From contig JAGVPT010000114.1 of NCBI GenBank assembly GCA_020052095.1, forward strand, positions 1 to 38,220: 38,220 nt of DNA. Reading direction: 5' to 3'. The stretch is from Bacteroidota bacterium (lineage in GTDB: Bacteria > Bacteroidota > Ignavibacteria > UBA10030 > UBA8401). Below are positions 1 through 38,220 of the stretch, piece after piece (the stretch's first letter is position 1; every line of letters starts with the position of its first letter). The notes beneath the pieces are model-generated. The model worked only from the letters and a program-made list of their open reading frames with translations, searched no databases and was not told the DNA's origin. A program made the position numbers and the translations under genes.

Positions 1-340
1 AGCGCTTTTTGCTCTCTGACATTTAGCGAGGGAGCTATTCAGATGCGTGCATACTTTTGTGAATCCTCTACGAGGATTTTGTATGTGTGGGCAGGTTTGG
101 TGTTACCATAATACTGCCTCTACGAGGCAGTAAAAACATCGTAGATGTTTCATTATTGTAAAAACTCTACCCGACTTTTTTGATGATCCTCGTAAAGGAT
201 CAATAAAACTCTTTTGCAACGCTGAGCAGTTACGACACAAGAAAGCTTGTTGAGTTTAATGATAGAATGGTAGGATTGCATTCCAGCGGAAATGCCTCGG
301 GTCTCGGACAAATAAGTCAGATCCGTACGGCTAGCGACTT
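1..340. other. Gene-free left edge with hairpin block
   Basis: No reading frame here looks like a gene. The stretch holds the four-hairpin block at 62-202, described separately. The rest is AT-rich sequence downstream of the DoxX stop codon. Reading frames that cross this stretch on either strand overlap the DoxX gene and have no family resemblance. Confidence 0.6.
62..202. repeat. Cluster of four TAC-loop hairpins
   Basis: Four short perfect inverted repeats sit within 141 bp. On the plus strand: AATCCTC-TAC-GAGGATT (62-78) and TACTGCCTC-TAC-GAGGCAGTA (112-132). The next two read the same way on the minus strand: AAACATC-TAC-GATGTTT (134-150) and TGATCCT-TTACG-AGGATCA (184-202). Stems differ in sequence but remain self-complementary, and the TAC(GA) loop is kept. 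The two left hairpins and the two right hairpins are in opposite orientation. This is seen directly. A REP-like origin is inference, and no associated transposase is in the window. Confidence 0.7.
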
Positions 341-754
341 CTATCCCTTGGAAAAGAATTTCTCGAGAGAAAACTTTCCGGAACCAACGAGCAAGATACA
401 AACTAACGCACACAACAGGATAAAATCGAGTTCCCATCCTGTGGATTGTTGTGCGATAAAACCCAGGTGCATTATGTTGATTTTCATGTTTATCACGATA
501 AGCATCAGAAGGCCCATGCCTATGGCCGCAAGGGGAGTCCAGAACCCTACAATCATCGCAATGCCACCCAATGGTTCGGCGATGGAAAGGAATTTGAGAG
601 TCATCAACATGGATGCGGGGAGTTCTTCTGATGGTTGCATCCCCCACGTACTCCACTTCAACATGCCGTGCGCGATAAACACAATCCCGACACCCAACCG
701 TATTGCTAATAGACCCCAGTCGCTGAACCGGGTTAACTTTGAAAAAATCTTCAT
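341..754 (-). CDS. DoxX family membrane protein
   Basis: A 137-residue integral membrane protein of the DoxX family. Four hydrophobic segments are visible, at roughly residues 15-33, 48-70, 73-92 and 106-124. The first contains the family-typical stretch RLGVGIVFIAHGMLKW, followed by a conserved LGGIAMIVGFWTPLAAIGM segment. DoxX proteins are found in many bacteria, often in redox or oxidative-stress contexts, but the biochemical role of most is unknown. The start is well supported: an AAGGAGG ribosome binding site lies five bases before the ATG. It lies 20 bp downstream of the YdeI/OmdA-like gene on the same strand, so the two are probably cotranscribed. Nothing is missing relative to the family length of about 130-150 residues. 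Confidence 0.88.
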   Translation of the reverse strand: MKIFSKLTRFSDWGLLAIRLGVGIVFIAHGMLKWSTWGMQPSEELPASMLMTLKFLSIAEPLGGIAMIVGFWTPLAAIGMGLLMLIVINMKINIMHLGFIAQQSTGWELDFILLCALVCILLVGSGKFSLEKFFSKG

Positions 755-774
755 AACGACCTCCTTAGTGATTT

Positions 775-1359
775 TTATTGCACCATCCCAAACTTTTTAT
801 TCTTTGCAGTCATTTTAATAAAATACCTCAGCCGCTGTGTGAAGATTTCGGGGCGCTTCCTCGCCCCGTTGATCCATCCGATGCGAATGCGTTTGTACGA
901 CTCAGGAAATCTTATGAAATGCTTCCAGACAACAGGATCGACTTTCAGCGCCTCAAGAATATCGTGAGGTAGTGCGAACCTTTTCAATTTTGGTTCGCTC
1001 GACGATTTTGGGGATCGCTCATCCATATGGTGTTGGATACTCTCAAGACCGAATCGCGTCATCTTTCCTGCTTTGATAAGGCGGCGAACCCGCTCTTTGT
1101 TCATTTCGGAAACGGCGCTCTTCTTTTTGCGCGGACTGAATCTCTGCACCCAGCTTTCCTCATCCCGCGCTTTGGTTAGACTGTCTATCCATCCGTAACA
1201 AAGGGCTTCTTCAACGGCGTCGTTGTAGGGAATGCCCCGTTTTCCACTTTGCTTCTTATAATAGATCAGCCAAATGTCATTTGCGGTTTTGTGATGTTTT
1301 GATAGCCACGACCGCCATTGTTTTCTGTTTGTAACGTATAAAGTTTTCCCTACTTCCAT
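775..1359 (-). CDS. YdeI/OmpD-associated (OmdA) family protein
   Basis: A soluble protein of 194 residues. The N-terminal half has the family signature: a WL-SKH segment followed by a W-I-YYKK-SGK stretch, then DAVEEALCYGWIDSLTK around residues 47-63 and a conserved QRFSPRKKKSAVSE segment at about 72-85. The C-terminal part is rich in basic residues and resembles the OmdA (bacteriocin-protection, YdeI or OmpD-associated) domain, with a helical bundle ending in RLRYFIKMTAKNKKFG. Members have no settled biochemical function; resistance to cationic peptides has been proposed for relatives. The ATG is preceded by a modest GAGG motif. It is the first gene of a two-gene unit with DoxX. Confidence 0.85.
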   Translation of the reverse strand: MEVGKTLYVTNRKQWRSWLSKHHKTANDIWLIYYKKQSGKRGIPYNDAVEEALCYGWIDSLTKARDEESWVQRFSPRKKKSAVSEMNKERVRRLIKAGKMTRFGLESIQHHMDERSPKSSSEPKLKRFALPHDILEALKVDPVVWKHFIRFPESYKRIRIGWINGARKRPEIFTQRLRYFIKMTAKNKKFGMVQ

Positions 1360-1767
1360 CTTCGAAACCTCAGCTTATGGACGACTGTCGCTGTAATGCG
1401 AGCATAATATCGTTGGCGCTATTTTCCAATCCACCATAAGATTGGCTCCCACATCCTTACGTTTTCCTCTTTTTCTCTGCAAAAGTATAGGTAATGTAAC
1501 GCATAATCAAGCAATAGACTTCGATTTATTCGGATTTATTCGGACTGCATTTTTCCTAAAGTCAGTATCTGCAACATTTGCGCAATCAAGAGTCACTTCG
1601 CGATCTCAAAATATCCAATAGATCTCCAAGGTAGCAAGTCTCTTACTCCATACTCCTTACTACTTACCGCTTGTCTCTTATCCCTTTTCCCTCATCCCTA
1701 ATCCCCGGCCGTTCGTCCTTGCATCGTCGCTCTTCTCCCGTTATATTGACAGAAAAAATATCTCGCT
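1360..1767. other. Non-coding stretch with a pyrimidine-rich tract
   Basis: About 400 bp without a credible gene, between the divergent OmdA-like gene and the decarboxylase. It must contain the promoters of both, but no convincing -35/-10 pair was found. From about 1640 to 1706 the plus strand is strongly pyrimidine-rich and low in complexity. It ends in four evenly spaced C-runs at 1682-1706 (see the separate entry). A short direct repeat of CGATTTATT/CGGATTTATT lies at about 1519-1538. Confidence 0.5.
1682..1706 (-). other. Putative G-quadruplex motif
   Basis: Read on the minus strand, this contains GGGG, GGG, GGG and GGG separated by exactly four bases each (ATTA, ATGA, AAAA). This satisfies the classical G3N1-7 quadruplex pattern. 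It lies about 60 bp upstream of the decarboxylase start, on its template strand. The motif is seen directly; a regulatory effect is not shown. Confidence 0.5.
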
Positions 1768-3162
1768 ATGAAAACGGACATTAATCCATCGATCGCTCAG
1801 AAGCTTCTTTCACTTCATCACGAATGGGAGTCTTCCTGGGAAGGATACCAACAGGACGAGACCCTTGCCGTCAGCGACGGAGTAGTGGAGCACGTTTCTG
1901 AGGAATTTGCCGAGCGTATGAAAGAAAACTATCCCTTTTTTCATCCTCGGTATGCCGGACAAATGCTGAAGCCTGCGCATCCTCTCGCGACTGCAGCGTA
2001 CTTTATGGCTATGCAGATCAACCCCAACAACCATGCGCTGGATGGTGGACCCGCAACAGCGAAGATGGAAATCGAAGTAGTTGGGGATATTGCCCGTATG
2101 TTTGGATTGAAGAGTCATCTTGGCCATCTCACAAGCAGTGGTACTATTGCAAACCTCGAAGCGTTGTGGATTTCCCGTTCTCTCCATCCTAGTAAGGCAA
2201 TTGCATTTTCAACCTTTGCGCACTATACGCACAAGCGAATGTGCGAGGTGATCAAGGCAGACTCAGTAGAGATTCCTGCAGACGATTCGGGGAAAATGGA
2301 CTGCACTGCTCTCGAACAAATTCTGAAGACGGGCAAAGTCGGAACTGTGGTGGCCACCGTCGGCACAACATCGCTCGGCGCCGTCGATCCGTTAGACAAG
2401 ATAATTCCTCTCTGCCGCCAATACAATGTCCGCGTGCACGCCGATGCGGCGTATGGCGGATTCTTCACGCTGCTCGCCAGGCTAAATGCGCCGATTATCG
2501 ACCCGGCCCCTTTCCTTCATCTTTTCGAATGTGACAGCATTGTCGTGGACCCACACAAGCATGGATTGCAGCCGTACGGGTGCGGGTGCGTGGTGTTTTC
2601 TGATCCTTCTGTCGGAAAATTCTATAAGCACGACTCGCCGTACAGCTATTTTACATCGAAGGATTTGCATCTCGGTGAAATCAGTCTTGAATGTTCGCGT
2701 CCGGGTGCGGCTGCAGCGGCACTCTGGTTTACGCTGAAGTGCATACCGCTGAAATCTGACACCGGGCTTGGCGCGATTCTCACGAAGACAAGGCAAGCCG
2801 CGCTCGCGTTCTCAAAGCTTATTGCGTCCGGCAAAGCATTCGCCGAATTCGTGAAACCTGAGCTTGATATCGTCACCTATTACCCCGAATCCGAACCACC
2901 GACCGCTTCATTTATTTCGAAGGCGACGGAGAAAATCCTCTTGGAAGCAATGCACCATCCTGTACGTCCATTGTATCTCGCCCTTCTCCAAATCAACTCG
3001 AAACAACTTCAGCGTCTTCATGGGCGGATCGAACCCGACCGGGAAACGACCTCGATCCTGCGCAGCGTGCTGATGAAGCCGGAACACCTCGCTTTCGTTC
3101 CGACGATGGTGAAAGAGTTGGAGGATTTGTCTAAATCGGGAAACATGGAGAGGAGATTTTAG
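1768..3162 (+). CDS. PLP-dependent group II amino-acid decarboxylase
   Basis: A full-length 464-residue pyridoxal-phosphate enzyme of the aromatic-amino-acid/glutamate decarboxylase superfamily (fold type I). The PLP-binding Asp is in HADAAYGG (D226), and the Schiff-base Lys is in DPHKHG (K264), both at expected positions. A TSSGTIANLEAL segment near residue 125 matches the cofactor phosphate region. A PLP enzyme of this type removes the alpha-carboxyl group of an L-amino acid to give an amine. The substrate (tyrosine, tryptophan, aspartate or glutamate) cannot be told from the sequence alone. The ATG at 1768 is the only sensible start; there is no strong Shine-Dalgarno, which is common in this lineage. 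It stands alone on the plus strand, and a 172-bp inverted-repeat element begins at its stop codon. Confidence 0.9.
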   Translation: MKTDINPSIAQKLLSLHHEWESSWEGYQQDETLAVSDGVVEHVSEEFAERMKENYPFFHPRYAGQMLKPAHPLATAAYFMAMQINPNNHALDGGPATAKMEIEVVGDIARMFGLKSHLGHLTSSGTIANLEALWISRSLHPSKAIAFSTFAHYTHKRMCEVIKADSVEIPADDSGKMDCTALEQILKTGKVGTVVATVGTTSLGAVDPLDKIIPLCRQYNVRVHADAAYGGFFTLLARLNAPIIDPAPFLHLFECDSIVVDPHKHGLQPYGCGCVVFSDPSVGKFYKHDSPYSYFTSKDLHLGEISLECSRPGAAAAALWFTLKCIPLKSDTGLGAILTKTRQAALAFSKLIASGKAFAEFVKPELDIVTYYPESEPPTASFISKATEKILLEAMHHPVRPLYLALLQINSKQLQRLHGRIEPDRETTSILRSVLMKPEHLAFVPTMVKELEDLSKSGNMERRF

Positions 3163-3332
3163 TTACTGATGTTACGCAGAATGTAAAAGCCTTGCCACGA
3201 AGGCACCAAGACACAAATACTTCTTAAGAAAAGCTTCATTTTGTAATGTCCATTAATAAAAAAGGTTGTTTTTCTTAGTGACTTTGTGACTTCGTGGCAA
3301 CAATATTGGCGTTTTGCGCAACATGAGTTAGT
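3161..3332. repeat. 172-bp inverted-repeat element with 8-nt periodic arms
   Basis: The left arm at 3192-3217 and the right arm at 3275-3300 are inverted copies of each other (22 of 26 positions). Each arm is built of three 8-base units of the form TTNGTGNC: TTTGTGTC, TTGGTGCC and TTCGTGGC on one side; TTAGTGAC, TTTGTGAC and TTCGTGGC on the other. Outer flanks also pair: GTTACTGATGTTACGCAGA (3163-3181) with TTGCGCAACATGAGTTA (3314-3330), imperfectly. The segment GCGTTTTGCGCAACATGA at 3310-3327 recurs in diverged form at 13161-13178. This looks like a small non-autonomous repeat and may also serve as terminator for the decarboxylase. Confidence 0.65.
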
Positions 3333-3361
3333 TATTGGGATTTACATTTTGATGCTGAATA

Positions 3362-5653
3362 ATGACGATGAATATCATTCGAACGATTTGTGCTTGCGCC
3401 CTTCTTTTCTCACCGGAACTTGCCTCCCAATCCCAGGTTGGAGTCGTCACCGGGAGAGTCACTAATATTCAGACTCAGGAACCGCTCATCGGTGTCTCCG
3501 TTGTTGTGGTGGGCACAACCATCGGAGCTGCAACAAACGAAGAGGGAGTATTTGCAGTCCAAAATGTTCCTATGGGAACATACAGCGTTCGAGCCTCGGC
3601 GGTCGGATTTCAACCAATCATAAAAACCGACGTTGTTGTTGCCGCAGGAAAACCGGCGCAAGCATTGTTCCAGATGACTGAGCTTGTGCTTGATGCGGAC
3701 GAAGTGACGATAACCGCGGATTATTTTCAGAAAAATGCCGATTCGCCCGTAAGTGTGCAGTCATTGGGCTACGAGGAGATCCGGCGGATCCCAGGAGGGC
3801 TTGAAGATGTTGCGAGGGCTGTTTCCATTTTGCCCGGGGTAGCACAGGTGCAGCCGGGGCGAAACGATCTGATTGTGCGCGGAGGCGCTCCGTCGGAAAA
3901 TCTTTTCGTCGTCGACAACGTCGAAATTCCGAATATCAATCACTTCGGAACGCAAGGCGCAAGCGGAGGCCCGTTGAGTTTCATAAATCTGGACTTCGTA
4001 AACGAAACGTCGTTTTCTTCCGGCGGATTCGGTGCCCGGTACGGTGACAAGCTCTCCTCGGTGTTATCCATCAACCTCAGGGATGGAAGGACGGATCGTT
4101 TCGGCGGAAAGGCAACGATCGCCGCATCGCAATTCGGACTTAATCTTGAATGGCCGCTCGGTGACGACGGCACTGTACTCTTCTCGGCGCGGCTAAGTTA
4201 TCTTGATTTTGTATTCAAAGCAGCAGGATTCGGCTTTGTGCCGGAGTACTGGGATTTCCTTGGAAAGGCGAACTATCGACTTGGCACAAAGGATCAGGTC
4301 ACCTTTCTGGGAATTGCAGCTCTCGATAACGTGAAGCTTTTCAACGACACTGAGAAAAAGAAATACGACAACTCCCGCTTTCTGTACAGCGATCAAAATC
4401 AAGGAGTCGCCGGAATTACGTGGCGCCATCTCCTCCCGAAAGGGTACTCCAACGTCACGTTAAGCCAGACGCTTTTTACGTACGAGTACCGGCAAGACGA
4501 TACCCTTCATCTGGTGCCCATTTTTTCCAGTTCGTCGCACGAATTCGAAACAGCTCTACGATCCGACGTCGTTCTGCAATTAGATAAGTCGACGGAGTTC
4601 TCTGCCGGCGCGCAGGGAAAACGCGTAGACTTCTCGAGCCGGATCTTGTTGCCGAAATTCTACACCAACTACCGCGACTCGCTTGATATAAATGCAAGGC
4701 TCGACACGACTGCATACAAAGCAGCGATCTATGCACAAGTGGTGGAGTCGTTTTCGCGTCATTGTAAGATGACCGCCGGCGCACGCGCAGATTATTTTAA
4801 TCTGATCGAGAAGGCATTTGTGGTGTCGCCTCGATTCTCGATGTCGTACACTTTCACTTCCGGTACCACGGCAAGTATTAGCGTCGGAAGGTATTACCAG
4901 GCTCCATCATACGTCTGGCTCGTAGCAAATCCTGCAAATAGAAAGTTGTCATTCGTCGGGGTCAACCAGTATGTCTTCGGCGTCGAACAGCTGCTTCGTG
5001 CGGACACGAAGATAAGCCTGGAAGTGTATCTCAAAAACTACTTTGATTACCCGGCGAGCCTGAAACAAAAATTCCTCGTCTTGGCCAACACCGGCGCAGG
5101 TTTCGGCGGCTCTCAAGAAGCGTACGCATCGTTCGGAATTGACCCTTTGGCAAGCAGCGGATCAGGGGAAGCATCCGGCGCTGAACTATTTCTTCAGAAA
5201 AAATTGTCGGAAATTCCATGGTACGGAATTGTGAGCGTGAGTTACACCGATTCGCGTTTCACGGCGCTTGACGGCGTCAGCAGGCCAAGCAACTTCAACC
5301 AGCGATGGATTCTTAACATCGGAGGGGGCTACATTATGGAAAAAGTGTGGGAATTCAGCGCGAAATTTCGGTTCGCCACAGGACGGCCCTACACGCCGTA
5401 CAACGCCGACGGCACGCAGGAGATTGCTGCATATAACACCGCACGCATCGGTGCGAACCACAGCCTCGACATCCGCGCGGAGCGACGCTGGAATTTTACA
5501 GAATGGAATCTGATGACATACATCGACGTCCAAAACATCTACAATCGTAAGCCTCTGGACGTACCCATCTTCGACGAAAGGACTAAAGAAGTGAAACAGG
5601 TGAGCAATACGATCGGCATCCTGCCTTCGATAGGAGTGAGTGCAGAATTTTAG
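3362..5653 (+). CDS. TonB-dependent receptor with carboxypeptidase-regulatory-like domain
   Basis: A 763-residue outer-membrane receptor. In order: a signal peptide (residues 1 to about 23, ending near LASQSQ); a CarboxypepD_reg-like beta domain (about 25-105, with VTGRVTNIQTQEPLIGVSVVV and the GTYSVRASAVGFQP motif); a plug domain (about 120-235, with GGLEDVARAVSILPGVAQVQ, NDLIVRGGAPSENLFVVDNVEI and SGGFGARYGDKLSSVL); and a 22-strand-type barrel to the C-terminal Phe. This is the usual layout of Bacteroidota TonB-dependent transporters, which import siderophores, vitamins or oligomers using TonB energy. The ligand is unknown: there is no SusD partner next door, which argues against a glycan locus. 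ATG at 3362 or 3368 are both possible starts. Confidence 0.93.
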   Translation: MTMNIIRTICACALLFSPELASQSQVGVVTGRVTNIQTQEPLIGVSVVVVGTTIGAATNEEGVFAVQNVPMGTYSVRASAVGFQPIIKTDVVVAAGKPAQALFQMTELVLDADEVTITADYFQKNADSPVSVQSLGYEEIRRIPGGLEDVARAVSILPGVAQVQPGRNDLIVRGGAPSENLFVVDNVEIPNINHFGTQGASGGPLSFINLDFVNETSFSSGGFGARYGDKLSSVLSINLRDGRTDRFGGKATIAASQFGLNLEWPLGDDGTVLFSARLSYLDFVFKAAGFGFVPEYWDFLGKANYRLGTKDQVTFLGIAALDNVKLFNDTEKKKYDNSRFLYSDQNQGVAGITWRHLLPKGYSNVTLSQTLFTYEYRQDDTLHLVPIFSSSSHEFETALRSDVVLQLDKSTEFSAGAQGKRVDFSSRILLPKFYTNYRDSLDINARLDTTAYKAAIYAQVVESFSRHCKMTAGARADYFNLIEKAFVVSPRFSMSYTFTSGTTASISVGRYYQAPSYVWLVANPANRKLSFVGVNQYVFGVEQLLRADTKISLEVYLKNYFDYPASLKQKFLVLANTGAGFGGSQEAYASFGIDPLASSGSGEASGAELFLQKKLSEIPWYGIVSVSYTDSRFTALDGVSRPSNFNQRWILNIGGGYIMEKVWEFSAKFRFATGRPYTPYNADGTQEIAAYNTARIGANHSLDIRAERRWNFTEWNLMTYIDVQNIYNRKPLDVPIFDERTKEVKQVSNTIGILPSIGVSAEF

Positions 5654-5912
5654 AAGAGTGACGAAAAAGCGGGGTTATTACACCCTACATAGTCGTCCCT
5701 TAAGAAGTAAAGATGTCAGACACATTATTAAATCCATGCTACAATTTTTTTTGTTTCTGTCGATTCTAATCAAAAGGTGTCAGGCATCCTATGACTTTCC
5801 CCTTTTTAAGGATCAACTACATATACTTGCATCGACTCCGTACCTGCGATCAGGCACAATGAAGCAAGGCGTTTCCCATTTTCCAAGCCTCACGCTTACC
5901 TTCAGCCTCTAT
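5654..5912. repeat. Intergenic stretch with degenerate GTGTCAG palindromes
   Basis: This region between the convergent receptor and amidase genes has two short related motifs. One is TGTCAGACA at 5714-5722, a perfect palindrome around one base. The other is GGTGTCAGGCATCC at 5776-5789, an imperfect version of the same design. They resemble the GTGTCAGACACC type of REP palindrome that in many genomes spreads with REP-associated tyrosine transposases. That link is inference from general knowledge. No gene is visible. Confidence 0.35.
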
Positions 5913-6566
5913 CTATCTCCCCTTCAACCCCAAGTCAGAAACCCGCTCCCGGAGTAACGTCATAAACCTGACGCCCGGATCAGTCTTCTCAGTCCTGTAC
6001 GTCGAGTCGCGTTCTTTCCAGAGAGGATGATGATCGAAGAGAGCGTACTCGTAATGGCCGATCAAGTATTCGATGGAAGGATATTTCTCTTTGAGGTATC
6101 GGACAATGTACTCATTCGCTTTCAATTGATCGCGTGTCAGGTCGTCCCGATCGCGCGCTCCACCGACGTTCTCAATTCCAATCGAAACGTGGTTCAGGCC
6201 GATTACATGACGCGCCATCCACGTCTCCGGCATCAATCGATAAACGGCACCGTCCTTATCCACCAAGAAATGAATCGAGACGTTTACCGCGCCGCTCTTC
6301 ATGATGTCTGCGCGCGAAGAGTCCAACGCTATCTTGTTGAACTCCGCCAGGCTCTTTTCAAGTGTCGGTATTGCGGTCCAGTGCACCACGATCATCTTCG
6401 GATTGATCACAATTGAATCGGACACGATGCCGTAGCGTTGGTTCATGTACGCTTTAGTAAGTGCGATCCGTTCACTGGGGAATGAGATCGGCTTATCGAT
6501 GATAACCGGCGTCGTTGAACAGTCCAGCAACGTGAGAGATGTTAGAAGGATGATGAGTATTCTCAT
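5913..6566 (-). CDS. N-acetylmuramoyl-L-alanine amidase (Amidase_2), lipoprotein
   Basis: A 217-residue putative peptidoglycan amidase. The N-terminus is a lipoprotein signal peptide with lipobox LLDC (Cys 16), so the protein is probably anchored to a membrane facing the periplasm. The Amidase_2/PGRP-like domain follows: MIVVHWTAIPT carries the first zinc histidine, ARHVIGLNHVSIGIENVG the second His region and the conserved Glu/Asn, and KTDPGVRF the third ligand region. GHYEY replaces the commoner GH-E segment but keeps the His. Such enzymes cut the bond between MurNAc and L-Ala of the stem peptide during cell-wall turnover or recycling. It follows aroB by 121 bp on the same strand. No Shine-Dalgarno is evident before the ATG. 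Confidence 0.88.
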   Translation of the reverse strand: MRILIILLTSLTLLDCSTTPVIIDKPISFPSERIALTKAYMNQRYGIVSDSIVINPKMIVVHWTAIPTLEKSLAEFNKIALDSSRADIMKSGAVNVSIHFLVDKDGAVYRLMPETWMARHVIGLNHVSIGIENVGGARDRDDLTRDQLKANEYIVRYLKEKYPSIEYLIGHYEYALFDHHPLWKERDSTYRTEKTDPGVRFMTLLRERVSDLGLKGR

Positions 6567-6616
6567 GGGGGAGGAATCCTCGAAAGAACGGGTCCGAAAT
6601 TTGTTACGAGACGAAG

Positions 6617-6694
6617 CTAATCTGTAATCTGCGCCAAATCTGCAATCTGCGCTAAATCTGCGTAATCTGGGTAATCAAACTGAGTAATCAAACT
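6617..6694. repeat. Degenerate ATCTGCG tandem repeat
   Basis: Between the amidase and aroB, the plus strand repeats variants of AATCTGCGCTAA several times in about 60 bp. GTAATCAAACT then appears twice (6671-6681 and 6684-6694). The second copy overlaps the aroB stop codon. Repeat units are imperfect, as expected of an old slippage-expanded tract. It may simply be a spacer. Confidence 0.5.
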
Positions 6695-7821
6695 ACGAGG
6701 GCCTTCGAGAGAAGAACCGCGCGGAGATAGACGAGAGCTTCCAGGATTATCTTCTCGTCGACGACAATGGGCAGTGTCACTTTTCCCACAGATGTGGGAA
6801 GAACGAGTCTGATCTTGCCACTTGCAACTTTCTTGTCGAGACGCATTGCGGCGATCAACCTTGACGGTGCAAACGAGAAACCGATGGAACGCGGCATCGG
6901 AATTCTGAGAATTGCTCCCTCGATGCGCGCAGCATCCTTCGACGAGATCATACCGAGACGATAGGCGACAAATGTTTCGGCTATCATTCCGAGCAATATG
7001 GCCTCGCCATGCTTCAACGAACGATACGAGCCGGCGTGTTCGAGCGCGTGACCTACCGTATGTCCAAAATTCAAAATGGCGCGCAGGTTGTCCTCCCGTT
7101 CATCCTGTGAGACAACCAGGGCTTTCATCCGGCAACACCCGGAAACGAGGTGCGCAAGAACCCTCCCCTCCTTGAGCAAAATGTTGGGCAGGTTCCGATC
7201 GACGAAGGAAAAGAACTTCCTATTCGTGATAATGCCGTACTTTACCACTTCGCCGACGCCGCACACAATTTCACGGTCGGGCAGCGTGCGCAACGTTCCA
7301 ATATCTGCGACGACAAATGCCGGCTGATAAAATGCGCCGACCATATTTTTCCCCTGTGCATGATTGACACCCACTTTTCCGCCGACGGAAGAATCTACCT
7401 GGGCTAGCAACGTCGTGGGCACCTGTACGAAGTTCACTCCACGTTGGTACGTCGCCGCGATGAATCCGGCAAGGTCGCCGACAACACCGCCTCCGAGAGC
7501 GACGATGGTCGAACGGCGTTCGATCCTGAAACGAAGCAATTCGGAGTACACCGCGTCGGCACGACGAAGATTTTTTTCTTTCTCACCCGGGGGAACGACG
7601 ATGGCCCGCACGGCAAAACCCGCCTGCACCAGGCTCCGTTGGGCGATTTTCAAATACAGCCGCGCAACATTCCTATCCGTGATGATGAGGACGGTTTTCG
7701 GAAGACGATGACGGTGAAAGAACCGTCCAAGCGACGAAAGAAGATTTTTCCCGATATAGATCGGATAGCTGCGCTCGCCGAGGGGAACGCGGACTGTCTG
7801 ATATTGGGTACTATTCTTCAA
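6688..7821 (-). CDS. aroB: 3-dehydroquinate synthase
   Basis: A 377-residue cytoplasmic enzyme that converts 3-deoxy-D-arabino-heptulosonate 7-phosphate to 3-dehydroquinate, the second step of the shikimate pathway. NAD-binding GGGVVGDLAGF, the active-site stretch VPTTLLAQVDSSVGGKVGVN and the zinc-ligand region NFGHTVGHALE plus LKHGEA are all intact. The length is slightly above the usual 350-365. The reading frame starts with TTG at 7821, which overlaps the end of aroK by 11 bp. The conserved fold begins within 15 residues of it and no closer ATG exists, so TTG is likely real and translation is probably coupled to aroK. The aroK-aroB order is widespread. Confidence 0.95.
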   Translation of the reverse strand: MKNSTQYQTVRVPLGERSYPIYIGKNLLSSLGRFFHRHRLPKTVLIITDRNVARLYLKIAQRSLVQAGFAVRAIVVPPGEKEKNLRRADAVYSELLRFRIERRSTIVALGGGVVGDLAGFIAATYQRGVNFVQVPTTLLAQVDSSVGGKVGVNHAQGKNMVGAFYQPAFVVADIGTLRTLPDREIVCGVGEVVKYGIITNRKFFSFVDRNLPNILLKEGRVLAHLVSGCCRMKALVVSQDEREDNLRAILNFGHTVGHALEHAGSYRSLKHGEAILLGMIAETFVAYRLGMISSKDAARIEGAILRIPMPRSIGFSFAPSRLIAAMRLDKKVASGKIRLVLPTSVGKVTLPIVVDEKIILEALVYLRAVLLSKALVV

Positions 7822-8389
7822 TGTAGTGCCGAAGACGTTTCACAAGTTCGTCGATGGTGTTTCCGACTTTTTTATCGTCCGTATGGATTATGATATGTGC
7901 CTGCTCGTAATAATTCTTCCGCTGAGTCAACAATTCTTCTATTCGACCCTGCAATTGATCCGCGTCCATCAGTTGGCCTTCGAGTGTGCGCAACAGTGGC
8001 CGGTCGCTTTTCGTACGGAGACGCTTGTAAATATATGCCGATTCCGCTTTTAGATAAATCAAGACACCGGATTCCTTGACGAGATCGAGCGTCGTCTGGT
8101 CGGTAATCGTCCCGCCGCCGAGCGAAATAACGGTGCGAGGCGTCAGCGCTATTTCGCGAAGGAGGGCCCGCTCCATTTCACGGAATTTCTTTTCGCCCTC
8201 TTGTTTGAAAATGTCGCCTATCTTACGGTGCTCCCGTTGTTCGATAAGAAGGTCAAGGTCGACAAAGTTATATCCAATCGTATTGGCGAGAATGGGACCG
8301 ATCGTGCTTTTGCCGCTCCCCATGAAACCCATTAGAAAAATAACCGAACGCTTATTAGTGCCATCCATCTGGCTATGCTGTTTTTTCAT
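7811..8389 (-). CDS. aroK: Shikimate kinase
   Basis: Phosphorylates shikimate at O3 with ATP, the fifth step of the shikimate pathway. The Walker A loop GFMGSGKST lies near the N-terminus, followed by the shikimate-binding stretch DLDLLIEQREHRKIGDIF (family DxD pattern), GEKKFREMERALL, SLGGG, and the lid region RTKSDRPLL. The C-terminal helix ends HYIEE. Start choice is uncertain: ATG at 8389 (193 residues) and ATG at 8368 (186 residues) both give near-family lengths. An upstream TTG at 8416 has the best Shine-Dalgarno (AGAGG, eight bases away) and would give 202 residues counting the stop. It lies just downstream of the CHASE3 gene and overlaps aroB by 11 bp. Confidence 0.94.
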   Translation of the reverse strand: MKKQHSQMDGTNKRSVIFLMGFMGSGKSTIGPILANTIGYNFVDLDLLIEQREHRKIGDIFKQEGEKKFREMERALLREIALTPRTVISLGGGTITDQTTLDLVKESGVLIYLKAESAYIYKRLRTKSDRPLLRTLEGQLMDADQLQGRIEELLTQRKNYYEQAHIIIHTDDKKVGNTIDELVKRLRHYIEE

Positions 8390-8427
8390 CCATTGACGCA
8401 CTGCGGATACTCGCAACGCGCATGCCT

Positions 8428-9183
8428 CTATTTCGTCTGAGTCTCATCGTTACTCAATTTTTCCCGGAGTTTTTCATACCGGGACGTTGCATGTTGTGCT
8501 TGCTGCCTCGCCTGCATCAGATCACGATGCAGTGCTTCATCTATGATAGAGATCTTTCTGAAGTAGAAATAGGTTATTATCGAAAGCGCACAAAGAACGA
8601 AAATTACCAAATACAAAGCAGATGAATAAAAATCATTCACTCCAGCATGGATTTCTCCTATGGAACGATAACTGTCGTCTCGTGCATTTCTTCTTTCCGA
8701 TAATAGCTCCAGAATTGTCCCGCGAATAGATACCATTAAGTCTCTCCCTTCATCCGTCATGGCAATCTGAGCGGAATCGGAGGATCGATTCGTCATGAAT
8801 AATTCAAGGGACGATTTGATTGAACGAATCCTATTTCGTACGTTGGCTTCAAGAGAGTCAAGAAACTTGTCCTGGTAGATACCTTTGGCACTCACCTGTC
8901 TTAGCTGGTTCAGAGCTTGGTCCGCCGTTCCTACTGCAGCATTGTAGTTTTCTAGATACTCCATATCTTTTGTTATTACATATCCCCTTCGATTTGACTC
9001 CGCTCTTTGAAGAGATATTAAGATATCCTGTAACGCGGTGATAACTTCGTGGTCGTAGTACAACGAGGTTATGTGCGTTTCTTCTTCTTTGAGCGTATTC
9101 CTAGCAAAATAGCTCAAGCCAAGAAATGATAAGAGAACGGCGAGATAGCCGACTAAGAGAACACCTCTGATTTTTTTTCTCAT
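8428..9183 (-). CDS. CHASE3-domain membrane protein without output domain
   Basis: A 251-residue protein with one membrane segment at about residues 8-27, a helical extracytoplasmic domain of about 150 residues, a second membrane segment at about 187-208, and a short basic cytoplasmic coiled coil (about 215-247). The extracytoplasmic part resembles CHASE3, including the characteristic SLQRAESNRRGYVITKD-x-EYLE stretch around residues 58-80. CHASE3 normally sits in front of a histidine kinase, cyclase or methyl-accepting domain. Here the frame stops after the coiled coil, and aroK follows within 12-40 bp. It may act through a partner protein or be a remnant of a longer sensor. No kinase fragment is visible downstream. 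Confidence 0.8.
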   Translation of the reverse strand: MRKKIRGVLLVGYLAVLLSFLGLSYFARNTLKEEETHITSLYYDHEVITALQDILISLQRAESNRRGYVITKDMEYLENYNAAVGTADQALNQLRQVSAKGIYQDKFLDSLEANVRNRIRSIKSSLELFMTNRSSDSAQIAMTDEGRDLMVSIRGTILELLSERRNARDDSYRSIGEIHAGVNDFYSSALYLVIFVLCALSIITYFYFRKISIIDEALHRDLMQARQQAQHATSRYEKLREKLSNDETQTK

Positions 9184-9241
9184 ACAACAATCTCAGATTT
9201 TGCTGTCATGACAAACCAACGTACGATATGTGGTAAGAACT

Positions 9242-10477
9242 CTATATATTGGGCCGCGTTACCGTCCCTTTCATAGCCCTCAACACCGGGAGTGAGGCTA
9301 ATGAAAACGCACCCATGATGAGGAAAGCACCGGCATAGTTGTATCCCGATATTAACCTCCCAACGGCAAACGAAGACCAAGACTCACAACCGTTCGTTGC
9401 TCCCATAAATGCGCTGAACTGAGTAGCACCAATTCTTGGATCAGTGATATCCATGAAGAGCGCATAGGAGGCCGCCGTGAAGAGACCGATGCAAATATAG
9501 AGAATTGCGAGCAATGCAACGATCCAGTTTCGACCGGACTCGCCAACCAGTGCGTCAAGGCCCGCGAGAGCGCAAATGACCGATACAAACAATATAAGAA
9601 AGATTGCAACACTTTGCCGTCGACCAAGCTTGTCCGAAAGAAAGCCACCAGCCAGTGCGCCTGCAAGCATACCAAGCACGGAGGGAATGGCAAAGAATAT
9701 TCCAACATCGTGCGACGATATTCCCCGATCAATCATGAACGGGCCGGCTACCGCACCGACGGCTTCGTACGCTGCCCCACCGATGCCGGCAAAAAGAAGT
9801 CCAAACCAAGTCGATCGACTCCGGCTTACATGCCTGAGCTGCTCCCTAAAATGCCTCAACCGCTCTCGGATTTTTTGTTCAGGTCTTATCAATGCATCGG
9901 GATGTTTCATCAGGAGGAGGAGAACGGATGAAAACCAAATGACCATAATGAGAACGACGAGAACCGCCTGCTGTCCAAACATATTCTCTAAGATCAGCGC
10001 GCCTCCTCCAAGCAAGGAGCGACCGCTTATCATTCCAACTTGCATCCAGCCATTGACCGAGCCTCGTTCATCGGCGGGCACTGCCGAGATTGCCAGGGCG
10101 TCAATTGAGGCATCTTGTGTCGCAGCCGCTATTGCATGGACAAAAAGAAAAGGCGCCAGGAGAGAAAGATCACGGGCGAAGTTGAAGAAGAAAAGGGGGA
10201 GAAGGGTCACACCCATCATGAATTGCATTAGAAGAATCCACGACCGCAGTGTCCAGCGTCGCGACTGGATTGTATCGACAAGCGGAGACCAAAGAAACTT
10301 GAAGACCCATGGCAAAACAAGTATTGATGTGAATTTAGTGATCTCATCAACAGGATATCCTTCCATCCGCAGCTTCGTCGGCAAAGCCCACCAAATGAAT
10401 CCAATCGGAGCGCCTTCACTCAGATAAAGGCCGGCAAAAAGGACTTTTCGTCTCGTTGATGTCTGTAGAAGGTCCAC
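9242..10477 (-). CDS. MFS permease, AmpG/PAT-like
   Basis: A 411-residue major-facilitator protein with about 12 hydrophobic segments. Features resembling the AmpG/PAT branch are the early GLYLSEGAPIGFIWWALPT stretch, the LVLPWVFKFLWSPLVD loop, the QDASIDALAI motif in the fourth helix and the ADERGSVNGWMQVGM loop. AmpG proteins import muropeptides and the PAT branch also includes acetyl-CoA transporters, so cell-wall recycling is possible. The amidase a few genes downstream on the same strand fits but does not prove this. The start is GTG at 10477, since the first conserved helix begins within 12 residues. It lies 92 bp after the GNAT-nitrilase gene. Confidence 0.85.
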   Translation of the reverse strand: MDLLQTSTRRKVLFAGLYLSEGAPIGFIWWALPTKLRMEGYPVDEITKFTSILVLPWVFKFLWSPLVDTIQSRRWTLRSWILLMQFMMGVTLLPLFFFNFARDLSLLAPFLFVHAIAAATQDASIDALAISAVPADERGSVNGWMQVGMISGRSLLGGGALILENMFGQQAVLVVLIMVIWFSSVLLLLMKHPDALIRPEQKIRERLRHFREQLRHVSRSRSTWFGLLFAGIGGAAYEAVGAVAGPFMIDRGISSHDVGIFFAIPSVLGMLAGALAGGFLSDKLGRRQSVAIFLILFVSVICALAGLDALVGESGRNWIVALLAILYICIGLFTAASYALFMDITDPRIGATQFSAFMGATNGCESWSSFAVGRLISGYNYAGAFLIMGAFSLASLPVLRAMKGTVTRPNI

Positions 10478-10569
10478 TCACTCACAGCGCAATAAGTAGA
10501 AAGTGCTGAAAAGTCTCGATATGACTGCAGAGCGACAATTGAAGAGCAATTTTTCGAAGTCTCAACTGT

Positions 10570-12105
10570 CTATTTCTTGTATCGGACTTGATAAAGATCC
10601 GTTCTTCGGTCTTTCCAATTTAAAACACTCCCGGTTTGACGATGCTTTTTCAGGAGCTCTATATCTACGTCATCCAATATCACCGTTTCGACATTCGGCG
10701 TTGCTTCCGACGAAATAGCATCTCGTGTGAACGGAATGTCAGACGGAGTGAAAATTGCCGATTGCGCATAATGAATATCGAGATTCTCCACGGAGGGAAG
10801 ATTACCCACGCTACCGGCGATGATGACAAAGACGTGGTTCTCCACACAGCGGGCTTGTGCGCAATACCTGACTCGAAGGTACGCATATCGTTCATCCGTA
10901 CAGAAAGGGACGAAGATGATCTGAGCGCCGCGCTCGACGGCAATCCGGCTCAACTCTGGAAATTCAATATCATAACATACCTGAATTGATATTTTACCCT
11001 TGTCGGTATCAAACACTTCTAATTTATCGCCGGGTTTCACCCCCCACCAGCGGCGTTCATTCGGAGTAATATGGAGCTTGTATTGCTTGCCAAGAGTGCC
11101 GTCACGGCGGAATAGATAGGAGATATTGTAAAGATCCTCATTCTCTATTGTGAAATGAGAGCCGCCGATGATGTTGACGTTGTACTTTATCGCAAGCTGC
11201 GTGAAAAGTTCGAGGTATTGCGGGGTGAATTCCGACAGCTTGCGCATCGCAATAGCGGGACGCATCGGCGGCAAAAACGAGAGTAATTGAGTAGTGAAAA
11301 TCTCCGGGAACACAATGAAATCACTTCGGTAATCGGAAGCGACATCCACAAAATACTCGCACTGCGTCGCGAAGGAGGCGAAACTCTCAATCATTCGCAT
11401 TTGAAATTGTACGGCGCATATTCTTACAGGGATCGTCGGGACAAAAGTCCGGCCGGACTCAGGTGTGAAGTCAAGGTTTGTCCACTCAAGAAACGTCGCA
11501 TAGCCCTTGGAATCAATGTCCGATGTGAGATAATTGGGAATGAGACGCTTCAGAACGAAACCATTCGAGAGCTGTGTTGTCAGCACGGGATCAAAGAGAA
11601 TCTTGTTGATGACTTTGTCGGCATACTCCCGTGCACTCATTTCGTGGGCACGATTCGCGTATCCCGGAATACGCCCGCCGAGAATAATCCTCATGAGATT
11701 ATATTTTTTTGCAAGCTCTTTTCGTGCGTTGTAGAGTCGTCGGGCAAGTTTAAGCCTCCGGAATTCAGGATCAACCATGATCTCAATGCCGTACAGCGTG
11801 TTTCCGTTTGGTTCGTGATTGCGGATGAATCCGCTGTCTGCAATTTCTTTCCAGCTGTGCCACTCGGAATACAAAGCAAAATTCAGAATCAGACTGCTCG
11901 ATGAAGCGACGAGCCTGCTTTCGTACTCAACTCCGACTTGTCCTTCGGCGAAAATCGATATTTGACTCTCGAATTGTTCTTTGTTCCATGGCTTCATTCC
12001 CGGAAAGCATTTCAACTGCAACGAGACAACGCCGTCGTAGTCTTCACTCCGGAGTTGTCGCACGTTGAGGCTCTTTTCAAATGTCTTCAGGTCTATTTCT
12101 GGCAT
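10570..12105 (-). CDS. GNAT acetyltransferase-nitrilase fusion protein
   Basis: A 511-residue two-domain protein like Bacillus YhcX. Residues about 13-215 form a GNAT domain ([20 protein letters not shown]). Residues about 226-490 form a carbon-nitrogen hydrolase with the full catalytic triad: E268 in FPEIF, K343 in [11 protein letters not shown]377 in [10 protein letters not shown]. The second domain should cleave an amide or nitrile; the first may transfer an acyl group or only bind a ligand. In the GNAT acetyl-CoA loop, [10 protein letters not shown] lacks the glycines of the usual RxxGxG/A pattern, so acetyltransferase activity is doubtful. Substrate unknown. It heads the minus-strand run that continues with the MFS permease. 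Confidence 0.9.
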
Positions 12106-12266
12106 GGGAGTCTGTTTCCATTAGTGGCGAATATGGATGGGTTGTCAGTTAAATCTAAAGATTTGCCGGTAAAAATCAAACGGACAGCCATCCGATGCAA
12201 GCCATCCGATGCAGACATATGAAGCGTCGCAACGGGAATATCCGGACAAGATGACCTGATTCATAT

Positions 12267-12401
12267 TTAAATCACGCCCACGAATTTTAGCACAAGTAAT
12301 GCCAATGCTAGAGCAATGACTCCGAGCAGGAATTTCAATTGAATTGGAAGTTGCTGCGGTCTTTCCTCTTGCGTTTGTTTTTCAGGATGCTGATTCGCCA
12401 T
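12267..12401 (-). CDS. Small single-span membrane protein
   Basis: A 44-residue protein: a polar, Gln/Glu-rich N-terminus (MANQHPEKQTQEERPQQ) followed by one hydrophobic segment at about residues 24-43. The start is chosen at 12401 rather than further upstream because AAGGAGG lies six bases before this ATG, one of the strongest ribosome binding sites in the window. I do not recognise a family. It stands between the secreted protein at 12516-12866 and the GNAT-nitrilase gene, on the same strand as both. Confidence 0.6.
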   Translation of the reverse strand: MANQHPEKQTQEERPQQLPIQLKFLLGVIALALALLVLKFVGVI

Positions 12402-12442
12402 TGTAGTCCTCCTTAGAAATCTGAGTGGAGTACAAAATTGAG

Positions 12443-12472
12443 CCACGCCATTTGACACGTGGTGTGGCGTGG
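12443..12472 (-). terminator. Possible terminator hairpin after the small secreted protein
   Basis: CCACGCCA at 12443-12450 pairs with TGGCGTGG at 12465-12472, an eight-base stem. On the minus strand it is followed within three bases by AATTTTG. It lies just downstream of the stop of the 116-residue gene at 12516. The U-run is short, so termination may be weak. Confidence 0.45.
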
Positions 12473-12515
12473 AAGATTCTTTTACACGGATTTCTGAAGC
12501 GTTAAGACGGAGAAG

Positions 12516-12866
12516 CTACGCTGAAGGCGGGTCGCGCGGCTTAGAAGGAAGTTGGGAAAGGTCTACGGCGGGGATGGGAGGACGTCCGGCCTCGATAGAG
12601 ACAAACGATCGATCTTCGGGGAATTCAATCGATGAGAGTGCAGCCTCCTGGGGTACATCTACTTTTGTGGGCGATGGTATATGTTTTCTCTGAGTCCAGA
12701 TCGGTCGATCATCGATCGGTTGGGACTTCTTTGCTGACGCAAGTTGATGCGAATGGGCGCCGGAATTCAGCACATGTCTGAGTATCTCAAACGGCCCGAC
12801 TGCAGCAATAAAAGCATAGCTGGCAATCAAAATACAGAGAATTCCGTTTCGCAGATACTGTCTCAT
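12516..12866 (-). CDS. Hypothetical small secreted or membrane-anchored protein
   Basis: A 116-residue reading frame with a typical signal or anchor segment at about residues 7-25 (LRNGILCILIASYAFIAAVG). A His-containing stretch (NSGAHSHQLAS) follows, then a polar, proline-rich tail (PTKVDVPQ, GRPPIPAVDLSQLPSKPRDPPSA). No family is recognised. The signal-like start, the lack of a competing frame and the hairpin after its stop support a real gene. The absence of a clear Shine-Dalgarno and the low-complexity tail count against it. Confidence 0.5.
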   Translation of the reverse strand: MRQYLRNGILCILIASYAFIAAVGPFEILRHVLNSGAHSHQLASAKKSQPIDDRPIWTQRKHIPSPTKVDVPQEAALSSIEFPEDRSFVSIEAGRPPIPAVDLSQLPSKPRDPPSA

Positions 12867-13098
12867 GGTCTAATAGTAACTACTTTCTTTTTCAGTTGCA
12901 AACAAAGTTCACTGGCAGATATTATTCCTGAATGAGGCGGTGAACACTCGCCGAAGAATGCTTTCTATTATTTGCACGCTTCACGCATACGGTTGGATAT
13001 TTTTCCACAAGGTCATTGGGACACGAAGGTTTCATGACGATCCCTTTGTTGCCTTGCGTTTCCGGATAGAAGCCTTTATTGTTCCTCCTTCCTTTGAG

Positions 13099-13146
13099 AC
13101 TTCTCACAAAGTGATGCCTTTCCGAAGGAACCCCTTGGGTTGGCAG
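13099..13146. repeat. 48-nt dispersed repeat, copy 1
   Basis: Matches 28211-28258 at 44 of 48 positions in the same orientation. The core folds into two small hairpins, CCTT-TCCG-AAGG and AACCC-CTT-GGGTT, inside a TGCC/GGCA closing stem. The AACCC/GGGTT stem is intact in both copies and the differences fall mainly in loops. It is followed by GCGTTTTGCGTACCATGAATAA (13161-13182), which matches 18 of 22 bases at 3310-3331. Confidence 0.7.
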
Positions 13147-13199
13147 GTGCAAGATTCTTAGCGTTTTGCGTACCATGAATAATTCGGTTCCCCCAGAAC

Positions 13200-13226
13200 A
13201 AAAAATCCCGCCTGTTGAGGTCGGGA
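13200..13226 (-). terminator. Rho-independent terminator of outer-membrane protein gene
   Basis: On the minus strand, TCCCGACC pairs with the GG-CGGGA arm around a short loop and is followed at once by TTTTTTG. It lies about 45 bp beyond the stop codon of the barrel protein gene ending at 13270, in the right direction to end the PpiD-barrel transcript. Confidence 0.75.
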
Positions 13227-13269
13227 ATCGAGAAAACGAGCGGGAATTGAAAACGACGATCGTTGTTCG

Positions 13270-13962
13270 TCACAGCAAAAAGACCAGGCCAAGACCGTAC
13301 GTGATGCCGTTGAGATTGACGCGAGTCTTTGACGATGAGGGGTCGAGGTTAATGGTTACTCCGCGGTAGGTCGTGGATGAATCTTCAAACCTGTTAACGG
13401 AATCAAATTGCGGATCGCGAAACTTCAGCTCGCCGCGTACGGCAATTTTGGAAGTAATGCGTACATCGGCGCCGGTGAGAACGTGGATCCCGAAGCCGGA
13501 CGGAGAGTTAAGCGTCGCTGCCTGTGCGCTGGCGACGGAGTAGATGCGTTCGCCGAAATACCAACCTACGCCACCACCCAGATAGACTCGAACATCTTCC
13601 GAACTGAACGGGATGAGAAAATATCCCGAGAGCTCGAGAGGATACACGACGAATCCTTCTGATACCGGAATGCCGTTTCCATAGACCAGCTTTGTCGTTT
13701 GGTCGAGGGTTTTTATTTTCTCGATATTGACGCCGATCAGAATATCATCGCTGTATGCGAGCATCCGTACATCGAGGCCAAAGCCGAAATTATACGAGAA
13801 GTACTTGTCATCGATGAAGATGTCGTTCCGATCGATATTATAGAGAAACCGCGTGCTCGTCGTGTAACTTCCTTTGGCAGCCACGGAGATGATTTCCCTC
13901 GCGTGACAGACAGTGGAGCCGAAAACGAGCATCAGAGTGACGATGGTCAGCCATCGTTTCAT
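13270..13962 (-). CDS. Outer-membrane beta-barrel protein
   Basis: A 230-residue protein with a clear signal peptide (MKRWLTIVTLMLVFGSTVCHA, cleavage after HA). Alternating hydrophobic and polar strands follow, with many aromatic and glycine residues (VRVYLGGGVGWYFGERIY, SGFGIHVLTGADVRI). It ends with GITYGLGLVFLL, typical of a last barrel strand although the final residue is Leu rather than Phe. The size suggests an eight-stranded barrel of the OmpW/OmpX or porin-like beta-barrel type. It starts 26 bp after the stop of the PpiD-like chaperone gene, so the two are probably cotranscribed, and the neighbour may assist folding of such barrels. Function unknown. Confidence 0.8.
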   Translation of the reverse strand: MKRWLTIVTLMLVFGSTVCHAREIISVAAKGSYTTSTRFLYNIDRNDIFIDDKYFSYNFGFGLDVRMLAYSDDILIGVNIEKIKTLDQTTKLVYGNGIPVSEGFVVYPLELSGYFLIPFSSEDVRVYLGGGVGWYFGERIYSVASAQAATLNSPSGFGIHVLTGADVRITSKIAVRGELKFRDPQFDSVNRFEDSSTTYRGVTINLDPSSSKTRVNLNGITYGLGLVFLL

Positions 13963-13988
13963 ACCTCACCTCACACAAATCAAAGCGC

Positions 13989-16082
13989 TTATCGATAAAA
14001 CATATCACGCAAATCCTCGATATCGGCTTTCTCTTTCAGCTTCTCGAGCCAGTCGGCAACAATGCGCTGCTTCTTCTCTTGTAACATTTGGGCCGCAAGT
14101 ATAGTCCGTTGCGCATTGAAGCTCGCCGAGTCGAAGGGGCTTTTGCCAAGGAGTTTGATGAGATAATATCCCCGGCCACCTTCCACCGGCTGTGAAATTT
14201 TCCGAACCGGCAAGCTCATCGCCACGCCGAGGAATGTGTTGTCGCGGCCTATGGTCGGTATGCTCCCGCTCGGTTGGAATTGTCCCGTTGTCTGCACGGC
14301 GATCCGCGTATCCGTTGCTGCCAATTCCGCGAGGTCCGCCGTATCGTTTATCGCCGAACGACGCTTTGCTACGACTTCCTTCATCAGTGTCATTTTCTTC
14401 TTCCGCGGAACGCGCGGCTTCAGCCCTTCTTTCACCTCGTCGAACGGCCGGACGCCCTCTTTCTTCACTTCAGAAATCTTGCACACCACGACACCCCCGC
14501 TCACCTGATATGCATCGCCCACGGCTCCCAAATCTTTCGAGAACGCAAACTTCGCCATGGACTCATTAAACCCGAGGCCCGGAACCATTCCGCCTTTTTG
14601 AAATGTCGGAGTCTCCTTCACCTGCAAGCCGAGACCCTCCGCCTCCTTTTCAAATCTGCCGTCCCTTACCAGATAGGCAAAATCCTGCGCACGTTGAAAC
14701 GCATCATCCTTTGTCTGCGAACTTGCCTTCACCGTGAGGACAATGTCCGCAATCTTCACCTCGCGGTTGTCCCTCCCTTCGATTTTTATTACGTGTATGC
14801 CGAATTGTGTCTTCACGGGTCCGACGATCTGACCCGGAGTTCCCTTCATTGCGGCATCTTCGAACGGCTTCACCATTCTCCCTTTACCAAACCATCCGAG
14901 ATCGCCCCCGGAGGTCGCTGCGCCAGGCTCTGTGGAATATTGCTTTGCCAGTTCCGCAAAATCTTCTCCCTTGCGTGCACGGGCGATAAGATCATTCGCT
15001 TGTTTCATTACGGCTGCTTCAGTGCTACCGGCCGTGGCGAGAAGAATATGCCGTGCGCGAATGAATGTCTCGGCGCCTTTCTTCGCTTCTAGAATTTTTA
15101 TGAGATGGTATCCGTCAAAATCCGGGATCGGACCGACAACGCTGCCGACTTTTACCCCGAACACCGCCTTCTCCTTTTCCTTGGTCAACTCTCCGTGCGT
15201 GAAAAATGCTTCCGGGGACTGGCTTTCCGAATACGATTTTTTAAGTTCCAGAAAATCAATTCCGAGTTTGGATTGCTGGAGCACATTGGTGATCTCCACG
15301 AGCACGTCTTGTGAATCCTTCGCCGAAGCCTGGTCGCTGAACAAGACGTACTTCAACTTGCGCGTTGCCTTCGATTTAAATTCTTCTTGATTTTCATTGT
15401 AGAATTTTCGTAGGTCGTCATCCGTTACCGATATGGAAGTGTCGGAAAAGAATCGATTCGGGTCGAACAATGCGTACTGTGCGTCGAGCTTCAGGTTCAG
15501 ATCTTCATATCGCTGCTGGATCTCTCCCGGAGTTACCCGCACTGAGGCAAGGATTATGCTCTGCATTTTTTCCGAGAGCCGCTGTTGCCTCAGTCCGGAT
15601 TCGACCTGGATCATAATTTCTTTGTTCTTCGGATCGCTGATCGTCTGGTCGTACAGACTACGGTTAAAATTGCCAGTGGAATCTCTGAACTGCTGCACGA
15701 GGAACTCGGGGGGTGTATCGCCCTTCACCCAATCAATTAACTCCTGGTCGGAGACAGTTATTCCGGCCCGTTCGGTTTCCATTTCCACCAGCCTCGACGC
15801 TACGAGACTGTTCCACACCTGATCGCGGATCTGCCGGTACGTATTATCATCCGGTTCCTGTCCCGATTGTTTCTTTTGATTCTCGGCGGCGCGCTTCACA
15901 AGATCTGAAAACTCTTGATAGGTGACTTTCTTCCCTTCAATCATTCCAACGTAGTCGTGGCGGCCGGATCGAGTACCGAGATAATCCATCCCCCACTCAA
16001 AGACAATCATGACAACGAACATTATCACAAGGCCGATCAGAATTACGGGCATATTATCCCGCATTTTCGTCATTATTGGCAT
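13989..16082 (-). CDS. PpiD/SurA-like peptidyl-prolyl isomerase
   Basis: A 697-residue periplasmic folding factor. A membrane anchor spans about residues 12-30. A SurA_N-like helical region follows (about 45-235, with TYQEFSDLVKRAAE). Next are a degenerate parvulin-like domain (about 240-335, ending GPIPDFDGYHLIKIL), an intact parvulin domain (341-437, with RARHILLAT, GEDFAELAKQYSTEPGA, GGDLGWFGKGRMVKPFEDA and FGIHVIKI) and a C-terminal region. Layout and anchor match PpiD, which acts at the exit of the Sec translocon; SurA lacks the anchor. It probably helps fold exported and outer-membrane proteins such as the barrel encoded directly downstream. Confidence 0.92.
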   Translation of the reverse strand: MPIMTKMRDNMPVILIGLVIMFVVMIVFEWGMDYLGTRSGRHDYVGMIEGKKVTYQEFSDLVKRAAENQKKQSGQEPDDNTYRQIRDQVWNSLVASRLVEMETERAGITVSDQELIDWVKGDTPPEFLVQQFRDSTGNFNRSLYDQTISDPKNKEIMIQVESGLRQQRLSEKMQSIILASVRVTPGEIQQRYEDLNLKLDAQYALFDPNRFFSDTSISVTDDDLRKFYNENQEEFKSKATRKLKYVLFSDQASAKDSQDVLVEITNVLQQSKLGIDFLELKKSYSESQSPEAFFTHGELTKEKEKAVFGVKVGSVVGPIPDFDGYHLIKILEAKKGAETFIRARHILLATAGSTEAAVMKQANDLIARARKGEDFAELAKQYSTEPGAATSGGDLGWFGKGRMVKPFEDAAMKGTPGQIVGPVKTQFGIHVIKIEGRDNREVKIADIVLTVKASSQTKDDAFQRAQDFAYLVRDGRFEKEAEGLGLQVKETPTFQKGGMVPGLGFNESMAKFAFSKDLGAVGDAYQVSGGVVVCKISEVKKEGVRPFDEVKEGLKPRVPRKKKMTLMKEVVAKRRSAINDTADLAELAATDTRIAVQTTGQFQPSGSIPTIGRDNTFLGVAMSLPVRKISQPVEGGRGYYLIKLLGKSPFDSASFNAQRTILAAQMLQEKKQRIVADWLEKLKEKADIEDLRDMFYR

Positions 16083-16723
16083 ACCGGAAACTACTCCTTA
16101 CTCAAAAATTTTGAAAACATGCTGAATTTGAAGAAGAAATATAACCGAAACCGGCTTGAAATGCAATCCAAATTGACCACGAGTTTACCCATAATTCCTT
16201 CTGCGATGGAAAACAAACCGTTGAAACGGTTCGTGGACGGCAGGCGACTGTTAGCCCACGACTTAAGTCGTGGGCTATAGATGAAATCATCTTTCCATGA
16301 AACCGATTCATCGGTTTTGAATCAGAATATTCGGCTGATCTCAGAAAAATGGGTAAACTCGTGAAATTGACCTCGAGCGCGTTGCCTATTCGATTTCCAA
16401 AAATCAAACGCATCACAAAGGCACGGGCCAGGTGCAGGACTTCTTGGACTCTGTAATAGATGGAGGTTGCGTCGAGCATAACACGGGGTTCAAGCGTTTA
16501 TCGTCTGAGGAGAGACCTTCGACACGAAGCTGGATCGCGTCACCGGGATCTGGCAGGGTCCCAGCTGACCTGACGAAATGAAGTGCACTATTCCTCCTAA
16601 GGATGCCTGGCGCTCCAATAGGAAATACTTTGCCGGATTTTTTGGCGCATCTGCTAAAACTCAAAACCAAATCACACTAGCGGCGGTGTGGGGCCGGCCA
16701 GTCATTTAATCGTCCGCGATGAT
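16083..16723. other. 640-bp gene-poor stretch
   Basis: No convincing gene. It contains the three-hairpin cluster at 16216-16317. From about 16380 to 16670, minus-strand frames such as the one at 16413-16670 show no signal peptide, motif or family resemblance and may be remnants of a decayed gene. The upstream part must contain the promoter of the PpiD-like gene. Confidence 0.45.
16216..16317. repeat. Three-hairpin palindromic cluster
   Basis: Three inverted repeats stand in a row. AACCGTT-GA-AACGGTT is at 16216-16231. A perfect 26-bp palindrome whose half is TAGCCCACGACTT is at 16252-16277. AAACCGA-TTCA-TCGGTTT is at 16300-16317. Short self-complementary units with unrelated stems placed about 20-35 bp apart resemble the design of the 62-202 block, although sequences and loops differ. 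They are seen directly. A REP-like origin is inferred. Confidence 0.7.
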
Positions 16724-17998
16724 CTACCTCTTGTATCGTAGAATCGTCCCGTTAGCCCCGACAACGAACACGTCGGTTGAGTTGCCCCAAATTTCCAGAA
16801 GGTTCTGAGTCGTACCGGAGTTCATCAAAGTGAACTTGGTCCCGTCATAATGAGCGATCGCCCCCTTTAGACCCACAACATAGAAATCGGTTGCCGATAC
16901 GCCCCATATGCCTCGCAATTCCGGAATGCTATCTCGCCACAGAAAGCTCCATTGACTCCCCGTGTACTTTACGACGGTACCGCTACTGTCTCCATCCCCC
17001 GTTCCATTTGGGTCGTAATCCCCGACAATGAAGATTTCGGAAGCGCTCGCCCCCCACAATCCCTCGAAATCGAGCCATAAGTCGTTGATGCCGGCAACAT
17101 CGAGGTCGCCTGACCAACTGGTACCGTTATGCCGATAAACGGTAGCGTAATCCCCCACGGTGTATACATTGGATGAAGAACTACCCCACACGCCTCGGAG
17201 ATTGTTAGAGATAATATTGGTCGAGCCGGACCAGGCGGTTCCGTTGTAATGCATGCGTAAGTAACCCGTACCTATCGCCCATAAGTCATGGTTGTTCACC
17301 CCCCAAATCGCATGAAAGTTTGGAAGGAATCCTGGGTGCGATGCTGGTATCTTACTCCAGGCAGAACCATCATAGTGCAGAACGGTAACATCCTCTCCGG
17401 CGATGAAGACGTCGTTAGCCGCAAAGCCCCAAACGCCTTCCAGACTGAGAGTCGTCCCGGAAGTCATAGTACTCCAGGAACTACCGTCAAAATGCAGAAT
17501 TGTTCCGTTGTTCCCGGCAACAAAGACATCGTTCGAAGCAGAACCCCAGACGCCGTACAGCGTCGCAGTTGTTCCGGAATTCTGCAGCGTCCACCCGGAC
17601 TGAATGGTCTGCGTTGTTGTTGACGCCTCGTTCGAGTAATTCGAATTTCCTTTTTGATTAAGTGCGGCTACCCGGTATCCGTAGGCTGTGTTTTGAGTCA
17701 GTCCTGTGTCGGTAAATGTTGCCACATTCGATCCGAGGGTTGCCAAATTGCTGAATGCGGTAGCCTGGGCCACTTTTCGTTCGACAATGAATCCATCCTC
17801 ATTGTCGGAATTATCCAGCCATTGCAGAGTGATCTTGTCGTGGCTTATGGCATTTACCTGCAGACCTGTCGGCGACGCTGGCGCAGTCAGAGTCGAGGAT
17901 GTCGTCGGTTCGGTTGACTCCTTTTTGCACGCAGCAACCAGTAAAAGCAGAATAAAGAATAAAATAACTTCCGATATATTTTTGATTGTCCATTTCAT
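16724..17998 (-). CDS. Lipoprotein with FnIII domain and seven-repeat propeller
   Basis: A 424-residue lipoprotein. The start at 17998 is chosen because GGAGG lies five bases before it; the frame also runs upstream but without a plausible start signal. The signal peptide ends in lipobox LVAAC (Cys 24), followed by KKES. Residues about 40-125 form a fibronectin type III domain (PTGLQVNAISHDKITLQWLD, ending TTTQ). After it come seven repeats of the form WG-S-NDVFVVG-GTILHYDG-WS, at about residues 143-424, the last incomplete. Seven such repeats suggest a seven-bladed beta-propeller. It is probably surface-exposed, binding another protein or a polysaccharide. No enzymatic motif is seen. Confidence 0.85.
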   Translation of the reverse strand: MKWTIKNISEVILFFILLLLVAACKKESTEPTTSSTLTAPASPTGLQVNAISHDKITLQWLDNSDNEDGFIVERKVAQATAFSNLATLGSNVATFTDTGLTQNTAYGYRVAALNQKGNSNYSNEASTTTQTIQSGWTLQNSGTTATLYGVWGSASNDVFVAGNNGTILHFDGSSWSTMTSGTTLSLEGVWGFAANDVFIAGEDVTVLHYDGSAWSKIPASHPGFLPNFHAIWGVNNHDLWAIGTGYLRMHYNGTAWSGSTNIISNNLRGVWGSSSSNVYTVGDYATVYRHNGTSWSGDLDVAGINDLWLDFEGLWGASASEIFIVGDYDPNGTGDGDSSGTVVKYTGSQWSFLWRDSIPELRGIWGVSATDFYVVGLKGAIAHYDGTKFTLMNSGTTQNLLEIWGNSTDVFVVGANGTILRYKR

Positions 17999-18338
17999 AA
18001 TAACCTCCAATTGCCGAAGAGACAAAAACTTGGCCTGCATATTTGCAGCGCCCAATTGTATGGCTCGGTGATTTCATCGACCCTCTTCCGGAAACGTCTT
18101 TACTCCCTCTTTCCCCATTATAAATAAGAAGACCTCTTTCATTCGCCAAAGGCGAAATCCAGAGGTTCATAACTCGCTCAATTCCAACCGCTCCATAATC
18201 CCTCCCTGATATCGGTTGTTTTTGATTGGAAAAAGTTACGCCGATTTGACTGTATTGTCAAGCTGAAGTTGCGCCATTGCTCGCTTACCTTGACTTACAC
18301 ATCTCATTTACTTACCTTTTAAAAAGGAGAAAACGGTC
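17999..18338. other. Divergent intergenic region upstream of dxr
   Basis: About 340 bp between the divergent propeller lipoprotein and dxr, so both promoters lie here. No clear promoter pair was found. A bulged hairpin at 18131-18167 combines ACCTCT/AGAGGT (outer) and TTCGCC-AAA-GGCGAA (inner). Because it lies between divergent starts it is unlikely to be a terminator; it may be a repeat or an RNA element. Confidence 0.45.
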
Positions 18339-19502
18339 TTGCGGGCGACCAAGCGGCAAAAAAACATCGCTATTCTCGGTTCCAGCGGCTCTATCGGCAA
18401 GAATAGTCTAGAAGTCATCGCCAACTTCCCGGATCGATTCAAGGTATCGTATCTCACCGTCAACAAGAATATTGATGCACTGTGCGAACAGGTACAGCGT
18501 TTCAAGCCGAAGGGCGTCGTTGTGCTGGATGAATGTTCGGCCTCGGCGTGCAAGAAGCGTGTCAACGGCACAACGGAGGTTCTTGTAGGCGAGGAGGGAT
18601 TGGAAGAGATTGTCCAGCGGGACGATGTCGATGTCGTGATCAGCTCGCTGGTGGGCTTTGCGGGCTTGAAGCCGACGATCAACGCGATTAAAGCAAAGAA
18701 GAAGATCGCGCTTGCCAACAAGGAAACCCTCGTGGTTGCAGGCGAGATCATCATGCGGCTCGTGAAGGAGAACGGCGTCACGCTTATTCCGGTAGACAGC
18801 GAGCATTCTGCTATTTTCCAATGCCTTGTCGGTGAGTCAAATTCTCAGATCGACAAGATTATCTTGACGGCATCCGGCGGACCATTTCTCTCTACGACGA
18901 AAGATGAACTGCGCAGGGTCACCATCCAGCAGGCGCTGAATCATCCGAACTGGAAAATGGGGAACAAGATCACGATTGATTCGGCGACCTTGATGAACAA
19001 AGGATTGGAAGTGATAGAGGCCCATTGGCTCTTTGGCCTTCCGGCGGATAAAATCGAAGTCGTTATTCATCCCCAGTCGATAATCCACTCAATGGTGGAA
19101 TTCATCGATGGCTCGGTGAAAGCGCAACTCGGGATCCCGGACATGAAGATACCGATTCAGTATGCGCTCACGTACCCCGAACGAGCGCTCTCGAAATTCG
19201 TGCGGATCGATTTCCCGAAGCTCAAGGAGATGACGTTCTTCGAGCCCGACCTAGATCGTTTCAGGTGCCTGCAGCTGGCGTTCGACGCATTACATACAGG
19301 CGGGACTATGCCCGCAGCGCTCAACGCCGCAAATGAAATTGCAGTAGAACGATTCCTCGACGGCACAATCTCTTTTCTCCAAATACCGGAGACGATTTGC
19401 CGCACGATGGAACAGCATACATCAAAGTCCAGTCCGACACTCGAGGATATCATCGAGGCGGACTCCTCGGCTCGAACGTTTGCCAAAAGCATTTGCAACT
19501 AG
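18339..19502 (+). CDS. dxr: 1-deoxy-D-xylulose 5-phosphate reductoisomerase
   Basis: Converts 1-deoxy-D-xylulose 5-phosphate to 2-C-methyl-D-erythritol 4-phosphate with NADPH, the committed step of the non-mevalonate isoprenoid pathway. All family signatures are present in 387 residues: the N-terminal nucleotide-binding GSSGSIGKNSLEV, ALANKETLVVAGE, the metal and substrate site PVDSEHSAIFQ, the loop HPNWKMGNKITIDSATLMNKG, and EVIEAHWLF. The start is TTG at 18339, supported by AAGGAG nine bases upstream; the nucleotide-binding motif begins ten residues later and no nearby ATG exists. rseP follows 154 bp downstream, a very common pairing. Confidence 0.97.
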   Translation: MRATKRQKNIAILGSSGSIGKNSLEVIANFPDRFKVSYLTVNKNIDALCEQVQRFKPKGVVVLDECSASACKKRVNGTTEVLVGEEGLEEIVQRDDVDVVISSLVGFAGLKPTINAIKAKKKIALANKETLVVAGEIIMRLVKENGVTLIPVDSEHSAIFQCLVGESNSQIDKIILTASGGPFLSTTKDELRRVTIQQALNHPNWKMGNKITIDSATLMNKGLEVIEAHWLFGLPADKIEVVIHPQSIIHSMVEFIDGSVKAQLGIPDMKIPIQYALTYPERALSKFVRIDFPKLKEMTFFEPDLDRFRCLQLAFDALHTGGTMPAALNAANEIAVERFLDGTISFLQIPETICRTMEQHTSKSSPTLEDIIEADSSARTFAKSICN

Positions 19503-19656
19503 AAGAAATCATTGCGACCAAGTGACTTGTAGTGACCGTCGCGTGGTAATCACCCGACAACGTCGGGCGGGCATGCAATGCGAGCAGGGGGCGAGAACGG
19601 CTGGAGATGTTTTTGTGCTACGACAGTGATTTACAATACGAAGGATACGTTCCACA
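19503..19656. repeat. dxr-rseP spacer with CCCGAC hairpin
   Basis: The 154-bp gap contains CCCGAC-AAC-GTCGGG (19553-19567), a six-base stem with a three-base loop and no T-run. It may be another REP-like palindrome or a processing site. A small frame through the gap is an artefact of the start of rseP in another frame. Confidence 0.4.
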
Positions 19657-20973
19657 ATGGAAGTCTTGAACGAAATATTCTATTTCCTCATTACGATCGG
19701 CGTGCTCGTATTTATTCACGAGCTGGGGCATTTTGTCGCAGCGAAGTTATGCAGGATGCGCGTCGATAGATTTTCCATCGGCTTTCCGCCGCGAGCGTTC
19801 GGCAAAAAAATCGGCGAGACGGATTACTGCGTCTCATGGATTCCTATCGGCGGATACGTCAAGATCGCAGGTATGATAGACGAGAGCTTCGACACGGAGT
19901 TCATCAACAGAGAACCGCAGCCTTGGGAATTCCGTTCAAAACCAATCTGGCAAAGGATGATCGTTATCTCCGCCGGAGTGATCATGAATATTTTCCTGGC
20001 TATCGCGATCTTCTGGGGCATCAACTATCTCAACGGAGGATATTTCCGTCAGACGACGGAAGTTGGATATGTTATCCCGAACAGCGCCGCTGAAAAGGCG
20101 GGATTTATTCCAGGAGACAGGATTCGTTCGATCAATGACAAGGCGATCGACCACTGGGATGCGATTCAAACCGCCATGTATGTCGATTTGATTGGCGACG
20201 ATTTAACATTTCAAATCGAGCGGGGCGGAACGGTCAGTACTCTTGCGGTTCCTCATACAGCTGTGCCCGATATTTCGGATGCGGCATTCGGTCTCCTTCC
20301 CGGTTTCACAGAAGCGGTCATTGCCGACGTACTGAAAAACAAGCCTGCCGAGGCCGCAGGGTTACAACCGGGCGACATTATTCTTTCCATGAACGGCCAG
20401 AGGGTCATCAATCAGTTTCAAGTAACACGCATTATCAAGTCGAACGCCGGCAAGAAAATAGAGCTCGAATTGAAACGCGGCTCCGAGACTGTCAAGGCAG
20501 GAGTCACGCCAACAGCCGAAGGCATCATCGGGATAAGTATCGACAGCCGCTATACGGGTCCTGTTCAACATGTGCGCTATGGATTATTTGCCTCATTCCC
20601 CAAAGGGGTGAGCGATGTGTACGAGGCGACGAAACTCTTTGCCAATTCGATATGGCGTATCGTCGTTGGCAAGGCATCTCTCCCGAAATCCGTCGGCGGC
20701 CCGATTAAGATCGCTCAGATGGCAACGCGGACGGCAGAAGTCGGCATAATGAGCTTTCTGGGATTTATGGCGCTTCTCAGTATCAGCCTCGCCGTGATGA
20801 ACATCCTCCCCTTCCCGGCACTGGACGGAGGACACCTCGTGATGCTCATCTACGAAGCAATTTTCGGGAAACCAATTCCACACAAGGTTCAACAAACGGT
20901 CCAACAAGCCGGAGTCGTGCTCCTCCTCACGTTTATGGCGTTTGTTATTTACAACGATATTGCCGGTTTTTGA
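19657..20973 (+). CDS. rseP: Site-2 intramembrane zinc metalloprotease RseP
   Basis: A 438-residue inner-membrane protease that cuts anti-sigma factors or remnant signal peptides inside the membrane. The first membrane segment contains the zinc site HELGH (residues 21-25). A second segment runs at about 100-124. Two PDZ domains follow (about 130-205 and 215-295; the second has GLQPGDIILSMNGQ). The third metal-ligand motif NILPFPALDGGH lies near residue 388, and a final segment ends YNDIAGF. Two PDZ domains match the E. coli type. The ATG at 19657 is placed correctly ahead of the first membrane segment. No anti-sigma factor gene is nearby, so its substrate is not evident. Confidence 0.95.
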   Translation: MEVLNEIFYFLITIGVLVFIHELGHFVAAKLCRMRVDRFSIGFPPRAFGKKIGETDYCVSWIPIGGYVKIAGMIDESFDTEFINREPQPWEFRSKPIWQRMIVISAGVIMNIFLAIAIFWGINYLNGGYFRQTTEVGYVIPNSAAEKAGFIPGDRIRSINDKAIDHWDAIQTAMYVDLIGDDLTFQIERGGTVSTLAVPHTAVPDISDAAFGLLPGFTEAVIADVLKNKPAEAAGLQPGDIILSMNGQRVINQFQVTRIIKSNAGKKIELELKRGSETVKAGVTPTAEGIIGISIDSRYTGPVQHVRYGLFASFPKGVSDVYEATKLFANSIWRIVVGKASLPKSVGGPIKIAQMATRTAEVGIMSFLGFMALLSISLAVMNILPFPALDGGHLVMLIYEAIFGKPIPHKVQQTVQQAGVVLLLTFMAFVIYNDIAGF

Positions 20974-21073
20974 GCATTTTTGGCAGGTGACTTTCAACAC
21001 AGCGAAGATGGGAAGTATTCGTGATCTTGAATTCAACATGACGAGCGTGAAAAAAACATTCCGGGAGAGAAGT

Positions 21074-22237
21074 ATGAAAACAAAAACACTTTTTCTTTTT
21101 TTGTTGGTGATCGGATTTGTATCGGTCCAACGAGCACCCGCTCAAGGGTATACAGCAACCGCTGTATATGTCGATGCGGATATTATCAACGCAACGTCGC
21201 TTGTTGATCCCCTTTCAGAAAAGATCAAGGATGTTCCTATAACAAGCTTTTCGCTCGTTATAGCTAATCCCAATCAAAAGGATATTTGGGTCAACATGCA
21301 ATTAAGTTCGCACGTGACACTCGATGAAGACGGCGTACGAAAGTCGATGTTCGTGTCTGACCCACAAACGGCGAAGCCGTTCAGAGTTCCGCCCGGGGGA
21401 AGAGTATTTCGCAGTCTGGACGCGAGCAGCAGTGAATTCGATTTTAGCTTCAAGATCGATGAGGCCGAGAAGAAAATATTGAAGGACAAAATATCAGATG
21501 CTGGAAGCGGTGGAAGAGTCCCTTCCGGAAGGTACGAAGTGGACATCGCCATGCAGGTTGTCAAGATTGGGGATTCAACGCTTACTACTTCTCCTCTCAA
21601 TGACATTCATATCTCGCCCTCTTCCCATATCGAAGTATCGGTGACTAACCCGACGAATGCGACACTTATCCAACCATCCGAAAATGGATTTGAGTATCCG
21701 TCGCCGTTCCCGCAATTCCAATGGGCGTATGATACGCGCGGAGTAACAATTTCTGTGTACGAAAAGAGGCCGGAGCAGCAGTCACTCGAAGATGCAATCT
21801 CAGCGTCGGATCCGTTCCTGCAACTCGAGGTCAAGCGCAAAGAGTCCGGCAACCTTTCGATTTTCACATATCCTCAGGCACCCGTCGGCGGCCCGGGTAT
21901 CAACATCTTGAAAGGACCCCGTCCTCTTGAACGGGGAAAATCGTACGTGGTCGTTCTGGACGGAACCCGGACAGCATTCGGGTACAACATCGATCCGCTC
22001 CGCACCATACGATTATTCCGTATTTCCGACCCGCAGGGTCAGATGATTCTGAACATCTTGCAGACGGCACTGAGCGGTGGCACCTATCAGAACTTTTTGA
22101 ATGTCATTCAAGATCAGAAGCTGCAGATCAACAGTTCGCGCCTGACGCTGAACGGTGTCACGATCTCAGCGCAGGAACTCCAGGTAATCTTGAATCAGAA
22201 TAAAGACAAAATCAAAACTATTCGATTTGAAGACTAA
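21074..22237 (+). CDS. Secreted protein with Ig-like domains (envelope cluster)
   Basis: A 387-residue exported protein of unknown function. The ATG at 21074 is chosen over upstream in-frame codons because GGGAGAG precedes it and it starts a textbook signal peptide (MKTKTLFLFLLVIGFVSV, cleavage near PAQG). The middle looks like all-beta, Ig/FnIII-like modules: one ends in VPSGRYEVDIAMQVV, and the next opens with an LIQP-ENG-PSPFPQFQW pattern often seen in Bacteroidota surface proteins. The C-terminal 70 residues are polar and Gln/Asn-rich (LNVIQDQKLQINSSRLTL). It begins 100 bp after rseP and 50 bp before the FecR gene, so it may be the first gene of the four-gene envelope cluster. Confidence 0.78.
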   Translation: MKTKTLFLFLLVIGFVSVQRAPAQGYTATAVYVDADIINATSLVDPLSEKIKDVPITSFSLVIANPNQKDIWVNMQLSSHVTLDEDGVRKSMFVSDPQTAKPFRVPPGGRVFRSLDASSSEFDFSFKIDEAEKKILKDKISDAGSGGRVPSGRYEVDIAMQVVKIGDSTLTTSPLNDIHISPSSHIEVSVTNPTNATLIQPSENGFEYPSPFPQFQWAYDTRGVTISVYEKRPEQQSLEDAISASDPFLQLEVKRKESGNLSIFTYPQAPVGGPGINILKGPRPLERGKSYVVVLDGTRTAFGYNIDPLRTIRLFRISDPQGQMILNILQTALSGGTYQNFLNVIQDQKLQINSSRLTLNGVTISAQELQVILNQNKDKIKTIRFED

Positions 22238-22287
22238 TGCCAATGGCATGGATTCCCACAGCGTATTGACTTTTTGGAGATAACTAC

Positions 22288-23373
22288 ATGAGAACAATTT
22301 GCGTACTTCTTGCGGTGTCAATGGTCTTTGCAGTGAGTGTGGCTGTATCAGCACCTCTGTATGATCCAAACAAGCCGATCGCGATCATCTATAAGCCGGT
22401 CGGGACCGTCGATTTTATGAAGGATGGGAAGGACTGGACGAAAGCCGCGGCTGCAACCCCATTGACGACCGGTGACAGAGTGAAAACCGGCGATAATTCC
22501 TTCGTGATCATCAAGTTCATCGAGAACTCCATCCTGCGTTTGCAGGAAAAATCGGAGATCACAATTCACGGCGAGCTGTCGGCCAACAAAGAATTTTCGA
22601 AGAACGTCCATCTCGAACGAGGGCAACTCGGATTCGACGTGAAAAAGCAGGTAAACGAGAAATTCGAATTCTCAACGCCGACCTCGGTCGCCTCGATCCG
22701 CGGCACGGAAGGCTTGCTCATCAACGGCGGGGACAGCGCCGACGTCCTGATTCTTGGAACGGGCGTAGTTGTGTTTACGAATACAGTTTCCAACCAGTCC
22801 GTCAACGTTAACGGCGGGCAAACTGCCCATTCGTACGCGAATGGCACCATTGAGGTGAAGCAGACAACGCCTGAAGAATTGAAGAAGTTGCAGGAGACTT
22901 CGGGTAGCGGAGGCGGCGGAGGCGGCGGAACCGGCGGTTCAAGTGGAACATCGTCAGCGGGCAGCTTCTCTGTTGGATTTGCAATCACATCAACGGTGGT
23001 GACCGAAGGAAAAGACTTTGAGGTCACCGTGGAACTTGTACAGATTTCCGTTCCGGTCGACACGTTGAAATCAATCGTTTCGTACTTCGCCCTGGCCTAC
23101 AAGAATTCGGCGGCTGCGGCCTACAAGGAAGTACCGGCAACAATTTCGGGGGCCAAGGTAAAATTCAAGATCCCGGGAGTCGACGTCGTGAGTCCATCCA
23201 TGCAGGTCTACGTTATCTTCAGAACCAAGACCGGAATCGATATGACATATCCTCCGGCAGACCCGCAGTCGAATCCGATCGTCATTCCGGTTCAATCGAC
23301 AAAGTCGAATCAATTAAAACTTGAATTCTCTGACCCGAGTGGTAAACGGAAGACGATGATAATAGAGTATTAG
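22288..23373 (+). CDS. Secreted FecR-domain protein with barrel-partner domain
   Basis: A 361-residue exported protein. Signal peptide 1-22 (cleavage near VSAP). FecR domain at about 35-150: GDRVKTGDNSFVIIKFIENS and LRLQEKSEITIHGE, then FEFSTPTSVASIRGTEGLL. A Ser/Gly linker follows (205-224, with seven consecutive glycines). A C-terminal beta domain (about 225-340) resembles the N-terminal domain of the next gene's product: P303-V335 aligns without gaps to its P100-V132 with 15 identities. FecR here lacks the transmembrane anti-sigma part, so it is not a classical sigma regulator. An SD (GGAGAT) precedes the ATG. A strong terminator follows the stop. Confidence 0.85.
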   Translation: MRTICVLLAVSMVFAVSVAVSAPLYDPNKPIAIIYKPVGTVDFMKDGKDWTKAAAATPLTTGDRVKTGDNSFVIIKFIENSILRLQEKSEITIHGELSANKEFSKNVHLERGQLGFDVKKQVNEKFEFSTPTSVASIRGTEGLLINGGDSADVLILGTGVVVFTNTVSNQSVNVNGGQTAHSYANGTIEVKQTTPEELKKLQETSGSGGGGGGGTGGSSGTSSAGSFSVGFAITSTVVTEGKDFEVTVELVQISVPVDTLKSIVSYFALAYKNSAAAAYKEVPATISGAKVKFKIPGVDVVSPSMQVYVIFRTKTGIDMTYPPADPQSNPIVIPVQSTKSNQLKLEFSDPSGKRKTMIIEY

Positions 23374-23390
23374 CAGTCCGTTTCTCGCTG

Positions 23391-23442
23391 AAAAACCGCT
23401 TGCAATTCTCTGCTTCATTTTCTAGATTGCAAGCGGTTTTTT
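23391..23442 (+). terminator. Rho-independent terminator after the FecR gene
   Basis: Arms AAACCGCTTGCAAT and ATTGCAAGCGGTTT form a 14-base stem around an 18-base loop, followed by a TTTTTT run. A matching A-run precedes the left arm, so it could work in both directions. It lies 17 bp after the FecR stop and 38 bp before the start of the barrel gene. Transcription of the last two cluster genes may therefore be reduced by it or start afresh. Confidence 0.85.
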
Positions 23443-23480
23443 ATTGCTCCCATTATTCCTCCACCTTCGTCCGGTCTGCT

Positions 23481-25928
23481 ATGGATACTTTATACAGAAG
23501 AGCGTCCACACTGTTTTCGCGATGCATTGCTGCAGTACTAGTGTTCGCGCCGCTTATTGCAAATTCCCAGATCAACACGTATGTTCGGACCGTGCATGCC
23601 GAGCAAGCTCGGGAGGGAATGCCGATGCGCGTTTCGGCGGAGCTAGCAAAATCGTCGGAACTCTCCCGCGTCGTGTTGTACTACCGCCAGTTCGGCCAGT
23701 CTGAATTTCGCATACTCGAAATGCCCATCATGGGCGATACGGCGACAGTGACGATTTCTGAAGATGAAGTGACTCCACCGTTCATGGAAGTGTATGTTCT
23801 CGCGCAAACGCAATCCGGAGCGATCGAGACCTACCCGTTTGAGAATCCTCAGGCAACACCGACGCGATTGCCGGTCTCCCCAAAATCCCCAAAAGATCAG
23901 GAAGTCTTGATATTGAGTCCCGACAGGGCCGAGCAATTACTCGCATCGGATATTTACATTTCCATTTCGTTCGTCTATGCGAGTGATCGGATAGACCGTA
24001 AAAGGACAAAAATTTTCTTCGACAACATCGACGTGTCGGCGCTTGCAGTCAACATCGGCGATCTGACGATCGTCTCACCGGATGCTCTTCCGAAAAATAT
24101 CGCAACGGGTTCGCACAAGCTGCGGATCGATGTCTATGACACGACAAACGCGCCGTACCATTCCGTGGAACGGACGATGAAAGTAGTGTCTGAACAGCAG
24201 GCCGAGGCAATACGGGAACACGTGCAATACTCGGCGAACGCACAGGCAGAAGGACGAAATGAAGACATCAAGGGGACGCAGACCCTCTACAAACGACTCA
24301 ATGCACGCGCGAACGCATCATACGGAATTCTGAAAACGACGGGCAATATCCAGCTAACCTCGGAAGAGCAAGCCGACCGGCAGCCGCAAAACCGGTACTT
24401 TCTCGGCCTCGACGCGAAGTACGTACGACTCGGCATCGGCGACGCGTATCCCCGCTTTCCCTCGACGGTACTAGACGGCAGGCGTATCCGCGGCCTCACA
24501 GCGGAACTTCTGCTCGGCCCGTTTAACGTTAATTACGCGAACGGCGAGATTATCCGGAGAGTTGATGGCGATACTCTCGTTCAAACAAGAGATACTATCA
24601 CAACCAGGACCTATATTCCTCCAACGCTGAGGCGGAAATTGACAATCCTCAGGCCGAGTTTCGGCAAAGGTGAAAATTTTCAAATCGGCTTTACCTATCT
24701 GAAAGCCAAGGACGAGTTCGATACAAGCCAGGACAAAGGGGTGAAGCCGCAAGAGAACGTGGTGGTGGGAACCGATGCGGTACTTGCGTTTGACGACCAT
24801 CGTTTTGAATTAACAGCTCAGGCGTCGTACAGTTTGAACAATATCGACATTTCTGCTCCGGAATTCACCGACGCAAGCATTGATAGTTCGAAAACACTCA
24901 CAGACGACGTCAAAAAGCTCTTACATAAATACGGAATCCCGTACCTCTCAAAAGTAATTACGGTTAATGAAAACATCCAACCTCTTCCCCCCGGCATTAC
25001 AGCTTTGGTGTACGAAACCGGACTCGCCTTTAATTACTTCGGCAATTATTTGAAGGGGTCGTACATTTACCACGGCGCGGATTATCTCTCGGTCGGAACA
25101 ACGGCGTTGCGACGAGACGTGAAGGGCTTCAACATTTTTGACAGAATCCGGTTGTTCCAGAACAGCGTCTTCCTCACCGGAAGCTATGAACGACTCCAAA
25201 ATATCAGGGGCGATTCTATATTGACGACGAAGCCCCCAATTCAATTGACGACGACATATCAGACTGTCAACACATCAGTGTCGTACTACCCGACCTCGAA
25301 CATGCCGAACATTACCCTCGGCTACGGCATCAACAAGAACAGCAACCCGATCGATCCTCTCGAAACGAACCCGTCCGTTGCCAACCGTGCGATCGATGAC
25401 AAAACGAACAGATATTTCCTCCAGTCGACGTACGACTTTGCCTATCGGGGGAGACACAACGCAACGTTAAGCCTAGACATTTCCAACAAAACCGACAACA
25501 CCACGAAGAAACAGGATGCACAAAGCTTCAATGCGTTACTGCTCGTGAATACCGTACACACCTTTCCGCTGGAAACCACCTTCGGATATTCGATGAGCCT
25601 GAACACGATCCCGCTGGTCACGGTCGACACGACCGGCGGAATATTCAGACCGGTTGTCTCGTCGGCCTCACTGAACTATACCACCATAACACTGAACGGC
25701 CGCTACAAGATCTACAAAGAGGTTCTGAAATTGTCGGGAACATTCGCGCCGACATTCGGCGACTTCAAGCGGACAGTGTTTGAAGTGGGATTGCAATACG
25801 CCATCACGCAAAATCAGAACGCGGCGTTCCAGTATCAATACATCATTAATACGCCTCCGCCGCCCGGGACCATCCAGGCAAGCGACAATGATTCGTATGT
25901 CAGCTTGCTCTACCGCATCGATTTGTAA
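23481..25928 (+). CDS. Large outer-membrane barrel protein with N-terminal Ig-like domains
   Basis: 815 residues. The ATG at 23481 starts a signal peptide (hydrophobic about 12-28, cleavage near IANSQ); an upstream in-frame TTG lies inside the preceding terminator and is rejected. Residues about 30-135 form the domain shared with the FecR protein (PFMEVYVLAQTQSG, then TYP-PQ-P-PV). A second beta module follows (about 140-240, ILSPDRAEQLLASDIYISISF). From about 270 to the end is a series of amphipathic strands rich in Tyr, Asn and Thr, ending YVSLLYRIDL, as in a large barrel. No TonB plug is recognisable. No family is known to me. The CHASE2 cyclase starts six bp downstream. Confidence 0.8.
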   Translation: MDTLYRRASTLFSRCIAAVLVFAPLIANSQINTYVRTVHAEQAREGMPMRVSAELAKSSELSRVVLYYRQFGQSEFRILEMPIMGDTATVTISEDEVTPPFMEVYVLAQTQSGAIETYPFENPQATPTRLPVSPKSPKDQEVLILSPDRAEQLLASDIYISISFVYASDRIDRKRTKIFFDNIDVSALAVNIGDLTIVSPDALPKNIATGSHKLRIDVYDTTNAPYHSVERTMKVVSEQQAEAIREHVQYSANAQAEGRNEDIKGTQTLYKRLNARANASYGILKTTGNIQLTSEEQADRQPQNRYFLGLDAKYVRLGIGDAYPRFPSTVLDGRRIRGLTAELLLGPFNVNYANGEIIRRVDGDTLVQTRDTITTRTYIPPTLRRKLTILRPSFGKGENFQIGFTYLKAKDEFDTSQDKGVKPQENVVVGTDAVLAFDDHRFELTAQASYSLNNIDISAPEFTDASIDSSKTLTDDVKKLLHKYGIPYLSKVITVNENIQPLPPGITALVYETGLAFNYFGNYLKGSYIYHGADYLSVGTTALRRDVKGFNIFDRIRLFQNSVFLTGSYERLQNIRGDSILTTKPPIQLTTTYQTVNTSVSYYPTSNMPNITLGYGINKNSNPIDPLETNPSVANRAIDDKTNRYFLQSTYDFAYRGRHNATLSLDISNKTDNTTKKQDAQSFNALLLVNTVHTFPLETTFGYSMSLNTIPLVTVDTTGGIFRPVVSSASLNYTTITLNGRYKIYKEVLKLSGTFAPTFGDFKRTVFEVGLQYAITQNQNAAFQYQYIINTPPPPGTIQASDNDSYVSLLYRIDL

Positions 25929-25934
25929 CCGCCT

Positions 25935-28139
25935 ATGGCCCAGCCACTTTCAAAACGTTTGATGCCGTGGCTCATTCGGGTTCTCCTCAGCTTGGGCATC
26001 GCCTTGCTGGTGATCGTCTTTGTACAAGACGCGGTGTTCCAATTCCATTTTTTCGACCGGCTCAAGCTCTCCTTCATCGATAAGTCATTCGCGAAACGCG
26101 GGCCTCTCCCCTTCTCCAAAGATTCGCTCGACATCGTTCTCGTCACCATTTCCGAAAAATCCGACGCGACCTCGCCAGAACATTTTCCATTTCCGAGAAG
26201 CTACTACGCGCACGCTATCCGCAATCTCAATAACGCCGGCGTGCGGGCGATCGGAGTCGACTTGACGTTTGAAGAACCCGATGAACACGGGCTCCAACAC
26301 GATGTCGAGCTGTACGAGGCGATTCAAAAATATCGAAACGTTGTCGTTGCAGGCAAAACAGAAATACGGAGTGACAAGGGGACGATTAGAAGGCAGAATG
26401 AGAATTACCACAGCATTTTTTATTCGGCGGATAGTTCTGTAGGAGTCGTGTACGTCCCGAACGATGAAGACGGCCTGTACCGACGGTATAAGGCAATTGC
26501 AAAAAGTCCCGGGCAAGAGACGTATGTCCCAACCTTTGCGTTCGCTCTGATGAACAAGTACCTCCATCTTCCCTCAACAGAAGTATGCAAAGAGGAGGGC
26601 GACTATTTTGTTCTTGGTGAGCGGCGCATTCCGAAGTTTGACGATGTGTCAATGTTGATTAATTATCACGGGCTTTCGGGCCAGACGTTCAAACAAATCG
26701 ATATCGTCGAAGTCCTCGATGACAAGACCTTTCAGACAAACGAAGAGATCAACCTCAACACTGACATCAACACGTTTGACGACCCCGATTATGGATTGCT
26801 GCACACCAATACATTCAAAAACAAGATTGTGCTGATCGGACCGGCGTTCCCGGAATCGAAAGACATATTTCCCGTATCTATCGCCGACCCCAACAACCCC
26901 GACAGCAACCTGATGTACGGAGTGGAAATCCACTCTAATGCGCTGCAGACGTTGATCCATCAGAATTTTATCGTGCGTCCTTCGCTTTTTCTGGAAGTGC
27001 TGTACACGATAGCTTACTCCCTGCTGAGTTTTCTCGTGGTGTCGGCATTGAAACAGATCAAGGCCAGATTCGAATTCATCCTGGAAATTGTTGCGCTGGT
27101 CTTCGTCGCCGCTGAACTTTACTCCATCATCCTCCTTTCGGATTTCGCGTTCTCCGCGCACAATATGCTCATCCCCGTCGTCCCTCCCATCGCCGCCGTT
27201 TTCGCCAATTATGTTGGCAGCGCGGTGTACCAGTATCTCACGGAGCGGAAGCAAAAAGTGATGATCAAAGGTATGTTCAGCCAGTACTTAAACCCTCATG
27301 TCGTGAACGAACTTATTGCACATCCGGAAAAGATGCGGCTTGGGGGCGAGCGTCGGGAATTGACAGTGCTCTTCAGCGATATCGCCGGTTTCACAACGTT
27401 CTCGGAGAAACTTCCCCCTGAAGAACTCGTGCTCGTGCTAAACGAATACCTGAGCGCGATGACGGAAATTGTTTTCAACAACGACGGCACGCTCGACAAA
27501 TACGAGGGCGATGCCGTAATGGCGTTCTGGGGCGCCCCCATCGAACTGGACAACAACGCCCTCCATGCGTGCACAGCGGCGCTGGAAATGCAGGAGAGAC
27601 TGGTGCAGATCCGCGAAAAATGGAGTGCCGAAGGCAAACCTAATGTCCATGTACGCATCGGATTGAACACAGGTGAAATGGTCGTCGGCAATATGGGAGG
27701 AACAGGAAAGTTCGACTACACGGTTATCGGCGACAGCGTGAACCTAGGCTCTCGCCTTGAGGGAGCCAACAAGCAATACGGAACGTATATCATGACCAGC
27801 GAGCGGACGCAGGAGATGGTGAAAGAACATTTTGTGTTTCGTGAGCTTGATTTGCTTGTCGTGAAGGGAAAAACGAAGCCGATCAAAGTGTTCGAGCTTA
27901 TAGGGAGAAAAAACGACAGCGTGTCGCCAAAGAAGATTTCTGCGATCGGACAATACAGAATCGGACTAGATCTCTATCGCCAAAAGAAGTTCTCAGAAGC
28001 GATTGAGAAGTTTAATGAAGCTCTCAGTATCGAGCCGGACGATCAGCCCTCCAGACTCTACATAGAACGCTCACAGCTATATCTGACCAATCCACCCCCG
28101 GAAGAATGGAACGGCGTCTTCATCCTGAAGACGAAGTAA
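25935..28139 (+). CDS. CHASE2-domain adenylate cyclase with TPR tail
   Basis: 734 residues. One membrane segment near 12-32, an extracytoplasmic CHASE2 domain (about 45-345, with GVRAIGVDLTFEEPDEHG and ENKIVLIG-like strand), three membrane segments (about 350-440) and a class III nucleotidyl cyclase domain (about 470-655). The catalytic set is complete: metal Asp D482 (FSDIAGF) and D526 (YEGDAVMAF), adenine-selecting K522 and D600, and transition-state N603 and R607 (DSVNLGSRLEG). A TPR-like pair follows (about 675-725). It should make cAMP in response to an envelope signal. The start lies six bp after the barrel gene, implying translational coupling and a shared task. Confidence 0.94.
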   Translation: MAQPLSKRLMPWLIRVLLSLGIALLVIVFVQDAVFQFHFFDRLKLSFIDKSFAKRGPLPFSKDSLDIVLVTISEKSDATSPEHFPFPRSYYAHAIRNLNNAGVRAIGVDLTFEEPDEHGLQHDVELYEAIQKYRNVVVAGKTEIRSDKGTIRRQNENYHSIFYSADSSVGVVYVPNDEDGLYRRYKAIAKSPGQETYVPTFAFALMNKYLHLPSTEVCKEEGDYFVLGERRIPKFDDVSMLINYHGLSGQTFKQIDIVEVLDDKTFQTNEEINLNTDINTFDDPDYGLLHTNTFKNKIVLIGPAFPESKDIFPVSIADPNNPDSNLMYGVEIHSNALQTLIHQNFIVRPSLFLEVLYTIAYSLLSFLVVSALKQIKARFEFILEIVALVFVAAELYSIILLSDFAFSAHNMLIPVVPPIAAVFANYVGSAVYQYLTERKQKVMIKGMFSQYLNPHVVNELIAHPEKMRLGGERRELTVLFSDIAGFTTFSEKLPPEELVLVLNEYLSAMTEIVFNNDGTLDKYEGDAVMAFWGAPIELDNNALHACTAALEMQERLVQIREKWSAEGKPNVHVRIGLNTGEMVVGNMGGTGKFDYTVIGDSVNLGSRLEGANKQYGTYIMTSERTQEMVKEHFVFRELDLLVVKGKTKPIKVFELIGRKNDSVSPKKISAIGQYRIGLDLYRQKKFSEAIEKFNEALSIEPDDQPSRLYIERSQLYLTNPPPEEWNGVFILKTK

Positions 28140-28210
28140 CCGTCCTGAAAGGTCGGAAAAGCACTTAACCGCCAAGACGCCAAAGAGCCAGGAAAGATTT
28201 CGTCTCTGCG

Positions 28211-28258
28211 ACTTGTCACGAAGTGATGCCTTTCCAAAGGAACCCTTTGGGTTGGCAG
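28211..28258. repeat. 48-nt dispersed repeat, copy 2
   Basis: The second copy of the repeat at 13099-13146 (44 of 48 identical). Here the hairpins are CCTTT-CC-AAAGG and AACCC-TTT-GGGTT. It is preceded at 28170-28195 by three 8-base units, GCCAAGAC, GCCAAAGA and GCCAGGAA. These recall the 8-base periodicity of the element at 3161-3332. It lies between the convergent stops of the cyclase and lipoprotein genes. Confidence 0.7.
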
Positions 28259-28275
28259 CGGTTCACCATCTGATC

Positions 28276-28794
28276 TTATTCCCCATTCATCAACGATTTC
28301 GCGAATGCGGTCTGGGCTTCCACAACGGTAGAGAACGAGAGCGATTCACTTGACTGAAAAAGTTCTACTTCATAAATGGTGGAACCGGACCGAAAGACCA
28401 GGACACGCCTGAGCAAAGTGTTCTCGGAATAGATGTACACGCAAAGAGGTTTTCCGTTCCCAATCATGGAGGGAGGCCGGAGGATTCTCCTCGAGTAATC
28501 GCCGTTCCCAAGTTTGCCCTGCATGGAAATATTTCCCAGCGTGCATACGTCTTCACCCGCCAGCGAATTCTTTGCGGAAGCCACGGGCTTCAATTCCCTC
28601 ACGGTCATCGACGCCGCATTGTCATACCTCACCAGTTGCAGCTCTCCCGCGGCGGATTTTTGCCCTGGCGTCAGGCTGATCCACCCGTCGGGAATGAACA
28701 TTCGTTTTGGAGGATGATTAGGAGGGGGTGCAGTAATCTGCTTCACAGATTCGCCGGGAGATGAGCACGACACAATCGACGCAGCGAACAGCAC
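28276..28794 (-). CDS. Small lipoprotein of unknown function
   Basis: A roughly 172-residue lipoprotein with lipobox-like ASIVSC and a Ser/Pro-rich spacer (SSPGESVKQITAPPPNHPP). The body is about 130 residues of probable beta structure (DGWISLTPGQKSAAGELQLVRYD, RVLVFRSGSTIYEVELFQ). The family is not recognised. The start is unclear: GTG at 28794 leaves only nine residues before the lipobox Cys, too short for a signal peptide. The frame stays open upstream and would add IRIAKYFSARFAPYTFF, which makes a normal basic-plus-hydrophobic signal. However, only non-standard codons (CTG 28851 or ATA 28845) could start it. It follows the PorV-like gene by a few bases, so re-initiation after that stop is possible. 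Confidence 0.7.
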   Translation of the reverse strand: MLFAASIVSCSSPGESVKQITAPPPNHPPKRMFIPDGWISLTPGQKSAAGELQLVRYDNAASMTVRELKPVASAKNSLAGEDVCTLGNISMQGKLGNGDYSRRILRPPSMIGNGKPLCVYIYSENTLLRRVLVFRSGSTIYEVELFQSSESLSFSTVVEAQTAFAKSLMNGE

Positions 28795-28853
28795 AAAGAA
28801 CGTGTACGGAGCGAACCGCGCGCTGAAATATTTCGCGATTCGTATCGTCAGGG

Positions 28854-29954
28854 TTACTCCGCTCCCCGTTTGTATTTGTCTTCCTGGATGATCAACCGGA
28901 GAGAAATCCGATGCGAATTTCCGAGTTGGTCGTCGCCATTGAACTTCGCAAACGAGTAATCAATATCGAGTTTGCGGAGATGGACGCCGGCGCCGAGGGT
29001 CAGGTTCTTCACATCATTGTATCCGACGCGCAGTGCAACCGTTTTTTTGTAATCGAACTCCACGCCACCGTGCGGGTCAAAACTCACCGGTCCGACATGT
29101 GCAATCGCAGAAAATTTTCTCCCTTCAAACCGGACGTCCGTATCGAACACCGGGCCGAGCCTCCCGCCGAATATTTCGAAAAGATACGCTCCGCCGATCT
29201 TTAGCGTCGGCGCAATAAGCTCGTTCGTACCGGTATTCCACGCAACGAGAGTGGTGGTAACGTCTTGGAAATTTGCGCCCAATGAGAGATTCTCGTTGGG
29301 AGTGTAGAGGGCGGCAAGGTCAAACCCGATTCCGGTTCCGTGGTATTCTCCGATGTTGCGTCGGATCAATTTCACGCTTGCACCATAGTACAAGTCGGCA
29401 GCGAATTGTTTCGCATACGAAAAATAGAGCGCCCAGTCTGCCGCGTTGAAGTATGTGATCCGCGCGAGGTCGGGCCGGGCATCCGGTTCGTTGAATTTCC
29501 CGTCACCGTTGGCGTCGTTCCACGCGTTGCGCGTATCAGGTATCCCGTCGACCCCAAGGCGAATAACGCTTACGCCAAACGCAGCCGCGTTGTAATTGAT
29601 GGCCGGCCGGCTTATCCCCTCCAGATCGAGAATTGTTGAATCTGTGACAGCGTTGGCGCCATAGGGAAAAGCGACACCGGCGTAATCATAATTGACAAGG
29701 CTGCCGAAGCGCTCATCATGCATCAGGGAGAATTCGGGATAATTGATGCGAACAAGCGCGGCGGGATTCCAATAGGCGGCTGTTACGTCATTCGCGAGAG
29801 CGACATACGCGCCGCCGAGACCCAGCGCCCTGCCTCCGACACCTATCGCCATAAACTCGCCGGCGTATTTTGCAATGTGCGTCCCTGCGGCAAAAACCGA
29901 AGTACCGCACAACAACAGCGTCACTGCCAGAGCGTTTCTCAGATTACTTTTCAC
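28854..29954 (-). CDS. PorV/PorQ family outer-membrane protein
   Basis: A 366-residue outer-membrane protein related to the FadL-like PorV/PorQ (UPF0164) group. The start is GTG at 29954, because AGGTGAC lies three to nine bases before it and it opens a clear signal peptide (MKSNLRNALAVTLLLCGTSVFA). The family hallmark follows at once: GEFMAIGVGGRALGLGGAYVA, then DVTAAYWNPAALVR. The rest shows barrel strands. An insert with a calcium-loop-like DANGDGKFNEPDARPD lies near residue 145. PorV acts in the type IX secretion system of Bacteroidota, but relatives occur outside it. No other T9SS gene or T9SS C-terminal signal is in this window. A structured leader precedes it. Confidence 0.88.
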   Translation of the reverse strand: MKSNLRNALAVTLLLCGTSVFAAGTHIAKYAGEFMAIGVGGRALGLGGAYVALANDVTAAYWNPAALVRINYPEFSLMHDERFGSLVNYDYAGVAFPYGANAVTDSTILDLEGISRPAINYNAAAFGVSVIRLGVDGIPDTRNAWNDANGDGKFNEPDARPDLARITYFNAADWALYFSYAKQFAADLYYGASVKLIRRNIGEYHGTGIGFDLAALYTPNENLSLGANFQDVTTTLVAWNTGTNELIAPTLKIGGAYLFEIFGGRLGPVFDTDVRFEGRKFSAIAHVGPVSFDPHGGVEFDYKKTVALRVGYNDVKNLTLGAGVHLRKLDIDYSFAKFNGDDQLGNSHRISLRLIIQEDKYKRGAE

Positions 29955-29969
29955 AGCGTCACCTGATAC

Positions 29970-30008
29970 AAAAAAACCGAATCTCCTCTCTATGGATGAA
30001 ATTCGGTT
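29970..30008 (-). terminator. Intrinsic terminator inside the PorV-gene leader
   Basis: On the minus strand AACCGAAT (30008-30001) pairs with ATTCGGTT (29982-29975) across an 18-base loop. It is followed by an unbroken run of seven T (29976-29970). The ribosome binding site AGGTGAC begins only six bases later. A terminator placed between a promoter and a start codon is the hallmark of attenuation. Confidence 0.8.
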
Positions 30009-30010
30009 AT

Positions 30011-30088
30011 CATTGTTAGAGAAGAAATGGTGTCCCGACATTGTCGCGACCCTTTGTGGAGTATTTCTTATGGAACTCTCTAACAATG
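30011..30088 (-). ncRNA. Candidate structured leader RNA (cis-regulator)
   Basis: Read 5'-3' on the minus strand, these 78 bases fold into a long hairpin. P1 is CATTGTTAGAG with CTCTAACAATG (11 bp). P2 is AAGAAAT with ATTTCTT (7 bp), separated from P1 by an eight-base bulge on the 5' side only. P3 contains CGAC-AAT-GUCG flanked by GUC/GAC. The intrinsic terminator follows two bases after P1. One-sided internal loops plus a terminator is a riboswitch-like design. I match it to no known class. Alternatively it could be an inserted palindromic repeat. Confidence 0.5.
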
Positions 30089-30117
30089 CTCTATTGGTCT
30101 GTATCTCCTTACACTGC

Positions 30118-30145
30118 AATTTATGGAAAAAGATCTGAAAGTCAA
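30118..30145 (-). promoter_or_regulatory. Sigma70-like promoter for PorV leader
   Basis: On the minus strand TTGACT (30145-30140) and TAAATT (30123-30118) are separated by 16 bases. Transcription would begin at about 30110, so the transcript would contain the whole structured leader and terminator before reaching the gene. The pair is plausible but unproven. Confidence 0.45.
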
Positions 30146-30177
30146 GATAGAAAATGCACAGTGAGCGGAAAATCCCG

Positions 30178-30210
30178 AGCTATCCGATTGCTGACAGCAA
30201 TCGGATAGCT
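30178..30210. terminator. 33-nt palindrome, probable terminator of TauE gene
   Basis: Arms AGCTATCCGATTGCTG and CAGCAATCGGATAGCT are perfectly complementary (16 bp) around a single base. On the minus strand the hairpin lies 19 bp after the permease stop and is followed by CGGGATTTTCC. The T-run is weak, so it may be a REP-type palindrome that also ends transcription. Confidence 0.5.
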
Positions 30211-30228
30211 GCTTATTACATTCCCATT

Positions 30229-30981
30229 TCACCGCATAGCCGTGACCACAAGTTTGAACGCCGCGACGAGAAGCACTGCCGATAAAATCCGGCGAAGCGT
30301 CATGCCCGAAAATCTATTGGCGCCAAAATGAGAGCCCACAAGCCCCCCTAAGAATGCCGCCACGATAAAAGGAACGGCGGCGCTGAATTCAAAACCGCCC
30401 CGCGCCACTCTACCCACAATACCCGAAAGCGAGTTCACAACGATAAAGAGAGCTGATACTGCGGAAGTTTTCTTCGGGTCGGCCCACCGCCGAAGTATCA
30501 TGATCGGGCTGAGAAAAATTCCCCCGCCGACCCCGACGATGCCGGAAAGAAATCCGATACCACCGCCGATCGGAAGCGCGACAAACATGGATGGACTGCG
30601 AAATCCGTTGTGATTCTCATTCGACGTGAATGAGAACGCCAGCCGGATTGCCGCCACGAGCAACGCAAATGCGAGGAGCAGAAAATATGTTTTGTCCGCG
30701 ATATGAATAAGTCCGCCAAGAAACGCCGCTGGAATTGAAAGGAGGATAAACGGCCAAGCGAGGTTCGATGAAAGATGCTTCGCCCGGAAGAATACGACAA
30801 CGCCTATACCCGCAACCAAGACATTCAAAATCAGCGCGGTCGACGACATTACCGCCGGGACGATTGTAAAAAATGAAAGGACTGCCAAGTACCCCGACGC
30901 GCCGCCATGACCGACGGAGGAATACAGTGCAGCGACGAAAAAGATCAAGATCGATATAACGAATAGAAGAGAGATTTCCAT
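30229..30981 (-). CDS. TauE/SafE family membrane permease
   Basis: A 250-residue protein with seven or eight membrane segments. It has the two-fold repeated layout of the TauE/SafE (sulfite or sulfoacetate exporter, DUF81) family: GHGGASGYLAVLSF in the first half and GFLSGIVGVGGGIFLSPIMIL in the second are the matching glycine-rich signatures. Such proteins export sulfite, sulfonates or other small organic anions; the substrate here is unknown. The start at 30981 is chosen because it begins just before the first membrane segment; a GTG at 31050 would add a basic, non-conserved tail. A strong palindrome follows the stop. No sulfur-metabolism gene is near. Confidence 0.88.
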   Translation of the reverse strand: MEISLLFVISILIFFVAALYSSVGHGGASGYLAVLSFFTIVPAVMSSTALILNVLVAGIGVVVFFRAKHLSSNLAWPFILLSIPAAFLGGLIHIADKTYFLLLAFALLVAAIRLAFSFTSNENHNGFRSPSMFVALPIGGGIGFLSGIVGVGGGIFLSPIMILRRWADPKKTSAVSALFIVVNSLSGIVGRVARGGFEFSAAVPFIVAAFLGGLVGSHFGANRFSGMTLRRILSAVLLVAAFKLVVTAMR

Positions 30982-31079
30982 TTTCTTGTGTATTTTCCGC
31001 CTCAGACTGTCTACCGGGTTGGCGCGCGCGGTGTAAGTTCGGTTCTGCACCCTACGCGCGAATCATAACGAATGGCCAA

Positions 31080-31820
31080 TCACCCGGCAGGTCCCTCCTT
31101 CAAGGTTTCGATGGTTTCCCCCAACTTCGGCATCTGTTCGCTGGCGGTTCCCTTTAACACCGTAAATCCGTCGAGCATATCGTAGGCAGGATTCGGGTCG
31201 ATGAAATACTTCAATTCCGCGCGTTTGAAAAGGGGCAGCAACCCGGCTGCTGGATACACCTGTGCTGAGGTCCCGACACCGATAAAGACATCTGCCGTCT
31301 CCACAAGCTCCTCCAAATACTCCTGCCGCATATCGACCGCTTCGCCGAACCAGACCACATCGGGACGAAGCTGGCTGCCGCACCTGGGGCATTTGTCGCC
31401 GAATTTCGTGGCAGAAGAAATTTGCGATCGGTAATCGCATGCATACGAAGAATCATCATACGCCGGAATGGAATAATGCAATTCACACTTTTGATAGTCG
31501 ATTCTCCCGTGGAGGTGCCAGACAGTCTTGGCAGTTGCGCGCTCCAGCAGCGTGTCGATGTTCTGTGTTATATTCACCACATCGAAATGCTCTTGCAGCT
31601 TGGCGATTGCAAAATGGGCGGGATTTGGCTGACACTGAAGGCTGCGGATAAACCGTTGCTCGTAAAAATTCAGGACGAGTTTCTTGTCACGCTCCCAACC
31701 TTCGGGCGAAGCGACATCCTCAATGCGATGCTGTTCCCACAATCCACCCGAATCTCTGAATGTCGGAATACCGCTTTCCGCGGAGAGTCCGGCACCGCTG
31801 AAGACGACGATTTTTTTCAT
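31080..31820 (-). CDS. cobB: Sir2-type NAD-dependent protein deacylase
   Basis: A 246-residue class III (SIRT5-like) sirtuin that removes acyl groups from lysines using NAD. NAD-binding GAGLSAESGIPTFRD (9-23), then QNID (86-89) and catalytic HLHG (His 104). Zinc ligands probably come from C112, C128, C144 and C147 (CPRCG). GVGTSAQVYPAAGL and the C-terminal DPNP complete the Rossmann fold. Tyr 53 and Arg 56 in FYEQRF match the Tyr-x-x-Arg pair that binds the carboxylate of succinyl- or malonyl-lysine, so desuccinylation is likely. It lies between the permease and the peptidase genes on the same strand. The ATG sits directly before the first strand. Confidence 0.94.
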   Translation of the reverse strand: MKKIVVFSGAGLSAESGIPTFRDSGGLWEQHRIEDVASPEGWERDKKLVLNFYEQRFIRSLQCQPNPAHFAIAKLQEHFDVVNITQNIDTLLERATAKTVWHLHGRIDYQKCELHYSIPAYDDSSYACDYRSQISSATKFGDKCPRCGSQLRPDVVWFGEAVDMRQEYLEELVETADVFIGVGTSAQVYPAAGLLPLFKRAELKYFIDPNPAYDMLDGFTVLKGTASEQMPKLGETIETLKEGPAG

Positions 31821-31830
31821 GGTCGAGGAT

Positions 31831-31896
31831 AAGTGACAGTCACCTCAAAAGTAAGTAACCGTTACCTCTAAGGTAACGGTTACTTTTCGGTCACTT
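31831..31896. repeat. Nested GTAACGGTTAC palindrome
   Basis: An inner perfect 14-bp stem, AAGTAACCGTTACC with GGTAACGGTTACTT (loop TCTAA, 31853-31885), lies inside outer arms AAGTGAC (31831-31837) and GTCACTT (31890-31896). It also contains GTGAC-A-GTCAC. It lies between the sirtuin start and the M28 peptidase stop, so it probably ends the peptidase transcript. The GTGACAGTCAC element recalls known REP families. Confidence 0.65.
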
Positions 31897-31906
31897 GTCG
31901 ATTCAA

Positions 31907-33541
31907 CTAATTCCCAATGGACGTTCTTGGCGGGCCGGGCGGGGGCAGGGGCTTCCGTGGAAACTTTCCCTCCCGCATCGCCGCCTCATATGCAAATGCC
32001 GCCATAATGACCGACGCCTGCTTCAAGTCCTCTTCCTGAACGCGGTCGAACACATCCATGTTGGAATGATGCGTGCGTGTGGAATACTCGATCTCATCCT
32101 GAATGAATTGAAATGCTGGCAGCCCGATCGCGTCGTATGAAAGGTGATCGGTGCCGCCGGTATTCTGAAGCGTCAGCGTGGAGGCGCCCATATCGGCGAA
32201 GGGTGCGAGCCAGGCTCTGAAAATCGGGCGAACGGCATCGTTCCCTTGCATATACACACCGCGCACTTTGCCGGTCCCGTTGTCGTTGTTGAAGTAAGCG
32301 TAGAATTTTTCGTAGTCGGGTTTCTTTTTGATCTCGCCAAACGTGCTTCCCTGCACCGTGTCCTTCTCTCCAAAATGATTTGTCACATACGCTTTGGATC
32401 CAAGAAGTCCTTCCTCTTCACCTCCCCATAATCCTATCCGGATCGTACGGCGTGGTTTGAGGTCGAGCGTTTTCAATATGCGCATCGCTTCCATGCAGAC
32501 CACCGAGCCCGAGGCGTCGTCCGTCGCACCGGTGCCTCCATGCCACGAATCAAAATGCCCACCGATCATCACGATTTCATCCTTCAAATCGGTGCCAGGA
32601 ATTTCGCCGACGATATTCATGCCGGGTTGGTCGTCAGAGAATTCTGCTTCAAGATTGAGTTCCATCTTCACGCGAGTTCCCTTTTGGATGATGCGTACCA
32701 TGCGGTTGTAATGTTCCGCTGCAACAACGACCTGCGTAAGAATTTTCGGAGCCTTCGGATCGTAGGCGCCGATACGTCTGTCCATCGGAGTGTCGGCTGG
32801 CTGAGGAACCGATGCACCTTGCACAAACAAGGTTCCGCCATCTCCCTGCGATGTCTCTACAATCACAAGCGCGCCTTCCTGCTGACAAAATTCCATCCTT
32901 TTTCGGGACATTGTCGCGCGCTCCAGGAATCTTCGAAATGCCGATGTATCGCGCATCCCAGCCCGGACCCGACCGCGCGGCATATCCGCGTTGGCCATCT
33001 TCAATAGATCTTCATCTGTCAGGCGATCTGCTTCCGGCGTAAAGTGCGCTTTCAAATCTCGTGGTTCGCTGATAAGAACAATTGCGCCTTTGAGCTTCCC
33101 TTTATATTCTTGCAGGTCAGCTTCCGTCTTCACGTCAAGATAAACTGCGTTGCCCCGGACGGTCCCTTTTGTTGACGGAGACCATGCTTTCGGATATGCG
33201 ATGAGGGGCTGAACTCGGGGCTCGATCATCTGCGCAGAGAAGCTCTTCAGCGACCATCCTTTGCCGAACTTCCACGATTCGATTGCGACGTTTTGCAGTC
33301 CTAATTCTTCAAGTTTTTTCTTAGCCCAGTCAGCGGCTTCTTTAAATTCCGGAGAGCCGGTTAATCGCGGACCGTAGACATCCGTGAGCCAGCTGAGTGA
33401 TTCCATGACCTTCGAGCGATACATCCCTTCTTCTTTGATTTTCGCAATCGCGGCGGTATCCACCTTTTCTTGAACCGGTTGTGCGGCGCCGAATTGTGCG
33501 AGAACGAACGCAAGCAGAACGCAAATCAACACATGCTTCAT
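31907..33541 (-). CDS. Secreted M28 family metallopeptidase
   Basis: A 544-residue exported zinc peptidase resembling carboxypeptidase Q / aminopeptidase-type M28 enzymes. The ATG at 33541 is supported by AAAGGAG about ten bases upstream and starts a signal peptide (MKHVLICVLLAFVLAQFGAAQ). A protease-associated-like insertion precedes the catalytic part. Zinc ligands and catalytic residues are visible: GGHFDSWHGGTGATDDASG (first His and bridging Asp), WGGEEEGLLGS (catalytic Glu and zinc Glu), and THHSNMDVFD (last His). It ends in a proline-rich tail (PRKPLPPPGPP). It probably degrades peptides in the periplasm or outside the cell. The response regulator gene lies 89 bp upstream. Confidence 0.92.
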   Translation of the reverse strand: MKHVLICVLLAFVLAQFGAAQPVQEKVDTAAIAKIKEEGMYRSKVMESLSWLTDVYGPRLTGSPEFKEAADWAKKKLEELGLQNVAIESWKFGKGWSLKSFSAQMIEPRVQPLIAYPKAWSPSTKGTVRGNAVYLDVKTEADLQEYKGKLKGAIVLISEPRDLKAHFTPEADRLTDEDLLKMANADMPRGRVRAGMRDTSAFRRFLERATMSRKRMEFCQQEGALVIVETSQGDGGTLFVQGASVPQPADTPMDRRIGAYDPKAPKILTQVVVAAEHYNRMVRIIQKGTRVKMELNLEAEFSDDQPGMNIVGEIPGTDLKDEIVMIGGHFDSWHGGTGATDDASGSVVCMEAMRILKTLDLKPRRTIRIGLWGGEEEGLLGSKAYVTNHFGEKDTVQGSTFGEIKKKPDYEKFYAYFNNDNGTGKVRGVYMQGNDAVRPIFRAWLAPFADMGASTLTLQNTGGTDHLSYDAIGLPAFQFIQDEIEYSTRTHHSNMDVFDRVQEEDLKQASVIMAAFAYEAAMREGKFPRKPLPPPGPPRTSIGN

Positions 33542-33630
33542 AGTTTCAACTCCTTTAATAAATCTAGACCGGGACGCGGGTGGATATAGTAACCTTCGGA
33601 AGGTCAAGGATTATTCACGGGAAAATATTC

Positions 33631-33990
33631 TTACTCTGCAATTCTTTTCTTCACTGCGGCGAGAAGGTCATGAGGAGCGACGGGCTTCTGGAGATAGCCG
33701 ATGTTCGGATCCAAGTTCCATGCCCCTGCAGTTTGCGCTTTGCCGGTGACGAGGATCATCGGGATTTTCTCCGTCTTAGGATCATCACGCAAAAATTCGA
33801 ACAACATAAAACCGTTGATATTCTCCATCATCACATCGCTGATGATTAGGTCCGGCATTTTTGCCTTCGCAATCTCAAGGGCGGAGGCGCCATCCTCGGC
33901 TTCGATGACGGCGAATCCTTCCTTATCTAAAATTATCTTCTCGAGTTTACGAATTTCGGCGTCATCATCAACGATTAGAATGGTCTTCAT
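33631..33990 (-). CDS. Single-domain response regulator (CheY-like)
   Basis: A 119-residue receiver domain with nothing attached. The acidic pocket D8-D10, phospho-acceptor D52 (LIISDVMM), switch T82 (ILVTGKAQ) and K102 (YLQKPV) are all in place. It ends right after the last helix (AVKKRIAE), so there is no DNA-binding or enzymatic output. It must act by docking to another protein, like CheY or Spo0F, or as a phosphate sink. No histidine kinase is in the window. The insertion TGKAQTAGAWNLDPNIGYL lengthens the beta4-alpha4 region slightly. It is followed on the same strand by the M28 peptidase gene. Confidence 0.93.
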   Translation of the reverse strand: MKTILIVDDDAEIRKLEKIILDKEGFAVIEAEDGASALEIAKAKMPDLIISDVMMENINGFMLFEFLRDDPKTEKIPMILVTGKAQTAGAWNLDPNIGYLQKPVAPHDLLAAVKKRIAE

Positions 33991-34162
33991 TGGTAGGGCC
34001 CCGCGATAGTGTTAAAAATGAAAAAATAAAGTCAAACATTGTCCGGTTTAATGACTTCCCCACTCCATCCCTTAGACTCCTTCGAGAACTCAGAAACCAT
34101 GCGCCCCTAATGACCAGTTAAATTAGTTATTTGAGGCATGAAGGTCAAGGAGCATTGACGAT

Positions 34163-34358
34163 GGGTAGTATCTAAATTTGGTTAGACTCGTCCACTCTCT
34201 TCTTTCTCTGATGCCGGAGAAAGAGTTTGCCACCAACCCCTTAGTCCCCTCCTCGAATGAGGAGGGGAAGGCGCGATAGCGCCAGGGGTGGTTTTTAACG
34301 AGAAGAAGTAGCCCGCGAACGAGACTCTCTCTGTCCCTTGCAAAGTGAGATACTACCC
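34163..34358. mobile_element. Nested palindromic element, MITE-like
   Basis: Outer arms GGGTAGTATCT (34163-34173) and AGATACTACCC (34348-34358) are exact inverted repeats. They share one centre (34260.5) with an inner element at 34230-34291. The inner element has its own arms (CCACCAACCCCT and AGGGGTGG) enclosing hairpins TCCCCTCCTC-GAAT-GAGGAGGGGA and GGCGC-GATA-GCGCC. The match of centres argues for one unit. It codes for nothing, so it would be moved by a transposase elsewhere. Flanks CGAT and GGCGAT may be a decayed target duplication. Confidence 0.55.
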
Positions 34359-34378
34359 GGCGATGAAGGCCTGGTACC

Positions 34379-34407
34379 TTGAATTTGAGATTCTGACTTC
34401 ATATACT
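34379..34407 (+). promoter_or_regulatory. Sigma70-like promoter of sodC
   Basis: TTGAAT (34379-34384) and TATACT (34402-34407) are exactly 17 bp apart, close to the housekeeping consensus. Transcription would start at about 34414, leaving a 24-base leader with AAGGAG (34427-34432) five bases before the ATG. Confidence 0.6.
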
Positions 34408-34437
34408 TCTTCTAACAAATAATAGGAAGGAGCCGCC

Positions 34438-34986
34438 ATGCAATCGTTGACCAAGAAACTTCTGGTTGTCACGCTAAGTGTACTCCCGCTCGTCGGAGTC
34501 GCTCAGATTACTCACGATCATCAGGAAAAAGCACCCGTTCCCAAAGCGATTGCCGTTTTGAGTCCGACAAAAGGGAGCAGTGTCCATGGCGGTGTAACAT
34601 TCGAAGTTGTCGAAAACGGGGTCCGCGTTGTTGCGAATATTGCCGGGCTGACTCCGGGGAAGCACGGTTTCCACATACACGAGTTCGGCGATTGCAGTTC
34701 GGATAGCGGAACGGCAGCCGGTGGGCATTTCAATCCCTCGGGAATGCAGCACGGTGCGCCGAATAGCGACAATCGGCATGCTGGAGACATAGGAAATATT
34801 GAAGCGGACAAAGCCGGTAACGCTCACCTGGATTATGTCGATCCCGTGCTCTCATTGTCGGGCGAGAATTCCATCATCGGGCGCGGAGTTATCGTGCATG
34901 CAAAGGAAGATGATCTTACGACCCAGCCTACCGGGGCTGCCGGAGCGCGATTGGCGTGCGGCTGCATTGGCGTGGCGAAGAGGTAG
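34438..34986 (+). CDS. sodC: Copper/zinc superoxide dismutase
   Basis: A 182-residue exported enzyme that converts superoxide to hydrogen peroxide and oxygen in the periplasm. The signal peptide (MQSLTKKLLVVTLSVLPLVGVAQ) is followed by a short linker and the SOD fold. Copper and zinc ligands are visible: HGFHIHEFGDC (two copper His and the disulfide Cys), GGHFNP (bridging His), HGAPNSDNRHAGDIGNI (zinc His and Asp) and GRGVIVHAKEDD (last copper His). ARLACGCIG holds the disulfide partner, and the conserved Arg of the active-site channel precedes it. It has an AAGGAG ribosome binding site and its own promoter. It stands alone on the plus strand. Confidence 0.96.
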   Translation: MQSLTKKLLVVTLSVLPLVGVAQITHDHQEKAPVPKAIAVLSPTKGSSVHGGVTFEVVENGVRVVANIAGLTPGKHGFHIHEFGDCSSDSGTAAGGHFNPSGMQHGAPNSDNRHAGDIGNIEADKAGNAHLDYVDPVLSLSGENSIIGRGVIVHAKEDDLTTQPTGAAGARLACGCIGVAKR

Positions 34987-35052
34987 GGGTTTAGGGGTTC
35001 GGAGTGTTTGGTTCTGAGTTAAGCTATAGCAGACGATATTTTAAAAATGGAC

Positions 35053-35081
35053 TTGACACAATCATTCTGATTTTTTAATTT
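35053..35081 (+). promoter_or_regulatory. Consensus-like sigma70 promoter for small RNA
   Basis: TTGACA (35053-35058) matches the -35 consensus fully. TAATTT (35076-35081) lies exactly 17 bp later. No protein-coding frame starts downstream before the terminator at 35138-35168, so an RNA of about 80 bases is predicted. Confidence 0.6.
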
Positions 35082-35087
35082 ACTGCC

Positions 35088-35168
35088 GACCTGTGTAACG
35101 ATGCCTCCCCTCGTCGTTGCACCATTGAAAGGGTCAGGCCCGGTGTTCCCCCCACACTGGGCTTTTTT
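35088..35168 (+). ncRNA. Candidate small RNA, SRP-RNA-like 5' part
   Basis: The approximately 81 bases between the promoter and the terminator form a free-standing transcription unit. It contains GGGTCAGGCCCGG (35131-35143), which matches the conserved 5' strand of domain IV of bacterial SRP RNA. But the GGAA tetraloop and the AAGCAGCC partner strand that should follow are absent. Instead the sequence runs straight into a terminator using the same GCCCGG. It is therefore either a truncated SRP RNA derivative or an unrelated small RNA with a chance match. Confidence 0.4.
35138..35168 (+). terminator. Rho-independent terminator
   Basis: GCCCGGTGT (35138-35146) pairs with ACACTGGGC (35154-35162), nine bp with one G-T pair, around a seven-base loop, followed by TTTTTT. 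It serves the candidate small RNA and would also stop read-through from sodC towards the convergent receptor gene. Confidence 0.85.
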
Positions 35169-35236
35169 ATTCTAAGTGCGCAGCCGTTGTTTTGCGGATT
35201 GTTGGAAAGCTGCTCTTAGATTGCCTCTGACTGCAA

Positions 35237-37405
35237 TCAGAAGTCATACTGCAAGCCGAGAGAAGCAACGATATACTGAGGAAGTCCCGGCTCAATATAG
35301 ATTGCCTGCTTGCTTGTTGCGCCAACCCGACCAAAATCCGGATTGATGTACGCAGAAGAAAAATATTTCTTATCAGCCACATTATTGAATGTCGCAAATG
35401 CTTTCACGCCGAGATTATCGACAATCTTCAGTGCGGTTGCATATCCAACCGTGGCATTAAATATTGTATATGATGGCACCTTGAGCGCATTTGCATCATC
35501 CGCATAGTACGAGCCGACGCTCTGCGATGATACTTCAGCATACAAGCCTTCGACGAACGGAATATCGTTCCGCAACCGGATGTTCACGAGATATCCGGGT
35601 ATTCCGACAACGTCGTTATCTTTGTAGCTGAGAGTCTTCCCGCTTAGCAATGGATTGATCGGACGTGCGGTGTAGACCGAGTCAATTGTATAATTGACGT
35701 ACTTATTGCTGGAGAGCGTAACCGCTGCGATCATGGAAAAACCGTGCTCAAGCTGTGTCGCTGCACCGACCTCTACACCTATGCGCCGTGTCTCTCCGGC
35801 TGCTAAATAGAATCTGCCGTTTTGATATGGAACGATGTCATTCGTCGTGGAGATGAGATACAACGCTGCGTCATAGGAAATATTTCTGGCGATGCTGCTC
35901 GCGACCGGCATGAACTGTTTCGTTCCGATTTCAACCGTCGTTGCAACAATCGGCTCGAGCAACGGATTGATGCTCCGGCTATTTGGCTGACCTTGCGCCG
36001 GGTCTGTCTCGTTGCCGGCAGGGACTTCCACACCACCGCCAAGCGATACATAAACGCTGTGTGTGGGAGTGAATCGGTAGACAATCCCCGCTTTAGGTGT
36101 CACCTTCGTGAATGATTTTTGGTCGGATAAGGCCGCCGGGGTGACAAAATTCTCGGCGTAATAAGTAATATTATCATACCGAGCGCCGACCGAGAGAATA
36201 AGCTGATCGCTTAACGCGACTTCTTCCTGAATAAACGCACCAAAGCTGTTTGCGCCCTCGCGCTTATTATCGACCAGGATCGAGTCCCGCTGTCCGTTCT
36301 TCAGTTGATAAAATAATATTGCCCCGTCCTGATACGCTTCATCGACGCCGACCGATGTTGTCGCTTTCGTATCCTCTTTGACTTGCATGACGTTCTTATA
36401 GACAAGGCTCCCGCCAACATGGTACCGGTTGAAATCCCTGAATGTGTTCCGTTCAGACCTTTGTACATATTTAGGATTGACATACGCCGTTGCAGCGATA
36501 TCATTCGCATCGTTTATTGAATGTGTTACCGAAACTCCGAGACGCCCGAGCCGGTTATAGCGCCGTTCATCGCGCTGGACATAGGTCGGCTTGTAGTAAC
36601 TCGTATCTGCCTGCGCCTGGCTCGGATTCGCGTCATACTGGCTTTTGGAAAGAGGTCCGGGAATATGAAACAGATTTGCTGTTCCTACAAGAAATACTCC
36701 AAGGCGTGTTTTCTCACCCAAAGGAGCGACGATCCCCGTGTTCACCATCGATTGCGTGCTGCTTGAATGGTCTCTCCAACCGTCGGAGTTTGTATTGCTT
36801 ACATCGAGGAAGAATTTTCCCGTACCAAGAGTAGTGCCAAGCTGTAGTGTATTCTTTTGAAATCCGAAACCTCCCGCGTATGATTGAAGTGTTACAAACG
36901 GTCGGTCAAACGCTGAATTGGAAGAGATGCTTACCAGGCCACCTGCGGCATTTCCCCAGAGCGCCGAAGAATTGGAACGCACCACTTCGATCCTGTTCAT
37001 CATGCTCAGATCGATGTTGTCGAATGACGTCCTTCCGTCCGGTTCGGTTTCCGGAAATCCATCAACCAAAACCCGGATGCCCCGCGATGTGCCGGAATTC
37101 GACCGTTCACCCGCACCGCGCGCTCCAAATCCGCGGATCGTCAGCCGGACATCCTGGTTGCCGTAACGCGATTGAGCAAATACTCCCGGGACAAGAGACA
37201 ATGCTTCATCGAGCCCGTATCCCTTTCCCTTGGAAAAATCTTTTGAATTCACAATCGAAATCGCGGACGGTTCGTTAAATGGGGATGATGTTTTTCGGGT
37301 CGCGGTTATTTCAACACCGCTCAGGGTAAATGTCGTGTCCTTCTCTTGCGCGTACGGTACTGCTTGAAAGACAATGAATAACAGGAACAGTAATTGCACT
37401 TTCAT
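35237..37405 (-). CDS. TonB-dependent receptor, siderophore type
   Basis: A 722-residue outer-membrane receptor. Signal peptide 1-20 (cleavage near YAQE). It lacks the carboxypeptidase-like domain of the other receptor and starts directly with a plug domain (about 25-165): LSGVEITATRK, then DEALSLVPGVFAQSRYGNQDVRLTIRGFGARG, RGIRVLVDGFPETEPDGRTSFDNIDL, and SSALWGNAAGGLVSISS. The barrel ends YIVASLGLQYDF with terminal Phe. RGFGARGAGERSNSGTSRGIRV is typical of ferric-siderophore receptors, so iron uptake is the best guess. No B12 riboswitch-like sequence was noticed upstream and no transporter genes are adjacent, so the ligand remains open. The stop overlaps a small TCTGA/TCAGA hairpin. Confidence 0.93.
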   Translation of the reverse strand: MKVQLLFLLFIVFQAVPYAQEKDTTFTLSGVEITATRKTSSPFNEPSAISIVNSKDFSKGKGYGLDEALSLVPGVFAQSRYGNQDVRLTIRGFGARGAGERSNSGTSRGIRVLVDGFPETEPDGRTSFDNIDLSMMNRIEVVRSNSSALWGNAAGGLVSISSNSAFDRPFVTLQSYAGGFGFQKNTLQLGTTLGTGKFFLDVSNTNSDGWRDHSSSTQSMVNTGIVAPLGEKTRLGVFLVGTANLFHIPGPLSKSQYDANPSQAQADTSYYKPTYVQRDERRYNRLGRLGVSVTHSINDANDIAATAYVNPKYVQRSERNTFRDFNRYHVGGSLVYKNVMQVKEDTKATTSVGVDEAYQDGAILFYQLKNGQRDSILVDNKREGANSFGAFIQEEVALSDQLILSVGARYDNITYYAENFVTPAALSDQKSFTKVTPKAGIVYRFTPTHSVYVSLGGGVEVPAGNETDPAQGQPNSRSINPLLEPIVATTVEIGTKQFMPVASSIARNISYDAALYLISTTNDIVPYQNGRFYLAAGETRRIGVEVGAATQLEHGFSMIAAVTLSSNKYVNYTIDSVYTARPINPLLSGKTLSYKDNDVVGIPGYLVNIRLRNDIPFVEGLYAEVSSQSVGSYYADDANALKVPSYTIFNATVGYATALKIVDNLGVKAFATFNNVADKKYFSSAYINPDFGRVGATSKQAIYIEPGLPQYIVASLGLQYDF

Positions 37406-37479
37406 GTCTGCCTCTAAAAAATGGCTGTCCAGAGTTCATCAAAGAATCGATGAATTGAGTTACAATGTTTCCCTCTGTG

Positions 37480-37797
37480 TTAGAGACAAGTCGGAGGAGA
37501 TTTGTCGCGAATGGTGGTATACTGCGGATACAATTCGTCGGTCTCCGAAATTTCCGGAGGAAGCACGATAAGAAGAGAGACTTTATCGACAACTTCTACG
37601 ACAAATGCTTTAGGAGCGTTCGATTTATCAAATGTCTCCCAATTGACGGAAGGTCTTGCAAAGGAAAGAATATCGGAAAGTTGGCGGTGATTTTCGAGGT
37701 ATTCCTTCTCGTCAAACTCTACCTGATAAGAAAAATAATTTACGGCAAGGACAAATGCGACGATCTGGAAAAAAGAGTAGTGTCGTAGTACGTCCAT
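37480..37797 (-). CDS. Hypothetical small membrane-anchored protein
   Basis: A possible 105-residue protein with one hydrophobic segment near the start (HYSFFQIVAFVLAVNYFSY) and a polar remainder (EYLENHRQLSDILSFARPSVNW, then AFVVEVVDKVSLLIVLPPEIS). The start at 37797 places the hydrophobic segment near the N-terminus; a longer frame to 37863 looks less protein-like. There is no Shine-Dalgarno and no family resemblance. It lies 75 bp upstream of the receptor on the same strand. Confidence 0.4.
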   Translation of the reverse strand: MDVLRHYSFFQIVAFVLAVNYFSYQVEFDEKEYLENHRQLSDILSFARPSVNWETFDKSNAPKAFVVEVVDKVSLLIVLPPEISETDELYPQYTTIRDKSPPTCL

Positions 37798-38220
37798 CCA
37801 TGGTAAATTGATCGCCGCTTTTCCCGAAGGGATCCCTTGACACCCGGACATGACAGACTTCATATGAAGATGGTCATTTTTTGAGATCGCATTAGGACAC
37901 TACCGGGAAAGGTGCATTGCGTTGCGAACAAGGGAAAAGAGTGCAAGAGCGCCCTTCTTTGAACGTCTCATTTTTTCCTCCCATGTGTTTTAGAACTGTG
38001 GCGGCAATATAACTATTCCAGTTGAAAATAGGAAAATCTATTGATATCCGACGATGATACGCACCACGGACATGACAACTATAGAGTGTACAATATCCCT
38101 TCATAATAGTAAAAGAACGCTTAGCAGGCTGTTGAAAAAGTCATAAGAAATAGTTTTCCACATGCGTCGAATCTCTGAACTGATGTATTATATTTATACG
38201 AGTTCATCAGACACAAAGGA
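37798..38220. other. Right edge, no gene seen
   Basis: About 420 bp without a credible complete gene. Frames such as the one at 37892-38104 lack any recognisable feature. The last 100 bases may belong to an insertion sequence (separate entry). Confidence 0.45.
38121..38220. mobile_element. Possible insertion-sequence end, cut by window edge
   Basis: TTAGCAGGCTGTTGAAAAAG at 38121-38140 strongly resembles the terminal sequence CAGGCTGTTGAAAAA seen at the ends of several IS families. An open frame starts with ATG at 38163 and runs off the edge (MRRISELMYYIYTSSSDTK), too short to identify. The matching other end is not in the window. Confidence 0.35.

Follow-up and report, generated by a model that had tools for sequence, protein, structure and literature searches.

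The window, meaning the whole stretch of 38,220 nucleotides that was analysed, contains four genes in the order P3, FecR, Ig-Ig-barrel and CHASE2/adenylate cyclase-TPR, and these genes and all features described below lie on the forward strand. The first open reading frame, P3 (21038..22237, with an alternative ATG start at 21074), encodes a predicted exported protein of no known family, with no match in Pfam or NCBIfam. Homologues of P3 lie immediately upstream of FecR throughout the order and also in further classes, and P3 is probably the fourth part of the relay discussed below.

The second gene (22288..23373) encodes a FecR-domain protein of 361 aa with an N-terminal hydrophobic signal. 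Residues 63–155 match PF04773 with an E-value of 5.8e-11 and 43.1 bits, against a curated cut-off of 24, and the AlphaFold2 model finds the FecR-type anti-sigma structures 4m0n and 6ovk in Foldseek. The FecR core also resembles the NCBIfam models of the Leptospira surface proteins Lsa33 and LipL45, with scores far below the cut-offs, a resemblance that is probably through the FecR domain alone. A Gly/Ser-rich linker (residues about 207–225, 22906..22962; low pLDDT at 207–221) leads to an inserted Ig-like domain (residues 226–336, 22963..23295), and the protein ends in a conserved beta-hairpin tail recognized in alignments, LKLEFSDPSGKRKTMIIEY (23305..23370; strands 342–348 and 354–360).

The third gene (23481..25928) encodes a predicted outer-membrane beta-barrel protein of 815 aa with two N-terminal domains, the assignment coming from the long run of strands in its AlphaFold2 model, Foldseek matches to outer-membrane barrels and homologues found phylum-wide. 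Its first domain, the homologue of the FecR insert, covers residues 31–137 (23571..23891), counted from the ATG at 23481 as in the initial annotation, and its second (23898..24218) is mostly beta by its predicted strands, with no Pfam match. The fourth gene (25935..28139) encodes a CHASE2-adenylate/guanylate cyclase-TPR protein of 734 aa (PF05226, E 7e-47; PF00211, E 4.8e-25; TPR).

Between the FecR and barrel genes lies a conserved element at 23396..23442, CCGCTTGCAA..TAGATTGCAAGCGG-T6, which can also be written GCTTGCAAnTCT-n8-TTT-nATAGATTGCAAGCG followed by T6, with a fold z of -5.1. Its core is invariant in 11 of 11 aligned FecR-barrel intergenic regions of family f1, and the genome holds one exact copy. 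Within the inverted repeat the element carries a TTG and a TAGATTG at a spacing of 20 nt, which we take to resemble a Bacteroidetes-type promoter. At one related locus (L078) the second arm of the element has been lost with TTG..TAGATT retained, and there, as at L088, a separate terminator-like hairpin stands ahead of the element. The element may be read either as an inverted repeat that encloses a promoter-like spacing or as a terminator hairpin; no Rfam match was found in the window.

Homology and fold of the shared domain

The region at residues ~226–336 of FecR and that at residues ~31–137 of the barrel protein are homologous. The initial annotation had claimed this homology between neighbouring genes on the strength of 15 identities in 33 ungapped positions (P303–V335 of FecR against P100–V132 of the barrel), a count that is exact on the sequence, and both the homology and the adjacency of the genes proved right. 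BLASTP aligns FecR 240–335 with barrel 45–132 (~90 residues) at an E-value of 3e-8, and when the barrel was searched against the whole genome by tblastn, the FecR C-terminus was its sole good non-self match (E 5e-5); the next, at E 0.16, was to another part of the barrel. Profile–profile alignment and structural models had been named as checks of the homology, and both bear it out. Alignments of the FecR copies and of the barrel copies, built separately and compared with HHalign, match with a probability of 99.5% and an E-value of 7.5e-23 over 98 columns. The AlphaFold2 models, with mean pLDDT of 89 for FecR and 85 for the barrel, each place eight strands in identical order, at 227–235, 244–251, 264–273, 280–283, 290–295, 304–313, 318–321 and 331–336 in FecR and at 35–40, 49–55, 61–70, 77–81, 87–92, 101–110, 115–118 and 128–133 in the barrel.

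A reading of this likeness as chance or convergent composition has only the shortness and divergence of the sequences in its favour, and against it stand the BLASTP and tblastn results and both HHalign comparisons; with the BLASTP and profile–profile matches in hand it can be dismissed with near certainty. As a control, the barrel's other N-terminal domain was compared with the shared domain and gave no signal (hhalign probability <1%), and a relationship between those two was rejected. In the window's own genome, which is 98.8% complete, a combined profile finds two copies of the shared domain, those in FecR and in the barrel.

The shared region is an eight-stranded Ig-like (IgSF-type) beta-sandwich. 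Pfam assigns no family to any of 43 barrel copies and gives only two stray weak matches among 21 FecR copies. A weak but significant match (E 2e-5) links the barrel-copy profile to the solved IgSF domain of the Porphyromonas peptidylarginine deiminase PPAD, which the combined profile also reaches (E 1e-4), the matches spanning about 65–70 residues; a profile of the FecR copies alone does not reach it. By fold, Foldseek aligns the FecR model to PPAD chains over 111 columns at an rmsd of 4.0. The PPAD domain has been described as a distorted 4+5-stranded sandwich, a beta-sandwich of 106 residues (PMC4487231). It is alike in both sequence relationship and fold but differs in context: PPAD is a T9SS cargo protein that carries it behind an enzyme domain, and the domain of the window belongs to a FecR adaptor and to an outer-membrane barrel protein. 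The barrel profile and PPAD have in common the pattern YR-G-F-M ... EYY ... G-ETYP, so much of the pattern by which the domain was initially recognized belongs to the fold, as a motif of an Ig-like type already known.

Related Ig-like domains also occur in unrelated T9SS-tailed proteins, one with VWA and MAM domains and others with HYDIN/FlgD-type parts; large proteins of these VWA/MAM and HYDIN/FlgD kinds that carry the same domain lie at L130:3069-7091, L129:1039-5709 and L129:6962-8806. The domain had been called undescribed, which holds in so far as Pfam has no family for it, but not in the sense of a new fold, because it is an Ig-like sandwich with a match to the solved PPAD domain and recurs in those T9SS-type proteins. 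The family has no Pfam entry at present and could receive one.

Distribution and origin of the FecR copy

The gene order of the cassette holds in almost every relative within the order for which enough contig is available, and also in other classes of the phylum. The compared sequences come mostly from draft genomes, and FecR or barrel reading frames that were incomplete, being cut at contig ends or split in two frames (L118, L119, L121, L127), were excluded from counts of presence and absence. On this basis the Ig-like domain is always present in the barrel. A FecR with the domain was found only in families f1 and f6 (16 and 17 genomes) and in no other family of the order. All f1 FecR proteins carry it except those of genus g6 (G006, G013), and only part of the f6 proteins do. 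Outside these two families the ~35 complete FecR proteins examined, of about 228–266 aa, are without it, and cassette FecR proteins of other classes are about 229–258 aa long. The initial annotation had raised the possibility that the domain always occurs in this gene pair; the search of other genomes answers no, since the barrel always has it and most cassette FecR proteins do not.

The barrel is not confined to the cassette. In families f39, f24 and f51 a homologue stands without FecR or cyclase adjoining, and may therefore have another role there. Barrel homologues of ~890–925 aa with the Ig-like domain were seen at five loci (L157, L158, L159, L163 and L168), with neither FecR nor CHASE2 cyclase as a neighbour.

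The FecR core and the C-terminal hairpin (LKLEF-DPSG-RKTMIIEY and relatives) are common to all aligned FecR proteins, with or without the Ig-like domain. Where present, the domain lies between core and hairpin, after a low-complexity linker, in one copy or in three (three in G031, G349, G354 and G358). The copies of the three-copy proteins sort into groups a, b and c, of which c adjoins the tail, and the single copies of genera g18 and g167 group with c; copies a and b were therefore probably lost in these genera.

In a quick tree built from the FecR core, the barrel minus its first domain and the cyclase, f1 and f6 are sister families (SH-aLRT 99). Three trait changes are needed on this tree, a count that suits a single gain plus losses as well as two gains and one loss. 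In a tree of the domain itself, which rests on 107 columns of a short domain, the FecR copies are united in a single clade (97/84) that excludes every barrel copy, with f1 copies grouped at 100/97 and f6 copies at 98/88. Earlier domain trees with fewer f6 sequences left a single origin unsupported (53/78), and the value of 97/84 came with more sequences. One clade of FecR copies favours one gain, and the phylogenies suggest that the domain was most likely gained once, in the ancestor of f1 and f6. Capture within each family, from the f1 barrel into f1 FecR and from the f6 barrel into f6 FecR, is not favoured, but trees in which FecR copies were joined to the barrels of their own family are not rejected (p-AU 0.11, 0.14 and 0.30), and a second capture may have taken place. 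Ongoing exchange between the neighbours, by gene conversion or by recent copying, was rejected, as the copies form separate clades and pairs from the same genome are not the most similar.

The initial suggestion of domain capture thus survives as an insertion into the FecR of two sister families, with one origin favoured. The closest relative found for the FecR domain is the barrel copy, and a donor other than the barrel gene, namely another Ig-like secreted protein, is unlikely, though it deserves serious consideration. T9SS proteins of the VWA/MAM and HYDIN types in the order carry related domains, and the best tree sets the FecR copies together with these, opposite all barrel copies, at a weak support of 68/29. 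Against such a donor, the barrel profile scores higher with f1 FecR copies than with the T9SS-type proteins, and the combined profile finds no further copy in the window's genome. In the preferred reading, the Ig-like domain would be an ancestral part of the barrel's periplasmic N-terminus, inserted between core and C-terminal hairpin of FecR, most likely once, in the common ancestor of the two sister families; some lineages would since have multiplied it to three copies or lost it.

Possible roles of the inserted domain

That the two proteins share a domain had been taken as a hint that they bind the same partner, or each other. Barrel copies phylum-wide keep F71 (85%), E75 (75%), E80 (85%, plus D in 14%) and M81 (90%), and G72 is also strongly kept, whereas FecR copies mostly have K/Q at 71, P/A/T/S at 75, K/P/S and others at 80 and A/L at 81. 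If the conserved barrel residues form a binding surface, FecR would be without it. The absence of this signature from the FecR copies argues against a same partner bound through the same surface, and weakens the first of the two suggestions. The positions that barrel and FecR copies do have in common (Y68, R69, F76, Y105, P119 and P127) are mostly kept in unrelated Ig proteins too. The adjacent genes, the same fold and the single cassette with a CHASE2 cyclase would suit a common partner such as the CHASE2 domain or P3, which FecR and barrel would compete for or bridge to; with F71, E75, E80 and M81 replaced in FecR, and the cassette otherwise intact in many lineages whose FecR lacks the domain, this seems improbable.

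Packing of the two Ig-like domains on each other, such that the insert strengthens a direct FecR-barrel contact, is a little easier to credit but still rather unlikely. In its favour, one and the same cell is expected to hold the two proteins in its periplasm or outer membrane, no further copy of the domain is found in the window's genome, and gain and loss affect FecR only. Little sign of co-evolution was found, however, in what is a weak test, the mean normalised rank of FecR against the barrel of its own genome being 0.38 in f1 and 0.54 in f6. Also doubtful, to a similar but slightly greater degree, is a fuller version in which FecR, within a phylum-wide relay from surface to cyclase, gained one or three copies of the Ig-like domain of its receptor, the number of which tunes docking between adaptor and receptor.

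Many lineages have a full cassette whose FecR is without the domain, so the simplest view is that the domain is an accessory to the adaptor. The role of the cassette itself is probably to carry surface signals to an enzyme that makes cAMP: the barrel would receive the signal at the surface, FecR (and P3) would hand it on across the periplasm, and in response the CHASE2 cyclase at the inner membrane would make cAMP. The FecR Ig copy would then be an accessory periplasmic module, an extension or docking piece that adjusts the reach or contact of the adaptor and lies outside the core mechanism. Taken as a whole, this account, with an Ig domain ancestral in the barrel, its single insertion into FecR, a relay resembling NsrA-CyaK and an accessory module, is held with somewhat more confidence than doubt. 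Few cases show how CHASE2 cyclases get signals from outside the cell, and this cassette is compact and conserved across classes, with FecR and barrel as separate proteins. The natural series of FecR proteins with zero, one or three Ig copies offers ready variants with which to probe how the periplasmic relay is built.

Comparison with known signalling systems

The FecA-FecR-FecI system is alike in its FecR domain fold and in a relay from an outer-membrane protein to FecR, but the output neighbour in the window is a cyclase and not a sigma factor. No TonB-dependent receptor or plug match was found for the barrel in Pfam, no anti-sigma domain was found, and there was no ECF sigma factor gene beside the cassette among the neighbours examined in the window and its relatives. 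With the TonB/plug parts and the sigma factor missing, assignment to this system was rejected.

A likeness, by description, is also seen to a cluster in Campylobacterota that comprises a FecR-domain outer-membrane protein, a CHASE2 cyclase and a TPR protein, the same kinds of parts, which have been proposed to make up one pathway (PMC9239204). That cluster also has a phosphodiesterase, and an Ig-like insert is not reported in the portion of the source consulted (PMC9239204).

The nearest counterpart is NsrA-CyaK of Sinorhizobium meliloti, in which an external protein signal evokes cAMP production that depends on both the NsrA receptor and CyaK (PMC7529298; PMC13001267). The profile of the cassette cyclases finds CyaK at 2.8e-110, so the window's cyclase and CyaK are homologous, and on pSymB (L171) the NsrA gene lies directly upstream of CyaK and encodes a FecR domain (2.2e-15) and TPR repeats; the C-terminal region of NsrA has been published as a beta-barrel (PMC7529298). 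In both cases a FecR domain, an outer-membrane beta-barrel and a CHASE2 cyclase are thus encoded side by side. S. meliloti, however, has FecR, TPR and barrel joined in a single outer-membrane receptor, whereas in the window and its relatives FecR and barrel are separate reading frames. The window's barrel furthermore has Ig-like domains, where the shared one was not found in NsrA at the thresholds used. The TPR of the cassette is part of the cyclase, and P3 is an additional component. As the NsrA-type fusion is absent here, the cassette is best said to work like this system and not to be a member of it, and we infer that the genes of the window represent a split form of an NsrA-CyaK-like relay.
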